Source: Asaccharospora irregularis DSM 2635 (GTDB lineage: Bacteria > Bacillota > Clostridia > Peptostreptococcales > Peptostreptococcaceae). From it: 64,000 nt of DNA. The first letter of the stretch is position 1. Each line of letters begins with the position of its first letter. Location: positions 1-64,000 of the forward strand of contig NZ_FQWX01000003.1 of the NCBI RefSeq assembly GCF_900129815.1, in the 5' to 3' direction. Below, one piece after another: positions 1 to 64,000 of the stretch. The notes below the pieces were generated by a model. The model worked only from the letters and a program-made list of their open reading frames with translations, did not search any database and was not told where the DNA came from. The position numbers and the translations under genes were made by a program.

Positions 1-207
1 GTAGATGAAGTAATATTAGTAGATGACAGCGATGCATTTGAAATGGTTAGGTTATTAGCAGACAAAGAGGGAATATTAGTTGGTATATCCTCTGGAGCAA
101 ATGTATTTGGAGCAGTGGAAGTTGCAAAAAAATATAAGGGTAAAAAGGTAGTTACGGTAGCACCAGATGGAATAGATAAGTATATGTCTATGGGGTTATT
201 TGAATAA
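1..207 (+). CDS. cysK: Cysteine synthase A, C-terminal part (cut by window edge)
   Basis: The last 68 residues of a PLP-dependent O-acetylserine sulfhydrylase, which joins O-acetylserine and sulfide to make cysteine. The frame is open from base 1 to the TAA at 205-207. Seen in it are the C-terminal GISSGAN segment (part of the small domain near the PLP phosphate), then [14 protein letters not shown] and the terminal GLFE, a typical CysK ending. The following serine acetyltransferase gene overlaps its end by 8 bases, so the two are translationally coupled and make consecutive enzymes of one pathway. CysM is possible instead of CysK because the discriminating N-terminal regions are outside the window. 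Confidence 0.85.
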
Positions 208-754
208 ACATAATTTGTTAGTAATGGAAGGATGGGGACCAGTGTTCAATAAGCTAAACAAGGATATAGAGTATATAATGGAGAATGACCCTGCAGCAAG
301 GTCTAAAATAGAAGTATTTTTATTATACCCTTCAATTCACGCTATTATATGGCACAGGGTGTCGCATTTTTTATATAAAAAGAAAATGTTTTTCACGGCT
401 AGATTAATATCTCAAATTTCTAGATTCATAACTGGGATAGAAATACATCCTGGAGCAAAAATAGGAACAGGTATATTAATAGATCATGGTATGGGGGTAG
501 TCATTGGAGAAACAGCAGAAGTAGGAAATAGGGTTACTATATATCATGGCACTACTCTAGGTGGTACAGGTAAAGATAAGGGGAAAAGACATCCGACTGT
601 AGGAAATGATGTAGTAATAGGAGCAGGGACAAAAGTTTTAGGACCTATAAATATAGGCTCTAATGTCAAGATAGGTGCAAATTCGGTAGTTTTAAAGGAT
701 ATACCTGATGATTCAACTGCGGTTGGAATTCCTGCAAAAATAGTTAGAAGTTAA
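200..754 (+). CDS. cysE: Serine O-acetyltransferase
   Basis: Makes O-acetylserine from serine and acetyl-CoA, the substrate of the cysteine synthase just upstream. The 184 residues have an N-terminal helical part followed by a left-handed beta-helix of hexapeptide repeats. The signature region reads [16 protein letters not shown], with the catalytic His, followed by the [12 protein letters not shown] loop. The length suits the short EpsC-type Gram-positive form rather than the longer E. coli form. The chosen start is TTG at 200, overlapping cysK, because a GGGG stretch lies a few bases before it; the ATG at 224 has no ribosome binding site and would lose eight residues. Coupled translation with cysK is likely. 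Confidence 0.92.
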
Positions 755-812
755 TTGAATGTAACGTATGCCTCTTTTTCTAATATTATATAGTAGGGAG
801 GCATATAATATT

Positions 813-1244
813 ATGAATTTAAACTTATTACTGAACCAAGGATCACAGATACTAGTTATAATATTGTTTATATTGACAATGATGCTTAGGAGCAGTAAAC
901 AAATACCAAATTGGATGATACAGTGGATTGTACTAGTAGTAGCTTTAGCGCTTAGTTACTTACAGATTAAATCTATTAGTATAGATGTTATAATGAACGC
1001 TTTTGTGGCTACTGGAGTATGTGTTTTTGGTGAAAATGCAATATTTAGAAAGAGTTCAGAAAAGACAGAAGAAGAACATAACATATTAAAATTAATTGAT
1101 TTATGTAAAGAACAAATGGACGAAAGTAAATCATCAAACAATGAAAATATGGATGAAAATGAAAAAAATATAAAATCAACTTCAGATATTGATGGCATTG
1201 AAGATACAATACAAAAAATAATTAGAGAGATTAATGAAAAATAA
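813..1244 (+). CDS. Holin-like small membrane protein
   Basis: A 143-residue protein with three hydrophobic segments in its first 75 residues (about 10-24, 34-52 and 56-73), a short PNW turn between the first two, and a long acidic, Asn/Glu-rich tail. This shape, including the start MNLNLLLNQGSQ, resembles the Hol44/superfamily V phage holins, but no lysin or phage gene is nearby and the acidic tail is longer than usual. The ATG at 813 is preferred because AGGGAGG lies ten bases before it; an upstream in-frame ATG at 768 has no such site. A role in membrane permeability is inferred from shape only. Confidence 0.5.
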   Translation: MNLNLLLNQGSQILVIILFILTMMLRSSKQIPNWMIQWIVLVVALALSYLQIKSISIDVIMNAFVATGVCVFGENAIFRKSSEKTEEEHNILKLIDLCKEQMDESKSSNNENMDENEKNIKSTSDIDGIEDTIQKIIREINEK

Positions 1245-1352
1245 ATCTTTTGTTTATTTTGTATGGATATGTACTTAGTTTTTTATATTATAACCTTTTG
1301 AAAGCAAATATAACCTATAAGTATTTTTTTATAATATTAGGCAATAATAAAA

Positions 1353-1379
1353 TTGAATATATTCATTAAGTATATTCAA
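1353..1379. promoter_or_regulatory. Inverted repeat upstream of ferredoxin gene
   Basis: A 9-bp inverted repeat (TTGAATATA and TATATTCAA, nine bases apart) lies 35 bases before the ferredoxin start. It could be an operator or just part of an AT-rich promoter region. No regulator is identified. Confidence 0.3.
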
Positions 1380-1413
1380 AATAACATTAACATAAAGCAG
1401 GAGGAAATTTAAT

Positions 1414-1602
1414 ATGAAAGCAAAAGTAGATAGAGACACTTGTATAGGATGTGGATTATGTCCATCAATTTGTCCGGAAGTTTTTTCAATGGATGATGAA
1501 GATAAGTCAGTTCCAATAGAAGGCGATATCCCAAACGACGCTGAAGATTCTGCAAAAGAAGCAGAAGAAAGCTGTCCGGTAGATGCTATAGAAGTAAAAT
1601 AG
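1414..1602 (+). CDS. Ferredoxin, single [4Fe-4S] type
   Basis: A 62-residue acidic electron carrier of the cytoplasm. The cluster motif CIGCGLC is followed by a further Cys (SICP) near residue 20, and the last ligand lies in SCPVDAIE near the C terminus. Only one full ligand set is present, so it carries one cluster, unlike the 2[4Fe-4S] clostridial ferredoxins; the extra Cys could form a disulfide, as in the Thermotoga-type proteins. AGGAGG precedes the ATG. It is monocistronic, with a terminator directly after. Partner enzymes cannot be named from the sequence. Confidence 0.93.
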   Translation: MKAKVDRDTCIGCGLCPSICPEVFSMDDEDKSVPIEGDIPNDAEDSAKEAEESCPVDAIEVK

Positions 1603-1639
1603 CAAAAGGTTATATACCCATAAGAGAAAGTCAGAAGAG

Positions 1640-1692
1640 AAAGATACCCCTATTTAGTATTTTTAAATTATCTAGATGGAGGTATCTTTTTT
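1640..1692 (+). terminator. Terminator after ferredoxin
   Basis: AAGATACCCC pairs with GGAGGTATCTT across an AT-rich loop, followed by a run of T. Confidence 0.75.
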
Positions 1693-1751
1693 GTGATAAA
1701 CTATAATTAATAAAAATATTTACTTTATAGAAAAAATTAAGAGGTTGATAG

Positions 1752-2045
1752 ATGTACTTTACATATATAATAAGATGCGGTGATAATTCTTTGTACACAG
1801 GGTATACAAGTGATATTAATAGAAGAATTAAAGAACATAAGCAGGGAATAAATTCTAAATATACTAGAGCTAAAAAATTTAAAAAACTCGAAGTTTATTT
1901 TATATCTGGGACTAGAAGCGAGGCTATGAAGTTAGAGTATTATATAAAGAGGTTAAGCCGAAATAAAAAATTAACTATAATAAAAAATCCACAGATATTA
2001 ATAGAAGAAGTCAAGGATAAAGGAGAGTACTCTTTAGGTGAATAA
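1752..2045 (+). CDS. GIY-YIG domain protein, YhbQ family
   Basis: A 97-residue stand-alone GIY-YIG nuclease domain of the UPF0213/YhbQ group. The N terminus has the paired motifs TYIIRC and SLYTGYT (the 'GIY...YIG' equivalent), then the conserved Arg in INRRIKEH and a Glu in the MKLEYYIKRL helix, which are family active-site positions. These proteins are small cytoplasmic proteins with poorly defined nuclease activity. GAGG lies before the ATG. It stands alone between the ferredoxin terminator and the thiamin promoter. Confidence 0.88.
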   Translation: MYFTYIIRCGDNSLYTGYTSDINRRIKEHKQGINSKYTRAKKFKKLEVYFISGTRSEAMKLEYYIKRLSRNKKLTIIKNPQILIEEVKDKGEYSLGE

Positions 2046-2071
2046 TCAAATATTTAAGCCTAACTGAAATC

Positions 2072-2099
2072 TTGACAATAAAACTCAATATACTATAAT
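2072..2099 (+). promoter_or_regulatory. Sigma-A promoter of the thiamin operon
   Basis: TTGACA at 2072-2077 and TATAAT at 2094-2099 with a 16-base spacer, ending about ten bases before the riboswitch. Confidence 0.75.
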
Positions 2100-2109
2100 G
2101 AAATTTAAG

Positions 2110-2195
2110 GAAATAGCTAGGGGAGCCAATGAGCTGAGAGGTTTACCGACCCTTTATACCTGATCTGGATAATACCAGCGTAGGGAAGCTTAAAC
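2110..2195 (+). ncRNA. TPP riboswitch (THI element)
   Basis: Contains the two hallmark blocks of the thiamin pyrophosphate riboswitch: GGGGAGCC...GCTGAGAGG near 2120-2141 and CTGATCTGGATAATACCAGC at 2160-2179 followed by GTAGGGAAGCT. A terminator follows about 50 bases later, so binding of TPP most likely ends transcription before thiD. Confidence 0.96.
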
Positions 2196-2245
2196 ATAAA
2201 ATTTAAATATATAAATTATAAAGTATTTGTATATTATGTATGTTA

Positions 2246-2283
2246 AAAAGCTATACCTAGTTTGGGGATAGCTTTTTTTTATA
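2246..2283 (+). terminator. Riboswitch-controlled terminator
   Basis: AAAGCTAT and ATAGCTTT form the stem, followed by a T run. It lies between the TPP aptamer and thiD and is the probable expression platform. Confidence 0.8.
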
Positions 2284-2315
2284 TATAAGTACTAGTAATC
2301 CAAGGAGGAATAGTT

Positions 2316-3110
2316 ATGAAAAATTATAAGGTGCCGACACTTACAATAGCAGGTTCAGATTCATCTGGTGGTGCTGGTATTCAAGCGGATTTAAAAACAT
2401 TTAGTGCAATTGGTACATATGGGATGAGTGTGATAACAGCTATTACAGCTCAAAACACTCAGGGAGTATTTAGTGTAGAGGAACTTAGCAAAGAAATAAT
2501 AAAAAAACAAATGGAGGCTGTATTTGACGATATACCTCCAAAAGCAGTAAAAGTAGGGATGGTATCAGGACCAGAAATAATAGTTGAAATAGTTGATTCT
2601 CTGAAAAAATATAATCCGGAGTATTTAGTGGTAGACCCTGTCATGATATCAAAGAGTGGATACTCACTTTTGAGACCAGAAGCAAAGGAAAACTTAATAA
2701 AATACTTAATACCTATGGCTTATATAATAACTCCAAATACACCAGAGGCAGAAGAAATAACTGGAATAAAGGTAGAATCTATAGATGACATGAAGAAAGT
2801 TGGACAAAAAATATTAGATATGGGTCCTAAATTTGTCTTAATGAAGGGGGGACATTTAGAGGGTGATGCAGTGGATGTTCTTATAGGAAAAGATGTATTT
2901 GAAATATATAAAAGTGAACGATTAGATAGAAAAAATACACATGGAACTGGATGTACACTATCATCATCGATAACTGCTCACCTAGCACTTGGTTATGATA
3001 TAAAAGAATCCGTGAGATTGAGCAAAACATATATAACAGAGGCGATAAGATACAGTTTTGATATAGGTAAAGGCGTAGGTCCAGTTCACCACTTTTACAA
3101 ATTCGAGTAA
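2316..3110 (+). CDS. thiD: Hydroxymethylpyrimidine / HMP-phosphate kinase
   Basis: Phosphorylates the pyrimidine half of thiamin twice to give HMP-PP. The 264 residues are the usual length for this ribokinase-fold enzyme. Visible are the N-terminal IAGSDSSGGAGIQADLKT substrate motif, DPVM around residue 108, and the C-terminal anion-hole motif HGTGCTLSSS with the catalytic loop. AAGGAGG precedes the ATG. First gene of a TPP-riboswitch operon with thiM and thiE. No thiC or thiG is present, so the operon looks like salvage of preformed HMP and thiazole. Confidence 0.95.
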   Translation: MKNYKVPTLTIAGSDSSGGAGIQADLKTFSAIGTYGMSVITAITAQNTQGVFSVEELSKEIIKKQMEAVFDDIPPKAVKVGMVSGPEIIVEIVDSLKKYNPEYLVVDPVMISKSGYSLLRPEAKENLIKYLIPMAYIITPNTPEAEEITGIKVESIDDMKKVGQKILDMGPKFVLMKGGHLEGDAVDVLIGKDVFEIYKSERLDRKNTHGTGCTLSSSITAHLALGYDIKESVRLSKTYITEAIRYSFDIGKGVGPVHHFYKFE

Positions 3111-3177
3111 ATTAAGTTAGAACGTAAAATAGATACTAATCAAATAATAAAGTATACTCTGAGGGGGAAAATTAATT

Positions 3178-3963
3178 ATGTATAGCTTGGTAAATAAGGT
3201 AAGACAGATAAATCCGTTAGTTTTACATTATACTAATGATGTGACAATAAATGATTGTGCAAACACAACTTTGGCAATAGGAGCGAGTCCTTTGATGAGC
3301 TTTTCTTATGAAGAGGTTGAAGATTTAGTGGGCATAGCTAGTTGTGTTGTAATAAATATAGGTACAATGAATTCTGATAATTTAGATTTATATGTATTGG
3401 CAGGCAAAGCTGCAAATAAATTAAAAAAACGTTTAGTATTAGATCCAGTAGGAGTTTTTGCAAGTAAGGCAAGACAAGAATTAGTAAAAAGACTTTTAAA
3501 TGAGGTAAGATTTGATGTAGTTAAAGGAAATGTTGATGAAATTAAATTTATCGGCGGTTTTGATGTAAAAGGAAAAGGTGTAGACTCATTTGATGATGGA
3601 GGAGACTATACAGAAGTTATAAAAAGGGTTGCAAAAAAACTGGAATGTGTAGTTGCATCGACTGGAAAGATAGATATAGTTACAAATGGGACAAATACAT
3701 ATAAAATAGAAAACGGTACAAAAAAGTTAAAAAGTATAACAGGGACAGGATGTATGACTGCAAGTTTGATAGGAAGTTATATTTCTTGCACAGACGATAT
3801 ACTAAAAGGTGCTACTATGGGAGTACTTACAATGTCTCTAAGTGGGGAATTAGCTGATTGTGATAATCCGCCGATTGGAACTTTTAAGGTAGAACTTATG
3901 AATCAAATCTATAGCATTAATGAAGAAACTTTTTGCAATAATTCTAAAATAGAACTTGTGTAA
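3178..3963 (+). CDS. thiM: Hydroxyethylthiazole kinase
   Basis: Phosphorylates 4-methyl-5-hydroxyethylthiazole, the thiazole half of thiamin, recovered from the environment. The 261 residues show the family markers: HYTNDVTINDCANTTLAIG near the N terminus, DPVGV around residue 98, and the ATP-binding TGTGCM segment near residue 190. It lies 67 bases after thiD, with AGGGGG before the ATG, and shares the TPP-controlled transcript. Presence of ThiM together with absence of thiazole synthesis genes supports a salvage pathway. Confidence 0.95.
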   Translation: MYSLVNKVRQINPLVLHYTNDVTINDCANTTLAIGASPLMSFSYEEVEDLVGIASCVVINIGTMNSDNLDLYVLAGKAANKLKKRLVLDPVGVFASKARQELVKRLLNEVRFDVVKGNVDEIKFIGGFDVKGKGVDSFDDGGDYTEVIKRVAKKLECVVASTGKIDIVTNGTNTYKIENGTKKLKSITGTGCMTASLIGSYISCTDDILKGATMGVLTMSLSGELADCDNPPIGTFKVELMNQIYSINEETFCNNSKIELV

Positions 3964-3992
3964 GATAGAATTTGTGTAAGGGAGATATTAAA

Positions 3993-4625
3993 ATGGTAGA
4001 TAAAAAAAGTTTAAAAGATGCACTAAAATTATACTTAGTTACAGACTCAGTTATTTTAAGAGGTAGGGATTTTTATAAATGCATTGAAGATGCAATAAAG
4101 GGCGGAGTCACTATGGTCCAACTAAGGGAAAAGGATATTTCGGGAAGGGAATTTCTAGAAAGAGCTATAAAGCTAAGAGAGTTAACTAAAAGATACGGAG
4201 TTAGCTTTGTAATAAATGATAGGATTGATATAGCATTACTTTGTGATGCCGATGGAGTCCATGTAGGCCAAAGCGATATAGGTGCCAAAGATGTGAGAAG
4301 ATTAGTAGGGGAAGATAAAATTGTAGGCGTATCTGCAAGAAGTGTAGAGGAAGCTAAGACTGCAAAAGAAGATGGTGCAGATTATATAGGCATAGGAGCT
4401 ATGTTTGCTACTTCCACTAAACTTGACGCTAAATCAGTATCACTAGAAACTGTAGAAAATATAAAAAATAATGTAGATATCCCATTTGTGTTAATCGGAG
4501 GTATAAATCTAGAAAATTTAGATACGCTTAAAAAGCTAGATAGTGACGGTTATGCAATAGTATCATCAATCCTAAAAGCTGAAGATATATACTTAGAAAC
4601 AAAAAAATGGATTTCTGCTATATAA
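3993..4625 (+). CDS. thiE: Thiamin-phosphate synthase
   Basis: Condenses HMP-PP (from ThiD) with thiazole phosphate (from ThiM) to give thiamin monophosphate. The 210 residues form a TIM barrel with QLREKD near residue 40, VINDRIDIA, HVGQSD near residue 90, and the phosphate-binding GIGAMFATSTK segment, which reads GP.FPT.TK in most relatives. The ATG at 3993 is preferred because GGGAGAT lies eight bases before it; a TTG at 3972 has none. It is 29 bases after thiM and ends the operon at a strong terminator. Confidence 0.95.
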   Translation: MVDKKSLKDALKLYLVTDSVILRGRDFYKCIEDAIKGGVTMVQLREKDISGREFLERAIKLRELTKRYGVSFVINDRIDIALLCDADGVHVGQSDIGAKDVRRLVGEDKIVGVSARSVEEAKTAKEDGADYIGIGAMFATSTKLDAKSVSLETVENIKNNVDIPFVLIGGINLENLDTLKKLDSDGYAIVSSILKAEDIYLETKKWISAI

Positions 4626-4645
4626 ATTAACATTTGCTAAATATT

Positions 4646-4694
4646 AAAAAGGAAGTAATCGATTCTTTGAGTTTCAATTACTTCCTTTTGTTTT
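4646..4694. terminator. Shared terminator, thiE / collagen-like gene
   Basis: AAAAAGGAAGTAAT pairs with ATTACTTCCTTTT. The stem is flanked by A and T runs, so it can serve both converging genes. Confidence 0.85.
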
Positions 4695-4722
4695 AGAAAA
4701 TTTATATCATAATTAATTATAA

Positions 4723-5433
4723 TTATTTTTTGTAAGGTACCTTTTTAGGTGGAGTATACTTTTCGTATTCACTTGGAACATATTTTACACCCTGAGGTCC
4801 AGCAGGTCCTTGAGGCCCAATATCACCTTTAGGCCCCTTAGATCCAGTAGGCCCTTGAGGTCCAATATCACCTTTGGGTCCCTGAGGTCCAGCAGGCCCT
4901 TGAGGTCCAATATCACCTTTAGGTCCCTGAGGTCCAGGAATTCCTTGAGGCCCAATATCACCTTTAGGTCCCTGAGGTCCAGCAGGCCCTTGAGGTCCCT
5001 TAGGTCCAACAAGACCTTGAGTACCTTGTTGGATTGGTGGATAAGTATTACATAAAGGATTTACGTAAATCTCTTTGCCTAAATCTACATACTGTATAGA
5101 AGAAATCTTTATATAAATAGGACCTTTTCCAGAAGGAGTTTCTCCTATTATAATACAGTGATTAACTTTACATATACGCAGTTTAAGAATACAATCACTA
5201 CTTTCTAATTTTAATCCCACAATTCTTCCCATAGAATTACATAGTAAATTATACATTTCACAATCACAAAGGTTAACAGGGTATACAAAAAATGGACATA
5301 GCTGTTCACCTGTGTTGCAACTTGAAAGACTAGATTCAGATAATTTATTACAATTCTTAGGAGTTTTATTGTAGCACTTTATACTTGAGCTATAATTGCG
5401 ACTCGAATTTTTGCCTTTATAGTTTTTATGCAT
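4723..5433 (-). CDS. Collagen-like repeat protein, probably on spore or cell surface
   Basis: The 236-residue protein has a Cys-rich N-terminal domain of about 140 residues (roughly ten Cys), then an unbroken run of 27 Gly-X-Y triplets, then a short basic Tyr/Lys/Pro tail. The triplets are mostly GPQ, GPA, GPK and GDI in a 15-residue unit ending GPKGDI, repeated four times, so the DNA has a 45-bp direct repeat. Collagen-like proteins of this group are typically exosporium or surface filaments (BclA is the best known), but BclA has its large globular domain after the collagen region, the reverse of this order. No secretion signal is visible. The ATG at 5433 has GGAG eight bases upstream; a GTG at 5442 overlaps that site. 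Confidence 0.75.
4797..5011. repeat. 45-bp tandem repeats encoding collagen triplets
   Basis: About four to five imperfect copies of a 45-bp unit inside the collagen-like gene. Copy number in such tracts often changes by slippage, so length may differ between strains. Confidence 0.8.
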
Positions 5434-5747
5434 ATACAACACTCCATGTCAAATATTTTAGTAGAATACCTACTTATTTACTTATATGATAAACGATTTA
5501 AAAATGAGACAATCTTACTATCCTTAGTTAGAATAATAAATTCCTAGTAGATAAAAATACTTTAAAATAATTAAAATGATTGAAATAATTAAAAAAATGA
5601 AATAAAATATTTATAAAAGTATGATATTATATCAGTATACAGAAAATTTTATCTTTTCAAAAATTTAACATAAAAAAGAAAGGAAATTTATATATAGAGA
5701 TAGTAATTATTATAAAAGCTATACTCAAAATCAATGGGGGGATTTAC
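5434..5747. other. Divergent intergenic region
   Basis: Very AT-rich spacer between the collagen-like gene and the J-like gene, which face away from each other. It must carry both promoters. I see no clear -35/-10 pair, hairpin, short gene or known RNA. AATGGGGGG lies just before the rightward start. Confidence 0.5.
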
Positions 5748-6527
5748 ATGGTAGAACCTGTAGTCTTAGGTAAATATACTGCTACACTAAATAGAATGGA
5801 TAAACATAAAGATAGTGATGAATATTGTATATTAATTAATAGATATATAGAGTTAATAGAGGAAAGAGAGGAACTTCAATTTAAAATTGTTCCATACTTA
5901 AAATTTAAGTATCTTATAAGTTTTGGATTACTTATGAAAGAAGAATTATATACAATAATAAGTATAAAAAAGTTAAATAAAATTAATCATCTAGCCTCAT
6001 CTGGTTTTAAAAACAAAATGGAGTTTGAGTTGGGTAAAAAAAAGGATGTTGTACTTAATAGAGAAATAGAATTTCTTCGTGTACAGATTGAAAATATTGA
6101 TAATATGAGTAAAGGAAGTAAGATTTATATAAACAACTTAACTAATGAAGATATAGACGAATTGAAAGCTATTTTTAAGTTGTTAGCTAGGAGATTATCC
6201 CCGGAAATAAACAATAATATTAGTGCTAGAAAAAATAGGTTATGGAATAGAGCCAAAGAGGCTTATAATAAAAATGACTTGGCATCCCTAAAAGTTTTAT
6301 CAAATCTGCTTAATAATGGAGCTGATTATAATGTAAGGATTAATATAGATGACCTACAGTCTAAAATAAATCAATTATACAATGATATAGAAAATATAAA
6401 AAAAGAATTTCCGTTTAATATGAAAGAAAATCTAGCTGATGATAATTGGATACTAGAAAGTAGATGCGATATGATAAGTAGAATAGAAGAGCTAAAAAAA
6501 GAGGAAGAACGTTTAAAAAGTGTGTAG
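5748..6527 (+). CDS. J-domain-like protein without the HPD motif
   Basis: A 259-residue cytoplasmic protein with coiled-coil stretches at both ends. Residues 135-190 look like the degenerate J domain seen in many Firmicute proteins of the form 'lyr.ivk.LHPDlNp...elW..a.eAY..nDLe.Lk': here LARRLSPEINNN, then NRLWNRAKEAYNKNDLASLKVL. The HPD tripeptide needed to stimulate DnaK is replaced by SPE at residues 151-153, so a co-chaperone role is unlikely. The N-terminal 50 residues contain an acidic helix and no signal peptide. GGGG precedes the ATG. It is monocistronic and ends at a shared terminator. Function unknown. Confidence 0.6.
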   Translation: MVEPVVLGKYTATLNRMDKHKDSDEYCILINRYIELIEEREELQFKIVPYLKFKYLISFGLLMKEELYTIISIKKLNKINHLASSGFKNKMEFELGKKKDVVLNREIEFLRVQIENIDNMSKGSKIYINNLTNEDIDELKAIFKLLARRLSPEINNNISARKNRLWNRAKEAYNKNDLASLKVLSNLLNNGADYNVRINIDDLQSKINQLYNDIENIKKEFPFNMKENLADDNWILESRCDMISRIEELKKEEERLKSV

Positions 6528-6536
6528 AAAATCTTA

Positions 6537-6582
6537 TTTAAAAAAGGAGTTGTATAAAATTAACAACTCCTTTTTTAAATAA
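6537..6582. terminator. Bidirectional terminator
   Basis: AAAAAAGGAGTTGT pairs with ACAACTCCTTTTTT between two converging genes. Confidence 0.88.
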
Positions 6583-6589
6583 AATAAAA

Positions 6590-7720
6590 TTAGTTTTCAT
6601 CATAAGGGTAGAGCTTGTAGTATGCTAATAATAAATCTACCATTTTCCCATAACTTTTGGTTCCATCTTTAACACCGTTTGATTTTAGATATGAATTGTT
6701 AAATTTGTCAGATATTTCCCTTATCTTGCCATTATAATTTTCCCAATAGTTATTATTATACTCTAAGTCTCTTCTCACGCTATCAGAAATATTAGAAGTA
6801 AGCAATTCGTAAGAGCTTGGATCTGCATCTCTTAGCGCTGAGGCAGTATGGCTTAGGGCAAGTATATAGCCAGAATAATTAAAATCAATATCAGTGTGAT
6901 TTATAGATGCTAAATATGCTATAAAATTAGCTTCATCTTCGCTAGCAAAGCCCCTTTGATGAGCCATTTCATGGATTACGGTACAGGGGATATAAATATC
7001 TGGTATGTCTATATTTATATTAGCTTCACCGGTAAAAGGAAAATAGATACCTGTTATACCTGTATAAGACATAAATTTTGATGATTTAATGTATTTAGCA
7101 TTTGAATAATTACCTTGAACTTCAGGTATTATATTAGATATATTATTATATCCAATTTGGGCCCTAGATATTATTCCCTTATAATTTGTATTAGCCATCA
7201 TACTTCCTTCTTTATTTTGAAGTGTAAAAAATCTAGTTTCATTAGCTTTATTAATCAAGAATTTATATAAGTTTTTTAAATCCTGATTTGTATATTCTAC
7301 ATTTTCAATTTTTGTATTGTTTGATAAATTATATCTATTTAAAAGGGAAGTTTGTAGTGGAAGTCGGTTATAGTTAATCCCCCATAATAAGATAAAAAGG
7401 AAATAGCAAATAGACAAAGTAGATAAAATATTTAAAATAGAATTTCCTAAAATACGTTTTGCTACATTGTGTTTTTTGGTGAATACTAATATCAGACGAA
7501 TCAAAAATATTAACATAGAAATTATCAATATGTATACAATAACTTCATATAAAGAAAATTCGATTAATCCACTAGCCTTACTTAAAACCTCTATAGTAAG
7601 TTTGTTAATCCATGTAGAATAGTATTTTTCAACTAAATTAGGGAATTTTGACGCTATGTGGTTAATAAAAAGTGTTATTGGAAAAAGTATCAATGAAATA
7701 TACTTATATTTTTTACTCAT
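6590..7720 (-). CDS. DUF3810 membrane protein with metallopeptidase-like HEMAH motif
   Basis: The 376-residue protein has three membrane segments in the first 120 residues, then a large domain probably outside the membrane. The domain contains VIHEMAHQRGFASEDEANF, which matches the HExxH zinc motif with a downstream Glu in EDEAN as a possible third ligand. This is the DUF3810 pattern; the proteins are widespread in clostridia and Bacteroidetes and no substrate is known. The start at 7720 has AAGGGG nine bases upstream; a GTG at 7729 overlaps that site. It stands alone, terminator-bounded. Confidence 0.8.
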   Translation of the reverse strand: MSKKYKYISLILFPITLFINHIASKFPNLVEKYYSTWINKLTIEVLSKASGLIEFSLYEVIVYILIISMLIFLIRLILVFTKKHNVAKRILGNSILNILSTLSICYFLFILLWGINYNRLPLQTSLLNRYNLSNNTKIENVEYTNQDLKNLYKFLINKANETRFFTLQNKEGSMMANTNYKGIISRAQIGYNNISNIIPEVQGNYSNAKYIKSSKFMSYTGITGIYFPFTGEANINIDIPDIYIPCTVIHEMAHQRGFASEDEANFIAYLASINHTDIDFNYSGYILALSHTASALRDADPSSYELLTSNISDSVRRDLEYNNNYWENYNGKIREISDKFNNSYLKSNGVKDGTKSYGKMVDLLLAYYKLYPYDEN

Positions 7721-7828
7721 AATCTTCACCCCTTAGGTTAAATATATAATAATTATATAATACACTAAACTTTATATTATTAAAATAATCGGTTATAATG
7801 TATTTAAAATTATTTAGAAGGAGGAAAT

Positions 7829-8062
7829 ATGGAAAATATAACTATAAAATTAACTAGAGACAACTTTGATTTTAGATTTAAACAATATGAGGGAATGTTT
7901 TTTAATGCCACTTTAGATAAAGAAAGTGAAATTATAAAGTACAAAATAACAAAGGATGAAGCTGGATTGGGATTAAAGGAATTTGGAAACACTCATATAA
8001 AAGATAATATGATATATATACCACAATTAGAAGCTTATATAGATTTGAATATAGCACCATAA
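7829..8062 (+). CDS. Hypothetical 77-residue protein
   Basis: Not recognised. A small, soluble, charged protein with alternating beta-like stretches (ITIKLTRDNFDFRF, IKYKITKDEAG) and an amphipathic end. AAGGAGG lies close before the ATG, and a very strong terminator follows, so it is very likely a real monocistronic gene. No Cys, no signal peptide and no known motif. Confidence 0.6.
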   Translation: MENITIKLTRDNFDFRFKQYEGMFFNATLDKESEIIKYKITKDEAGLGLKEFGNTHIKDNMIYIPQLEAYIDLNIAP

Positions 8063-8093
8063 TAGTAGTTAGATATTATTTATTAAATATATT

Positions 8094-8149
8094 AACAAAA
8101 AATATCACGTATACCTATATTTACTACGGTATACGTGATATTTTTGTTA
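8094..8149. terminator. Strong bidirectional terminator
   Basis: A stem of about 21 bp around CACGTATACC / GGTATACGTG, flanked by A and T runs, between a rightward and a leftward gene. Confidence 0.92.
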
Positions 8150-8150
8150 A

Positions 8151-8297
8151 TTAAATCAAAGTTTTATAAATCAATAAAACTATAAATAAAATTAAAGCAA
8201 TTTTAAATCCCGTACCGGCCACAAACTTTATAGCTTTAACAGCAAAGCCGACAACGATAACACAAAATAAAATTCTTAAAGCTGTATCTATATCCAT
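8151..8297 (-). CDS. 48-residue membrane protein
   Basis: A short gene beginning MDIDTALRILF and ending YKTLI. It has two hydrophobic segments (about residues 8-20 and 32-44) separated by a KAIKFVAGTGFK loop, giving a small helical hairpin. TTGGAGG lies eight bases before the ATG. It sits 71 bases downstream of the AEC transporter on the same strand and ends at the strong terminator, so the two probably form an operon. Not recognised; it might be an accessory of the transporter, which is inference only. Confidence 0.65.
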   Translation of the reverse strand: MDIDTALRILFCVIVVGFAVKAIKFVAGTGFKIALILFIVLLIYKTLI

Positions 8298-8368
8298 AGT
8301 TTTTTCCTCCAATAATATTATTATTCATCTAAAATTAAAGTATACTATTTTATGAATATAGATACAAA

Positions 8369-9289
8369 TTATCCAAATAAAACTATACAAATAAAAGGTA
8401 TCGTAGCTACTGATAGTAGTGTAGTAAAGAATACTATTTGTGATGCTAAAGTGGTATCAGCTCCGTACTCGTTCGCCATTATAGCAGCATTAGCAGCTGT
8501 AGGCATAGCAGTTATTACTACAGGTATAGCAAGTAACAAAGGATCGCTAACTTTTAATCTAAGAATTAGATATACCAGTATAGGTAAGAATATTAATCTT
8601 AAAAAAGAAGTAAAATATAATTTTTTATTTGAAAAACACTCTAAAGCTGATGAGTTAGCAAGCAAACTTCCTATTACAAGCATAGAAATAGGTGTGGTTA
8701 CACTTCCCAATAGTTCTATAGGTTTATTTAAAAATTCTGGTAATCTAATGTTAAAAACAAAAAGAATTAATCCAATAAAAATAGATAAAATAATAGGACT
8801 TACAAGTGATTTTAGTGAAAATGAATATTCTTCATTTCCTTTACATAAAAGATAAGTTCCTACTGTATAGGCTAAAACATTGAATGGTAAATTGAAGATT
8901 GCTGTATAGAATATAGCCTCTTTACCTAGAACAGCTTCGATGACTGGGTACCCCATAAATGCTACGTTAGAAAATATAATAGCATACTGATATACACCTA
9001 GGTTTTTTTCTGATTTGAAAATGAATTTCAAGAAATAAGAAAATAAAATTGATACAGAATATGTAAATATTGATATTAAGATTAGCATAAATATTTTTTT
9101 AGCCATGTTAGGATTATATTCTATTTGCATAGAACTAATTATCATCGATGGTAAAAATATACTCATAACAAGAGAGGAAATCATAGAGGTACAGTGTTCG
9201 TCTAATAATCCTTTTTTCCTTATCATATACCCTACTAAGATCAATATAAATAAAACTGCTACTTGTATAAAAATGTTGCCAAAGTTCAT
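8369..9289 (-). CDS. AEC-family transporter
   Basis: A 306-residue integral membrane protein with about ten hydrophobic segments, of the auxin efflux carrier / malonate-malate transporter superfamily. Typical features are the N-terminal GYMIRKKGLLDE, the NVAFMGYPV segment in the middle with the family's Asn-x-x-x-x-Gly-x-Pro, and the C-terminal MPTAANAAIMANEYGAD crossing. GAAGGAGG precedes the ATG. Substrate is not readable from sequence; organic anions are usual. A 48-residue membrane protein follows. Confidence 0.88.
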   Translation of the reverse strand: MNFGNIFIQVAVLFILILVGYMIRKKGLLDEHCTSMISSLVMSIFLPSMIISSMQIEYNPNMAKKIFMLILISIFTYSVSILFSYFLKFIFKSEKNLGVYQYAIIFSNVAFMGYPVIEAVLGKEAIFYTAIFNLPFNVLAYTVGTYLLCKGNEEYSFSLKSLVSPIILSIFIGLILFVFNIRLPEFLNKPIELLGSVTTPISMLVIGSLLANSSALECFSNKKLYFTSFLRLIFLPILVYLILRLKVSDPLLLAIPVVITAMPTAANAAIMANEYGADTTLASQIVFFTTLLSVATIPFICIVLFG

Positions 9290-9503
9290 AAAAATACCTC
9301 CTTCACAGATAACATTATATACATGTAAAGGATAAAATTCAATATTAATACAAAATTTATTATATAATTTGATACAAAATTTAAAATAATTTATTTCATT
9401 ATTAAAAACTTTGGCGATTATATTGATGTTATTATATGGTTATGATATATAATGTATAATAGTAGATATGTTTAAAATATATGAAATAAGTAGGGAGTAA
9501 TTT

Positions 9504-11371
9504 ATGAAAAGTACAAAATTTTCTATAAAGAGTATAAAGAATATACCTAAAGATCCTAAGATAGTACATGCAAAAGGGGCGCTATTTGAAAAGGTAGGTA
9601 AAATAGATCAAGCACTAGAAGCCTATAAAGTTGCAGCATTAGATGATAATATAAAATCACAGTACACCTTAGGAAACATATATGCTAATAAAAGACAGTT
9701 TAAAGAAGCTGAAAAATGGTATTCTATGGCATATAGAAATGGATATGATGATGCTGCATTTGATTTAGGAAATATGTATTTTAAAATAGAAGGATATGAG
9801 TATTGCATTTATTGGTATGAAAAGATAGCTAAACTAGGCCATTTAGAAGCACAAAATAACCTAGGAGTTACACACTTTAAATTAAAGGACATAGAAAGAA
9901 GTGAGCATTGGCTAAGAGAGTCAGCAGACAGTAATTTTGCGAGAGCTTGTTTTAATTTGGGTGTATTATATAGTAATATAGGCAGAGAAGAAGAGGCCTA
10001 TGAATATTACAAAAGAGGATCAGTACTTTTAGATGACGACGCTAAGTATAATTTGGCTGTTTTAAACAATAAAACTAAAGATACTAAATCAGCTATAAGC
10101 CTTTACAAACAATTATACAAGTCAGGGCATGAAAAAGGTTGTTTTAACCTTGGAATACATATGGAGATAGATGGTAATTTGCAGGATGCAGAAAGATACT
10201 ATAAAAAAAGTGCAGATAGTGGCTATACAAAGTCTGAGTACAGGCTGGCGTATATATATGATAGATTTGAAGATCATGAGAATGCAATAGAGTATTATGA
10301 AAGAGCTGTAGAAAAAAACCATACCCTATCTAAATACAGGTTGGCAAATTTGTATAACAGGGAAAATGAAATTGAAAAGGCGAAACTATACTATCATATG
10401 GCAGCAGCAGATAATATGTTAGAGGCAAAAAATAATTTGGCTGGTCTATATTTTGAAGAAAAAGATTATGAAAATGCTATTAAATTCTATAATGAAGCAA
10501 TTGCAGACGGTTGCAAAAGTGCTATTGAAAATTTAGCAGATTTATATTTACAAAATGGAGATGTAGAGAGGGCGATATCTTATTATATAAGAAGTTCTAC
10601 AAAACTATCATCACAAATAAAATTGGGAAATATATACCTAGATTTAGATAACACTGAAGAAGCTATAGTTTGGTTTAAGAAAGCATCAGAAGCTGAAGAT
10701 ATAGAATCTACTTATAAATTAGGATGCATATATGAAAGCCTAAAAAATATAGAAGAGGCTAAGAAATACTTTATTTTGGCATATGAAGGAAATAACATAA
10801 ATGCTAACTTACATTTAGGAAGAATTTATATTATGGAAGAAAAACTAGAAGATGCAAAAAAATGTTTGAACTTCCTGCAAATGAAGATAATGTATATTCA
10901 CAACATATGCTTGCGTATATATATGACATCTATTATAAAGATTATACCAACTCCAAATACTGGTATGAAAAATCAAGAGCTCAAGGATGTGTAGAATCTG
11001 TATACAACCTAGGACAATTGAATTTTAAGCTAGGTGATTATGACTCAGCAGAAAAGTACTACAAAGAGGGAGTACAACTAGGAAGTAAAAAATGTGAATA
11101 TATGCTTGCAAACTTATACTACAAAAAGAGTATAGATATGCATAGAAAGCTAGCTAAAGAAAATTATGATGATTGTAGTAAAATAATTGAATCTGCTGCA
11201 GATATAAAATTAGACTTTTATGAAACATTAGTTCCAAAGTTTACTCTAATTGAAGAAAAAATAGATGAAGAAGAATATGTGCCTATTTATATACTAGATA
11301 TAAATGAAAATCTAGAAGATATGCTAGATGATTTGCAATATGAGATGATAATAGACGAACAAGAAGAATAG
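9504..11371 (+). CDS. TPR/Sel1-repeat protein interrupted by a -1 frameshift
   Basis: A long helical-repeat protein of some fifteen 34-37-residue TPR/Sel1 units (pattern: A-x-x-x-L-G-x-x-Y ... A-x-x-Y-Y-x-x-A) with a very acidic tail. The first frame starts at ATG 9504 (GGGAG upstream) and would end at 10994 with about 44 non-repeat residues. The repeat pattern continues at once in the -1 frame from about 10860 to 11371. The switch lies at GCAAAAAAATG (seven A, 10856-10862), in the phase of an A-AAA-AAA slippery site. One more A would give a continuous protein of about 622 residues. It may be a real mutation, phase variation, programmed slippage or a read error. Such proteins scaffold protein-protein contacts; partner unknown. 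Confidence 0.75.
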
Positions 11372-11380
11372 GTTTTATGA

Positions 11381-11434
11381 AAAAATATCCTATAGATTGG
11401 ACAATTAGAAAATGTCCTCTATAGGATATTTTTA
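11381..11434. terminator. Bidirectional terminator
   Basis: AAAAATATCCTATAGA pairs with TCTATAGGATATTTTT between converging genes. Confidence 0.88.
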
Positions 11435-11437
11435 GAT

Positions 11438-12445
11438 TTAGGCAGTTAAGACTAGATTACACATATATACAATATATAGCACAATTAAAAAACTACTTTC
11501 AAATTTATTAATATCTCTTTTTCTAAAAGCAAAGATATAAGTTATAGATGTAACTAAAATCATAAGTAAAGCATCTTTAAATATAGCTGGTTCTACTACT
11601 ATAGGAGATATAGTAGCAGATATTCCTAGGATAAATAGAATATTAAATATATTAGAACCTATTACATTGCCTAATGCTATATCAGCCTCCCCTTTAGTAG
11701 CCGCAATTACAGAAGTTACAAATTCTGGAAGAGATGTACCGATAGCTACTATTGTAAGACCTATAAATTGATCGCTAACACCAAAACTACTAGCTATTAT
11801 AGAAGCAGAAGTTACAACTAAATGGCCTCCTGCTACTATAGAAATAACACCAAGTACGGACATTATCAAAGATTTAGTCATGGATATTGTTTTCGCATCC
11901 TCTTTGCCTGAAACTTCAGATTTTAAGGTAACTGTATCTGAAGATAGAGAAACTTCTTCATTTATAGAATTATTTCTAAATCTCAAGGCATATGAAATCA
12001 GAGAATACATGAATATAGCAAAAAACATAAGTAGGACTATTCCATCTCCGCGGCTTATTAAGTTGTTAGAATTTCCTTGGAATAATATATCACAAGATAG
12101 AACAAACATAAGGATTGAAGATAATAATAGGAATGGAAATTCCTTATGTGTCATACTTTTTTCAACTGATAAAGTTTTTATAAAACCAGAAAATCCTACT
12201 ACCATTAGCAAATTAAATATATTAGATCCTACTATATTGCCTATAGCCATACCATTTTGACCGTTTATTGATGCAGTTATACTAACAGCAGCCTCAGGTG
12301 CACTAGTTCCAAAAGATACAATTGTAAGACCGATTATAATGGAAGGAATCCTAAGTACTTTTGCAATACTTGAAGCTCCATCGACAAAGGCATCGGCACC
12401 TTTTATAAGTAAAAAAAGACCTAATAAGAGTAAAATATAATTCAT
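11438..12445 (-). CDS. CaCA-family cation exchanger, probably manganese or calcium exporter
   Basis: A 335-residue membrane protein made of two homologous halves of five segments, each with the alpha-repeat signature: SFGTSAPEAAVS and NIVGSNIFNL in the first half, AIGTSLPEFVTS and NVIGSNIFNI in the second. A charged loop near residues 165-190 separates them. Families of this type (YrbG-like) swap Ca2+ or other divalent cations for Na+ or H+. The gene lies directly behind a yybP-ykoY manganese riboswitch, which argues that Mn2+ export is a main job. GGGAGG precedes the ATG. Confidence 0.9.
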   Translation of the reverse strand: MNYILLLLGLFLLIKGADAFVDGASSIAKVLRIPSIIIGLTIVSFGTSAPEAAVSITASINGQNGMAIGNIVGSNIFNLLMVVGFSGFIKTLSVEKSMTHKEFPFLLLSSILMFVLSCDILFQGNSNNLISRGDGIVLLMFFAIFMYSLISYALRFRNNSINEEVSLSSDTVTLKSEVSGKEDAKTISMTKSLIMSVLGVISIVAGGHLVVTSASIIASSFGVSDQFIGLTIVAIGTSLPEFVTSVIAATKGEADIALGNVIGSNIFNILFILGISATISPIVVEPAIFKDALLMILVTSITYIFAFRKRDINKFESSFLIVLYIVYMCNLVLTA

Positions 12446-12468
12446 AATAACCTCCCAAAAAAAATTTT

Positions 12469-12516
12469 AAAAAAGACCTTCAAAACAAATAGAGAACTAT
12501 TTGTTTTGAAGGTCTT
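12469..12516 (-). terminator. Terminator controlled by the manganese riboswitch
   Basis: An 18-bp stem (GACCTTCAAAACAAATAG and its complement) followed by a T run, ending 24 bases before the exchanger start. Its upstream arm also contains CCTTCAA, which can pair with TTGAAGG at the 5' end of the aptamer, so the two folds exclude each other. Confidence 0.9.
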
Positions 12517-12607
12517 GCTATCAAGTCATAAACTTGTAATCAACCGAGTATAAATACTGTAATGACGATTGATTATACACAAAGTGTAAGCTACTCCCCT
12601 TCAAGGT
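12506..12607 (-). ncRNA. yybP-ykoY (Mn2+) riboswitch
   Basis: Read on the minus strand, the leader begins TTGAAGGGGAGTAGC, has ATCGTCATTAC in the middle, and CTCGGTTGATTACAAG on the far side. The GGGGAGTAG block and the CGTCAT block match the conserved core of the yybP-ykoY class, which senses Mn2+. The closing helix competes with the terminator, so metal binding should allow expression of the cation exchanger. Confidence 0.85.
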
Positions 12608-12625
12608 ATATATAACATATAAAAT

Positions 12626-12654
12626 ATTCTACAATAAAATAGAAATATTTTCAA
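12626..12654 (-). promoter_or_regulatory. Sigma-A promoter of the manganese riboswitch transcript
   Basis: On the minus strand TTGAAA (12654-12649) and TAGAAT (12631-12626) are separated by 17 bases, ending about 20 bases before the aptamer. Confidence 0.7.
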
Positions 12655-12668
12655 CTTTAATTTCTAAA

Positions 12669-13604
12669 TTAGAGTAATTTATTCCGAGACATGAATGCAG
12701 TAACTACTAGACATATTATAGTTGTAATAAATAATATAACCCAAAATCCATTAGGAGTATTAGCAAAAGGAATATCAAGTACATTCATTCCAAAGAATCC
12801 TGATATAATAGTTGGAATTGAGAAAATTAGTGTAACAACTGTCAGAAACTGCATAACATTATTTTGGTTGTTACTTATTATAGCACTAAATGCATCCATA
12901 ATTCTGCTTAATATGTCTCCATATATATTAGCCATCTCAAGTGCCTGTCTGTTTTCAATGACAACATCTTCTAGTAAATCTTCATCATCAGGATATTTTT
13001 TTATAGTAGTAGCCCTGACCATTTTATTGAGTACTAGTTCATTGGCCTTTAGTGAGGTAGAGAAGTATACTAGAGATTTTTCTAGTTCTAGTAATTGAAT
13101 AAGTTCTTTGTTTCTCATAGAATTATAGATTTCACGTTCTATAACTGTAGTCATTTTATTTATTTTTCTCAAATAATGCAGGTAATAACTTGCATTTTTA
13201 TGAAGGATTTGTAAAATAAAACGAGTTTTTTTAAACGTATAAAAATCTTTAATATGTCCTACGATAAAGTCATTTAGAATTTTAGTTTGAGCAGTACACA
13301 CTGTTAATATAGCATCATCTACTATTATAATACCTAATGGAATAGTAGAGTAGTGGGAAGAGTTAGAGTCACTCTCATCTACTGGTATATCTATAAGTAT
13401 GAGTGTGTGGTTGTCCTCAATATCTATTCTTGAACGTTCTTCTTCATCTAATGCAGATTTTATATCTTCGATATCTACATTTAACAGCTCTGAAATTTCG
13501 TTAATCTCGCTTTGATTTGGTTCAACGAGATTTATCCAGCAGCCACTCTCAAAGAAACTAAGTTTTTCTAGTTTAGAATCAATAGTTTTATAATATCTTA
13601 TCAT
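12669..13604 (-). CDS. corA: CorA-family magnesium transporter
   Basis: A 311-residue divalent-cation channel. A long cytoplasmic domain with helical stretches (about residues 1-240) precedes two C-terminal membrane helices. The first ends in the selectivity motif GMN (FGMNVLDIPF), and the second is followed by the basic end MSRNKLL. CorA works as a pentamer and imports Mg2+, sometimes Co2+ or Ni2+. AAAGGATG lies before the ATG. The 515-base region upstream holds an unidentified folded element that may regulate it. Confidence 0.92.
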   Translation of the reverse strand: MIRYYKTIDSKLEKLSFFESGCWINLVEPNQSEINEISELLNVDIEDIKSALDEEERSRIDIEDNHTLILIDIPVDESDSNSSHYSTIPLGIIIVDDAILTVCTAQTKILNDFIVGHIKDFYTFKKTRFILQILHKNASYYLHYLRKINKMTTVIEREIYNSMRNKELIQLLELEKSLVYFSTSLKANELVLNKMVRATTIKKYPDDEDLLEDVVIENRQALEMANIYGDILSRIMDAFSAIISNNQNNVMQFLTVVTLIFSIPTIISGFFGMNVLDIPFANTPNGFWVILFITTIICLVVTAFMSRNKLL

Positions 13605-13643
13605 GGCAACACATCCTTTATTCAGTTTTATATAAATCTCATT

Positions 13644-13769
13644 ACTTAATATTATCCATTAAATAACTAATTTATATAATTGAATAAAGTAATTAGCTAA
13701 TAACTAGATAATATTAAGTGATGGTAAAAAAGTTTTTAGCCGCAACGGACTATGGTCCACTTCCATCAC
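13644..13769 (-). other. Unidentified structured element upstream of corA
   Basis: Two nested or adjacent folds. A long hairpin has a perfect 13-bp outer stem (13644-13656 with 13707-13719) and a partly paired AT-rich inner stem. Directly beside it, GTGATGG and CCATCAC (13763-13769 with 13718-13724) enclose GGACCATAGTCC and TTGCGGCTAAAAAC. The GC-richer core stands out from its surroundings. It lies 40-165 bases before corA on the same strand. It does not match the M-box or any other class I know. Confidence 0.4.
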
Positions 13770-14033
13770 TCTCCTGTAGTTTGAATTTTTTTACATAGTA
13801 CATATGCATATATAGAAGTCATATTGATTTAAGGTTTGTACAATTATGATTTCTGTATATGCATAGTGGCAAATATATCATAAAATAATTAAATATTTAG
13901 TATGAAATATTTTAGGACTCTTAAATAGAATACCTTGTTTAGAAATATAAATCAATATATCATCTAATTTATTTTGAATTTTTTCTAATATATTGAGCAT
14001 TTATTTATAAATAGATAAGTTTTTTATTTTGAA
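13770..14033. other. Intergenic region without visible genes
   Basis: AT-rich spacer between the folded element and the terminator of the nitronate monooxygenase-like gene. I see no open frame with a ribosome binding site on either strand. Confidence 0.5.
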
Positions 14034-14083
14034 TAAAAAAGGAGCTTCACTCAGTAATTTAATTATCACTGAGTGATAGCTCC
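14034..14083 (-). terminator. Terminator of the nitronate monooxygenase-like gene
   Basis: GGAGCT-TCACTCAGT pairs with ACTGAGTGA-TAGCTCC with one bulge. The minus strand ends in TTTTTT. Confidence 0.88.
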
Positions 14084-14119
14084 TACTATTTTTAATACAA
14101 AATGATTTTACTCAATCTA

Positions 14120-15175
14120 TTATAATTTTGATACTAAATCATTGATAACTTCCTCGACAGAAGATAGTTTATCGATTTTATATGCATCACTTCCACAGAA
14201 TAAAAGAGCATTGTCTAAATCACCATTTACTGCATTTATAAGGGCCTGAGATATACAATAAGGCGTATCTTTAGGATCGCAAGGTATTAAGCAATTATAG
14301 CATTTTTTAATTTCTGGTTTGGAAGTCTTAACTTCTTTTATAAATTTGTTTTTTATTGCACGACCAGGCATTCCTACGGGGCTTTTTACTATATGTATAT
14401 CATCTTTAGTAGAGTTTACATAAGCCATTTTAAAGTTCTCGTGAGCATCGCACTCGTATGTAGCTACAAATCTTGTGCCAACTTGAACACCACTTGCCCC
14501 AAGGTCAATATATTTTTTTACATCCTCACTAGATGAGATTCCTCCTGCAGCTACTACTGGAATTTTTGTATTGTATTTTTTTTCATAAGTCTTAGCTACT
14601 TCAAGGATTTTTAAAAATTCTTCATCATAATCAATTTTATCTATATCACAAAGTTCCTCATTATTGTATCCTAAGTGTCCACCAGCTTTTGGACCTTCAA
14701 CAACGATTAAATCTGCAGTTGTTTTTTCTTTTCTATCCCACATCTTAAGTATTACACTTGCAGCTTTTGAAGTAGACACTATAGGTGCAATCTTTGTATT
14801 AGTACCTTTGACTAGTGAAGGTAATTTAGTAGGAAGACCTGCCCCAGAGATTATAATATCTATGCCAGATTTTATAGCTTCCTTTACGTACTCCTCATAG
14901 TTTTTCATTGCTACCATGAAGTTTACACCGATTATACCTCCACCTGAAATTCTCTTTGCCTCAGAGATATGTTTTCTTAAAGCTCTGATATTAGCATTTA
15001 TAGTATTAGTTTCAAAGTCTTCTTCATCATATCCGATTTGAACACCAGATATTACACCTATGCCACCTAATTTAGCTACAGCACCAGCAAGAGAGGATTT
15101 AGATATTCCTACACCCATACCGCCTTGTATAATAGGAACTTTTGCAACTAAATCTCTTATTATTAATTCTTTTAT
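14120..15175 (-). CDS. Nitronate monooxygenase-family flavoprotein, non-standard start codon
   Basis: A TIM-barrel FMN enzyme of the 2-nitropropane dioxygenase / FabK superfamily. Motifs are GGMGVGIS at the N terminus, GAGLPTKLP, VEGPKAGGHLGY (with the catalytic His), VAAGGI and GVQVGTRFVAT for phosphate binding, and a Cys-containing C-terminal segment (KKCYNCLIPCDP). The first ATG (15118) would cut into the FMN-binding strand, yet the frame continues upstream as IKELIIRDLVAKVPIIQGG, as in relatives. It reaches AGGAGG at 15184-15189 without any ATG, GTG or TTG; only ATT, ATC and ATA are available (15181, 15178, 15175). I place the start at ATA 15175, eight bases after AGGAGG. Substrate unknown; FabK is an alternative. 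Confidence 0.8.
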   Translation of the reverse strand: MKELIIRDLVAKVPIIQGGMGVGISKSSLAGAVAKLGGIGVISGVQIGYDEEDFETNTINANIRALRKHISEAKRISGGGIIGVNFMVAMKNYEEYVKEAIKSGIDIIISGAGLPTKLPSLVKGTNTKIAPIVSTSKAASVILKMWDRKEKTTADLIVVEGPKAGGHLGYNNEELCDIDKIDYDEEFLKILEVAKTYEKKYNTKIPVVAAGGISSSEDVKKYIDLGASGVQVGTRFVATYECDAHENFKMAYVNSTKDDIHIVKSPVGMPGRAIKNKFIKEVKTSKPEIKKCYNCLIPCDPKDTPYCISQALINAVNGDLDNALLFCGSDAYKIDKLSSVEEVINDLVSKL

Positions 15176-15285
15176 GATAATCTCCTCCTATTTAATAGTA
15201 AAATACACTAGATTATAACACTTAATATTAATACCTAGTCATAAAAATATTATACTATAAACCAAATAAAAAGAGTAGAGTAGAT

Positions 15286-16182
15286 TTAGTTTATTACATT
15301 TAGAATTGCTCCACTTACATCACAAGATAATTCTTTTAATTTCCAGTTAGACTTTAGTGGTGATAAAAAATAGGACATATCCTCTAAAAATTTATTATCA
15401 TCTTCTTTTATTAAAGCCATGATAGTAGGGCCTGCGCCACTTAAAAATACAGCGAGTGCTCCCAGTTTATCTGCTTTATCCACTATGTCTTCATAGTTTT
15501 TTATTAGTGAACCCCTATAGTTTTGGTGTAGCTTATCCTTACAAGCAACCTTTATTAGTTCGAAATTTTCATTTATGATAGCAGTTATAAGTAGAGAAAC
15601 TCTTCCAACATTGTATACGCCATCTGAATAGGAAATAGTAGAAGGTAAAACTCCTCTGGATTTTTCAGTTGAGAGTCTAAAGTCTGGAATCATGGCACAA
15701 AACTTAAGATTTTTTGGAACTTTGATTACATCATAGTAAATTTTATTTTTCTCAGAAATAGAAGTTATCATATTACCAAATAGGGCAGGTGCAACATTAT
15801 CAGGGTGTCCTTCTATTTCAGAAGCAATTTCAAGAAGTTCATCTTTACTAAGATGGGAATTTGAAAGATAATTTGCAGCCATTACACCTGCAACTATACA
15901 AGTTGCACTACTACCAAGACCTCTACAGACAGGAATGTTAGTTTCTATTTTGATTTTTATCCCCTTAGGTGTTTTAGAAGGATTTACTTTTGAAAAAAAG
16001 TACTTCATAGACTTATAGATTAAATTATTTTCATTCCTAAATTCAGGTTCACATCCTTCTATTTGAAGGCCATTATCGATTTCTTCTATATAAAATTTAT
16101 TGTATATATTTAGGGCTATACCAAGGCAGTCAAAGCCTGGACCTATATTTGCACTTGTTGCTGGAACTATAATTTCTAACAT
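15286..16182 (-). CDS. thrB: Homoserine kinase
   Basis: Phosphorylates homoserine to O-phosphohomoserine, the substrate of ThrC. A 298-residue GHMP kinase with VPATSANIGPGFDCLG at the N terminus, the ATP loop PVCRGLGSSATC around residue 90, and the C-terminal LSGAGPTIMAL motif. Start ATG 16182 has AGGTG about seven bases upstream; a GTG at 16191 abuts the thrC stop. The gene follows thrC directly and shares its T-box leader. Confidence 0.95.
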   Translation of the reverse strand: MLEIIVPATSANIGPGFDCLGIALNIYNKFYIEEIDNGLQIEGCEPEFRNENNLIYKSMKYFFSKVNPSKTPKGIKIKIETNIPVCRGLGSSATCIVAGVMAANYLSNSHLSKDELLEIASEIEGHPDNVAPALFGNMITSISEKNKIYYDVIKVPKNLKFCAMIPDFRLSTEKSRGVLPSTISYSDGVYNVGRVSLLITAIINENFELIKVACKDKLHQNYRGSLIKNYEDIVDKADKLGALAVFLSGAGPTIMALIKEDDNKFLEDMSYFLSPLKSNWKLKELSCDVSGAILNVIN

Positions 16183-16191
16183 AATTATCAC

Positions 16192-17676
16192 CTATACTTT
16201 CAGAAAATTTTTTATTGCTACTTTTAATTCGTCTTTTTCAAATAAATTATTATGAACGACTTCTTTTTTATTAAGATTTTTTATTGGACTGGGAATATCA
16301 ATATTAGTAACCTCGGATAATTTATTTAGTATTTCGAAATCATTTAGAGTAGGGTAGCTTGTATTAGTAATAGATTCAAGTACATCTCTAGAAAACTTAA
16401 ATGGGCTAGCAGTGCTTACTATCACAGTTTTTGTATTATCTAGGGTATCGTTTTTATATTTTTCATAGCAATTATATGCTACAGCAGTATGAGTGTCTAT
16501 TAGATAATTAAAGTTTTTATAGATTTTATTTATAGTAAACTCTACTTCTTTTTCATTTGAAAACTCAGAGTAAAAACAATTTAGATTAGCTTTCATATAT
16601 TCTGGAATTTCGTATCTACCTTTTGTATTTAGTTTATCTAAAAGTTTACTTACAATATCAGAGTTTCTATCACTTATTTCAAATAAAAGTCTTTCTAGAT
16701 TGCTAGATATTAAAATATCCATTGAAGGAGAAGTAGTTAATTTAAGATTTCTATTTTTGTTATATTCTCCAGTAGTAAAAAAGTCATATAGAATATTGTT
16801 ATCATTTGATGCACAAATCAATTTATTTACTGGCAGACCCATTTGTTTTGCATAATAACCTGCTAATATATTACCAAAATTCCCAGTAGGAACTACAAAA
16901 TTTATTTTATCAAAAAGTTTTATTTCTCCATCTTTAATAAGTTTCAAGTAAGAGTGAAAATAGTATATTATTTGGGGAAGAAGTCTTCCTATATTTATTG
17001 AGTTAGCAGAAGATAATAGATAATTATTATTATCTAAAAGCTTGTTGAAGTCTTTATCAGCAAATATATTTTTGACAGCTGATTGAGCGTCGTCAAAATT
17101 TCCATTTATCCCTACAACACAAGTATTTTTTCCTTCTTGAGTCTTCATTTGTAGCTTTTGTATAGGACTAACACCATCTTCAGGGAAAAACACAATTATT
17201 TTTATGTTTTCTATATCTTTAAAGCCTTCAAGAGCTGCTTTTCCTGTATCTCCAGAAGTTGCTGTTAGAATTAAAATTTCTTTATTTAAATTATTTTTTT
17301 TGATAGATGTTTGTAATAGATGAGGCATTATAGTAAGTGCCATATCTTTAAATGCTAGAGTAGGTCCGTGATAAAGCTCTAGGAAAAAGGAGTTTTCTAC
17401 TTTTTTTAGAAAAGATACATCTCCATTGGAGAATTTAGTATCATATGAGTTTTTTATACATAATCTTATTTCATTTTCAGTAAAATCAGATAAAAATTTA
17501 CTAAGTATAAAATATGCAAGTTCAGAGTAAGTTGAATTTATTAAATTTATAAGGTCGTCTTCTATATTAGGAAATTCGTTTGGAACATAAAGTCCTCCAG
17601 AATTAGAAATTCCTTTTATTATTGCCTGCGAACAAGTAATTTTTTCTTTGTTATCTCTAGTGCTTATATAATGCAT
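16192..17676 (-). CDS. thrC: Threonine synthase
   Basis: Converts O-phosphohomoserine to threonine with PLP. The 494 residues are of the longer (E. coli/yeast-type) class. The N-terminal motif is the usual YISTRDN, the PLP lysine lies in GPTLAFKDMAL, and the phosphate-binding loop reads ATSGDTGKAALEG. NFGNILAGYYAKQMG follows in the large domain. GGAGG precedes the ATG. First gene of the thrC-thrB operon, controlled by a T-box. hom, needed for the same pathway, is not in the window. Confidence 0.95.
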   Translation of the reverse strand: MHYISTRDNKEKITCSQAIIKGISNSGGLYVPNEFPNIEDDLINLINSTYSELAYFILSKFLSDFTENEIRLCIKNSYDTKFSNGDVSFLKKVENSFFLELYHGPTLAFKDMALTIMPHLLQTSIKKNNLNKEILILTATSGDTGKAALEGFKDIENIKIIVFFPEDGVSPIQKLQMKTQEGKNTCVVGINGNFDDAQSAVKNIFADKDFNKLLDNNNYLLSSANSINIGRLLPQIIYYFHSYLKLIKDGEIKLFDKINFVVPTGNFGNILAGYYAKQMGLPVNKLICASNDNNILYDFFTTGEYNKNRNLKLTTSPSMDILISSNLERLLFEISDRNSDIVSKLLDKLNTKGRYEIPEYMKANLNCFYSEFSNEKEVEFTINKIYKNFNYLIDTHTAVAYNCYEKYKNDTLDNTKTVIVSTASPFKFSRDVLESITNTSYPTLNDFEILNKLSEVTNIDIPSPIKNLNKKEVVHNNLFEKDELKVAIKNFLKV

Positions 17677-17764
17677 TTAAATCGCCTCCAAATATTTTAA
17701 TAAAACTAAAAATTATTTTCTGCTTAAATATTTATGTATCGCTACTACTATAGTTTTTTATATA

Positions 17765-17804
17765 TAAAAAAGACCCTCATCCCTAAAAAGGGACGAGAGT
17801 CTTA
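17765..17804 (-). terminator. T-box terminator
   Basis: AAGACTCTCGTCCC pairs with GGGATGAGGGTCTT, followed by a T run on the minus strand, immediately after the T-box core. Confidence 0.9.
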
Positions 17805-18012
17805 TTCCCGCGGTTCCACCCAAATTGATTTGAAAAATCCACTTGAAACTTTAACGTAGTCAAACGCCTATTCTTACTAAAATCTAGAAAAATAACTTCA
17901 GATAGGAGCTCATAGGTAGTTTTCAATCTCTCGTGTTAAGGAAACTTTTCAGCTTATAGGTTTCCATCTCTGTTAACTGATTTAGATTTACTCTTCCTAA
18001 TCATTGCTTTTA
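17765..18012 (-). ncRNA. T-box leader of thrC-thrB (threonine)
   Basis: Read on the minus strand, the leader has the AGTA-box region (GGAAGAGTAAAT) near its 5' end, GAGATGG, a distal hairpin GGAAAC/GTTTCC, and the invariant T-box GGGTGGAACCGCGGG at 17821-17807 followed by a terminator. The specifier region reads AAACTACCTATGAG; both ACT (17920-17918) and ACC (17917-17915) are threonine codons and I favour ACC by position. Uncharged tRNA-Thr should stabilise the antiterminator and switch on thrC and thrB. Confidence 0.92.
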
Positions 18013-18034
18013 AATATTCATAATAGTATTAATT

Positions 18035-18063
18035 ATTCTAAAATATAAATTATATAAAGTCAA
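18035..18063 (-). promoter_or_regulatory. Sigma-A promoter of the T-box transcript
   Basis: On the minus strand TTGACT (18063-18058) and TAGAAT (18040-18035) with a 17-base spacer, just upstream of the T-box leader. Confidence 0.75.
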
Positions 18064-18302
18064 GTTATATTTAATTAAAAAGATACTTTTTTGTAACTAA
18101 AAGTAATAGTTAAAAATAGAAATAGAGTAAAAAGTTACAGATTTTAAACTGGTATTTAAGAGTAAAAATTAAATATAATATATATAAGGGAATAAAATAA
18201 TATGTAAAAATCAAAATATTATATACTGAAAATATTCAACTAGAATTCATAAATATTTCATATTTAGAGGGTACAATAATATTAAAAGGAGGTATTAGTC
18301 CT

Positions 18303-18413
18303 ATGGCAATTTTACTTATAACAACTGTTTTAGTATTACTTATGTATGGATTATCATTATTATCATATATATCTGAAAATAGTGTATCGGATGATATAGT
18401 AAAGCATAACTAA
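18303..18413 (+). CDS. 36-residue single-span membrane peptide
   Basis: A short gene starting MAILLITTVLVLLMYG and ending DDIVKHN: one membrane helix (about residues 2-22) and a short polar end with several Asp and Ser. AAAAGGAGG lies nine bases before the ATG, a strong site, and a terminator follows 20 bases after the stop, so it looks like a real gene. Not recognised. A type I toxin-like peptide or a small regulatory membrane peptide are possibilities without further support; no antisense RNA is evident. Confidence 0.6.
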   Translation: MAILLITTVLVLLMYGLSLLSYISENSVSDDIVKHN

Positions 18414-18432
18414 TAGATATTTATATAGACAT

Positions 18433-18476
18433 AAAAAAGCCCTTGATGTAGATGAATAATCTAATCAAAGGCTTTA
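18433..18476. terminator. Terminator shared with typA
   Basis: AAAGCCCTTGAT pairs with ATCAAAGGCTTT, flanked by A and T runs, between converging genes. Confidence 0.82.
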
Positions 18477-18478
18477 AT

Positions 18479-20305
18479 TTATTTAATTATATTTCTTGAT
18501 TTATTATATTTTAATCTATCATGTTCATTTAAGAATCTCTTTCTAAGTCTTATAGAGTCAGGAGTTATTTCTACTAATTCATCATCATCTATAAATTCCA
18601 ACGCTTCTTCAAGAGTGAATATTCTAGCTGGTTGTAATTTAACTGCATCGTCAGTACCGGAAGCACGAACGTTAGTTAATTTCTTGTTTTTACAAGGGTT
18701 AACAACCATATCTTCTTTTCTAGAGTTCATCCCTATGATCATTCCTTCATAAACTTCAACACCAGGATCAACAAACATTGAGGCTCTATCGCTCAAAGCA
18801 TTAAGAGCATAAGCCATAGTAGAACCAGGCCCTTGAGCTATTAAGACTCCATTATTTCTGCCAGGTATTTCACCTTTATGAGATTCAAATCTTTCGAATG
18901 AACGAACTAGTGTACCTTCTCCACGAGTATCATTTATAAACTCACTTCTATAACCTAAAAGACCACGTGTTGGAGCTATGAATTCTATTTTAACATAATC
19001 TCCTTCTATAGCCATAGATTCCATCATAGCTTTTCTTAAGTTTAATTTATTTATAACAGTCCCTGAGTATACTTCTGGACAGTTAACTATAACTCTTTCC
19101 ATAGGTTCCATTAATTTTCCGTCTTCTTTGTGCATTAAAACCTCAGGTTTAGATACACCAACTTCATAACCTTCACGTCTCATGTTTTCAAGAAGTATAG
19201 ATAAGTGAAGTTCACCACGTCCAGATACTCTATAACCATCTGTAGTGTCTAATGGTTCAACCTTAAGTCCTACATTTACTTCAAGTTCTTTGTCTAGTCT
19301 ATCCTTTAGATGTCTAGTAGTTACAAATTTTCCGCTTCTACCAGCAAATGGAGAATCATTTACTAAGAAGTTCATAGAAAGAGTAGGTTCTTCTATATGA
19401 ATTAGTTCCATTGGCATTGGATTATCTAAATCACATATAGTTTCACCTATAGATATATCAGGTATACCAGCCACAACAACTATTTCTCCACTAGTGGCCT
19501 CATCTACCTCTACTTGTCTTAATCCTTCATAAACTGAAAGTTTAGATATTTTTCCTTTTGATATAGAACCGTCAGCCTTGCATATAGATACTTGAGAACC
19601 ATTTTTGACAGTTCCTTTGTAAACTCTACCTATACCAAGTCTTCCTATATAATCATCGTATGCAAGTGCAGATATTTGAAGTTGAGTATCTTCATTATCA
19701 AAATCAGGATAGGCTTCAACATGATTTATAATTGTTTCAAATAGAGGAGAAAGATCAGTACTATCATCGTCCATTTCACGTTTAGCTATACCTTGTTTAG
19801 CTATACCGTATATTATAGGGAATTCACATTGTTCATCAGTGGCATTTAAATCAACGAACAAATCAAACACCTCATCAACAACTTCCTCAGCCCTTTGATC
19901 GTTTTTATCTATTTTATTTATAAATAGTATAGGTTTTAGACCAAGTTCTAATGATTTTTGTAAAACGAATCTAGTTTGAGGCATAGGACCCTCACTAGCA
20001 TCTACTAAAAGTATAACTGTATCAACTGTTTTAATAACACGTTCTACTTCAGACGAGAAGTCACTATGTCCTGGAGTATCTACTATATTTATTTTATAAT
20101 CACCATAGTTTATGGCACAGTTTTTAGAATATATTGTTATACCTCTTTCTTTTTCAAGGTCATTGCTGTCCATTACGCAGTCTTTAACTACTTCATTGGT
20201 TCTAAATACCCCACCTTGAGATAGGAAGGCATCTACTAACGTTGATTTTCCCGCATCAACGTGAGCAATAACCGCGATATTTATAATTTTATGTTTTAAT
20301 GACAT
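18479..20305 (-). CDS. typA: Ribosome-associated GTPase TypA/BipA
   Basis: A 608-residue translational GTPase of the EF-G/LepA class, tied to ribosome assembly and stress growth. It has the G1 motif AHVDAGKST, the G2 region [11 protein letters not shown]3 DTPGHSDF and G4 NKID in the first 140 residues, then domain II, and the TypA-specific C-terminal half with [30 protein letters not shown] and [14 protein letters not shown]. The start at 20305 ([17 protein letters not shown]) is preferred because GGGAG precedes it; an open frame to 20395 adds 30 residues unlike the family. Confidence 0.96.
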
Positions 20306-20668
20306 TATTGTTGCTCCCTTCAGATAAAATAACTTATTAATTATAGCATAGTATAAAAATGGATACAAGATAATATTAATTCTAACTGTATTCAAGAATT
20401 TAAACGGTAATTATAAAATACTCAACAAAATTCAATATATTTATATACATATTAGAGTATTGTTGAGTGAATTTATCCAAATTTTTAGAAACTAATTAGT
20501 AATTATAGTATTTATGTAAATTAAATAATTATAACAAAAGAATATCAGTTTTAAGTTTATATAGAAAAATATAACAAATTATTATTATATGTATAAAAAT
20601 GTTTTAGTAATTAGAATATGGGTATTATTTTAATAATTAAACAATCAATTAATAGGAGGACGCAATTA
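20306..20668. other. Divergent intergenic region
   Basis: AT-rich spacer between typA (leftward) and the CPYC protein (rightward). It contains a loose inverted repeat, ACTCAACAA at 20420-20428 and TTGTTGAGT at 20460-20468, which could be a hairpin or operator. No other feature is seen. Confidence 0.4.
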
Positions 20669-20860
20669 ATGATAAAGGTATGCCCATATTGTTCAAATGT
20701 AGATGTGACTAAGTTAAAAAATTTAGCGGGGAAAGATAATGTGAAGACGGGCTGTATAGGTCAATGTAGATCATACTCAAAAGAAGCAGTAGGTAAAGTA
20801 GATGGAGAATTGATTATAAAACAGACTCAAGAAGAGTTTTTCTCAGAGATAAAAAAATAA
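20669..20860 (+). CDS. Small CPYC / GCIGQC protein (DUF1450/YuzB-like)
   Basis: A 63-residue protein starting MIKVCPYCSN with a second Cys pair in TGCIGQCRSY. The two pairs, the spacing and the C-terminal VDGELIIKQTQEEFFSEI match the small YuzB/DUF1450-type thioredoxin-fold proteins, which resemble [2Fe-2S] thioredoxin-like ferredoxins. A cluster or metal site with four Cys is plausible. TAGGAGG precedes the ATG at 20669; an upstream ATG at 20618 has no binding site. A terminator follows directly. Confidence 0.7.
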   Translation: MIKVCPYCSNVDVTKLKNLAGKDNVKTGCIGQCRSYSKEAVGKVDGELIIKQTQEEFFSEIKK

Positions 20861-20875
20861 CAAATTAAGTATACA

Positions 20876-20914
20876 AGGTCTATTTTCGGTATTTAACCGA
20901 AGATAGACTTTTTA
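20876..20914 (+). terminator. Terminator
   Basis: GTCTAT-TTTCGG pairs with CCGA-AGATAGAC around a TATTTAA loop, then T5. On the minus strand it also lies at the end of the pseudogene. Confidence 0.75.
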
Positions 20915-21160
20915 AGATTTTTTGAGTAAGTATTCCTTATGTAATTTCCAAGTATTATCTTCCCATTTATAAATGCAAATATTATCAAAGCTACATTCAA
21001 ATTCACAAGGGATTTTGTTTACATAATCCCAAAGTTTGGGAAAAATATTTTGTATCTTTTTAGAGCTTACAGTTATATGAAATACCTTATCTTTGCCGTC
21101 TCTATCATTAAATATATAAAATAAATAATATTGGCAAAAATAAATAAAAACTTGTTTAAA
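20912..21160 (-). pseudogene. Remnant of a 2'-5' RNA ligase-like (2H phosphoesterase) gene
   Basis: On the minus strand an open frame of 82 codons lacks a start codon. Its middle reads RDGKDKVFHITVSSKKI, the second HxT/HxTV motif of 2H phosphoesterases, followed by IPCEFECSFDNICIYKWEDNTW and the typical end LHKEYLLKKS. Family members have about 170-180 residues and a first HxT motif near residue 40. Here a stop at 21161-21163 cuts the frame and no N-terminal half is found upstream. It is best read as a decayed gene. Confidence 0.7.
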
Positions 21161-21230
21161 TTAAAGTTTATTTTATAATGCATAGGAAATTATATTCATT
21201 TTTTTATAACTCAAATAATTTATAAAAAGG

Positions 21231-21259
21231 TTGATTTTAAAAAATAAATAGATTAATAT
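21231..21259 (+). promoter_or_regulatory. Sigma-A promoter of copA
   Basis: TTGATT (21231-21236) and TAATAT (21254-21259) with a 17-base spacer. The -10 hexamer overlaps the start of a CsoR-type operator. Confidence 0.7.
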
Positions 21260-21278
21260 ATACCTATAGGGGGTATAT
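21258..21278. promoter_or_regulatory. CsoR-type copper operator
   Basis: ATATACC and GGTATAT face each other around TATAGGG, which closely resembles the TACC...GGGGGTA boxes bound by the Cu(I) repressor CsoR in Firmicutes. It overlaps the -10 element and start point of the copA promoter. No csoR gene is in the window. Confidence 0.7.
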
Positions 21279-21304
21279 ATCTTTTATACTAAAAATAAAC
21301 TACT

Positions 21305-21340
21305 TAGAGATTTAAATATATAACTAGAGATTTAAATATA
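21305..21340. repeat. Tandem repeat in copA leader
   Basis: TAGAGATTTAAATATA occurs twice, 20 bases apart, in the 5' untranslated part of copA. Purpose unknown. Confidence 0.6.
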
Positions 21341-21372
21341 GAGAATTAACAACTTAAGAGAGGAGAATAGTT

Positions 21373-23874
21373 ATGAATGAAAATATAGTCAATGAAACTT
21401 ATAAAATAACAGGTATGACATGTGCAGCTTGCTCAAAAGCAGTAGAAAGGGTAGTAAGGAAATTAGATGGAGTAGAAAGTCAAAGTGTAAATATAGCTAC
21501 AGAAAATCTAAAAATAGAGTATGATACTTCAAAAATTAAGTTTGATGATATAAAATCTGCAATAGAGAAGGCAGGGTATGGAGTAATAATAAAAGAAAAT
21601 AATAAGAGAATAGATATAAAGATAGGAAAGATGACTTGTGCATCTTGTGCTAAGGCAGTAGAAAGAGTTGTAAAAAAACTAGATGGTATTGAAGAGGTAA
21701 ACGTCAATATTGCCACTGAAAAAGCTAGCATAAAGTACGATCCATCTAAGGTTAGATTAGGACAAATAAAATCAGTAATAGAGAAGGCAGGGTATGAAGT
21801 AGTAGAAGAATCCTTGGATAGTGCTACAGAGATAGATAGGGATAAGCTGAGAAAAGAAAAAGAAATGAATGTTTTATTTAAGAAGTTTTTAGTTGCAACA
21901 TTATTTGCAATTCCCCTTTTTTATATAGCTATGGGACCTATGATAATAAAACCTCTAGGGCCTTGGCCATTGCCAAAAACTATAGATCATACCATAAACC
22001 CATTAAACTATGCATTGGTACAGCTTGTTTTAGTGCTTCCTATAATGGGAGTAGGATATAAGTTTTATATAAATGGATTTAAGGCATTATTTACTGGAAA
22101 TCCTAATATGGACTCGTTGGTAGCTATTGGGACTTTATCTGCATTTTCATATAGTATCTATACGACTATTTTAATAGCTAATGGAAGTTTAGATGGTATG
22201 CATCACTACCAACTTTACTATGAAAGTGCAGGGATAATAATAGCTTTAATACTTCTTGGTAAATATTTAGAGTCAAGATCAAAAGGTAAAACATCAGAGG
22301 CTATAAAAAAGTTAATTGGTCTACAACCAAAAACGGCGACAATAATATTAGGAGATAAAGAAGTAGAAATACCAATAGAAGAAGTTCAAGTAGGAGATAT
22401 TATACTAGTTAAGCCTGGAAGCAAGATACCAGTAGATGGAATAGTTATAGAGGGACATACATCAGTAGATGAGTCAATGCTTACGGGTGAGAGTATACCT
22501 GTTGAAAAAAATATTAAAGACAGAGTAACTGGAGCTAGTATAAACAAGGCTGGAAGTATCAAGTTTAGGGCTGAAAAGGTAGGAAGCGATACGGCTCTTT
22601 CACAAATAATAAAACTAGTAGAGGATGCCCAAGGAACAAAAGCTCCTATTGCTAAAATGGCGGATATAGTTTCGGGGTACTTTGTTCCAGCGGTAATATT
22701 TATAGCAGTTGTATCTGCACTTTTATGGTATTTTGTTGGAGGTAAAGATATTGTTTTTGTACTAAAGATATTTATTTCTGTGTTGGTTATAGCTTGCCCT
22801 TGTGCATTAGGACTTGCGACACCAACGGCGATTATGGTAGGTACAGGAAAAGGTGCTGAAAATGGAATCCTTATAAAAAGTGGTGAAGCTTTAGAAACAG
22901 CTCATAAAATAGATACAATAATATTTGACAAAACAGGAACAATAACAGAGGGTAAACCAGTAGTTACAGATATTGTTTTAAATGAAAATATAAATAATTT
23001 AGATAAAGATTATATTATGCAGATGGCATCTAGTGCAGAAAAAGCATCAGAGCATCCTTTAGGAGAGGCTATAGTTAGATATGCTAAAGAAAAAAATATA
23101 AACTTTAAAAAGGTTGAAAAGTTTAGTGTAATACCTGGCCAAGGTATAGAAGCTATTATAGATAATAAAAACTTACTGCTTGGAAACAAAAGATTAATGA
23201 ATGAAAAGAATATAGATATAGAGGTTTTAGAAGAAAAGTCAGATCAACTAGCAAGATCAGGAAAAACACCAATGTATATATCTTTAGATGGAAATTTATA
23301 TGCAATAATTGCAGTGGCAGATACAGTTAAGAAAAGTAGTAAAGAAGCAATAGATAGACTTCATGGTATGGGCATAAAAGTAGCCATGGTTACAGGTGAC
23401 AATAAAGAGACAGCTAAGGCCATATCAAAACAAGTGGGAATAGATATAGTTCTTTCTGAAGTCTTACCTGAGGATAAGGCAAAGGAAGTTGAAAAATTGC
23501 AAAATCAAGGAAAAGTAGTTGCTATGGTAGGAGATGGAATAAACGATGCCCCAGCTCTTGCTAAGGCCGATATTGGCATTGCAATAGGAAGTGGAACTGA
23601 TATAGCTATGGAATCAGCAGATATAGTTTTAATGAAAAGTGATTTAATGGATGTAGCATTTTCTATAAAGCTAAGCAGTGAGACAATTAAAAACATAAAG
23701 CAAAATTTATTTTGGGCATTTGGATATAATACAATAGGTATACCTATAGCAGCAGGTGTATTGTATTTATTTGGTGGATCTCTTTTAAATCCTATGTTTG
23801 CCGCTTTGGCAATGAGCTTAAGCTCAGTTTCAGTAGTTTCAAATGCTCTTAGACTTAGAAATTTTAAATACTAA
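21373..23874 (+). CDS. copA: Copper-exporting P1B-type ATPase
   Basis: An 833-residue Cu(I) pump of the cytoplasmic membrane. It has two N-terminal heavy-metal domains (GMTCAAC near residue 14 and KMTCASC near 88), eight membrane helices, the CPC metal site (ACPCALG), TGES in the actuator domain, the phosphorylation motif DKTGT, HPLGEA, and [11 protein letters not shown]. The [14 protein letters not shown] end is typical of the Cu(I) subgroup. AGAGGAG precedes the ATG. A CsoR-type box sits in its promoter, so it is probably induced by copper. No CopZ chaperone follows. Confidence 0.96.
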
Positions 23875-24012
23875 GAAAGTCTAGTATTTAAAGTTGAGTA
23901 AAGTAAAAAGAAAAGAAAGAAAAAAAATGTTTTACTTTAATTAATATAGATTAATGTGTGAATTTATCAGATATACATTAATTACTTAATAAATATACAG
24001 TGAAAATGGCAT

Positions 24013-24047
24013 TAACCACAAATAGTTTGATTTTTACTATTTGTGGT
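24013..24047. other. Perfect hairpin between copA and nhaA
   Basis: A 13-bp stem (AACCACAAATAGT and its complement) with a 9-base loop. It lacks a T run in either direction, so it may be a processing or regulatory hairpin or a weak copA terminator. Confidence 0.5.
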
Positions 24048-24113
24048 TATATGTACGCTGTACTATAATAGATTACGCAGGGGTTTTTTTGAAGTGAAAG
24101 GGGGACATTAAAA

Positions 24114-25329
24114 ATGCAAGCAAAAAAAGAATTGAATGCAAAGACTAAAAAAAATTTTGAACCAGAGGTGTTAACCCGGAGTTTTATTAATAATATCAAC
24201 TCTTATAGCCATTATAATAGCTAATACTCCTTTAATAGAAAATTATAATTTTCTATTTCATGATTTAAGTATATTTAAGAATTTTAATTTACACATGCTA
24301 GTCAACGATTTTCTGATGGCTATATTTTTCTTATTGGCAGGGCTAGAAATAAAGCATGAGGTTTTACATGGAAATCTATCGTCAGTAAAAAAAGCTACAT
24401 TTCCGGTTATAGCGGCGTGTGGAGGAGTTATAGTTCCAGCAATAATATTTTTCTATTTTAACTATAAGACTAAATTTATAAATGGGATAGGGGTACCTAT
24501 ATCAACTGATATTGCATTTGCAGTAGGAATATTTATGTTATTAAAAAATAAATTAAATCCTAGTTTAAAAGTATTTCTACTATCACTAGCTGTTGTTGAT
24601 GATTTAATATCAATAATAGTAATAGGCATAGCATACTCATCAAATTTAAATTTGGTTGGTATAATAGGGGCGGTAGTTGTGCTTTCTATTCTTATGTTTA
24701 TGAATAAAGTATTAAAAATAAACAAGTCATACCTTTATTTAATGGTAGGTGCTGCTTTATGGTACTTTGTGTATATAAGTGGAGTACATTCTACAATAAG
24801 TGGGGTACTGTTATCTCTTGCTATACCATCTAAAGCATATAAAGGAGATGTTTCTGTTTTAGATAAATTACTAGATAAGTTAGGACCTCTTTGTAATTAT
24901 TTTATACTGCCATTATTTGCATTTTCTAATACTGCAATAAATCTAAACGTAAGTTTAGATTATGGACAAGTAGATAAAATGATGCTTGGTATAATGGTGG
25001 GTCTTGTGTTAGGTAAGCCAGTTGGAATAATGCTATTTACGTATATAGGAACAAAGCTTCACTTAACCGAAAAACCTAAAGACTGTAGATGGATTTCGCT
25101 TTTAGAAGTTTCTATGCTTGCAGGTATAGGATTTACAATGTCAATATTTGTTGCAGAAATAGCTTTTGAAGGTTCAAGTCAACTTATAGATGTAGCTAAG
25201 ATATCGATACTTATGGCTGCTGTTTTATCAGCAAGCTTGACATATATGACAATAACATTAAAACCTGTTTTAAGTAAATCAGGTGTCCTAAAGTACTTGC
25301 ATTCTGGTGGCAATAGGATAAGACAATAA
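24114..25329 (+). pseudogene. nhaA: Na+/H+ antiporter NhaA, frameshifted near the N terminus
   Basis: The real start looks to be ATG 24114, with AAAGGGGG upstream and an NhaA-like beginning (MQAKKELNAKTKKNFEPEVLTR). This frame ends at a TAA near 24224 after the ORF drifts. From about 24178 the +1 frame encodes the first membrane helix (GVLLIISTLIAIIIANTPL) and continues as an otherwise intact NhaA to 25329, with DIAFAVGIFMLL, the ion-binding Asp pair in LAVVDDLISI and the GFTMSIF helix. The +1 frame has no ATG, GTG or TTG before 24295, a start that would delete helix 1. It is likely inactive unless the shift is a sequencing error. Confidence 0.8.
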
Positions 25330-25357
25330 TAAATAAAAATTAAGTTTATTAAAAATT

Positions 25358-25408
25358 AAAGGGCTATAGATAGTTTATGTTAAAATAATCTATCCGTGGC
25401 CCTTTTGT
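25358..25408 (+). terminator. Terminator after nhaA
   Basis: AAAGGGC pairs with GCCCTTTT, with a second inner stem AGATAG/CTATC, then TTTT. Confidence 0.75.
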
Positions 25409-25535
25409 AATTCATAGGAAATTATATTTATATTATAGTAAAATATGAATAACAGGTTCAATTGTACTAGTTTTAAAATTGTAATATAATAGTTGTATAT
25501 AAAATATATAGATTATATAAGTGTACAATTTGTAT

Positions 25536-25564
25536 TTGACAATAATTGCCTAGATAAATAAAAT
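25536..25564 (+). promoter_or_regulatory. Sigma-A promoter of the potD gene
   Basis: TTGACA (25536-25541) and TAAAAT (25559-25564) with a 17-base spacer, about 75 bases before the start codon. Confidence 0.75.
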
Positions 25565-25638
25565 AAAAGAAAATATAATTGGCATCCTCTAAAATTTTAA
25601 AGACTAAAATTTATTACATATTAGAAAGGAATTGTATT

Positions 25639-26691
25639 ATGAAAAAACTATTTAAGCTATTAAGTATATCAATTTGTATTATAATAGCAGGTGTGTTATT
25701 TGTGGGTTGTGGTAAAACTTATAACGAGGAGATAAGTTTTTTTAATTATGGAGAAAATATAGATGAAGAAACTGTAAAAGAATTTGAGAAAGAATATGGC
25801 ATAAAGGTTAATATTGAAACTTTTGACGATATGGAAGCAATGTATCAAAAAGTTAAAAGTGATGCTGTAAGATATGATGTTATTTTAGTATCTGATGCTA
25901 TTATGCCGAAAATGATTAAAAATAACCTTGTCAAAAAATTAAATAAAGATAATATACCTAACATATCTCAAATGGATAAAGAGTATTTAGATTTGGCAAT
26001 AGATCCAGGAAATAAGTATTCAGTTCCTTATATGTTTGGGACAGTTGGACTTATCTACAACAAAGATGTAGTAAAAGAAAAAGTAGATAGTTGGGACATA
26101 TTATGGGATGAAAAATATAAAGATAGAATTTTTATGTTTGATACATATAGAGATACAATAGGGGTTGCCTTAAAAAAACTTGGGTACTCTTTAAATTCAA
26201 ACAATCCCAAAGAAATTAACGAAGCAAAAGAATTACTACTAGATCAAAGAAAATTGGTAAATCCAATATATGGTGTTGATAATGGAACTACGATGATTCC
26301 AGCAGGTGAATCAGATATAAATATGATTTGGTCAGGAGAAGGGTTAAATCTTCAAGACGAACACCCAAACCTAGTCTATGTTGTACCTAAAGAGGGGGCA
26401 AATTTCTGGATTGATAGTCTGTGTATACCTCATAATGCTAAAAATATTGATGGAGCTGAGAAGTTTATAAACTTTGTAAGTGATAAAAAAAGTGCACTTA
26501 GAATAGCTGATGAAATAGGATATACAACACCAAATAAAGAAGCTCGATTAGAACAACCAAAAAAAGTTAGAAACAATCCTAATGCATATATGACTAAAGA
26601 AATAATGGACAGATGTGAAATCTATTCCGATTTTCCTAAAGAAGTCAAAAGGTTGTATGATGATGCGTGGATGAAAATAAAAGTTAAATAA
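25639..26691 (+). CDS. potD: Polyamine-type ABC transporter substrate-binding lipoprotein
   Basis: A 350-residue secreted lipoprotein. The signal peptide starts MKKLFKLLSISICI and ends at the lipobox FVGCG, with Cys near residue 24 as the lipid site. The mature part is a PotD/PotF-like periplasmic-binding fold (FFNYGENIDEETVKEFEKEYG, DVILVSDAIMPKMI, VPYMFGTVGLIYNK, WDILWDEKY). It should bind spermidine or putrescine. The start at 25639 has AAAGGA upstream. It stands alone, without potABC, so the partner permease must be encoded elsewhere or the protein has another role. Confidence 0.85.
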   Translation: MKKLFKLLSISICIIIAGVLFVGCGKTYNEEISFFNYGENIDEETVKEFEKEYGIKVNIETFDDMEAMYQKVKSDAVRYDVILVSDAIMPKMIKNNLVKKLNKDNIPNISQMDKEYLDLAIDPGNKYSVPYMFGTVGLIYNKDVVKEKVDSWDILWDEKYKDRIFMFDTYRDTIGVALKKLGYSLNSNNPKEINEAKELLLDQRKLVNPIYGVDNGTTMIPAGESDINMIWSGEGLNLQDEHPNLVYVVPKEGANFWIDSLCIPHNAKNIDGAEKFINFVSDKKSALRIADEIGYTTPNKEARLEQPKKVRNNPNAYMTKEIMDRCEIYSDFPKEVKRLYDDAWMKIKVK

Positions 26692-26737
26692 TTAAAAAGA
26701 TAACCAAAATACAATAATTAACTTGCTAAGTACTGAT

Positions 26738-26768
26738 AACCGTATCATAAGTAAGGGTACGGTTTTTA
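26738..26768 (+). terminator. Terminator after potD
   Basis: AACCGTA pairs with TACGGTT around a 13-base loop, then T5. Confidence 0.75.
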
Positions 26769-26891
26769 AATTCCAAAATGCTTATAATTTTATTACATAT
26801 ATGTAATATTTCGTAAGGTTTATAGATAGTACATTTCTAATTTTTTTATTAAGATAGTACTATAAAATAATAAAAATGAGGTGGAAAGTAA

Positions 26892-27719
26892 ATGGAGTTT
26901 ATAGAAATAATTAAGGCCATTATATTGGGCGTTATTGAAGGAATCACAGAATGGCTTCCTATAAGTAGTACAGGACATATGATACTAGTTGATCAATTTT
27001 TACAATTAGGTATGTCTCCAGAATTTAAAGAAATGTTTTTTGTAGTTATACAGTTAGGTGCTATAATGGCCGTTGTTGTATTATATTGGAAAAAGATTTT
27101 TCCGTTTTCACTTAAAGGTGGGGCCTTTGTCCAAAAAGATATAATTATAATGTGGGTAAAAATTGTTTTGGCTTGTATTCCAGCAGCAATAGTTGGTCTT
27201 AAGTGGGATGATCAGATAAATGCACTATTTTATAATTTTCAAACAGTAGCCATAGCTCTTATAGTGTTTGGTATTTTCTTTATACTAGTGGAAAATTATA
27301 ATAAAGGAAGAAGACCTGTAGTAAAAAATATGAATCAATTAACTTACAAGATGGCCTTGATTATAGGGTTATTTCAATTAATAGCAGCTGTATTCCCAGG
27401 AACATCTCGTTCAGGTGCAACAATACTAGGTGCATTATTAATAGGGGTTTCAAGAGAGGTATCTGCTGAATTTACATTCTTCTTAGCAATACCAGTTATG
27501 TTTGGTGCTAGTTTGCTTAAATTGATTAAGTTTGGAATTGCATTCACTGGTTTTGAGTTAACAGTCTTAATAGTAGGAATGGTAGTTGCATTTATAGTAT
27601 CTGTATGGGCTATTAAATTCCTTGTTGGATATATCAAAAAACATGATTTTAAAGTATTTGGATGGTATAGAATAATACTTGGATCTATATTGTTAGTTTA
27701 TTATTTTTTTATAATGTAA
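26892..27719 (+). CDS. uppP: Undecaprenyl-diphosphatase
   Basis: Recycles the cell-wall lipid carrier by removing a phosphate from undecaprenyl pyrophosphate, and gives bacitracin tolerance (BacA). The 275 residues form about eight membrane helices. Both active-site motifs are present: EGITEWLPISSTGH near residue 17 and FPGTSRSGATI near residue 172. TGAGGTGG precedes the ATG. It is flanked by terminators on both sides and is therefore monocistronic. Confidence 0.95.
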   Translation: MEFIEIIKAIILGVIEGITEWLPISSTGHMILVDQFLQLGMSPEFKEMFFVVIQLGAIMAVVVLYWKKIFPFSLKGGAFVQKDIIIMWVKIVLACIPAAIVGLKWDDQINALFYNFQTVAIALIVFGIFFILVENYNKGRRPVVKNMNQLTYKMALIIGLFQLIAAVFPGTSRSGATILGALLIGVSREVSAEFTFFLAIPVMFGASLLKLIKFGIAFTGFELTVLIVGMVVAFIVSVWAIKFLVGYIKKHDFKVFGWYRIILGSILLVYYFFIM

Positions 27720-27750
27720 ATCAATAATTTGTAGATAAACTAGATAAAAA

Positions 27751-27779
27751 ATAAATATGTTAAAAAAAATAAATATGTT
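27751..27779. repeat. Short tandem repeat after uppP
   Basis: ATAAATATGTT followed by A-rich bases occurs twice with an 18-base period just before the uppP terminator. Confidence 0.6.
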
Positions 27780-27788
27780 AAAAAAAGT

Positions 27789-27815
27789 AAATCCGTAACG
27801 CTAGTTACGGATTTA
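27789..27815. terminator. Terminator after uppP
   Basis: AAATCCGTAAC and GTTACGGATTT form a perfect 11-bp stem with a 4-base loop. Confidence 0.8.
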
Positions 27816-27877
27816 TATTATTTTCCAATATATAATGAGTATATGAAATAAACATTAAAAATATTGGAGGAATGATT

Positions 27878-29515
27878 ATGGATAATAAAATGTTTTGTTT
27901 TCAATGTCAAGAAACTGCTGGATGTACTGGATGTACAAAATTTGGTGTATGTGGTAAAAGTCCAGAACTTTCAAATATGCAGGATTTATTGATATATGTA
28001 ACTAAGGGGCTATCAGAATTAACTACAAGATTACGTATGGAAGGTAAGAAAATAGAAAAAGGTTTAAATCATTTTATTACATTAAACTTATTTACAACAA
28101 TAACAAATGCCAACTTTGATGATGAAATATTCTATGAAAGAGTAGCTCAATCACTATCATATAAAAAAGAATTAATAGAAAAATTAGATGATAAAAGTAA
28201 TTTATCACAAGCAGTTTTATGGGAAACTTCTTCAAGAGATGAAATGTATGAAAAATCTTTAACTGTAGGTGTATTAGCAACAGAAAATGAAGATGTTAGA
28301 TCTCTAAGAGAATTAATAATTTATGGATTAAAAGGTTTAAGTGCTTACGTTAAACATGCTAATGAATTAGGGTATGATAATGAGGAAGTTGATGCTTTCT
28401 TACAATCTACATTAGCAAAAACTATGGATGATAGTTTAACAGTAGATGAATTAGTGGCATTGACTTTAGAAACTGGTAAAGTTGGTGTAGACGGAATGGC
28501 TTTACTTGACACTGCAAATACTTCAACTTATGGAAATCCAGAAATGACTAAAGTAAACATTGGTGTTGGAACTAATCCTGGAATATTGGTTTCTGGTCAT
28601 GACCTAAAAGATATAGAAGAGTTATTAATACAAACAGAGGGGACAGGAGTAGATGTTTATACTCACTCAGAAATGTTGCCAGCTCATTACTACCCACAAT
28701 TGAAAAAATACAAGCATTTAGTTGGTAATTACGGAAATGCATGGTGGAAGCAAAAAGAAGAATTTGAAAGCTTCAATGGACCAATATTAATGACAACTAA
28801 CTGTATTGTAACACCAAGTGATTCTTATAAGGAACGTGTTTATACAACTGGTGCAGCAGGATTTACAGGATGTAAGCATATAGAAGGTGGAGAAGGAGTA
28901 AAAAAAGATTTCTCTGAAATAATAGAACATGCTAAGAAATGTAGTTCACCTAAAGAAATTGAAAGTGGTGAAATAATAGGTGGTTTTGCACATAATCAAG
29001 TATTCCAATTAGCAGATGCAGTTGTTGATGCTGTTAAATCTGGAGCAATAAAGAAATTCGTAGTTATGGCAGGTTGTGATGGTAGAGCAAAATCAAGAAA
29101 CTACTACACTGATTTTGCAAAAGCGCTACCAAAGGATACAGTAATTTTAACTGCGGGTTGTGCAAAATATAAATACAACAAACTTGACTTAGGTGATATA
29201 GGTGGAATCCCAAGAGTACTAGACGCTGGTCAATGTAATGATTCTTACTCTTTAGCTTTAATAGCACTTAAGTTAAAAGAAGTATTTGGTTTAGAAGATA
29301 TAAATGAATTGCCAATTGCATATAACATAGCTTGGTATGAGCAAAAAGCTGTAATAGTATTATTATCTCTATTATATCTTGGAGTTAAAAATATTCATTT
29401 AGGACCAACTTTACCAGCATTCTTATCTCCTAATGTAGCAAATGTATTAGTAGAAAACTTTGGTATAGCAGGGATAGGTACTGTAGAAGATGATATGAAA
29501 ATATTACTTGGATAA
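27878..29515 (+). CDS. hcp: Hybrid cluster protein (hydroxylamine / NO reductase)
   Basis: A 545-residue iron-sulfur enzyme for nitrosative-stress defence; Hcp reduces hydroxylamine and nitric oxide. The N terminus [19 protein letters not shown] holds the ligands of the first cluster. Further hybrid-cluster ligands are visible as [14 protein letters not shown] (His and Glu), the Cys in [10 protein letters not shown], the Cys in [12 protein letters not shown], and [15 protein letters not shown]. The start at 27878 has TTGGAGG seven bases upstream; an ATG at 27872 touches it. It faces a Crp/Fnr regulator, which may control it as HcpR-type regulators do; no Hcr reductase is adjacent. Confidence 0.96.
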
Positions 29516-29542
29516 TAATTTTAAAAAATAATATTAATATAA

Positions 29543-29585
29543 AAAAATACTAATGGATTAAAAACTAATCCGTTAGTATTTTTTC
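29543..29585. terminator. Terminator overlapping the end of the Crp/Fnr gene
   Basis: AAAAATACTAATGGATTA pairs with TAATCCGTTAGTATTTTTT. It terminates hcp, and its right arm lies inside the last codons of the converging regulator. Confidence 0.88.
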
Positions 29586-30206
29586 TAGTTCATCTAAATC
29601 TAATATTTTTATAAAATCTCTTGAATAATCTATTATACCTAAATCCTTCATATTAATTAGCTCTCTAGAAAGAGATGGCCTAGGAATACCAAGAGATTCT
29701 GCTAACTTTTCCTTTGTAGAATTAAGTCTGATAAACTTGCTACCATATAGTTTATATTCCTCGAGAATGAAGTTACTTAATTTTTGACGTATGGTACTAA
29801 AGGATAGACCTGTTATAGATCTATTGAGTATAAAAATTTTATTAGTCAATTCCTTTAGAAACATTCCTAAAAAATCATCATGAGATGTGCAGAATTTTAT
29901 AAAATCTTCTTTTTTAATAAACATAATCTCAGAATTAGTAGAAGATATCACAGTCGCAGGATAAACGTTTGTATCAGAAAAAGCTATTACTTCACCAAAT
30001 AGATTTCCAGATGTAAAGGATGAAACATGTATAACTTTATTGGTTAGTAGACGCTTTATATCTATATTTCCAGCCAACACTAAACCAATTGTATTGCATG
30101 AGGATCCTTCCATGGCAATTATATCGCCCTTAGAAAAATTTCTTATAGTGTAGTTAGCATCTTTGAAAAACTCCAAGATCTCATTTTTATTTTTACCTTT
30201 AAACAT
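29565..30206 (-). CDS. Crp/Fnr-family transcription regulator
   Basis: A 213-residue regulator. Residues 1-130 form a cyclic-nucleotide-binding-type beta barrel (GDIIAMEGSSCNTIGLVLAGNIDI, SGNLFGEVIAFSD). The C terminus holds a winged helix with the recognition helix in KEKLAESLGIPRPSLSRELINM. No N-terminal Cys cluster is seen, so it is not an Fnr-type oxygen sensor. It converges on hcp, as HcpR-like regulators often neighbour hcp in anaerobes, and a role in nitrosative stress is the best guess. Effector unknown. The ATG follows AAAGGTTGG. Confidence 0.85.
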   Translation of the reverse strand: MFKGKNKNEILEFFKDANYTIRNFSKGDIIAMEGSSCNTIGLVLAGNIDIKRLLTNKVIHVSSFTSGNLFGEVIAFSDTNVYPATVISSTNSEIMFIKKEDFIKFCTSHDDFLGMFLKELTNKIFILNRSITGLSFSTIRQKLSNFILEEYKLYGSKFIRLNSTKEKLAESLGIPRPSLSRELINMKDLGIIDYSRDFIKILDLDELEKILTD

Positions 30207-30425
30207 TACATTACCAACCTTTAAACATTATATTTTATTATTTACCTTATATATAAAATTATAATTGTATATACTCATTAAGTAAATACAAATTAGCATA
30301 ATAGAGCATTAGCACTAATATTCTTTTTCACATCAAATTCATATATAAGATATAAAATTATTGTGATAATATTATAGAAGGGATTATACTAGATTGTTAG
30401 GAAATTTAGAGTGGAGGTTGGCAAA

Positions 30426-31094
30426 ATGGGTGAATCTATACTTGTTATAGAAGATGATTCAAATATACAGGAACTTATAGTAGAATTTCTGAGTTCTGAA
30501 GGGTATGAGGTAGATTATGCAAATGATGGATTAGAGGGCATACAAAAGTTTAAGCAAGGTAGTTATGATTTAATAATTTTAGACATAATGATGCCAAATT
30601 TAGATGGATATGGTGTTTGCAAGATGATAAGAAAATCATCAGGAGTTCCAATTATATTCTTAACGGCATTAGATGATGAGAGTGATCAAATAAAAGGGTT
30701 TGAATTAGAATGTGATGATTATATAACTAAACCATTTTCTTTTAACCTATTAATAAAAAGAGTAGAGGCGGTACTGAGAAGAAGTAACAAAACTGTAGGT
30801 GATAGATATGTATGCTTTGAGAAGCTAAGATTAGATTTAGATACATATATAGTTGATATTGACGGAGAAGTGGTAGAGTTGACCTTGAAGGAGTTCAATA
30901 TTTTAAAGATGCTTATTGAAAAGTATCCTCAAGTAATAACAAGAGAAGGACTTTTAGACAGTATATGGGGGTATGATTATTATGGTGATACTAGGATAGT
31001 TGATGCCCATATAAAGAATATAAGAAAAAAAATGTCGCTACCATATATAAAGACAGTGAAAGGTATAGGTTATACGCTTGAAAAGGATATTTAG
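30426..31094 (+). CDS. Two-component response regulator, OmpR/PhoB type
   Basis: A 222-residue regulator: receiver domain (residues 1-120) with the acidic pair EDD, phospho-acceptor Asp in LIILDIMMPN near residue 51, Thr in FLTALD and Lys in YITKPFS; then a winged-helix DNA-binding domain (LTLKEFNILKMLIEKYPQVITREGLLDSIWG, ending KTVKGIGYTLE). The start at 30426 has GGAGG upstream; a GTG at 30411 contains that site. The gene overlaps the kinase gene by 17 bases. Target genes unknown. Confidence 0.93.
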   Translation: MGESILVIEDDSNIQELIVEFLSSEGYEVDYANDGLEGIQKFKQGSYDLIILDIMMPNLDGYGVCKMIRKSSGVPIIFLTALDDESDQIKGFELECDDYITKPFSFNLLIKRVEAVLRRSNKTVGDRYVCFEKLRLDLDTYIVDIDGEVVELTLKEFNILKMLIEKYPQVITREGLLDSIWGYDYYGDTRIVDAHIKNIRKKMSLPYIKTVKGIGYTLEKDI

Positions 31095-32355
31095 TCATTG
31101 GGAAAAATTAAATATAAAGTACAAGTTATTTTCAATAACTACTACTTTGCTTTTAGCACTGGCAATGATAATCTATTCATTCTTATATTTTTTATTACCG
31201 TCATATTACCATGAATACAAAATAAAACTATTAGAGGAAAATGTAAGGTCATTAATAGATAGATCTGTACACTATGATACAGAAACATTAGAAGAGCGCC
31301 TTTATTATATGGCAAAAGATCATAATTTAGCTATACTACTTAGAAACAGCGAAGGCAAATTTATATATGGCAAAAATGAAGTTTTATTATTAAAGTATAG
31401 AAGGTATATGCTAGATAATAGTGATGATGAATATAGAGTTTCAGTACTTTTGTATGTAAAAGATTCTGTATATCCATATAAATTAGATATAATAATGCCA
31501 CTACAACCTATTGATGAGGCGACATCTATAATAAGGACGTTGATTCCGTTTATGATTATAGTAGCTATTTTGATAGCGGTTATTGGTGCATATATATATT
31601 CAAATACTATAACAAAACCATTGATAGACATAATAGAAAGTGAAAGAGAAGAGGAAAATAGACGAAAGGATTTTGTTGCAACAATATCTCATGAACTAAA
31701 AACACCTATAACTATAATTAGCGGGCAAATAGAGGGGATGATTTATAATATAGGAAAGTATAAAGACAGAGATTTGTACTTGAAAAAATCTTATGAATGT
31801 ACACAAGAATTAAGAGATCTTGTAGATGAGATGATGGAAGTTTACAGAGCAGATATGGTTGGAAAAGATTTGAATTTAAGCAAGGTAGATTTAAGTAAAC
31901 TCCTTTATAAGTTGGCACAAAGACAAATATTTTTAGTTGATGAAAAAAATATAAAAATGAACTTAGAGATAGAGGAAAATTTAGTTGTAGAGGCTGATAG
32001 AGATAAGATAACCAAGGTAATAAATAATATTATAAATAATGCCATAAAATATTCACCAGAAGGGGAAACAGTAACAGTTAGACTTTATAGAAAACTGAAT
32101 TCTAAAAAATATAGAAAAAATATAAGTTCTAAGATATTTCTAGAGGTTCAAAATACTGGTGTAAATATAGAAAGTAAATACCTAGATGAAATTTTTAATC
32201 CGTTTTATAGGGTAGAAAAATCAAGATCTAGAAAAACTGGGGGGAGTGGCCTAGGATTATATATAGTAAAACAGATATTAGAAAGTCACAATTTTGGGTA
32301 TAGTATAAAAAATAAAGACAATTCTGTGCTTTTTACTATAGAATTCAAGAAGTAA
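31078..32355 (+). CDS. Sensor histidine kinase
   Basis: A 425-residue membrane kinase, partner of the preceding response regulator. Two membrane helices (about 16-38 and 160-180) enclose an extracytoplasmic sensor of some 120 residues. The cytoplasmic part has the H box FVATISHELKTPI, the N box VINNIINNAIKYS and the G boxes KTGGSGLGLYIVKQ. The signal sensed is not evident. Translation starts at a TTG (31078) overlapping the regulator, so the two are translationally coupled. A hairpin follows at 32464. Confidence 0.93.
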   Translation: MKRIFSHWEKLNIKYKLFSITTTLLLALAMIIYSFLYFLLPSYYHEYKIKLLEENVRSLIDRSVHYDTETLEERLYYMAKDHNLAILLRNSEGKFIYGKNEVLLLKYRRYMLDNSDDEYRVSVLLYVKDSVYPYKLDIIMPLQPIDEATSIIRTLIPFMIIVAILIAVIGAYIYSNTITKPLIDIIESEREEENRRKDFVATISHELKTPITIISGQIEGMIYNIGKYKDRDLYLKKSYECTQELRDLVDEMMEVYRADMVGKDLNLSKVDLSKLLYKLAQRQIFLVDEKNIKMNLEIEENLVVEADRDKITKVINNIINNAIKYSPEGETVTVRLYRKLNSKKYRKNISSKIFLEVQNTGVNIESKYLDEIFNPFYRVEKSRSRKTGGSGLGLYIVKQILESHNFGYSIKNKDNSVLFTIEFKK

Positions 32356-32463
32356 TGACATATTTCAAGTAATTTTCATATTAAATACACAAAAAATTCA
32401 TATAGTAGATGTATTATAAAGATGTATAAAAGACTAGCTTAAAAACATAATATAATACTCACT

Positions 32464-32513
32464 TTATAATGGTAATTTTCCCTCAAATCCTCTAAAAATG
32501 GTTACCATTATAA
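32464..32513. terminator. Hairpin between the histidine kinase and the split permease
   Basis: TTATAATGGTAA and TTACCATTATAA form a 12-bp stem with a long loop, between converging genes. No clear T run. Confidence 0.5.
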
Positions 32514-32540
32514 TAACTTAGGGCTGATTGAAAATTATAT

Positions 32541-33077
32541 TTAATTTTTAAACAGCCCATCTTTTTTATTGAGGTTAAAGTTTTTAGATAAATATTCAAC
32601 TAAATATCCCATAATAATAACTCCAGGTAGATCTATTAGAAGTCGAAACAAAGTAAACTTATACCCGAGTCCCCCTATCTCAAATAATAAAGTAGAAATT
32701 TTTATAACGCACCATGCGTTCATAAAAATTATCACATTAGAAAGCTTTACATCTTTTTTTAGTAGTACTGATGCAAATGGGAAAGCAGCATACATTGGGC
32801 CAGCTGCAAAAGATGCTATTAAAATCGATATAAAAATACCAAGTAATCCAGATTTTTCACCCATAAGCTTCATCATAGATTCTCTTGATATCCAAACATC
32901 AATAAGACCTAAAATTATCATAATAGGCGGAAGTACAGAAAGCATTTGGAGTAAACTAAATTTTATACTTAAAATTGATGTAGATGCTATTACCTTGTTC
33001 GATAAACATATAAGAAGAAAAACAATAAAAAATATAATGAAATATCTGTAGCGCTTGAAAACAAATTTTAGTTTCAT
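32541..33077 (-). CDS. Permease half, ArsP-type (downstream half)
   Basis: A 178-residue membrane protein with five hydrophobic segments. The central GIFISILIASFAAGPMYAAFPFASVLLKK matches one half of the 'predicted permease' (PF03773, ArsP/YraQ-like) fold, where Gly- and Pro-rich stretches repeat. Its start overlaps the stop of the upstream half by one base (TAATG). The substrate of such transporters is often organoarsenic or unknown. Both halves are probably made together. Confidence 0.75.
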   Translation of the reverse strand: MKLKFVFKRYRYFIIFFIVFLLICLSNKVIASTSILSIKFSLLQMLSVLPPIMIILGLIDVWISRESMMKLMGEKSGLLGIFISILIASFAAGPMYAAFPFASVLLKKDVKLSNVIIFMNAWCVIKISTLLFEIGGLGYKFTLFRLLIDLPGVIIMGYLVEYLSKNFNLNKKDGLFKN

Positions 33078-33556
33078 TATTTAAATATCACCCCTATAAA
33101 AAAAGCTACTATAAAAGAAAAAAAGAATGCTATAAGGTTTCTAAAAAAAGCAGTTTTTTTACCTATATACTTTGCTTCTAATGTAAACGTAATAACACCT
33201 ACCATCGTTAGTGTAGACACTAAGGCGGCAACTTGAGAGTAGCCAGCCCCATTTTCTAAAAGAGTGTTTGCTGTAGAGAAAGCAACAAAAGTAGGCATCA
33301 TAGTTATAGAACCCACTATAGAAGATAAAAATACTCCTATAAATCCTGAATTTTTTCCAATTAAGTGTGAAATAGTGTCTGTATCTAGTATAGATAAGAT
33401 CACACTAATTACTATTATTATTGAAAGAAACTGAGGCATTATATTCTCAAAAGATTTTAAAGCTTTTATAAGAGCTTTTTTAGTTTTATTTTTGTCTTTA
33501 AAAAATGATATAAGAAGTAAAAATATAGAAATACTATAGAGAATAAAAGATGTCAT
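33077..33556 (-). CDS. Permease half, ArsP-type (upstream half)
   Basis: A 159-residue membrane protein with four to five hydrophobic segments. GFIGVFLSSIVGSITMMPTFVAFSTANTLL parallels the GPMYAAFPFAS stretch of its partner, so the pair look like the two repeats of a single permease split into two genes. Coupled to the next gene through TAATG. In most bacteria the two halves are fused in a protein of about 320 residues. Confidence 0.75.
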   Translation of the reverse strand: MTSFILYSISIFLLLISFFKDKNKTKKALIKALKSFENIMPQFLSIIIVISVILSILDTDTISHLIGKNSGFIGVFLSSIVGSITMMPTFVAFSTANTLLENGAGYSQVAALVSTLTMVGVITFTLEAKYIGKKTAFFRNLIAFFFSFIVAFFIGVIFK

Positions 33557-33684
33557 TAAATCACTCCCGAAAACTTTGTTGATTATAATATGAATTTTTA
33601 TTGAGATTGGTTAAATAATTATTATGCAAATAATTTTATGTATGTTGGGAAAAATAATATAAATACTAATTAGGAGGTACTTTT

Positions 33685-33900
33685 ATGGATAATATAAAAC
33701 AAGATGTAAACAAAATGAAAGATGATTTAGAAAAAGGAATGAAGAAAGCTGGACATGTTATTAAAAATACTGCAGAAGATTTAAAGAATGATGCAAAAGG
33801 CGCTATGGCAACTATGGAGATGAAAAAGGACGAAATGATGGAAAACTATGAACAAAAAAATTCTCAAAAGAAATTAAAAAACAAATGGAAAGAGAAATGA
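33685..33900 (+). CDS. Small hydrophilic helical protein
   Basis: A 71-residue, almost wholly charged protein predicted to be one long amphipathic helix (many Lys, Asp, Glu and Met; no Cys; no membrane segment). The repeated form ...KKAGHVIKNTAEDLKNDAKGAM... recalls the small CsbD/LEA-like stress proteins and YtxH-like tails, but no family can be asserted. TAGGAGG precedes the ATG and a strong terminator follows, so it is very likely translated. Confidence 0.6.
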   Translation: MDNIKQDVNKMKDDLEKGMKKAGHVIKNTAEDLKNDAKGAMATMEMKKDEMMENYEQKNSQKKLKNKWKEK

Positions 33901-33933
33901 AATAATTATTTAATATTAATTTGTATTAAAATC

Positions 33934-33977
33934 AAAGGGAACTGTCTATAATTCAAAATAAGACAGTTCCCTTTTAA
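33934..33977. terminator. Bidirectional terminator
   Basis: AAAGGGAACTGTCT pairs with AGACAGTTCCCTTT (14 bp), with T runs on both sides. Confidence 0.9.
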
Positions 33978-33983
33978 ATTATT

Positions 33984-35327
33984 TTAAGTTGTTTTATGAC
34001 TCACTACTGATTTGCTTCTCCAATAGCCGAGCCTATAATATACATACGTAATTATTAACCCGAGAATCCATCCAATGGGGATTCCCATCCAAATGCCGTT
34101 TACCCCGAAAAACTTAGATAAAATATATGCAGCAGGTATTCTAACCAACCATAAGGAGAAAACTGAACTAAGCATTGCGAACATAGAATCCCCAGCTCCC
34201 TTTATAGCGCTTGAAAGTATAAATGAAATACCTATAAATACAAAAAAAGGACCAATTATAAGCAGGTACTGAGAGCCTATAGATATAACATCTTTGTCTG
34301 AATTAAATAAAAGTATCAAATTGGATCTATATATTATAATTAGAGCAGAAATCACCAAAGACATATATAATGCCATTTTGATTGATGATTTAACACCCCT
34401 TTTAACACGTTCTTTTTCTCCTGCACCTATATTTTGAGCGACAAATGTAGAAACAGCTGAACCTAAGTTCATAATAGGAAGAGCTATAAATGTTTCTACT
34501 TTAGATCCAGCTCCAAATGCTGCCATAGCAGATGTCCCGTAGTTATTAACGAGAGTCTGCAGTGCTATGTTTCCAAATGCAAATAGCATCTGTTGTATAC
34601 CACTAGGTATACCTAGTTTTAAACCCATTTTAAATATATCGTTATCATAAATTAAATTTTTCATCTTTATTTTTAGAAGTGGATGCTTTTTGTTTAAATA
34701 TATGACACTTATTATAAACGATGCACCTTGAGATATAACTGTTGCAAATGCTACTCCCTCTACACCCATACCAAGTTTAACTATAAAAACTAAGTCTAAT
34801 AAGATATTTAGAATAGATGCAAAAATAAGAAAATAAAGAGGAGTAACTGAATCTCCAAGACCCATAAGCACCGAGCTTATAAAATTATAACCTGCTGAAA
34901 AGAATATTCCAGCAAATATGATTGTTAGATATAGTTTTGATTGGTCAAACACGATACTAGGGGTATTCATAAACTTAAGAATAGAACCACAGAATGTTAA
35001 ACCTAATATAGTTATAACTATAGATGATAAAACCACAAATATAGAGGCAGTATCTATAGTAGCCACTACTTTTTCAGTATCTTTTGAACCATAAAACTGA
35101 GATAGTAATATTGAAAATCCTAAACAAATACCAATAAGTAATGATGCAAGTAAGAACATTATAGGATTGGCTCCAGATACTGCTGCCATTGCGTTTTTAC
35201 CTATAAACCTCCCTACTATAATACTATCCGCTGTATTATACAACTGTTGGAATAGGCTTCCGATGAACATGGGCATTGCAAATAAAAAAATAGACCTTCC
35301 CTCATGTCCAGTAGTCAAGTCTTTCAT
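33984..35327 (-). CDS. MATE-family multidrug efflux pump
   Basis: A 447-residue protein with twelve membrane segments in two similar halves. The first has FAMPMFIGSLFQQLYNTADSIIVGRFIG, typical of the MATE N terminus, and the second GIPSGIQQMLFAFGNIALQTLVNNYG. MATE pumps export cationic drugs in exchange for Na+ or H+. GGAGG precedes the ATG. It stands alone with its own promoter region; substrate unknown. Confidence 0.92.
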   Translation of the reverse strand: MKDLTTGHEGRSIFLFAMPMFIGSLFQQLYNTADSIIVGRFIGKNAMAAVSGANPIMFLLASLLIGICLGFSILLSQFYGSKDTEKVVATIDTASIFVVLSSIVITILGLTFCGSILKFMNTPSIVFDQSKLYLTIIFAGIFFSAGYNFISSVLMGLGDSVTPLYFLIFASILNILLDLVFIVKLGMGVEGVAFATVISQGASFIISVIYLNKKHPLLKIKMKNLIYDNDIFKMGLKLGIPSGIQQMLFAFGNIALQTLVNNYGTSAMAAFGAGSKVETFIALPIMNLGSAVSTFVAQNIGAGEKERVKRGVKSSIKMALYMSLVISALIIIYRSNLILLFNSDKDVISIGSQYLLIIGPFFVFIGISFILSSAIKGAGDSMFAMLSSVFSLWLVRIPAAYILSKFFGVNGIWMGIPIGWILGLIITYVYYRLGYWRSKSVVSHKTT

Positions 35328-35458
35328 TAAATATCCTCCAAATCTGTTGAAAATTTTATCTTATAGTAGAATATAAGTTATTTTTTAGATCATAATTTTA
35401 AAAGAGCTAAGTAAAAGATACTTATATAGTAAAATATAGTAAAAATAATTGTAATAAG

Positions 35459-35488
35459 AAAACCCCCAGTAAACCTGAGGGTTTCTTT
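35459..35488 (-). terminator. Terminator of aminopeptidase P gene
   Basis: GAAACCC pairs with GGGTTT across CTCAGGTTTACTGG on the minus strand, followed by TTTTC. Confidence 0.65.
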
Positions 35489-35526
35489 AGACTAATTTAA
35501 AATAAATTAATTTAGATATTTAAAGA

Positions 35527-37314
35527 TTATATTTCTCTTGTATATTTAGCTAACCATTCTTTTTCTTCATCATTTAAATGTGGAGAAACTTTTTCAAAAA
35601 CAAGCTTGTGATACTCGTTAAGAAGTTTCTTGTCTTCATCAGACATCATAGATGGCTCTAAAGCATCTAAGTCCATTGGGATATAAGTGATTGGTTCAAA
35701 GTACATAAATTGACCGTACTCATTTTTTTCACCAGCTTGGCAAAGAAGTTCGTTTTCAAGTCTTATACCGTGAGAACCTTCTATGTATATACCAGGTTCA
35801 TTAGTTACTATCATTCCAGCTTCAAATGGATGAGCTTCGTGTGCTCTGTGTTGCCATCTAAATCCTGTAGGAGCCTCATGTATATTAAGTAGATAACCTA
35901 TACCATGACCAGTACCGTGGTTGAAGTTTAAGTTTCTATCCCAGAAAGGTTTTCTAGCTAATATATCTAGTACCTGTCCAGTTGATCCATACATAAATTT
36001 AGCATTTGCTAATTGCATGTTACTTATAGCAACTAAAGTAAAGTGTTCTTTCATTATAGCTGGAACTTCACCTAATGCGAAAGTTCTAGTTATATCTGTT
36101 GAACCTTCGATAAATCCTGCTCCTGTATCACTTAGGTAGAAAGTACCTTCATGGAACTCTACATCAGTTTCTGGAGAAGAAGTATAGTGAACTATAGCAG
36201 CATGTTCTCCAAATGAACTTATTGGCTCGAAACTTGGACGTATAAAGTTGCCCATTTCAGCTCTAAATGAATCTAATTTTTCAGATGCACTTATTTCAGT
36301 TATTTTTTCTTTACCAATGTTTTCTTTAAGCCATTTCATAAATCTAACGTGAGCTACACTGTCTTTTATTTGAGCTACTCTTATATTTTTTATTTCAGTT
36401 TCATTTTTTATAGCTTTAAATAATATTTCAGGGTTTATTTTTTCAACTTTTTGTGCACCTTCTGGAAGGTTGTTGTATAAAGCATAGTTTAATTTACTTG
36501 GGTCTATTAATAATACTTCATTTTTGTCTATTTTCTTAACATCTTCATAGATATCATTGTAAGGACGAAGTTCTATACCATCTTTAGCGAAGTTTGATTT
36601 TATTTCATCAGATAATTTTGCTTCATTTATGTAAACTACCATTTTGTCCATAGTGATTACTGCATAAGATAAAACTAATGGGAAGAACTCTATATCATTT
36701 CCACGAATGTTTAATGTCCAGCATATATCATCTAAAGTTGTTAATATATGAGTAGTCGCTCCACATTCTTTCATATATTGACGAATACGGTTTAATTTAG
36801 AAGCTACAGTTTCTCCAGCATATTCAACACCTAATTCAAATGCAGGTTCCTCAGAAAGAACAGGACGATCTTTCCATATTGAGTCGATTAAATCGTAATC
36901 ATATAATATTGAACCATTTTTTGCGGAAACGATTGCCTCGTATCCTTGACCTTCTCCCATAGCTACAACTCTACCATCAAATCCTAATACAGTTTTTTCT
37001 GGAAGTTTTGCTTCTAGGTATTCCTCTATTGAAGGAACTCCTGGTTCACCCATTTTCATTAATTCAACACCAGTTCCTTCTATTTGTTTAGCAGCCTGGA
37101 TGAAGTATCTTCCATCTGTCCAAAGTTTTGCTTCAGTAGTAGTTATTACAGCTGTACCAGCACTACCTGAAAATCCTGTTATGAATTTTCTTGCCTTAAA
37201 ATGCTCTCCAACATATTCACTTTGATGGAAGTCAGCAGTAGGTACAATGTAAGCATCCATATTTTTTTCTTTCATAAGAGAACGAAGTTCTTCTATTCTT
37301 TTTGCTATGTTCAT
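35527..37314 (-). CDS. Xaa-Pro aminopeptidase (M24B family)
   Basis: A 595-residue cytoplasmic enzyme that removes an N-terminal residue preceding proline. It is the long three-domain form (creatinase-like N-terminal domains, then the pita-bread catalytic domain from about residue 320). Metal ligands are visible: the two Asp in DTGAGFIEGSTDITRT, the His in GTGHGIGYLLNIHE, and Glu in TNEPGIYIEGSHGIRLENE. GGGGG precedes the ATG. Confidence 0.93.
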   Translation of the reverse strand: MNIAKRIEELRSLMKEKNMDAYIVPTADFHQSEYVGEHFKARKFITGFSGSAGTAVITTTEAKLWTDGRYFIQAAKQIEGTGVELMKMGEPGVPSIEEYLEAKLPEKTVLGFDGRVVAMGEGQGYEAIVSAKNGSILYDYDLIDSIWKDRPVLSEEPAFELGVEYAGETVASKLNRIRQYMKECGATTHILTTLDDICWTLNIRGNDIEFFPLVLSYAVITMDKMVVYINEAKLSDEIKSNFAKDGIELRPYNDIYEDVKKIDKNEVLLIDPSKLNYALYNNLPEGAQKVEKINPEILFKAIKNETEIKNIRVAQIKDSVAHVRFMKWLKENIGKEKITEISASEKLDSFRAEMGNFIRPSFEPISSFGEHAAIVHYTSSPETDVEFHEGTFYLSDTGAGFIEGSTDITRTFALGEVPAIMKEHFTLVAISNMQLANAKFMYGSTGQVLDILARKPFWDRNLNFNHGTGHGIGYLLNIHEAPTGFRWQHRAHEAHPFEAGMIVTNEPGIYIEGSHGIRLENELLCQAGEKNEYGQFMYFEPITYIPMDLDALEPSMMSDEDKKLLNEYHKLVFEKVSPHLNDEEKEWLAKYTREI

Positions 37315-37633
37315 GTTTTAAAGTCCCCCTTTTAATTTGTTTGTTGTATATATATTATAGCATATCTTTTTTTTAAGGGAATAAATCCTTTACAATATTT
37401 TAGTAAATTTTATATAAATAATTAAATTTAAAGATTAATTTTAAATATAAGTTGATTTTATTATAGAGGATAGGTATATTTAATAGATACAATAAAGGCT
37501 TATTTTATAGTAGGAAGTATAAAACAAGTCTTTAACAAGTATAAAATGAGACATTATAATAATGTAATTATAAGTTTTTTAAAAAAGTATATTCGAATAT
37601 TAAATAAAATAAAAAAGATTTTGTACGTACATA

Positions 37634-37662
37634 TTGACAAAACAATTTAATTAAATTAAAAT
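37634..37662 (+). promoter_or_regulatory. Sigma-A promoter of the guanine riboswitch transcript
   Basis: TTGACA (37634-37639) and TAAAAT (37657-37662) with a 17-base spacer, about 35 bases before the aptamer. The remaining 300 bases back to 37315 show no gene. Confidence 0.75.
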
Positions 37663-37696
37663 AATATTCGGGAAGAAAATTAAATTTAATATAGGA

Positions 37697-37765
37697 ATCA
37701 TATAATTTTGACAATAAGGGTCATGAGTTTCTACCAGAATACCGTAAATGTTCTGACTATGATAC
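37697..37765 (+). ncRNA. Purine (guanine-type) riboswitch
   Basis: The three-way junction core is present: ATCATATAAT, then GAGTTTCTACC, then CCGTAAATGTTCTGACTATGAT closing the first stem. The base that reads the ligand is C (in TGACTATG), which specifies guanine or hypoxanthine instead of adenine. A terminator follows before the NCS2 permease, so guanine should switch the gene off. Confidence 0.95.
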
Positions 37766-37802
37766 TATTCTTGATTATTAATTAATCAAGCAGGAAAATA
37801 GG

Positions 37803-37840
37803 ACTCAGTTTGTTTAAAATACAACTGAGTATTTTTTTTG
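37803..37840 (+). terminator. Guanine riboswitch terminator
   Basis: ACTCAGTT pairs with AACTGAGT, then eight T. Another hairpin, CTTGATTA/TAATCAAG (37774-37790), lies between it and the aptamer. Confidence 0.85.
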
Positions 37841-37864
37841 TAAAAGTTAATAGGAGGTGTTGTT

Positions 37865-39211
37865 ATGGAAAAATTATTTCCGATTGTAACAAACAAGAAT
37901 GTGGACATGAAAAAAGAAGTAATGGCGGGAGTAACTACTTTTTTAACTATGGCTTACATAATAGCCGTTAATCCGAACATTTTATCAGCTACAGGAATGC
38001 CCGCAGGAGCGCTTGTTACAGGTACATGCTTAGCAGCAGCATTTGGGTGTATTTTAATGGGGTGTCTTGCAAACCTTCCGTTTGCATTGGCATCAGGAAT
38101 GGGACTTAATGCATTCTTCGCGTTTTCAGTAGTTTTAGGAAAAGGAGTTCCTTGGGAGTTTGCACTTACAGCAGTATTTGTGGAAGGTATAATATTTATA
38201 ATCTTATCTTTTTTCAAAGTTCGTGAAGCTGTGGTAAATGCAATTCCTAAAAATATGAAACTTGCAGTGACAGGTGGTATAGGTATATTTATAGCTTTTA
38301 TAGGTTTAGTAGGAAGTGGAGCTGTTGTTGCAGATGAGGCTACACTTGTAAAAATGGGTGCATTTACACCTACAGTAGCTATAGCTTGTATAGGATTAAT
38401 CATAATAGCTGTTTTAGACAAGAAGGGTGTAAGAGGGGCTATACTTTTTGGTATAGTTACAAGTTCACTACTTGCATGGGGATTTGCTTTAATAAATCCT
38501 AAGTATGCTACTGATTTAGGAATATACTTACCAAATGGTATATTTAAATTTGAAAGCCTAGCTCCAATAGCAGGGAAGGTTGACCTATCTTATGCATTTA
38601 ATACTGAGAATATAGGGATGTTTATAGGTGTTGTATGTACATTCTTATTTGTAGACTTTTTCGATACAGTTGGAACATTGGTAGGAGTTTGTTCAAAGGC
38701 TGGTATGCTAGATGAAGATGGAAATGTTCCTAATGCCGGAAGAGCATTAATGGCAGATGCAATTGCTACTACAGTTGGCGCTTGTATGGGAGTATCTACT
38801 GTTACAACTTATGTTGAAAGTTCAACTGGGGTTGCTGCAGGAGGAAGAACAGGATATACTTCTATAACTGTTGGTATATTATTCCTGATAGCTATGTTTT
38901 TCTCACCAATATTTACATCTATACCAGCATGTGCTACAGCACCAGCTTTAATCTATGTTGGATACTTAATGTTAGGTGCAGTAAAAGATATAGACTTCAA
39001 TAATATAACAGAAGGTGTTCCAGCTTTTATAACTATTGTTGGAATGGCTTTAACTTATAGTATAGGTGATGGATTAACTTTAGGTATATTATCATATGTT
39101 ACTATAAATATATTATATAATTTATTTGGAAACAAAGAAGATACTACAAAAGTTTCTTGGGTTATGATAATACTTGGAATTTTATTTATGATAAAACTTA
39201 TTGTACTATAA
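37865..39211 (+). CDS. NCS2-family purine permease (guanine/hypoxanthine)
   Basis: A 448-residue transporter with about 13 membrane segments, of the AzgA/PbuG-like branch: N-terminal KKEVMAGVTTFLTMAYIIAVNP, the substrate-binding stretch LANLPFALASGMGLNAFFAFSVV, VDFFDTVGTLVGV, and the TTYVESSTGVAAGGRTG motif. Imports guanine and hypoxanthine with protons. It lies directly behind a guanine riboswitch, so expression should fall when purines are plentiful. GGAGG precedes the ATG. Confidence 0.93.
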   Translation: MEKLFPIVTNKNVDMKKEVMAGVTTFLTMAYIIAVNPNILSATGMPAGALVTGTCLAAAFGCILMGCLANLPFALASGMGLNAFFAFSVVLGKGVPWEFALTAVFVEGIIFIILSFFKVREAVVNAIPKNMKLAVTGGIGIFIAFIGLVGSGAVVADEATLVKMGAFTPTVAIACIGLIIIAVLDKKGVRGAILFGIVTSSLLAWGFALINPKYATDLGIYLPNGIFKFESLAPIAGKVDLSYAFNTENIGMFIGVVCTFLFVDFFDTVGTLVGVCSKAGMLDEDGNVPNAGRALMADAIATTVGACMGVSTVTTYVESSTGVAAGGRTGYTSITVGILFLIAMFFSPIFTSIPACATAPALIYVGYLMLGAVKDIDFNNITEGVPAFITIVGMALTYSIGDGLTLGILSYVTINILYNLFGNKEDTTKVSWVMIILGILFMIKLIVL

Positions 39212-39243
39212 AATTGTAATACAATAAATATATATATTAATAG

Positions 39244-39274
39244 AAACCACTTGATAAATATCAGGTGGTTTTTG
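39244..39274 (+). terminator. Terminator after purine permease
   Basis: AACCACTTGAT pairs with ATCAGGTGGTT, then TTT. Confidence 0.8.
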
Positions 39275-39489
39275 TAATGTACTATAAGTAAATACAATGT
39301 ATAGAGTATATTGGATTTTGATTGGGTCTATTATTTCTATACTTAAAATGATAAAATTATAAGGTACAAGTTTTATAGTTATATATATGGGTAGAATAAT
39401 TTAAGTAAATCAATTTATAACTAATAATAAATAGGAAATTAACTTTTATATAATTAATTTCTAAATACTAGATAGATAGAGGAGATAAA

Positions 39490-40731
39490 ATGCAAAAGGT
39501 AGAGTTGTTAGCACCAGCAGGTGATTTAGAAAGATTAAAGATAGCTTTTATTTATGGAGCTGATGCAGTATATATAGGTGGAGAAATATTTGGTATGAGA
39601 TCTGCTGCCAAAAACTTCTCTAAGGAGGATATGCAAGAAGGTGTAAATTTTGCCCATGATATGGGTAAACAGGTTTTTGTAACTATAAATATAATACCTA
39701 GAAATAATGAAATTGAAAAATTACAAGATTATTTAATTGAGTTAGATGAAATAGGCGTAGATGCAGTTATAGTTAGTGATCCAGGTGTTTTTACTATAGT
39801 AAAACAAACAATTCCGAATATGGAAATACACATAAGTACTCAGGCTAGTACAACCAATTCCCAGGCGGCAAATTTCTGGTATAATCAGGGTGCAAAAAGG
39901 GTAGTTATGGCAAGAGAATTATCATTTAAAGAAATAAAGGAATTAAGAGATAATACCCCAGAAGATATGGATATAGAGGCATTTGTACATGGAGCTATGT
40001 GTATGTCTTATTCAGGAAAGTGCGTTATAAGTAATTACACAACCGGAAGAGATGCAAATAGAGGAGCATGTGCTCAATCATGCAGATGGAAGTATACTCT
40101 AGTTGAAAAAGGTGATGAGGGCGAATTTAAGCCAGTTATAGATGATGTTGGTCCATCATTTTTCTTTAATTCAAAAGATTTATGTATGATAGAATATATA
40201 CCAGAGATATTTAAAAGTGGCATAACGAGTTTTAAAATAGAGGGAAGAATGAAGACGGCTTATTATGTGGCTACTACTGTAAGAGCTTATAGGATGGCTA
40301 TAGATGAGTATTATAGAGATCCGGAAAATTGGAAATTTAATCCGATGTGGTTAGATGAACTTAAAAAAGGAAGTCACAGAGATTATAATACAGGTTTCTT
40401 TTTCAATAGCCCAGATGCCAATGCACATAACTATAAGTCAGCATCCTATATAAGAAATTATGATTTTATAGGCATAGTAAGAGGTCATGATGAAGAAAAT
40501 AATCTTGTTGTAGTAGAACAAAGAAATAAGATGAACTTAGGAGATGAAATTGAAGTTATAGGACCTTTTAAGGAAACTATGAAAACTACTATTGAAGAAA
40601 TGTACAATGAGGATGGGGAACCTATAGAGTCAGCGCCTCATGCAAGACAAATAGTAAAATTAAAGTTAGGTATAGAAGTTTTTGAAAACTATATCTTAAG
40701 AAAGCCTATAGTAACTATAAATACACTTTAG
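39490..40731 (+). CDS. U32 family protein, likely tRNA/rRNA hydroxylation (TrhP-like)
   Basis: A 413-residue protein of the U32 'collagenase-like' family. It begins VELLAPAGDLERLKIAFIYGADAVYIGG and carries the family signature EAFVHGAMCMSYSGKCVISNY, followed by GACAQSCRWKY, giving a set of Cys typical of the family's iron-sulfur ligands. Relatives are now known to hydroxylate RNA bases (TrhP on tRNA, RlhA on rRNA), so a role in RNA modification is more likely than peptidase activity. AGAGGAG precedes the ATG. The usual neighbours are absent. Confidence 0.88.
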   Translation: MQKVELLAPAGDLERLKIAFIYGADAVYIGGEIFGMRSAAKNFSKEDMQEGVNFAHDMGKQVFVTINIIPRNNEIEKLQDYLIELDEIGVDAVIVSDPGVFTIVKQTIPNMEIHISTQASTTNSQAANFWYNQGAKRVVMARELSFKEIKELRDNTPEDMDIEAFVHGAMCMSYSGKCVISNYTTGRDANRGACAQSCRWKYTLVEKGDEGEFKPVIDDVGPSFFFNSKDLCMIEYIPEIFKSGITSFKIEGRMKTAYYVATTVRAYRMAIDEYYRDPENWKFNPMWLDELKKGSHRDYNTGFFFNSPDANAHNYKSASYIRNYDFIGIVRGHDEENNLVVVEQRNKMNLGDEIEVIGPFKETMKTTIEEMYNEDGEPIESAPHARQIVKLKLGIEVFENYILRKPIVTINTL

Positions 40732-40737
40732 ATAAAA

Positions 40738-40799
40738 AGCTACCTTAAATTAAAGTTTTATATAATAATAAAACTTTAATTTTTAAGGTAGTTTTTTTA
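40738..40799 (+). terminator. Long terminator hairpin
   Basis: AGCTACCTTAAA-TTAAAGTTTTAT pairs over its full length with the ATAAAACTTTAA...TTAAGGTAGTT arm, then a T run. Confidence 0.88.
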
Positions 40800-40987
40800 C
40801 AATTAAATGGATTTACTATTAAATAATTAAGCGATATTGGGGTTTTAAATAAATTATTAAATAGAATATAGTTTATTATATATACAATTTATGATAAAAT
40901 TAAATGGTACATAGATAATAACAATTAACATAATCATATATTAAACTATGGTATGTTTATTATATTTTAATTCAAGGGGGATTAGAT

Positions 40988-42586
40988 TTGGCAACTTATT
41001 TATTGATAGTGTCAGTTGTGATTATCATGTGTGTTTTTTTCAACAGAATAACAAGTAAGTTAGGAATTCCAATGCTTTTAGCATTCATCTTACTGGGGAT
41101 GATTTTTGGATCTGACGGATTGTTAAAAATACATTTCGATAATTATTCCTTTGCCGAACAAGTATGCTCTACTGCTTTAATTTTTATTATGTTTTATGGT
41201 GGTTTTGGAACAAAATGGAGTGAAGTTAAACCAGTTTTGGTTAAATCTGTACTTCTATCTTCTGTCGGTGTAGTTTTGACCGCAGCAATAACCGCTTTAT
41301 TTTGTCACTTTGTATTGAAGATAGAAATGCTTGAAAGCTTTCTAATTGGTTCAATTATTAGTTCTACTGATGCAGCTTCTGTCTTCTCCATATTACGTTC
41401 AAAACAGCTTAATTTAAAGTACAACACAGCTTCTCTTCTTGAAGTGGAAAGCGGAAGCAATGACCCTTGTGCATATATGTTAACCGCAGTAGTACTTTCT
41501 ATGATGGGTGGAGGCTCAAATCTTAATAAGATTTTCTATTTGATTTTTTCACAAATTACTTTTGGAGCGTTATTAGGATTTATTATTGCTAGTTCATCAC
41601 TATGGATCTTAAGGAGATTTAAGTTTTCTTCATCTGGGTTTAAAGCAATTTTTGTTTTAGCTATAGCAATCCTTTCTTATGCTGTTCCAGAAATGCTTGG
41701 AGGAAATGGTTATTTAAGTACGTACATAGTAGGTGTGACTATTGGCAACTGTGAAATCAGAAATAAAAAGGCCTTAGTAAACTTTTTTGATGGAATTACA
41801 GTTTTGATGCAAATGCTCATTTTTTTCCTACTTGGACTACTATCTTTTCCGTCACAACTTCCTGATGTAGCGCTTCCAGCATTATTAATAGCTCTGTTTT
41901 TAACATTTGTAGCACGACCTATATCTGTATTTGCGATATTATCACCATTTAAAAGTAACCTAAATCAAAAGTTACTTGTCTCATGGTCTGGACTTCGTGG
42001 GGCTGCATCTATTGTTTTCGCAGTTATGGCGACAACTAGTGATGCATACACCAAAAATGATATATTTCATATAGTGTTTTTTATTGTTATTTTCTCTATT
42101 CTTTTGCAAGGATCTTTGTTACCTCTTATATCAAAAAAGTTAGATATGATTGATGAAAATGCTGATGTTATGAAAACTTTCACAGATTATAGCGATGAGG
42201 TACCAATACAATTTATAGAATTTACAATTCCATTAAAACATTTCTGGATTGGAAAGAAAATAAGTGAGATTTCACTTCCGCCAGATACAATTCTTGTACT
42301 ATTACAAAGAGGAGATAAAACTATAGTTCCACATGGTAGGACAATTATTCTAGCAGGTGATACATTTATATTAAGCGCAAAATCTCTTGGTAAAATAGAG
42401 GGAGTGTCTCTTTATGAAAAACATATAAGTAAGGGAGACCCATGGGAGAACAGATCTATTTCAAAGGTTGTTAAAAATCCAAATATGTTGATTATAATGA
42501 TAAAAAGAAAAAGAAGAATCATTATACCAAAAGGTTCGACTGTTTTGAGAGAAAATGATGTATTAGTGATTAACCATATATCATAA
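40988..42586 (+). CDS. Cation/proton antiporter, CPA1 NhaP2-like, with TrkA-C domains
   Basis: A 532-residue antiporter. Residues 1-390 form about 12 membrane helices with the CPA1 motif IGSIISSTDAASVFS and ESGSNDPCAYMLT, holding the ion-binding Asp residues. The cytoplasmic tail has two TrkA-C (RCK_C) domains, GKKISEISLPPDTILVLLQRGD and a second stretch that ends SSTVLRENDVLVINHIS-like. This is the K+/H+ antiporter CvrA/NhaP2 layout. Starts at TTG 40988, eight bases after AAGGGGG. Probably exchanges K+ or Na+ for H+, sensing a cytosolic ligand through the TrkA-C domains. Confidence 0.9.
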   Translation: MATYLLIVSVVIIMCVFFNRITSKLGIPMLLAFILLGMIFGSDGLLKIHFDNYSFAEQVCSTALIFIMFYGGFGTKWSEVKPVLVKSVLLSSVGVVLTAAITALFCHFVLKIEMLESFLIGSIISSTDAASVFSILRSKQLNLKYNTASLLEVESGSNDPCAYMLTAVVLSMMGGGSNLNKIFYLIFSQITFGALLGFIIASSSLWILRRFKFSSSGFKAIFVLAIAILSYAVPEMLGGNGYLSTYIVGVTIGNCEIRNKKALVNFFDGITVLMQMLIFFLLGLLSFPSQLPDVALPALLIALFLTFVARPISVFAILSPFKSNLNQKLLVSWSGLRGAASIVFAVMATTSDAYTKNDIFHIVFFIVIFSILLQGSLLPLISKKLDMIDENADVMKTFTDYSDEVPIQFIEFTIPLKHFWIGKKISEISLPPDTILVLLQRGDKTIVPHGRTIILAGDTFILSAKSLGKIEGVSLYEKHISKGDPWENRSISKVVKNPNMLIIMIKRKRRIIIPKGSTVLRENDVLVINHIS

Positions 42587-42640
42587 TTCATTTATAGTTT
42601 ATATAAATGAAGCAAAAATAAGTATATTGGAGGTATAAAG

Positions 42641-43201
42641 ATGATACAAGGGGAAAATGTTTTTATACGACAGCTTGAATTAGGTGATGAAGAGTATCTA
42701 CATAAGTGGTGGAATAGCAAAGAAGTGATGGGTCATATTGGATATGAGTATGGATATCTCAAGAGTAGAGAAGCAATAAGGCAAAAAATATTGGCTGATA
42801 TTGAGAGTCAGGAAATTTTTCCTAAGGAAAAATTATTTATGATAATAAGAAGAGAGAACAAAAAGCCTATTGGTGAAATTAGTTACTATGATTTTGATTC
42901 AAGAAACCAAAAGTGTAAATTTAATATAAAGATATGTGATCCAGCAGACCAAGGCAAAGGTTATGGAAAAGATGCATTATATAATTTTGTAGATTTCCTG
43001 TTTAAATTTTTAAATTTAAACAAAGTAGATTTAAAAGTACTTGCAGATAATGAAAGAGGGAAAAGACTCTACAAAAGCATTGGATTTAAGGAAATAGGAT
43101 ATATAAGAAAAGATTGTTTTGATAGTAGAAGTGGAGAGTTCGTAGATATACTTTATATGGATTTACTAAAAGAAGATTGGATTAAAATAAGAGAAAATTA
43201 A
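42641..43201 (+). CDS. GNAT-family acetyltransferase
   Basis: A 186-residue acetyl-CoA-dependent N-acetyltransferase of the RimJ/RimL-like group (VFIRQLELGDEEYLHKWW at the start; the acetyl-CoA loop DQGKGYGKDAL near residue 106; LADNERGKRLYKSIGFKE near 146). The substrate cannot be told; both ribosomal-protein and small-molecule acetylation occur in this group. TTGGAGG precedes the ATG. It lies 54 bases after the antiporter on the same strand, so it may be co-transcribed. Confidence 0.88.
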   Translation: MIQGENVFIRQLELGDEEYLHKWWNSKEVMGHIGYEYGYLKSREAIRQKILADIESQEIFPKEKLFMIIRRENKKPIGEISYYDFDSRNQKCKFNIKICDPADQGKGYGKDALYNFVDFLFKFLNLNKVDLKVLADNERGKRLYKSIGFKEIGYIRKDCFDSRSGEFVDILYMDLLKEDWIKIREN

Positions 43202-43205
43202 GTGA

Positions 43206-43270
43206 AAAATAAGCAATACCTTTAAATAGCTATAGTAGTTATCTAAATGTATTGCTTATTTATTTTTTAT
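43206..43270. terminator. Bidirectional terminator
   Basis: AAATAAGCAATAC pairs with GTATTGCTTATTT across a 28-base loop, then six T, between converging genes. Confidence 0.8.
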
Positions 43271-43271
43271 C

Positions 43272-44411
43272 TTACCCTCTAAAATCGAAGAGTTTTCCTT
43301 GTCTTAATACCTTAGGTTTTATATCTATATTGAATTCTTTTTTATAATCTTTTATTGTAGATAGTTCTTTTTTTGTGATTATTGATATTGTATCACCACT
43401 TCTGTTACCTCTAGCCGTTCTTCCAGATCTATGTATATATTCATTTTTATTAGCTGGAAAATCTAAGTTAAATACATGTGTTGTATCAACTATATCTAAG
43501 CCACGGGCAGAAAGGTCAGAAGATACTAGTATTTTTGCCTTACCAGATTTAAATCTGTCCATTGCAGTTTTTCTATCCTCTTTAGCCATTTTCCCAAAGA
43601 TTCCAACAGCGTCATAGTGGTGATAATTTAGTTTTGAAGTTATTACTTCTATGCTGTCTTCATTGTTTACAAATACAATAGCCTTTTTAGGGTTGGTAGC
43701 AGCTATGGATTTTCTAAGTAAAGTAAACTTATCTCTAGGTTCACCCAATATATACATATGGTCTATTTTAGGATTTATATATGTTTTAGTTTTTACAATT
43801 TCAGGTTCCTTCATTAAGGATTCACACACATCTACAGTAGAGCTGTCAATGCTTGCAGAAAAAGCTTGTATTTGTCTATCTCTAAGGGTAGTTTTTATTA
43901 TATCTTCGATAACTGATATATTGTTAGAGCTAAGTAAGCTATCTACTTCATCTAATATAATATTTTTTATATTATGGGATTTAAGCTTTTTTTGCTTAAT
44001 TAGATCCAAAATTCTTCCACAAGACCCTATAACTATATGAGGTTTTATTGATTTAATGTTTTTTATTTGTTTTTGAATATTAACTTCTCCAAAAAGAGCA
44101 AGTGAAGTTACAGGAATACCTGAATTTTTGGAGAGTAAAGCTACCTGTTCTGAAATTTGCATAACTAGTTCATGAGTTGGTGCTAATATCAAAGCTTGCG
44201 TATCTCTTTTAGAAGTATCTATTTTCTCAAATAAAGGAAGTACATATGCAAGTGTTTTGCCGCTACCCGTTTGAGATGTTACTATTAAATCTTTACCCTC
44301 GAGTATTTTTTGTATTACAAGAGATTGTACCTCTGTAGGAGAATTTATTCCTTGTTTTTCTAAACCATCTATTAAATTATTATTTAATTTTAAACTTTCA
44401 AATGTTGTCAT
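43272..44411 (-). CDS. DEAD-box-family RNA helicase (short form)
   Basis: A 379-residue ATP-dependent RNA helicase core with no C-terminal extension. Motifs: the Q-motif region (GINSPTEVQSLVIQ), SQTGSGKT (I), PTHELVMQ (Ia), DEVD in place of DEAD (II), SAS in place of SAT (III), SSDLSARGLDI (V) and HRSGRTARG (VI). The DEVD and SAS variants are uncommon but keep the Asp-Glu pair needed for ATP hydrolysis. AAGGAG precedes the ATG. Probably helps RNA turnover or ribosome assembly. Confidence 0.9.
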   Translation of the reverse strand: MTTFESLKLNNNLIDGLEKQGINSPTEVQSLVIQKILEGKDLIVTSQTGSGKTLAYVLPLFEKIDTSKRDTQALILAPTHELVMQISEQVALLSKNSGIPVTSLALFGEVNIQKQIKNIKSIKPHIVIGSCGRILDLIKQKKLKSHNIKNIILDEVDSLLSSNNISVIEDIIKTTLRDRQIQAFSASIDSSTVDVCESLMKEPEIVKTKTYINPKIDHMYILGEPRDKFTLLRKSIAATNPKKAIVFVNNEDSIEVITSKLNYHHYDAVGIFGKMAKEDRKTAMDRFKSGKAKILVSSDLSARGLDIVDTTHVFNLDFPANKNEYIHRSGRTARGNRSGDTISIITKKELSTIKDYKKEFNIDIKPKVLRQGKLFDFRG

Positions 44412-44704
44412 TCTAATTACTCCTTTTATTTTTTACAAATTAAGTGTGTCTTAATCTATTTAATTATACACTTATTATATGGAAAATCATATAAAATAAT
44501 TTAAAACACCTACTTTAGAAATAGTATATAATTTTATAAAAATATAATAAAATACTAACATTGTAAATTATTACATACTTAAATATGACAAACTTAAGCA
44601 TTCAATAGGTTACAGTAATTTAACAAATACAATAAGGTATTGCAAATATAACTAGATAGAGTATACTATGTAAGAATAAATTAATAAATATTAGGAGAAA
44701 ACAT

Positions 44705-45769
44705 ATGAGGAAACTAACTAAGAAAGATAAGACTTTTATCCAATATGGATTTTTAATATTTTTAATTGGACTCACTACTTACTTAGTATCTACTACTCTA
44801 GATATAAAACTAATACCCGGAATTGTTAAGCTAGTAAATAAAAAGTATATATTATCAGGAATATTTTTAATGCTAGTGTACATGTCCCTTGAAGTTATCA
44901 TTATAAAAATAATAATAGACTCTATACAAAGGACTAAAAGTAAATTTATTAGTTTTAAAATAGCTACTATGGGGTTTTACTACAACTTAGTAACACCATT
45001 TGCATCGGGTAGTCAGCCAATGCAAATATACGCTCTAAAAAAGAATAATATAAGTTTTAGTAAGGCTGTAGCTATAGTGACAAACAAGACGGTAGTATTT
45101 CAAGCAGTTGTAACTTTATTTTGCGGGATTTTAATTCCAAGTAGCATGGGGCTTTTAAAAAGTGAGGTACATTCTGTGATAATACTGGTTGCCGTAGGTA
45201 TGTCTATGAATACATTTATGCTTATCTTTGGGTTATTGATAGTTTTTAATCCTAAAAAGATAAAAAATACAGTACACTTTACTATAAGTACGCTGGTTAA
45301 ATTTAGAATTTTTAAATTCTTAGAAAGTAAATTAGAAAAAATAGATCATTATATAGATGAATACAACAAATCAATAAAAATGTTTATAAGAAATAAAACT
45401 GCACTGGCTCTAAGCTTAGGTCTTACACTTATTCAACTTATAGTATTTTTTAGTGTAGTTTATTTTATCTACAAATCCTTTAATTTAATGGGCACGTCTT
45501 ATTTTAATCTATTAAGACTTCAGGTATTTTTATATATGGCGATATCGCCCATTCCAACGCCTGGTAATGTTGGGGCAAATGAAATAGTATTTTTGAAAAT
45601 ATTCTCAGGTGTTTTTCCTAAAGAATATATAGGCTATATGGTATTTTTATATAGTGGGTATGTATATTATTTTGTTTTAATAGTTAGTGGATTATTTACA
45701 ATTGGAACACATTACAATCTAAGTAAGGGCAAAGAAAAACAATTAAAAAGTATTGCTGAAAAAATTTAA
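44705..45769 (+). CDS. Flippase-like membrane protein (UPF0104 / AglD family)
   Basis: A 354-residue integral membrane protein with about eight hydrophobic segments, of the lysylphosphatidylglycerol-synthase transmembrane (MprF-like) family. The family's hallmarks GFYYNLVTPFASGSQPMQIYAL and ISPIPTPGNVGANEIVF are present. It lacks the soluble aminoacyl-transferase domain of MprF, so it is probably a lipid or lipid-linked-sugar flippase or transferase partner. TTAGGAG precedes the ATG; monocistronic. Confidence 0.85.
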   Translation: MRKLTKKDKTFIQYGFLIFLIGLTTYLVSTTLDIKLIPGIVKLVNKKYILSGIFLMLVYMSLEVIIIKIIIDSIQRTKSKFISFKIATMGFYYNLVTPFASGSQPMQIYALKKNNISFSKAVAIVTNKTVVFQAVVTLFCGILIPSSMGLLKSEVHSVIILVAVGMSMNTFMLIFGLLIVFNPKKIKNTVHFTISTLVKFRIFKFLESKLEKIDHYIDEYNKSIKMFIRNKTALALSLGLTLIQLIVFFSVVYFIYKSFNLMGTSYFNLLRLQVFLYMAISPIPTPGNVGANEIVFLKIFSGVFPKEYIGYMVFLYSGYVYYFVLIVSGLFTIGTHYNLSKGKEKQLKSIAEKI

Positions 45770-45777
45770 AATAATAA

Positions 45778-45822
45778 TATAAAAGTAGATATGATATCGT
45801 ATTATATCTACTTTTATTTTTA
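45778..45822 (+). terminator. Terminator after flippase-like gene
   Basis: AAAAGTAGATATGATA pairs with TATATCTACTTTT, followed by a T-rich stretch. Confidence 0.8.
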
Positions 45823-45962
45823 GAAATATTGATAATAAATAGGTAAAGGTGAATTAAAATATCAAATTAATACCATAATATAAAATGAAACAATTAATAG
45901 ATGTTTCTATTTGATTTTATAAATTGAGTGAAAATATCTATTTTATATGAAAGGAAGATATT

Positions 45963-46148
45963 ATGGAAAATAAAAAAAAGTTTTCAAACAAAAATCGAGA
46001 AAAATTAGATAATAACAAAGAGATGAAAAAATTATTAAAGGAAAATAACAATAAAATGGAAATAGCTGAAGAAATAAAATCAAACAAAAAAATTGCCGAT
46101 GTATTAGGAAATAGATTGGCAAATAAAAAGAGATTCCCTCCTTGCTAA
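45963..46148 (+). CDS. Hypothetical 61-residue Asn/Lys-rich protein
   Basis: Not recognised. Extremely basic and polar at the start (MENKKKFSNKNREKLDNNK), one helix-prone middle part, and a short end RLANKKRFPPC with a single terminal Cys. AAAGGAAG precedes the ATG. No membrane segment. The long Asn/Lys-rich composition could also arise by chance in this AT-rich genome, but the binding site supports it. Confidence 0.5.
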   Translation: MENKKKFSNKNREKLDNNKEMKKLLKENNNKMEIAEEIKSNKKIADVLGNRLANKKRFPPC

Positions 46149-46249
46149 TATTGATAAATTAAAAACTTAATATTCCCTTAACTTACCCTTAACATATACT
46201 TAACACTCCCTAGAAATTATGAGTTTATAATTATAAAGACTACAATAAC

Positions 46250-46293
46250 TAATATAACTATTGCTTAATATTTATTAAGCAATAGTTATATTA
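46250..46293. repeat. Perfect 21-bp inverted repeat
   Basis: Two perfectly complementary 21-base arms starting TAATATAACTATTGC, separated by only two bases. A third partial copy, AATATAACTATTG, lies at 46322-46335. It sits in the promoter-sized gap before the CPA1 antiporter gene. It has no T run and is not a simple terminator; it may be an operator or a relic of a small mobile element. Confidence 0.75.
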
Positions 46294-46397
46294 GGTTTAC
46301 ATGTGTGATAATACAGAAATAAATATAACTATTGTCATTTAACTAAATATTTTACTGTAGCCATGTAAAAATAAAATATCTACTGGGGGTGGATTCT

Positions 46398-47654
46398 ATG
46401 GAATCATCTATACACACAATCGCATGTAACAATTTGCTTATTATTTTTGCAATTGTTGCTTTGACAGGAATTGTCTGCACAAAATTTAGCGAAATATTAA
46501 AAATACCAGATGTTGTACTATTTTTGATGGTAGGAATTGTAATTGGACCATCATTTTTAAAATTTATAGATATAAGTAAGTATGAGGTTGAAAATCAACT
46601 AATACTTACTTTTGGATCTGCTTTTATCCTATATATGGGAGGAAAAGAGATTAGCTTAAAAGTTTTAAAAAATATAAAGGTATCAGTATTTCTTCTTGCT
46701 ACCTTGGGGGTATTTATATCGGCATTTGTAGTGCAGAAGATTATAGGGGTTGTATTTGATATAAATCCTATTACAGCACTGCTTGTTGGATCTATAGTAG
46801 CTTCTACAGACCCTGCCACTTTAGTTCCTATATTTAATCAGGTTAAAATAAAAGATAAGGTAAAACAGGCAGTTATAAGTGAATCTGCATTTAATGATGC
46901 CACTGGAGCAATACTTACATCTGCAGTGTTGACTATAATACTATCAGGAAAATTTTCATTGACTCAAAATGTATATAGCTTAATGACTATGGTTGTAATA
47001 GGTATAGTTGTAGGTGTAGTTACAGGAGTATTATTACTAAAACTAGTTAACGACAAACCATACGGCATATTTAAAGACTTTGCGCCTATTATATCAATAT
47101 TATCAGTATTAATCTCTTATGAGCTATCTACAAAGCTAGGTGGGAGTGGATATATGTCTTGCTTTATTGTAGGTATAATAAGTGGAAATAGGAAAAATTT
47201 TAAAGTATGGCTTACTCAACAGTCATATGATGCAGATTTTCATGTAGTAGAAACCTTAGGAACTATTTGTCGTATGACAATTTTTATAATACTAGGTAGC
47301 CAAGTTGATCTTAGTATACTGAGTAAATACTTTATCCAATCATCAATTGTAACTTTGGGTCTTATGTTTATAGCTAGACCTTTATGTGTAATATTATGTA
47401 CTTTATTTGATAGAAAGGCAAAATGGAATAAAAAAGAATTGATTTTTATGATGTGGGTAAGAGAAACAGGGGTTATTCCTGCAGCACTTTGCGGTATAAT
47501 TTCTGCTATGAAAATACCAGGTCAGGAGGTTATTTCTTCTATAGTATTCACAACTATAATTTTGACTTTAGTATTGCAAGGAAGTACAACTAAATTGGTT
47601 GCAAAAAAATTAGGATTACTTGAAGAAGACGTTTTAGAAACTAAAGCAATATAG
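46398..47654 (+). CDS. Cation/proton antiporter, CPA1 family
   Basis: A 418-residue antiporter with about twelve membrane helices: LKIPDVVLFLMVGIVIGPSFLKF near the start, the ion-binding VGSIVASTDPATLVPIF and ISESAFNDATGAILTS motifs (conserved Asp in STDP and NDA), and MMWVRETGVIPAALCG. Unlike the other CPA1 protein here, it has no cytoplasmic TrkA-C tail. The start at 46398 follows GGGGGTGG; a GTG at 46389 overlaps it. Probably Na+/H+ exchange. Confidence 0.9.
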   Translation: MESSIHTIACNNLLIIFAIVALTGIVCTKFSEILKIPDVVLFLMVGIVIGPSFLKFIDISKYEVENQLILTFGSAFILYMGGKEISLKVLKNIKVSVFLLATLGVFISAFVVQKIIGVVFDINPITALLVGSIVASTDPATLVPIFNQVKIKDKVKQAVISESAFNDATGAILTSAVLTIILSGKFSLTQNVYSLMTMVVIGIVVGVVTGVLLLKLVNDKPYGIFKDFAPIISILSVLISYELSTKLGGSGYMSCFIVGIISGNRKNFKVWLTQQSYDADFHVVETLGTICRMTIFIILGSQVDLSILSKYFIQSSIVTLGLMFIARPLCVILCTLFDRKAKWNKKELIFMMWVRETGVIPAALCGIISAMKIPGQEVISSIVFTTIILTLVLQGSTTKLVAKKLGLLEEDVLETKAI

Positions 47655-47683
47655 TTTTAGATTAAAAAATAATAATTATTTTT

Positions 47684-47720
47684 AAAACTAGTAACAAATA
47701 TTTGTTACTAGTTTTTTTAT
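47684..47720 (+). terminator. Palindromic terminator
   Basis: AAACTAGTAACAAA and TTTGTTACTAGTTT form a perfect stem followed by T7. Confidence 0.88.
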
Positions 47721-47922
47721 ACCTAAATGTTGAAATTCTAACTATTAATCCATTTAATAATTTACTGAAAACTTTATAGAAAAATAAGAGTTGTATCTTT
47801 TTTGTAACTTTTTCACAAAAAAGGGTTTCTAAAATCACTAAAGTGTATTATTATATATACGTGGTTACAAATTGGAAACAAATTGTTAATTAATATTGAT
47901 TTTTAAAATAGGGAGGTTCTTT

Positions 47923-48519
47923 ATGATAAAGAAAATTATAGTGACTACTATATCACTTTTTTCTGTAGTATGCATCTTGGGTACAAACAATTCATATGCG
48001 GCTGAAAAAATGGGAACTATAACTGCTAGCACATTGAACGTAAGAAGTGGTCCATCTTCAAAATATAGAGTTGTAGGAAAGTTAAATAGAGGAAATAATG
48101 TTACAATTGTAGACTCTAGCGGAGGCTGGGTAAAGGTAAAATTCTCAGGTGATAAAACTGGATGGTCAAGTAGTAAATATGTTAAAGGAAGTGACACTAG
48201 CACTGAGGTTAAAAATAATACTGCAGTTAAAAATAGTTCTACAAATATTCAAAATAAAAGTGTAAAAGTAGTTGCAACAGCATATACAGGGTATAGCACA
48301 ACTTCAACAGGACAAAAACCAGTGTGGGGAACTATAGCAGTAGACCCTAAGATTATACCATATGGTACAAAGGTATATATACCTTACTTTGACAGAGTGT
48401 TTATAGCTAATAATACTGGTGGGGCTATAAAAGGGAACAAGATAGATATATATATGAATAGTAAAAAAGAGTGCCGTAATTGGGGAAGAAAAACAATCGA
48501 GATAAGAATTATAAAATAA
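47923..48519 (+). CDS. Secreted SH3-3D cell-wall protein
   Basis: A 198-residue exported protein. Signal peptide of about 27 residues (IKKIIVTTISLFSVV ... SYAA), then a bacterial SH3 domain (residues about 30-82: ASTLNVRSGPSSKYRVVG, GWVKVKFSGDKTGW), a Ser/Asn/Thr linker, and a C-terminal 3D domain whose three Asp are seen in VDPKIIPYG, FDRV and NKIDIYM. 3D domains share the fold of lytic transglycosylases such as MltA; SH3 binds the wall. Probably a peptidoglycan-cutting enzyme. The ATG at 47923 follows GGGAGG; an ATG at 47896 has none. Confidence 0.88.
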   Translation: MIKKIIVTTISLFSVVCILGTNNSYAAEKMGTITASTLNVRSGPSSKYRVVGKLNRGNNVTIVDSSGGWVKVKFSGDKTGWSSSKYVKGSDTSTEVKNNTAVKNSSTNIQNKSVKVVATAYTGYSTTSTGQKPVWGTIAVDPKIIPYGTKVYIPYFDRVFIANNTGGAIKGNKIDIYMNSKKECRNWGRKTIEIRIIK

Positions 48520-48524
48520 TACAT

Positions 48525-48574
48525 AAAAAGACCTGTTTTTATTATAAAACTATAATTTAAACAGGTCTTTTTGC
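48525..48574 (+). terminator. Terminator after SH3-3D gene
   Basis: AAAAAGACCTGTTT pairs with AAACAGGTCTTTTT. Confidence 0.9.
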
Positions 48575-48660
48575 GTAACTTGCATGAAATTATGCCGTGT
48601 GGTAGAATTTGAGTGTGAAATTAAATCGATGTAAAATTAAATTTGAAGACAGGTGATAAA

Positions 48661-49941
48661 ATGCTAGAAGAAACGAAAGAGTTACTAAAGGGCTTCTATG
48701 ATTTAGATGAGGAGACATTTAAATTATCTGAGGAAGTAATGGAAGATATAAAATATAAATTTGAAGAGATAAAACAAATAAGAGAGTACAATCAGTACAA
48801 AGTATTAAAAGCAATGCAGGAAGCTCGCCTAAGTGATAACCACTTTAATTGGACCACAGGCTATGGATACAACGATATAGGAAGAGAAAAAATAGAAGAA
48901 ATATATTCAAAAGTTTTTAATACAGAAGATGCACTGGTTAGACCTATAATAGTTAATGGAACTCATGCATTGACTCTATGTCTACAGGGACTAGTTAGGC
49001 CAGGAGATGAAATTTTATCGGTAACATCAAGACCATATGATACATTAGAAGGAGTTATAGGAATAAGAGAAGAAAAAGGGTCTTTAAAGGAATTTGGGGT
49101 TACATATGATGAGGTAGATTTTTTAGAAGATGGAAATATAGATTTAGAGGGAATAAAGAAAAAAATAAACGACAGAACCAAACTTGTAATGATACAAAGG
49201 TCAAAAGGGTACTCATGGAGAAAATCCCTTACAATAGAAGATATAAAAGAAGCTATAGATACTATAAAATCGGTTAAACCTGAAGCTATAGTAATGGTTG
49301 ATAATTGCTATGGAGAATTTCTAGACACTAAAGAGCCAACGGATGTTGGAGCTGATATAATGGCCGGATCGCTAATAAAAAATCCTGGAGGAGGACTTGC
49401 TTTAACAGGAGGATATATAGTTGGAAAAAAAGACTTAGTAGAACTTATTTCATATAGATTAACTGCTCCCGGAATAGGAAAAGAATGTGGGCTTACATTT
49501 GGAACGAGTAGAAGTGTTTTACAAGGGTTCTTTATGGCGCCATATGTTGTATCTCAAGCAGTTATGGGAGCAATATTCTGTGCAAGAGCATTTGAAAAAT
49601 TAGGATATGATGTTCTTCCTAAATATGATGATGTAAGAAGTGATATAATACAAGTTGTTAGATTAAATAATGCAGATGAAGTCATTGACTTCTGTCAGGG
49701 AATACAAGCTGCGGCTGCAGTTGATTCATATGTAAAGCCTGAGCCATGGGCAATGCCAGGTTATGAGAGTGAAGTTATAATGGCTGCGGGTGCATTTATA
49801 CAAGGGTCATCTATTGAACTAAGTGCTGATGCACCAATAAGACCTCCATATAATGTATACTTCCAAGGTGGGCTTACGTTTGATCACTCAAAAATGGGTA
49901 CATTAAAGGCTATAGGTCATATGAAGAAGAACGTAAGATAA
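48661..49941 (+). CDS. Methionine gamma-lyase-family PLP enzyme (YnbB)
   Basis: A 426-residue fold-type I PLP protein, family PF06838 ('aluminium resistance' / YnbB). NWTTGYGYNDIGREKIEEIYSKVFNTE near the start and VRPIIVNGTHALTLCLQGL mark the family; the PLP lysine lies in MAGSLIKNPGGGLALTGGY. The end (FDHSKMGTLKAIGHM) is also typical. The reaction is not established; it may split a sulfur amino acid. Its usual partner genes (miaA, hfq) are not adjacent here. The start at 48661 follows AGGTG. Confidence 0.85.
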   Translation: MLEETKELLKGFYDLDEETFKLSEEVMEDIKYKFEEIKQIREYNQYKVLKAMQEARLSDNHFNWTTGYGYNDIGREKIEEIYSKVFNTEDALVRPIIVNGTHALTLCLQGLVRPGDEILSVTSRPYDTLEGVIGIREEKGSLKEFGVTYDEVDFLEDGNIDLEGIKKKINDRTKLVMIQRSKGYSWRKSLTIEDIKEAIDTIKSVKPEAIVMVDNCYGEFLDTKEPTDVGADIMAGSLIKNPGGGLALTGGYIVGKKDLVELISYRLTAPGIGKECGLTFGTSRSVLQGFFMAPYVVSQAVMGAIFCARAFEKLGYDVLPKYDDVRSDIIQVVRLNNADEVIDFCQGIQAAAAVDSYVKPEPWAMPGYESEVIMAAGAFIQGSSIELSADAPIRPPYNVYFQGGLTFDHSKMGTLKAIGHMKKNVR

Positions 49942-50040
49942 GTATGACCATATAACATATTTTTTATATTAAAGGTTAAAATATTATTAAGTTTTAATAA
50001 AGTATCAAACATTATTATTAAAACGTTGTACAAAAGAATA

Positions 50041-50085
50041 AAATAAATATAGGGATTATTATAATAATCCCTATATTTATTTTTA
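50041..50085 (+). terminator. Palindromic terminator
   Basis: AAATAAATATAGGGATTATT pairs with its complement (AATAATCCCTATATTTATTT) around a one- to two-base turn, then T. It ends the YnbB gene and lies just before the SIR2 gene. Confidence 0.85.
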
Positions 50086-50115
50086 GAAAATCTTATAAGG
50101 CTTGGAGGAAATGAT

Positions 50116-51198
50116 ATGAAAATAGCTATATTTTTAGGAGCAGGTGCATCTGCGGCAGAACATTCTCCTATTCAAAATGAACTGTTTAGTGAATACTTTA
50201 GACACATAACATACAAGGATTTTGGAAATGAAATGAACCAAGAGTTATATAAGTTTTTTAAAGAAATGTTTAATATAGACGTAATTAAAGATGATGTTGA
50301 TGAGATAAATTTCCCTACATTTGAAGAGGTTTTAGGGATTTTAGACCTAGCTGAACAAAGAAGAGAGTCGTTTAAAAACTTTGGTCTTGAGAGTTTAAAC
50401 AAAAGAAGTGATAGTATACGATATCTTAGACAGTACTTGATACTATTAATGGCCCAGGCGATATATAAAACGGCAAGAACAAATAATAAATACCATAAAC
50501 TATTGACTGAAAAGTTGTTGATGGAAGGGATATTATCAGATACTACATTTATTAGCGCTAATTATGATATACATATAGATAATACTATAGTTGAACTATG
50601 TAGAGAAACAAATCATAGTATAATGCTTGATTACGGTGTAGATTTTATAAACTTCAATGTAAATGATAGTTGGAATGAACCAAGAGATCCTTCTATTAAA
50701 CTATATAAGATACATGGCTCCCTAAATTGGCTTTACTGTCCAGTATGTAACAACTTGACTCTTACACCGTTTGAGGGCGGTGTTATGAGGCTTATAGATA
50801 AACCAGAAGAGGCAAGATGTATAGAGTGTGGAGAACTTACAGTACCTATAATAATCCCACCAACATACTTTAAGAATATGTCTAATATATTTTTAAGTAA
50901 CGTATGGCAGGAAACAGAAAAAACTCTAAGACAGAGTGATGCACTTATATTCTGTGGGTATTCATTTCCAGATGCAGATATGCATATAAAATACATGATA
51001 AAAAGGGTTCAGACTAGTAGAAAAAAATCACCTCTAAAAATAATGGTCTTTAATAATCACGAAGGAAAACAAAGTGTATCTCTAAAAAAAGAGGAAGATA
51101 GATACAAAAGATTTTTAGGCGAAAATATTATATTTACAAAAAAATCTTTTCAAGACTTTGCACAGGACCCTATTAAGTATATAAATATGATTAAATAA
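50116..51198 (+). CDS. SIR2-family NAD-binding protein with zinc ribbon
   Basis: A 360-residue soluble protein with the sirtuin fold: GAGAS at residues 8-12, SANYD at 147-151 (Asn149 and Asp151), the catalytic-type His200 in KIHGSLNW, a Cys4 zinc ribbon (208, 211, 235, 238), IIPPTYFK at 247-253 and GYSFPDAD at 281-288. It is longer than CobB deacylases and has an inserted helical region (about 30-130). Such SIR2-like proteins act either as deacylases or as NAD-consuming defence effectors. TTGGAGG precedes the ATG. No partner (for example a TIR, Argonaute or HerA gene) is adjacent, so defence is only a possibility. Confidence 0.8.
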   Translation: MKIAIFLGAGASAAEHSPIQNELFSEYFRHITYKDFGNEMNQELYKFFKEMFNIDVIKDDVDEINFPTFEEVLGILDLAEQRRESFKNFGLESLNKRSDSIRYLRQYLILLMAQAIYKTARTNNKYHKLLTEKLLMEGILSDTTFISANYDIHIDNTIVELCRETNHSIMLDYGVDFINFNVNDSWNEPRDPSIKLYKIHGSLNWLYCPVCNNLTLTPFEGGVMRLIDKPEEARCIECGELTVPIIIPPTYFKNMSNIFLSNVWQETEKTLRQSDALIFCGYSFPDADMHIKYMIKRVQTSRKKSPLKIMVFNNHEGKQSVSLKKEEDRYKRFLGENIIFTKKSFQDFAQDPIKYINMIK

Positions 51199-51295
51199 TC
51201 TTAAAATTATAACTTTTCACATAATTGTATAAAAGTATATAATGTAAATAAGGTATTTGCAAATATACCTAGAGACTGACTTAAAGGGGGATAAT

Positions 51296-51982
51296 ATGAT
51301 AGCAACAATAGTAAATTGTCTAGCAATAATTGCAGGATGTTTGGTAGGTTTAATAATAAAAGGAGGAATACCAGAGAAGTTAAGTACAAATATAATGAAT
51401 GGAATCGCTTTGTGTGTACTTTATATAGGTATATCGGGTTCATTAGGGGGCGAAAATACCCTTATAACTATAATATCCATGGCATTAGGTGCATTGATAG
51501 GTGAACTAATAGATATAGATAAAAGTTTAAATAAATTAGGATCTTTTATACAGAGTAAGTTTTCAACAAAAGATGAGGAAGATTCAATAGCCAAAGGATT
51601 TGTGTATTCAAGTTTACTGTTTTGTGTTGGTGCGATGGCAGTAGTGGGTTCCTTGGAAAGTGGACTGACAGGTAATTATGAAACTTTATTTGCAAAGTCT
51701 GTGTTGGATGGAATAAGCTCTGTGATTTTTACGGCTTCGCTAGGGATAGGAGTTATATTCTCAGCGGTATCTGTATTTTTATATCAAGGAATTATAACAT
51801 TAGGAGCATCTTTATTGTCAGGTGTTTTGAGTGAGAGTGTAGTTGGGTCTATGACAGCTATAGGTAGTTTATTAATTATTGGATTAGGCCTAAATATGTT
51901 AAAGGCTACAAATATAAAAGTAGCTAATCTACTACCTGCAATGTTTATGCCTATAATATTCGGAATATTGGGTATTTTGTAG
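51296..51982 (+). CDS. DUF554 membrane protein (YdfK/YqgA family)
   Basis: A 228-residue protein with six to seven membrane segments. NCLAIIAGCLVGLIIKGGIPEKL at the start, GALIGELIDIDK and the second half VYSSLLFCVGAMAVVGSLESGLTGN follow the DUF554 pattern of internal repeats rich in Gly. Function is unknown; a transporter is assumed. The start at 51296 follows AAAGGGGG; an in-frame ATG at 51257 has no site. It lies 97 bases after the SIR2-like gene with a small hairpin-free gap. Confidence 0.85.
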   Translation: MIATIVNCLAIIAGCLVGLIIKGGIPEKLSTNIMNGIALCVLYIGISGSLGGENTLITIISMALGALIGELIDIDKSLNKLGSFIQSKFSTKDEEDSIAKGFVYSSLLFCVGAMAVVGSLESGLTGNYETLFAKSVLDGISSVIFTASLGIGVIFSAVSVFLYQGIITLGASLLSGVLSESVVGSMTAIGSLLIIGLGLNMLKATNIKVANLLPAMFMPIIFGILGIL

Positions 51983-52082
51983 AAGAACTAAAGTAAATTT
52001 AGACAAATTCCTCATTTAGAAGGAGAATAGCATTTGTAATCAAATTAATTAGATAAGAAATGAATTTTTGGAGGTATTTTAG

Positions 52083-52958
52083 ATGATTACATTTGATATA
52101 AATGGAGCTAACGTGGAATTTGGAGAAAAACAAGAAAATTATAATGCTATAAGAAAATCTTTTAAAGAATATGCATTAGAAATATCTGATTGCTTTTTTG
52201 AAGATTGTCTAGATAGTATGAGAAGCTTAAAACAAGTGTCTGAGAACGGATTAAGCAAAGGAGAGAAATATATAAATGAAGCCCTTAAAAAAGGGGTAGA
52301 AACAATAGTAAGTTATAATGTAGTTACTGTAGATATTAATATCTTTAGAGAAGTATACTGCGAAAAATATCTTGATTACAAGAGACTATTTAATAATCTT
52401 AATAAGGCGTATTTAGTACCAAATAAAAATAAAAAAAATAACCATATAAACCTATATGACATTAAGTCTACAATAGAAAAGTTAAGAGACTATATATATG
52501 ATGATTGTTTTAATATACATTTTGCAGTTATAGATGCACTTATAGAAAATGGAGTAACAAGAGTTGGTTCGTATGTTGATGATGAATCAATAAAAAAATC
52601 AAATGCGCTGTTTAATAATTATAAAGATGGATTTATAAACAAACCATACGACTGTAATGTGGTAAAACAAATAATTTTACTGAATCCATATAGAGAAGAT
52701 GTGTATGAATTTTTTGTAAAAGAAGACGGTGACTTTAATAAAGAGATAGAAAGGCTAACTGATTTTTTAGGATATGATATAAAACCATGCAAAGAAAAAT
52801 TAATGGATTTATATATAAGTGAAATAATTAAAAACCCAGTAGTAGATATAGAGTTCGAGAAAGAAAAGATAGAGAAATATGCTAAGTACATAGGGTATGA
52901 TGAGGTAAATATATATACTGCAAGAATTGATGCTATTTATACTTTCCAAAATGCATAA
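52083..52958 (+). CDS. Hypothetical 291-residue soluble protein
   Basis: Not identified with confidence. A cytoplasmic, mostly helical protein. The stretch KQIILLNPYREDVYEFFVKEDGDFNKEIERLTDFLGYDI (residues about 190-230) carries a 'LNPY-x-E/D-D-V-Y ... GD ... E...l..FlG.DI' pattern that I recognise from uncharacterised Firmicute proteins often placed after zinc-ribbon or TM2 domains; here neither domain is present. The early part has a helical region with paired acidic residues. GGAGG precedes the ATG; monocistronic. Confidence 0.65.
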   Translation: MITFDINGANVEFGEKQENYNAIRKSFKEYALEISDCFFEDCLDSMRSLKQVSENGLSKGEKYINEALKKGVETIVSYNVVTVDINIFREVYCEKYLDYKRLFNNLNKAYLVPNKNKKNNHINLYDIKSTIEKLRDYIYDDCFNIHFAVIDALIENGVTRVGSYVDDESIKKSNALFNNYKDGFINKPYDCNVVKQIILLNPYREDVYEFFVKEDGDFNKEIERLTDFLGYDIKPCKEKLMDLYISEIIKNPVVDIEFEKEKIEKYAKYIGYDEVNIYTARIDAIYTFQNA

Positions 52959-53029
52959 GTATTCTTAATTTTATTGTAATAAAAATAATATTTAAATTAA
53001 TAAAAAATTATAGGCAAGAATAATAAATA

Positions 53030-53058
53030 TTGTATTTAACTTGTTAATAGTATATAAT
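53030..53058 (+). promoter_or_regulatory. Promoter of the preQ1 riboswitch transcript
   Basis: TTGTAT (53030-53035) and TATAAT (53053-53058) with a 17-base spacer, 20 bases before the aptamer. Confidence 0.6.
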
Positions 53059-53076
53059 TATGCAAGTAAAGTTAAT

Positions 53077-53118
53077 ATGACAGTTCGTGAGCCTCCTGTC
53101 TTTAAATAAAACTACGGT
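53077..53118 (+). ncRNA. preQ1 riboswitch (class I)
   Basis: A short hairpin GACAG/CTGTC encloses TTCGTGAGCCTC and is followed by the A-rich tail TTTAAATAAAACTACGG, the layout of a preQ1-I aptamer. Loop bases CGTG can pair with TACG in the tail to make the pseudoknot. The tail ACTACGGT can also pair with ACCGTATT of the following terminator, so ligand binding should end transcription. It stands before queT, a preQ1/queuosine-precursor transporter. Confidence 0.78.
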
Positions 53119-53156
53119 AAAAGAGCATTTTTTTAATACTTATTATTTTTGTGCAG

Positions 53157-53189
53157 AAAACCGTATTTTTTGAGTACGGTTTTTTTTAA
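53157..53189 (+). terminator. preQ1 riboswitch terminator
   Basis: AAAACCGTA pairs with TACGGTTTT, then T8. Confidence 0.85.
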
Positions 53190-53282
53190 TTTAAATTAAC
53201 TTTTAAAGTATAATTAAGAAAATATATGCAAATAAAAGTAATATATAGTTTATTACTTTGCACGATATTGAGGAGGACAATT

Positions 53283-53777
53283 ATGAGAGAAAGTACTAAG
53301 AAAATAGTTGTTACGGCCTTAGTTGCAGCAGTATACGCAACATTAACATTATCATTAGGATTTATAAGTTATGGGCCAATACAATTTAGGATAGCAGAAG
53401 TAATGATATTATTAGCATTTATTAGGAAAGAATATATAATAGGGCTTACATTAGGTTGTTTTCTTGCAAATGTAATAGGACCTTATGGAGTACCTGATAT
53501 AGTATTTGGGACAATGGCAACATTAATGAGTGCTATTTTAGTTTACTTGACATCAAAAATGCAAAAAAAATGGTCTTTATTAATAGCTTCTTTATGGCCT
53601 ACTATTATAAATGCTATAATAATAGGAGCTATGTTAAATATATTCTTTGGAGTTCCATTAATTTTAGGAATGTTACAAGTAGGGTTTGGACAATTTGTTG
53701 TTATAACGATTATAGGTATTCCGTTTTTCAAAATGGTTAATAAAAAATATGGTAGTTTGATAGAGAGTGTATTTTAA
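53283..53777 (+). CDS. queT: Queuosine-precursor transporter QueT
   Basis: A 164-residue membrane protein with five to six helices, the substrate-specific (S) component of an ECF-type transporter. It is the QueT family: KIVVTALVAAVYATLTLSLGFISYGPIQFRIAE at the start and LGCFLANVIGPYG / DIVFGTMATL in the middle. It probably imports preQ0, preQ1 or queuine with a shared ECF module encoded elsewhere. The start at 53283 follows TGAGGAGG. A preQ1 riboswitch controls it. It lies 28 bases before the FtsZ-like gene. Confidence 0.9.
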   Translation: MRESTKKIVVTALVAAVYATLTLSLGFISYGPIQFRIAEVMILLAFIRKEYIIGLTLGCFLANVIGPYGVPDIVFGTMATLMSAILVYLTSKMQKKWSLLIASLWPTIINAIIIGAMLNIFFGVPLILGMLQVGFGQFVVITIIGIPFFKMVNKKYGSLIESVF

Positions 53778-53805
53778 CAAATATTAAAAATAGTGAGGCG
53801 ACGAT

Positions 53806-54546
53806 ATGAATAATTTAAATAATTTAACAAAAAATGCAAAAATAATAGGTATTGGTGATGATGGTATAAAAACTTTGGATTCTATAATAGATAAAATAAA
53901 AGATACTATGGATATTGAAAAGATTAGTATTAATCAGGATATTGATAAAGATTATGTTAGAGGTTTGTTAGATGGAGTAGATATACTTACATTAACTTAT
54001 TCTAGTAAAGATTTGAGATCAAAAGAAATAGTCAAAGCTATAGGATACATGGCATCAGAGAGAAGAGTTTTATCAATAGGACTAGACTCTTCACCTGATG
54101 AAATCAAAGACGATTTGGGATTAAATAGAGAGTTAAAAATATCTAAAAACATTGAACTAATTGATTTGGTTAAAATGATGGTTGATTCAGTATCAGACCT
54201 TTGTATGATAAATATAGATTTAACTGACTTAAAAGAACTATTATCAACAGATAAATCTATAAAATATACATATGGAGAGTTTGATAAGTCTAGTAGCTAC
54301 GATGATATTACAAAGTTATTATTTGAAAATATGAAAGATACAGGCAAAGAATTCATAGATAAAAAAAGCATAATATTTGTGGATATGGATGAAAATTATA
54401 TAGGAGAAGATGCTACATTAATAGAGCTAAATGAATTGCTGAATAAAATAGAAAAAAATTCTAGATCAAAGGCAGAGTCAATATTCTCCTTATATCTAAG
54501 AAAACAATTAGATGCCAAAATTAGAGTTGGCATAATATACAACTAA
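53806..54546 (+). CDS. Degenerate FtsZ/tubulin-fold protein lacking the GTP-binding motif
   Basis: A 246-residue soluble protein that aligns by eye with the whole FtsZ core. AKIIGIGDDGIKTL (residues 11-24) takes the place of KVIGVGGGGNNAV. DGVDILTLTYSSKDLRSKEIVKAIG (56-80) stands where FtsZ has GADMVFVTAGMGGGTGTG, so the GGGTGTG loop is lost. SVSDLCMINIDLTDLKELL (128-146) matches GISDLI...LINLDFADVKTIM and keeps the T7-loop NxDxxD (Asn136, Asp138, Asp141). The C-terminal beta-sheet domain also follows (KSIIFVDMDENYIGEDATLIELNELLNKI, then AKIRVGIIYN). It has no C-terminal FtsA-binding tail. AGTGAGGCG precedes the ATG. Likely a non-GTPase partner or cap of a tubulin-like filament; inference only. 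Confidence 0.7.
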   Translation: MNNLNNLTKNAKIIGIGDDGIKTLDSIIDKIKDTMDIEKISINQDIDKDYVRGLLDGVDILTLTYSSKDLRSKEIVKAIGYMASERRVLSIGLDSSPDEIKDDLGLNRELKISKNIELIDLVKMMVDSVSDLCMINIDLTDLKELLSTDKSIKYTYGEFDKSSSYDDITKLLFENMKDTGKEFIDKKSIIFVDMDENYIGEDATLIELNELLNKIEKNSRSKAESIFSLYLRKQLDAKIRVGIIYN

Positions 54547-54560
54547 AGCTTAGGATAGAT

Positions 54561-54618
54561 AAAAAATTCCTCTATAATAACAGTTATTAATCAACTGAAT
54601 GTTATAGAGGAATTATTT
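54561..54618. terminator. Bidirectional terminator
   Basis: AATTCCTCTATAATAAC pairs with GTTATAGAGGAATT (one bulge), then T, between converging genes. Confidence 0.8.
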
Positions 54619-54662
54619 TATATATAACATATAAAATACTAAAATAATATAATAAATTAAAA

Positions 54663-56246
54663 TCAACTTATGGTATTAAATTTTATTGTAACTTTAAACA
54701 AGTCTCCGTCTATATCTAAACCAAGACTTCCATTTTGTAGTTGGACTAGGCTTTGTGCTATAGAGAGTCCTAGACCGCTTCCTTCGGTGTTACGGGAAAC
54801 ATCACCTCTTCGAAACCTTTCTAAAAGCTCCTCTGATGAAATATTTAGTTTGTAGTTGGATATATTTTTCATAGTTATTATTACAAAGTTATCTTTTGTA
54901 TACATATCTAAATAGACTCTAGTATTTTCAAGCGAATATTTAATTATATTAGATATAAGGTTCTCAAATACTCGAAAAGTTTTTTTACCATCTATATTAG
55001 TAAATACAGGATGATCTGGAGTATTTATTATGAAGTCTAGATTAGATTTTTTTATTCTATCGTCTAGTTCAACTAAGCTTTGGATTAAAAGCTCTTTTAT
55101 ATCTGTTTTTTCTATATTAAGTTCTATATCTCCACTATTTATTTTAGAGGCTTCAAATATGTCCTCAACAAGTGATTTAAGCCTCTGAGTTTTTTTATCC
55201 AATATATTTAGATAAGTAGTAGTAGTACTTTTATCTAGTTCATTGTTTTTTAATATATCTACATAGTTTACTATTGAAGTTAAGGGAGTCTTTAGGTCGT
55301 GACTTACATTAGTTATAAGTTCAGTTTTCATCTTTTCACTTTTAATTTGACTTTTTACTGCATTTTCAAGGCCGTCAGTTATTTTATTTATACTATCGGC
55401 AAGTTGTGAAATTTCATCTTCTCCTTTGACTTTTAATTTATATTTGAGATTTCCAGATTCTATATTTTTTATATTTTCACTTATAGCTCCTATATAATCT
55501 AATTTTTTAGAGAATGTAGAGTACATATATAAAGTAGGAGCGGAGTATAATAATGGGAAAAATATAAGAAGGAAAATAGGTTCATATACTATATTTTCAT
55601 ATAGATATAAAATTATAAATGTAAGTATAAATAAAGTTATGAAGACTAATATAAATACAGTGACTAATCTTTTCTTTAAAGAATTTTTATTATGCTTATA
55701 TGATAAATCTTTAAGTAACTTATATGTTGAAATCTTAGATTTTAGATTTTTTCTATTCATTAAAATATACTTATATAAAATATATACAATAAAGAGTATT
55801 ATTGTATCAAATACTATTAAGCCATTATCAAAAAAGGGAGGCGTAGTCCTCCACTCACAATATCTCATAGCTAGTACAATAAAAAAACTAAAAATGATTA
55901 CTTCTAGTTGAAGTTCTTTTAAAAGATCCAGTATATAATTAGAGGACTTTGTGCATGTGTTTTTGTTTATTCTATAAATATTATAAAAAAGTAAACCAAG
56001 TAAAAATGATCCTAAAGCTATATAAGAGTAATCGTCTTTAATATCTGATAGGTACAATTCTTTGACGTACCCTAAAAAATAATACGCTTGAATACGAGTA
56101 GTCCTCCATTGGTCTTTACTAAGAAAGTTATACCTTAAATCAAAGCACGATTCAAAGCAAATTGATATAGATACAAATGTAAGAAATAAAAATATAAGCT
56201 TTGATTTATAATTGCCTTTAATTGAGTTCTTCAATTTTGTAACCAA
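54663..56246 (-). CDS. Sensor histidine kinase, VanS-like
   Basis: A 527-residue kinase with an N-terminal half of about six membrane segments (up to residue 260), a HAMP-like linker, the H box LITNVSHDLKTPLTSIVNYVDIL, N box ENLISNIIKYSLE and G box NTEGSGLGLSIAQSL. The transmembrane sensor with many helices and few loops suggests it senses a membrane or cell-wall signal. Its start (TTG 56246) overlaps the regulator by 29 bases, with GGGG upstream. No van resistance genes are seen nearby. Confidence 0.9.
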   Translation of the reverse strand: MVTKLKNSIKGNYKSKLIFLFLTFVSISICFESCFDLRYNFLSKDQWRTTRIQAYYFLGYVKELYLSDIKDDYSYIALGSFLLGLLFYNIYRINKNTCTKSSNYILDLLKELQLEVIIFSFFIVLAMRYCEWRTTPPFFDNGLIVFDTIILFIVYILYKYILMNRKNLKSKISTYKLLKDLSYKHNKNSLKKRLVTVFILVFITLFILTFIILYLYENIVYEPIFLLIFFPLLYSAPTLYMYSTFSKKLDYIGAISENIKNIESGNLKYKLKVKGEDEISQLADSINKITDGLENAVKSQIKSEKMKTELITNVSHDLKTPLTSIVNYVDILKNNELDKSTTTTYLNILDKKTQRLKSLVEDIFEASKINSGDIELNIEKTDIKELLIQSLVELDDRIKKSNLDFIINTPDHPVFTNIDGKKTFRVFENLISNIIKYSLENTRVYLDMYTKDNFVIITMKNISNYKLNISSEELLERFRRGDVSRNTEGSGLGLSIAQSLVQLQNGSLGLDIDGDLFKVTIKFNTIS

Positions 56247-56931
56247 TTCCCCACACCACCTTTAAATATTTTGGATCTTTTGAATTAATTTCTATTTTTT
56301 CTCTTATCCTCCTTATATGTACAGCAACAGTTTTCTCACAGTTGTAAGGAGTATCTTCCCACACGTGTTGATAAATTTCGGAAGATGAGAATACAATCCC
56401 CTTTTTTTCTAATAAAAATTCTAGTATCTTAAATTCAATAGGAGTCACCTTTACTTCATCACCATCTAAGGTAACAACTTTTGTATCTTTATTTAAGTGT
56501 AATCCGCCACTAGATAATGAATTAGAATTACACTTTGCACTGCTTGAATTGTTCATATTGTTTAAATTTATATATCGTCTTAATTGTGACTTAACTCTAG
56601 CTATTAACTCTAATGGGTTAAATGGCTTTGAAATATAATCATCTGCACCCATGTTTAGACCGATTATTTTGTCCATATCTTGATTTTTTGCTGACAGTAA
56701 TATTATAGGAATATTATTGTTTTCTCTTATCTTAAGAGTAGTTTTCAAACCATCCATATTTGGCATCATAACATCCATTATTATAAGATCAATATTATTA
56801 TCTATCAAAGCCTCTATAGCGTTTAGCCCATCATAAGCCTTAAACACATTAAAGCCCTCTGGCTTTAAATAAAACTCTATGGCGTCTACTATTTCTCTTT
56901 CGTCATCAACGACTAATATATTTTTATTCAT
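56218..56931 (-). CDS. Response regulator, VanR-like (OmpR family)
   Basis: A 237-residue regulator partnered with the kinase that follows. Receiver: VVDDEREIV, phospho-acceptor Asp in LIIMDVMMPN, ADDYISKPF. A linker rich in Asn and Ser (about residues 120-150) is unusually long. Winged helix: VTPIEFKILEFLLEKKGIVFSSSEIYQHVWE and VAVHIRRIREKIEINSKDPKYLKVVWGIGYKIE, close to VanR-type regulators. GAGGTG precedes the ATG. Targets unknown. Confidence 0.92.
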   Translation of the reverse strand: MNKNILVVDDEREIVDAIEFYLKPEGFNVFKAYDGLNAIEALIDNNIDLIIMDVMMPNMDGLKTTLKIRENNNIPIILLSAKNQDMDKIIGLNMGADDYISKPFNPLELIARVKSQLRRYINLNNMNNSSSAKCNSNSLSSGGLHLNKDTKVVTLDGDEVKVTPIEFKILEFLLEKKGIVFSSSEIYQHVWEDTPYNCEKTVAVHIRRIREKIEINSKDPKYLKVVWGIGYKIEELN

Positions 56932-57166
56932 CTAAATCACCTCTTCAGGTTTCATTATAGCATAGAAATAAAGCTTTAAAATTTACATAAATACTCCTAA
57001 ATTATTAAGAATTTATTACGAAAAAAGATAAATACTACGAATTTATTACTTAAAACATACGATAACTTTAAATTTCAAATTTTTGAAAATCTTGATGATA
57101 TTATTAGTGTATAAAAGTTAAATATAGGGTGAAATCAAAGAAAATTAATATGAGAGGAATAAAAGA

Positions 57167-58585
57167 ATGAACTTTAAAAGAAAATTTAAACTAAAGAAAA
57201 AAATATTAGTTGGAGTTATGCCTATTTTTTTATTGGGAATATTATCAGGTTGTACTAGTACAGAAACATCAGAAATAAATATATTAGCAACGACTGACTT
57301 GCACGGAGAGATACCATATAATTTGTCAGAATATATTAAAGAAGAAAAGAAAAAAGAACCGAATAGTATATTAGTTGATGCAGGAGATTTTTTTGATATA
57401 GGGATTGGAGAAATGGGCAAGTATTTTGATGATAGAGATGATTATATAAGACAAGGCAAGGAAAAACATTTGGAGGTACCAATTGCAAATACTATGAAAG
57501 AGTTGGGATATGATTCGGTAGTACTTGGAAATCATGAATTTGTTGCAAATAATAGGTTTTATTTAGACAGTATGATATCAGATTTTGAAAAAAATAAAAT
57601 AAATGTTCTTTCGGCAAATACGTATAGAGATAGCGGTGAAAACTATACAAAACCATATACCATAAAAGAGGTTGAAACAGAAAATGGCAAGGTTAAATTA
57701 GGGATATTAGGACTTACAATAAAAGAGGTGGCTGAGGCTAAGGATATTGATGAAAATGGAAATTTAGTAAAAGCTAAATCAAGAGAGTTAAAAGATATGC
57801 CAGGTTATGAAGGAAAGCTGTACATAAATGATTTGGTAGACGAAGCCAATAAATGGACTAAAATAATGAAGGAAAAAGAAAAAACAGATTTAATAGTAGC
57901 GGTAGTACATAGTGGAGAAAGACCTAAGAAACCTAGAAATCCAGGAAACAGGATCCAGGAGATTGCAAAAGAGGTCGATGGTATAGATGCAATAGTTGCT
58001 GGTCATACTCATAAAACTTTTAAACAGCATGATTATAAAAATAAAAATGGAGATAATGTAATAGTTACGCAGCCTGGAAAACATGGTGAATGTATTTCAA
58101 AAATAACCTTTAAGTTAAAAAAGGATAATGATAAGTGGAACGTTGAAGAGAAGTATGCTGAATTAACTGAATTTGAAAAGGATAAATCCGATGATTACGC
58201 AGGGGAGTTGTACCGAGAAATAGCATCCATAAAGTCGGGTGTAGATCAAATAAAAATGACAGATATCACAACATTTAAATGGGATAAGGCGTATGTGTTT
58301 AACTCTAATATGACAAAGGAAAAAATATATGAAAAAGTCGGCTATGAGTGGAGGGATATTGCCAAGGCTGATAAAGACGATGCACTCCAAGTAGTATTTA
58401 TGGATGGTAAAAAAGTAGCATGTTATTTTTATTGTGATCCAGAGCTAATGGAAATATCAATGCATTTTGATAAATCAGATTTCAAGGATAATACTGTAGA
58501 GATTTATAAAAATAAAAACGATAAATTTAAGGTTAAAAAGGGAAAGGAAGATTTCCAAACAGATCTTACATATATATCAAAATAG
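57167..58585 (+). CDS. Metallophosphoesterase lipoprotein with an unusual C-terminal domain
   Basis: A 472-residue surface lipoprotein. A signal peptide ends at LLGILSGC (Cys near residue 29). The calcineurin-like domain (40-320) has DLHGE, DAGDFFD, LGNHEF, VVHSGE and AGHTHKT, the metal-ligand set of the 5'-nucleotidase/UshA class. The family's usual nucleotide-specificity domain is missing; instead the last 120 residues form a different domain (TDITTFKWDKAYVFNSNMTKEKIYEKVGYEW, VVFMDGKKVACYFYCD) seen in small secreted proteins of clostridia. Substrate specificity therefore may differ. AGAGGAAT precedes the ATG. Alone in its transcription unit. Confidence 0.85.
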   Translation: MNFKRKFKLKKKILVGVMPIFLLGILSGCTSTETSEINILATTDLHGEIPYNLSEYIKEEKKKEPNSILVDAGDFFDIGIGEMGKYFDDRDDYIRQGKEKHLEVPIANTMKELGYDSVVLGNHEFVANNRFYLDSMISDFEKNKINVLSANTYRDSGENYTKPYTIKEVETENGKVKLGILGLTIKEVAEAKDIDENGNLVKAKSRELKDMPGYEGKLYINDLVDEANKWTKIMKEKEKTDLIVAVVHSGERPKKPRNPGNRIQEIAKEVDGIDAIVAGHTHKTFKQHDYKNKNGDNVIVTQPGKHGECISKITFKLKKDNDKWNVEEKYAELTEFEKDKSDDYAGELYREIASIKSGVDQIKMTDITTFKWDKAYVFNSNMTKEKIYEKVGYEWRDIAKADKDDALQVVFMDGKKVACYFYCDPELMEISMHFDKSDFKDNTVEIYKNKNDKFKVKKGKEDFQTDLTYISK

Positions 58586-58679
58586 TAACTTTAAAACATA
58601 AAATTGTATTGTATGTAAATTCTAAGATAGTATAACTGATGATATATAGAAAAAATAATATAAGTGAACATTAGATTAG

Positions 58680-58708
58680 TTGACTAAAGTTAATATATGT
58701 TATATTAT
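58680..58708 (+). promoter_or_regulatory. Sigma-A promoter of the ABC-F gene
   Basis: TTGACT (58680-58685) and TATTAT (58703-58708) with a 17-base spacer. The transcript would run into a terminator-like hairpin almost at once. Confidence 0.65.
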
Positions 58709-58721
58709 TAGAATGTTATGA

Positions 58722-58765
58722 TAAAAAAAGTCTACCTTTGAAATATTTGGAGGTTGGCTTTTTTA
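58722..58765 (+). terminator. Leader terminator/attenuator before the ABC-F gene
   Basis: AAAAAAGTCTACC pairs (one mismatch, one G-T) with GGTTGGCTTTTTT, then A. It lies between the promoter at 58680 and the start at 58834, so it could act as an attenuator, or it could end the upstream lipoprotein transcript. Confidence 0.55.
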
Positions 58766-58833
58766 AAATATGCGTACGGAAATATAATTTCCTATATATC
58801 ATAAAAGTAAATAAGAGAAAGGAAAATGCATGA

Positions 58834-60465
58834 ATGTTACAAGTTACTAATGTTGGGCTTAGATTTGGTGATAAAGAATTATTTAAAGATGTAAATTTAA
58901 AATTCACTAAAGGTAATTGCTACGGAATAATAGGGGCTAATGGTGCTGGAAAATCTACTTTTCTAAAAATATTAGCTGGTGATATAGAACCAAACACAGG
59001 AAATGTTTCTATAACTGATAAAGAGAGAATGTCAGTTTTAAAACAGGACCACTTTAAATATGAAGAAGAAACAGTTTTAAATGTAGTTATAATGGGGCAT
59101 GAAAGACTTTACTCAATAATGCATGAAAAAGATGCATTATATATGAAGGAAGATTTTTCTGAAGAAGATGGTATAAAAGCTGCTGAACTTGAGGGTGAGT
59201 TTGCTGAACTTGATGGATGGGATGCAGAAACTAATGCCGAAAAAATACTAATGGGTCTTGGTATAACTAAGGACTTACACTACAAACAAATGAAGGAATT
59301 AACTGGTGGGGAAAAGGTTAAAGTATTGCTTGCACAAGCATTATTTGGTAAACCTGAGATACTAGTAATGGACGAGCCTACAAACCACTTAGACTTCCAA
59401 TCAATAAATTGGTTAAACAACTTTATAATGGATTTAGAAGACTCTATAGTTATAGTTGTATCACATGATAGACACTTCTTAAATCAAATATGTACAAATA
59501 TAGTTGATGTTGACTTTGGAAAAATACAAATGTATGTTGGAAACTATGATTTCTGGTATGAATCTAGCCAACTAGCATTACAATTATCTAAAGATCAAAA
59601 TAAAAAAGCTGAAGAAAAAATAGCTCAATTAAAAGACTTCATAGCAAGATTTAGTTCAAATGCTTCTAAAGCAAAACAGGCTACATCAAGAAAGAAACAA
59701 TTAGATAAGATACAAATAGAAGAAATACAACCATCAAGAAGAAGATATCCATATGTTGGATTTACTCCTGAAAGAGAAATAGGAAACGAAGTTCTAGAAG
59801 TTGAAGGACTAACTAAAACAATAGACGGTGTGACAGTTCTTGATAATGTATCTTTTAGATTAGATAGAGACGATAAAGTAGCATTTATGGGAGATGAAAT
59901 AGCTATAACTACTTTATTTAATATAATAATGGGAGAAGATACTGCTGATAGTGGAACATTTAAATGGGGAGTAACTACTTCTCAATCATATCTTCCAAAA
60001 AATCATAACCAATACTTCGATGGGGTAGATTACTCTTTAGTTGACTGGTTAAGACAATTCTCAGAAGAAAAGAGTGAAAGTTTTATAAGAGGATTCCTTG
60101 GTAGAATGCTATTCTCTGGAGAGGAAGCTCTTAAACAAGCTCAAGTTTTATCTGGAGGAGAAAAGGTTAGATGTATGTTATCTAAGTTAATGCTAAGTAA
60201 TGCTAACGTATTAGTACTTGATGACCCTACTAACCACTTAGATTTAGAGAGTATTACTTCTGTAAATAAAGGTTTAGAGAAGTTCTCAGGAGTGTTAATA
60301 TTTAACTCTCATGACCACGAGATGATACAAACTCTTGCTAATAGAATAATAGAGATAACTCCTGGTGGAATAATGGATAGAAAAACTACTCTTGATGAGT
60401 ACTTAGATAATAAGGATATACAAGCTCAATTAAAAGAGATGTATGGTGATTCTAAGAAGAAATAA
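58834..60465 (+). CDS. ykpA: ABC-F ATPase, YkpA type
   Basis: A 543-residue soluble protein with two ABC domains, closest to B. subtilis YkpA. First domain: Walker A GANGAGKST, signature TGGEKVKVLLAQALFGKPEI, Walker B VMDEPTNHLD. The linker with KSKQATSRKKxLDK (positions 275-300) is typical of ABC-F. Second domain: signature SGGEKVRCMLSK, but Walker A reads GDEIAITTLF (no GxxGxGKT, as in YkpA relatives) and Walker B ends LDDPTNHLD, Asp in place of the catalytic Glu. Only the first ATP site looks competent. These proteins act on the ribosome; some are antibiotic-resistance factors. AGAAAGG precedes the ATG. Confidence 0.92.
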   Translation: MLQVTNVGLRFGDKELFKDVNLKFTKGNCYGIIGANGAGKSTFLKILAGDIEPNTGNVSITDKERMSVLKQDHFKYEEETVLNVVIMGHERLYSIMHEKDALYMKEDFSEEDGIKAAELEGEFAELDGWDAETNAEKILMGLGITKDLHYKQMKELTGGEKVKVLLAQALFGKPEILVMDEPTNHLDFQSINWLNNFIMDLEDSIVIVVSHDRHFLNQICTNIVDVDFGKIQMYVGNYDFWYESSQLALQLSKDQNKKAEEKIAQLKDFIARFSSNASKAKQATSRKKQLDKIQIEEIQPSRRRYPYVGFTPEREIGNEVLEVEGLTKTIDGVTVLDNVSFRLDRDDKVAFMGDEIAITTLFNIIMGEDTADSGTFKWGVTTSQSYLPKNHNQYFDGVDYSLVDWLRQFSEEKSESFIRGFLGRMLFSGEEALKQAQVLSGGEKVRCMLSKLMLSNANVLVLDDPTNHLDLESITSVNKGLEKFSGVLIFNSHDHEMIQTLANRIIEITPGGIMDRKTTLDEYLDNKDIQAQLKEMYGDSKKK

Positions 60466-60634
60466 TTAGATGATTTTATAAATAGATACCTTTTGCATAT
60501 GATAATATGAAAAAATGTGTGTAAACATTTTTGATATTTTAATTTGTATGTAGGAGGTATTTTTTTATGAAATTAATAACTTTTTTATTATAAAATTATA
60601 TAATACTGAATAGTAATAACAGAGGTGATTTACT

Positions 60635-61309
60635 ATGGGGAATAATAAAGATAATAAATCAAATGAAGAACTTATAAATATACTTGAGAAATCTATTGAA
60701 TCATTAGAAAACATAAACGAGGTAATTAAAAATCAAGATAGGTTAGAGAAAAAGTTAACTGAACTGAAAGGTACTGTTAAAGATATAGAAAAACTTATGA
60801 AGGATACACGAGTTAAAGTTATTAAAGAAGAAGGGAATATTAAAAGATATATAGAAGAAGTAGAAAACATACATAGTATTTTTATGGATAATAGAGTGAA
60901 GAAAATTAAAGAGATGATAATTTATAATATATCAGATACTATAAAAACTAATAGAGATATTGATTATAGTGGAATGATAGATGGCAAATTAATAGAAGAA
61001 AATAATATATATTCAGTAGAAGAAATTAGTGAAAATGAAATATACCTTTTTAAATGTAAAGTAATACCTAAAAAAGTAAATAAAGCTAGTCATGAGATAT
61101 ATAAGTGTATAGGTGTTATATTAATAGAAGAAGATAGAGTAAGTGAAGATAGTAAATTTAATAATGTAAAAGTTATTATAAAGGATAAAGATATTAATGA
61201 TGAGGATGTATATTTTAACGTTAATATATATAATGAAAGTAGAATATATCCATTAATCCATGAGTTAAATAATACTTTACTGTATAAAAAACTTCATATT
61301 AGGAATTGA
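60635..61309 (+). CDS. Hypothetical coiled-coil protein
   Basis: Not recognised. 224 residues. The first 100 form a long coiled coil (heptads in NILEKSIESLENINEVIKNQDRLEKKLTELKGTVKDIEKLM), followed by a soluble domain with alternating strands (IYLFKCKVIPKKVN, YKCIGVILIEEDRV). Polar and without signal or membrane segment. AGAGGTG precedes the ATG and a terminator follows the stop, so it is monocistronic. Confidence 0.65.
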   Translation: MGNNKDNKSNEELINILEKSIESLENINEVIKNQDRLEKKLTELKGTVKDIEKLMKDTRVKVIKEEGNIKRYIEEVENIHSIFMDNRVKKIKEMIIYNISDTIKTNRDIDYSGMIDGKLIEENNIYSVEEISENEIYLFKCKVIPKKVNKASHEIYKCIGVILIEEDRVSEDSKFNNVKVIIKDKDINDEDVYFNVNIYNESRIYPLIHELNNTLLYKKLHIRN

Positions 61310-61336
61310 AAGTAGGTTAATAGCCTACTTTTTTTG
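61309..61336 (+). terminator. Terminator
   Basis: AAAGTAGG pairs with CCTACTTT around TTAATAG, then T7; its first bases overlap the stop region of the coiled-coil gene. Confidence 0.85.
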
Positions 61337-61486
61337 CTAGTTGTATAATTAAGTTATTACACAAAAATAAACAAAAAGAATTAACATGTGTTAATATAAT
61401 ACTATATGAAATATTTTAAATTAAGAATATCACAGCTTGTATAAAGGGGTTATAAACAAATCGGAAAAATTGGAGGATATAGAAAA

Positions 61487-61798
61487 ATGATTGGTATTAT
61501 TTTGATTATTTTACCATTGATAGCTGTTTCTATTGCAGTAGTCTTATTAGTAAATAATACTAAGAAGAAAAGTGAAAAAAAGGAAACTTTTAAAAATGAA
61601 ACATTTAGTGAAAATGAGGAGGATACAGAAGAAAATTATATGTCTATAGGAATGTCCTTAGGAATGTGTTTTGGAGCAGGTATAGGTTCCATATTTACAA
61701 ATAAATTTGGACTATTCAGTATTTCTTATGGTACATGTTTTGGAATGATAGGTGGAATGATTATAGGAATGGCAATAAAAAAAAGTGATTCTATTTAA
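61487..61798 (+). CDS. Small glycine-rich membrane protein
   Basis: 103 residues. One N-terminal membrane helix (2-23), a charged Lys/Glu loop (24-50), and two more hydrophobic segments with many small residues (YMSIGMSLGMCFGAGIGSIF, SYGTCFGMIGGMIIGMAI), resembling glycine-zipper membrane proteins. Not recognised beyond that. TTGGAGG lies ten bases before the ATG. Confidence 0.65.
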   Translation: MIGIILIILPLIAVSIAVVLLVNNTKKKSEKKETFKNETFSENEEDTEENYMSIGMSLGMCFGAGIGSIFTNKFGLFSISYGTCFGMIGGMIIGMAIKKSDSI

Positions 61799-62144
61799 AA
61801 CATTCCTAGAAATAAAATGGCTAATATTTAAAAATCATCTAGTTTATAGAATGCTCCCTTTACAGTATAAACAGTTAAAAATATAAAAACTGTAATTACA
61901 AAGAGGAGTATTTTTTATGTTAAAATATATACAGTAGTGTTAGTTATAAAAAAAAGGGTATATTAATAAAATAAACAAAGAAAAGACCGGATAACTTATT
62001 AGGTGATCGGGTTGAATATTTTGTGTATTTATAGTATCATATTTTTTAAAATTAAAAACTATTTTTGAGGTTTTTAAATATAAACTTTGAATTTTATATA
62101 TGTAAAATATAAATAGTTTGTATAAGTTAAAGGAGATTATTAGC
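61799..62144. other. Intergenic region
   Basis: AT-rich spacer between two small membrane-protein genes. It holds a short frame of six codons at 61917-61937 behind AAAGAGGAG (ending in TAG), a weak ACAGTT/AACTGT hairpin near 61871-61892, and no recognised RNA element. Confidence 0.4.
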
Positions 62145-62702
62145 ATGAAAAAAATAAATGAAATAAACAAAACCATGAATCTTCTAATTACTGTTAGTTT
62201 AATATATGCAGTTATTGAAATGAGATTGGAGTTTTTAGCTCCAATAGCCACTATAATAATTCCGTATAAGTTTATGAAATATAAAGATAATGAAAGTATA
62301 AGAAATGATAAATTAATAAATAATTTGTTTATATTCAATTTAATAGTATTTTTATCTGTTATATTTATTACAAAAAATGTAAATCATTTAGTTATTAGCA
62401 TCATAGCTAATATATCTATAGCATTTATATATTATAAGATTTCATACTTTGTTGGAGTAAACAAGAAGGTTATGTACGAAGATCCTAAATTATTATATAA
62501 TGAGCTTATGAAAAGGGTTATTATATTAGAAAAAGTATATTTGAATACGGAAGAAGAAATTAGAAATGCTAAAACAGAAAAGGCAAAAGAAGATTTAATG
62601 GTTAGACTGAATTTAATAGGAGCTAAAATAGAAGAAATTAGGCTTCATATAAAAATCTTAGACAAACAGATAAAAGAGGATAACCTAGATAACAATAAGT
62701 AA
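62145..62702 (+). CDS. Hypothetical membrane protein with C-terminal coiled coil
   Basis: Not recognised. 185 residues: about four membrane segments (residues 12-30, 32-46, 67-82 and 90-108), then a charged helical tail with heptads (YNELMKRVIILEKVYLNTEEEIRNAKTEK, KIEEIRLHIKILDKQIKEDN). AAAGGAG precedes the ATG at 62145; an in-frame ATG at 62118 has no binding site. A terminator follows 10 bases after the stop. Confidence 0.65.
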   Translation: MKKINEINKTMNLLITVSLIYAVIEMRLEFLAPIATIIIPYKFMKYKDNESIRNDKLINNLFIFNLIVFLSVIFITKNVNHLVISIIANISIAFIYYKISYFVGVNKKVMYEDPKLLYNELMKRVIILEKVYLNTEEEIRNAKTEKAKEDLMVRLNLIGAKIEEIRLHIKILDKQIKEDNLDNNK

Positions 62703-62710
62703 AATTAGTT

Positions 62711-62744
62711 CAAAAAACCAATAGATAATCTATTGGTTTTTTTG
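62711..62744 (+). terminator. Terminator
   Basis: AAAAAACCAATAGAT and ATCTATTGGTTTTTT form a 15-bp stem with a two-base turn, then T. Confidence 0.9.
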
Positions 62745-62867
62745 CGTTAATAAAATGAATATAATAGATTTGATAATAAAAATATGATATCTATTGACAT
62801 AGAAGAAAAGAAAGTATAATATTGTAATATGATTTAAAATAAAAGTATTACAAAAATAGGAGAGAAG

Positions 62868-63761
62868 ATGGATAAGAATATAACTTTAACTGGAAACTTG
62901 AGAACTGAATGGATTAAATATGAAGAATATGAAATAAAACTAACTAAGGAGAATGAGCATTATATATGCCCTAAGGAAGGGTCTAAGTTTACTATTTATG
63001 ATCCGTTTGAAAAATCTAATGAACTACTTCTTGATGTAATAGATTTAGGGGATAAGGCTATATCAGGAGAAATAGGGGAGGAAGATATAAATAATCTTGT
63101 AATAGAGTTTGCGAAAAAATACGGTTTACTAGGAGTAATAACTTCTAGTGTATATAATAGGGACATAATAGGAGAGTCAAAAGTCTTACTTACATCGACT
63201 AATATTTTGAAATCAAAGGATAAAATAATGGATGAAGATGATTATATAAGTATGTTTATACCTTTTGCCAAACAAGAAGAGGTTTATTTGAGAAAATTAG
63301 GTAAGCACATGACATTATTTAAGGCAGAAGATTCGCCTAAGTTTTATGGAAAAAGGCCTTTGATTTTGGATCTTGTATTTTCAAAATATTATTGTGAGAG
63401 AGTAGATTGGATAGTGGAATTTGCAAAGAACATATCTACCCACATAAACCAAACCTTAGTTTATAAAAATATTAAACTTACAGAAAGTGTCACTATAATG
63501 GCTGGGAAGTTTAAGGCTGAGAATATAGGTCTTAGTGTAGCAGTCCTAGATAGTCCGTATATAGAATGGGATTTTGATTCTCTTAAGGTGGCTATAGAAG
63601 TTATTTATTCTTTTACGGTAGCAGATAGCAAAAATACATTAAAAAGATGTGAAAACTGTAAGAAAGTATTTATAGCAAAAAATGATAATGAAAAATATTG
63701 CAGCAAGGTATGTAGGAATCGCTACAATGTAAATAAAAGCAGAAACAAAGCGAAAAGTTAA
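62868..63761 (+). CDS. Hypothetical protein with C-terminal Cys4 zinc finger
   Basis: 297 residues. Residues 1-255 form a soluble domain I do not recognise. The end carries a zinc finger, RCENCKKVFIAKNDNEKYC SKVCRNRYN, with C-x2-C-x13-C-x3-C followed by a basic stretch (KSRNKAKS), like the CGNR/DUF6076-type fingers of clostridial proteins. DNA or RNA binding is possible. TAGGAG precedes the ATG. The GIY-YIG-like gene follows 55 bases later on the same strand. Confidence 0.65.
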   Translation: MDKNITLTGNLRTEWIKYEEYEIKLTKENEHYICPKEGSKFTIYDPFEKSNELLLDVIDLGDKAISGEIGEEDINNLVIEFAKKYGLLGVITSSVYNRDIIGESKVLLTSTNILKSKDKIMDEDDYISMFIPFAKQEEVYLRKLGKHMTLFKAEDSPKFYGKRPLILDLVFSKYYCERVDWIVEFAKNISTHINQTLVYKNIKLTESVTIMAGKFKAENIGLSVAVLDSPYIEWDFDSLKVAIEVIYSFTVADSKNTLKRCENCKKVFIAKNDNEKYCSKVCRNRYNVNKSRNKAKS

Positions 63762-63816
63762 AAATAAAAAGTTAAAAACAAAAAATAAATTTAATTTCTG
63801 GAGGATAAATATTAAG

Positions 63817-64000
63817 ATGAATAATGAAAAAAATCATAGAAAAGAAGTGGCTATGGAGTATAAGGAGAGAAAAGTTTCCGGGGGAGTTTTTAAAATAACT
63901 AATAAAATCAATGAAAAATACTTAATATTAAGTGATATTGACTTAAAAAGTTATCACAATAGGTTTAATTTTTCAGTTAAAACAGGTTCTGCAGTTCATC
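63817..64000 (+). CDS. GIY-YIG-like nuclease domain protein, N-terminal part (cut by window edge)
   Basis: The first 61 residues of a gene running off the window. GGAGG lies 12 bases before the ATG. After a basic start (MNNEKNHRKEVAMEYKERK) comes GGVFKITNKINEKYLILS, which fits the start of a GIY-YIG domain ('GGIYKI.N..NGKyyiG'), although the usual second motif YIG reads LIL here. A relative of proteins called 'GIY-YIG nuclease family' in clostridia. The rest is outside the window, so domain and function remain uncertain. Confidence 0.6.
   Translation, partial: MNNEKNHRKEVAMEYKERKVSGGVFKITNKINEKYLILSDIDLKSYHNRFNFSVKTGSAVH

Follow-up and report, generated by a model that had tools for sequence, protein, structure and literature searches.

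The window, a 64,000-nucleotide stretch of the Asaccharospora irregularis DSM 2635 genome, carries a gene for a CorA-like Mg2+ transporter of 311 amino acids (corA, 12669-13604, minus strand; ATG at 13604), identified as an ORF whose product matches PF01544 with an E value of 2.3e-57. A terminator-like hairpin (14076-14047) separates corA from the preceding minus-strand gene, so that corA probably has a promoter of its own; promoter-like sites before corA numbered 4 against 5.7 in shuffled sequences and so showed no excess. Downstream of corA, on the same strand, lies a Na/Ca-exchanger-family gene (PF01699; 11438-12445, minus strand) that is possibly co-transcribed with it. On the plus strand, within 9504-11371, the ORFs 9504-10994 and 10862-11371 overlap in different frames and both resemble parts of one TPR/Sel1-repeat protein, possibly representing a single frameshifted gene. 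Known RNA elements elsewhere in the window include a T-box leader (17786-18013, minus strand), a purine riboswitch (37678-37779, plus strand) and a TPP riboswitch (2109-2203, plus strand).

An earlier note, made from the letters of this DNA, had described an unclassified structured leader 40-165 bases before corA, and the sequences that it named were found on the minus strand at those offsets. GTGATGG and CCATCAC flank GGACCATAGTCC and TTGCGGCTAAAAAC, and a 13-bp stem formed by ACTTAATATTATC and GATAATATTAAGT follows. The minus-strand fold was better than those of all 200 dinucleotide shuffles (z -4.45; 0/200 as good), in agreement with a structured leader. The plus strand likewise folded well (z -3.06, 0/200 shuffles as good), a consequence of the near-palindromic second hairpin. 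CCATCAC, however, belongs to both stems, a point overlooked in the earlier note, and the two stems are therefore mutually exclusive.

The Rfam search that had been proposed for the leader returned no matching family. Among the Rfam 15 riboswitch families the best match to the leader stretch reached 20 bits, where the gathering score is 72, and the covariance model of the M-box riboswitch (RF00380) gave no match at its gathering score. The M-box too controls Mg2+ transporter genes, but no match to it turned up in the window leader or in the rest of the A. irregularis genome as searched (98.94% complete, 76 contigs), in which none of the 133 candidate places, all of them scored, was an M-box. 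The description of the locus as a conserved corA leader that is unclassified and is not an M-box thus held.

A DNA search for the leader matched 15 of 41 genomes, and an alignment of 13 leaders (A1) served as the basis of a covariance model, R1. Matches to R1 occurred in 42 of the 297 genomes of the order, 41 of them from the family of the window, the Peptostreptococcaceae, and by tblastn all 41 family matches end at the start of corA. The remaining match, outside the family (G257), was weak at 31 bits; the stretch fetched around it contained no corA, and we took it for a chance hit. R1 matches on the opposite strand are attributable to the nearly palindromic second hairpin (B:C, below). The family set comprised 71 genomes and an R1 match was absent in at least 20 of them. 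Among named family corA loci the peptide motif described below was present in 23 of 28, including four from Clostridioides difficile together with Romboutsia, Terrisporobacter, Intestinibacter, Peptacetobacter, Faecalimicrobium and further relatives; these named records are in part the same genomes as the R1-searched set, so that this count and the count of 41 leaders overlap. The five named loci without the uORF were three Metaclostridioides mangenotii records and two MAGs.

The earlier note had suggested that the leader might be a new metal-responsive element. A metal-binding function of its GC-richer core was not supported: a conserved upstream ORF (uORF; MDxSPL) begins there. In the window the uORF begins with GTG and reads VDHSPLRLKTFLPSLNII, ending in TAG (13704-13760, minus strand), behind a probable ribosome-binding site AGGAG at 13771-13775. 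A uORF of 16-24 codons that starts [AG]TGGAY behind a Shine-Dalgarno (SD)-like sequence at this position was present in 41/41 leaders; its start codon is ATG in 40 of the 41, from which the start in the window was assigned, and GTG in the window. The consensus peptide is M-D-x-[SIY]-P-[LIWS], with MDxxP in the leaders and VDxxP in the window, and besides the start only Asp2 and Pro5 are invariant. A C. difficile uORF reads MDTSPLRREFFTISSLNNI. If the window uORF started instead at the in-frame ATG at 13766, its product would be MEVDHSPLRLKTFLPSLNII (MEVDHSPLR...); as a start for all leaders the ATG of AGTGATGG was rejected, since outside the window, L065 and L071-L074 it is either missing or not in frame with the conserved peptide.

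Codon-level tests favour synonymous change and thus support translation of the uORF. Among 21 distinct 21-base uORF starts compared pairwise, single differences were synonymous in 260 cases and not in 156, against 95 and 321 expected, in related sequences whose events are not independent. When the columns of codons 2-7 were permuted, 1 of 2000 trials scored as high as the observed sequences. In one genus a 9-base insertion within the uORF preserves the frame. From these patterns of codon substitution we infer that the uORF is translated. The uORF also contains a small hairpin, GGAC-CATA-GTCC (13747-13758, minus strand), with three of its four pairs invariant in the alignment, which coding alone could account for.

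Folding and alignment predict that the leader adopts two mutually exclusive structures (all arms on the minus strand). Arm A (GAGTGATGG, 13763-13771), which overlaps the start region of the uORF, pairs with arm B (CCATCACTTAATATTATCTAG, 13704-13724), which contains the uORF stop codon and can pair instead with arm C (13638-13658). Between B and C lie the 5' strand of an inner hairpin, H3, with an anti-SD loop (CTTTATTC, 13689-13682), together spanning 13682-13700, and arm D (TTATATAAATTAGTT, 13665-13679), which pairs either with the H3 5' strand or with arm E. Arm E (13615-13638) ends at its 3' side in the corA ribosome-binding site AAAGG (13619-13615) and can base-pair with both D and the anti-SD loop. 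In the predicted OFF fold A:B and D:E hide the corA ribosome-binding site, whereas in the ON fold B:C and H3 leave it free.

Compensatory changes among relatives, named earlier as the means of checking the stems, were present, but in the larger alignment one fold showed no more of them than shuffled data did. In the 13 sequences of A1 the ON fold had 86.5% of cells paired and nine pairs changed on both sides, as high as none of 500 shuffles, and the OFF fold had 92.0% paired and four such pairs, a level reached by 5 of 500. A second alignment, A3, contained 29 of the 41 leaders, omitting the near-duplicates L040, L045, L049, L050 and L064 and the divergent L070-L076, and retained L066-L069, which it misaligns in two arms, lowering its counts. 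In A3 the ON fold had 32 doubly changed cells against 18.6 in shuffles (0/500), with no excess in the number of doubly changed pairs (9 against 7.7; 119/500 shuffles). The OFF fold was kept, with 87.4% of cells paired against 42-52% when slid, but its covariation was not above that of shuffles (0.063 in both; 266/500).

We folded the 13 A1 leaders with a 31-base ribosome footprint held unpaired, scoring a helix as formed at a threshold of six expected pairs. Without a ribosome, D:E formed in 12/13 and B:C in 1/13. A ribosome at the uORF start gave B:C in 8/13 and D:E in 7/13, leaving five of the 13 leaders that failed to switch; B:C was found in 7/13 with the ribosome at codon 2 and in 5/13 at codon 3, while a ribosome at the uORF stop gave B:C in 0/13 and D:E in 12/13. 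The window leader with a ribosome at the start was near balance (10.8 expected pairs for D:E against 8.0 for B:C). For transcripts ending after C, the probability of B:C without a ribosome exceeded 0.7 in 11 of 12 rows, and a nascent transcript could therefore pass through the ON fold. One result of the modelling runs against the scheme proposed below: the mean openness of the corA SD over 40 leaders was highest with the ribosome at the stop (0.55), compared with 0.31 for no ribosome, 0.34 for one at the start, 0.33 at codon 2 and 0.31 at codon 5. In this computation the footprint of a stop-bound ribosome extends over the anti-SD loop as well in many of the leaders.

We consider it likely that the corA leader is a translation-coupled attenuator that works like mgtQ of Salmonella and corL of enterobacteria. 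By analogy with these systems the signal would be Mg2+, the sensor destabilisation of the ribosome, and control would be exerted at translation rather than through Rho. The start region of the uORF (arm A) and its 3' end (arm B) sit in exclusive helices, so that the position of a ribosome on the uORF could select the fold. In the absence of a ribosome A:B would form and D:E would mask the corA SD (OFF). When Mg2+ is ample, ribosomes would proceed to the uORF stop, which lies within or immediately behind B, and block B:C, and D:E would again mask the site. When Mg2+ is scarce, ribosomes would falter or drop off within the first codons (Asp2 to Pro5), covering A and leaving B free; B:C and H3 could then form, D would be consumed and corA would be translated (ON). 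In line with this scheme, the A. irregularis genome has a gene for bL31.

Similar uORFs were identified before corA elsewhere in Bacillota. A class-level sample comprised 60 corA leaders, drawn from a total of 97 corA-bearing genomes; four of the 60 belong to the family of the window. A second sample of 47 corA leaders came from 47 of 199 genomes of the order of Neobacillus cucumis. In the class sample an SD-preceded uORF of the form M[DE]x(x)P was found in 14/60 leaders, 13 of which read MDxDP (e.g. MDADPGEK, MDCDPDSN and MDADPKRT), and the regular expression used detected no uORF in the other 46 clostridial leaders. Out of the 47 leaders of the Neobacillus order (L122-L151, L212-L228), 33 have behind an SD a uORF whose first 18 residues include a motif of the [DE]P[DE] type (EPDP, DPDP, EPEP). 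The expression used was written after viewing 30 of the 47; it matches 26 in that group and 7 among the 17 leaders added afterwards. Dinucleotide shuffles gave expectations of 0.3 motif uORFs for the class set and 0.1 for the Neobacillus order. An M-box on the same strand occurred in three of the 13 MDxDP leaders (two families; L164, L165, L170), where it stands in tandem with an MDCDP uORF in the same corA leader, against 1 of 20 leaders without the motif; in a fourth MDxDP genome an M-box lies farther upstream, 358 bases before its corA.

The motif also occurs before a second type of Mg2+ transporter gene. One of the two mgtE genes of A. irregularis has in its leader a uORF, MDSSPLHLIRKIEYFIESIYSAIKYIVI (MDSSPLH...), behind AAAGGAG (L233, G000:C24, near 62000, minus strand), with the same peptide start as in the corA leaders. 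A strict pattern of SD and MDxSP[LW] was found at 26 places in 25 of the 71 family genomes, and at none in the reversed control; 24 of the 26 lie inside R1-matched corA leaders and one in the mgtE leader, which by this pattern is limited to A. irregularis among the 71. The last place, G238:C115:5563-5595 (L262), is a second SD-MDxSPL copy in one genome, on a contig other than that of its corA leader, and could be a duplicate contig.

Three other explanations of the leader were weighed against the attenuator. Our first model, an aptamer, was dropped once the core proved to be codons. Under it the domain from A to B would bind Mg2+ or another ion, the ligand would stabilise A:B, D:E would hide the corA site and the reading frame would be incidental. 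A conserved core with a small hairpin enclosed by A:B and a pair of exclusive folds, typical of riboswitches by textbook description, agree with such an element. An aptamer should, however, have a conserved core unexplained by coding, and the core here varies codon-wise, with all four third bases in the Pro codon and C or T in the Asp codon; moreover, other Clostridia keep the peptide start and lose the hairpin GGAY....RTCC. We regard a metal-binding riboswitch as very improbable and, since the core is the start of a conserved uORF, the translating ribosome as more likely to be the sensor than an aptamer.

A ribosome-based sensor could have a different output or a different signal. The same leader peptide and Mg2+ signal could lead to Rho-dependent termination of transcription, as for corA and mgtA of E. 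coli and Salmonella: such termination has been reported within the corA leader of E. coli (PMC11552253), and a Rho gene is present in the A. irregularis genome. Control at translation is favoured by the anti-SD helix, which most leaders of close relatives retain (82% of cells paired), and, in 34 leaders from the Neobacillus order, by a corA SD that is largely base-paired (mean unpaired 0.12), but both are also compatible with Rho, an output that we consider unlikely. Alternatively, the uORF could sense another translational stress through proline, arginine, EF-P or initiation in general. That no residues besides the start, Asp2 and Pro5 are invariant, and that CorA transports further divalent ions (textbook), would accord with this, whereas the recurrence of the motif before mgtE in the same genome and its occurrence beside M-boxes do not; a single proline and the lack of runs of any one amino acid argue against classical attenuation. 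A signal of this kind seems rather improbable to us.

If the attenuator reading is correct, the ribosome would serve as a Mg2+ sensor for transporter genes far beyond enterobacteria. One peptide rule, an acidic residue with an early proline, would recur before corA in Clostridia and in the Neobacillus order and before mgtE in one genome, offering many natural variants with which to ask which residues of the nascent chain allow ribosomes to be dislodged at low Mg2+. Mg2+ uptake in C. difficile would gain an extra layer of control; a CorA-like transporter of C. difficile has been reported as essential (PMC12548448), its identity with the corA considered here not being established. We see about an even chance that leader peptides with an acidic-proline N-terminus (M-D/E-x-D/S-P, EPDP) act, through the Mg2+-starved ribosome that reads them, as a general Mg2+ sensor for corA, and at times mgtE, across Bacillota, parallel or related to CorL, MgtL and MgtQ, and that they can replace or back up the M-box.

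The leader peptides mgtQ, mgtL and corL are reported to control Mg2+ transporter genes (PMC8092293, PMC11282234, PMC11552253). As in the corL and mgtQ types, a conserved uORF precedes a Mg2+ transporter gene in all 41 family leaders, and helices 1:2 and 3:4 alternate with 2:3 with the downstream ribosome-binding site in 3:4, the OFF fold being the weaker on 29 sequences. Salmonella mgtQ as reported (PMC8092293) shares with the corA leader this arrangement, a short uORF with Asp2 and an early proline, and a Mg2+ transporter gene downstream. It differs in lying between mgtC and mgtB, within an operon and before mgtB, and in belonging to a different phylum. The mgtQ peptide has Asp2, Pro4 and Glu5, and the effect of Asp2 and Glu5 was measured in it, whereas the corA leader is known by sequence.

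Enterobacterial corL (PMC11552253, PMC6429828) is likewise described as a uORF before corA, with its start region in a stem and alternative ON and OFF folds. The ORF in the E. coli corA leader, annotated as ysgD, reads (M)DTPSRYWLTILSSRINS, and its start MDTPS compares with MDTSP in C. difficile. Neither R1 nor Rfam linked the leader to enterobacterial corL; the likeness is one of peptide starts compared by eye and may be convergent. The reported enterobacterial output is Rho-dependent termination, and removal of the corL start codon is reported to have raised corA (PMC11552253), whereas the present model predicts low expression. The published corA motif, with 325 representatives, is reported from Gammaproteobacteria only (PMC6429828).

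MgtL, the mgtA leader peptide (PMC11282234), resembles the peptides described here in having acidic and proline residues in its first codons, and ribosome drop-off at low Mg2+ has been reported for it; it differs in its stronger motif EPDP, its gene, mgtA, and its reported Rho output. Repeated acidic residues or an early EPDP were lacking in the family peptides (MDxSP, MDxIP or MDxYP, with one invariant acidic residue), and the window peptide carries a single acidic residue close to its N-terminus, or two if the ATG is used, a weaker motif than EPDP. The MDxDP and EPDP relatives do have such acidic starts, and the Neobacillus-order peptides are nearer to E. coli MgtL than the window peptide is. 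In the open-licence literature no corA leader peptide of Gram-positive bacteria appeared in titles or abstracts among the matches listed, which does not prove absence. The earlier suggestion of a new metal-responsive element stands as far as the leader is probably Mg2+-responsive and a Gram-positive variant; sensing would proceed via a leader peptide, and the element is new only as a variant, since this type of control has been published for enterobacterial Mg2+ transporter genes. Set beside those systems, what is new here is apparently a Gram-positive form that seems to act at translation and has similar uORFs elsewhere in Bacillota.
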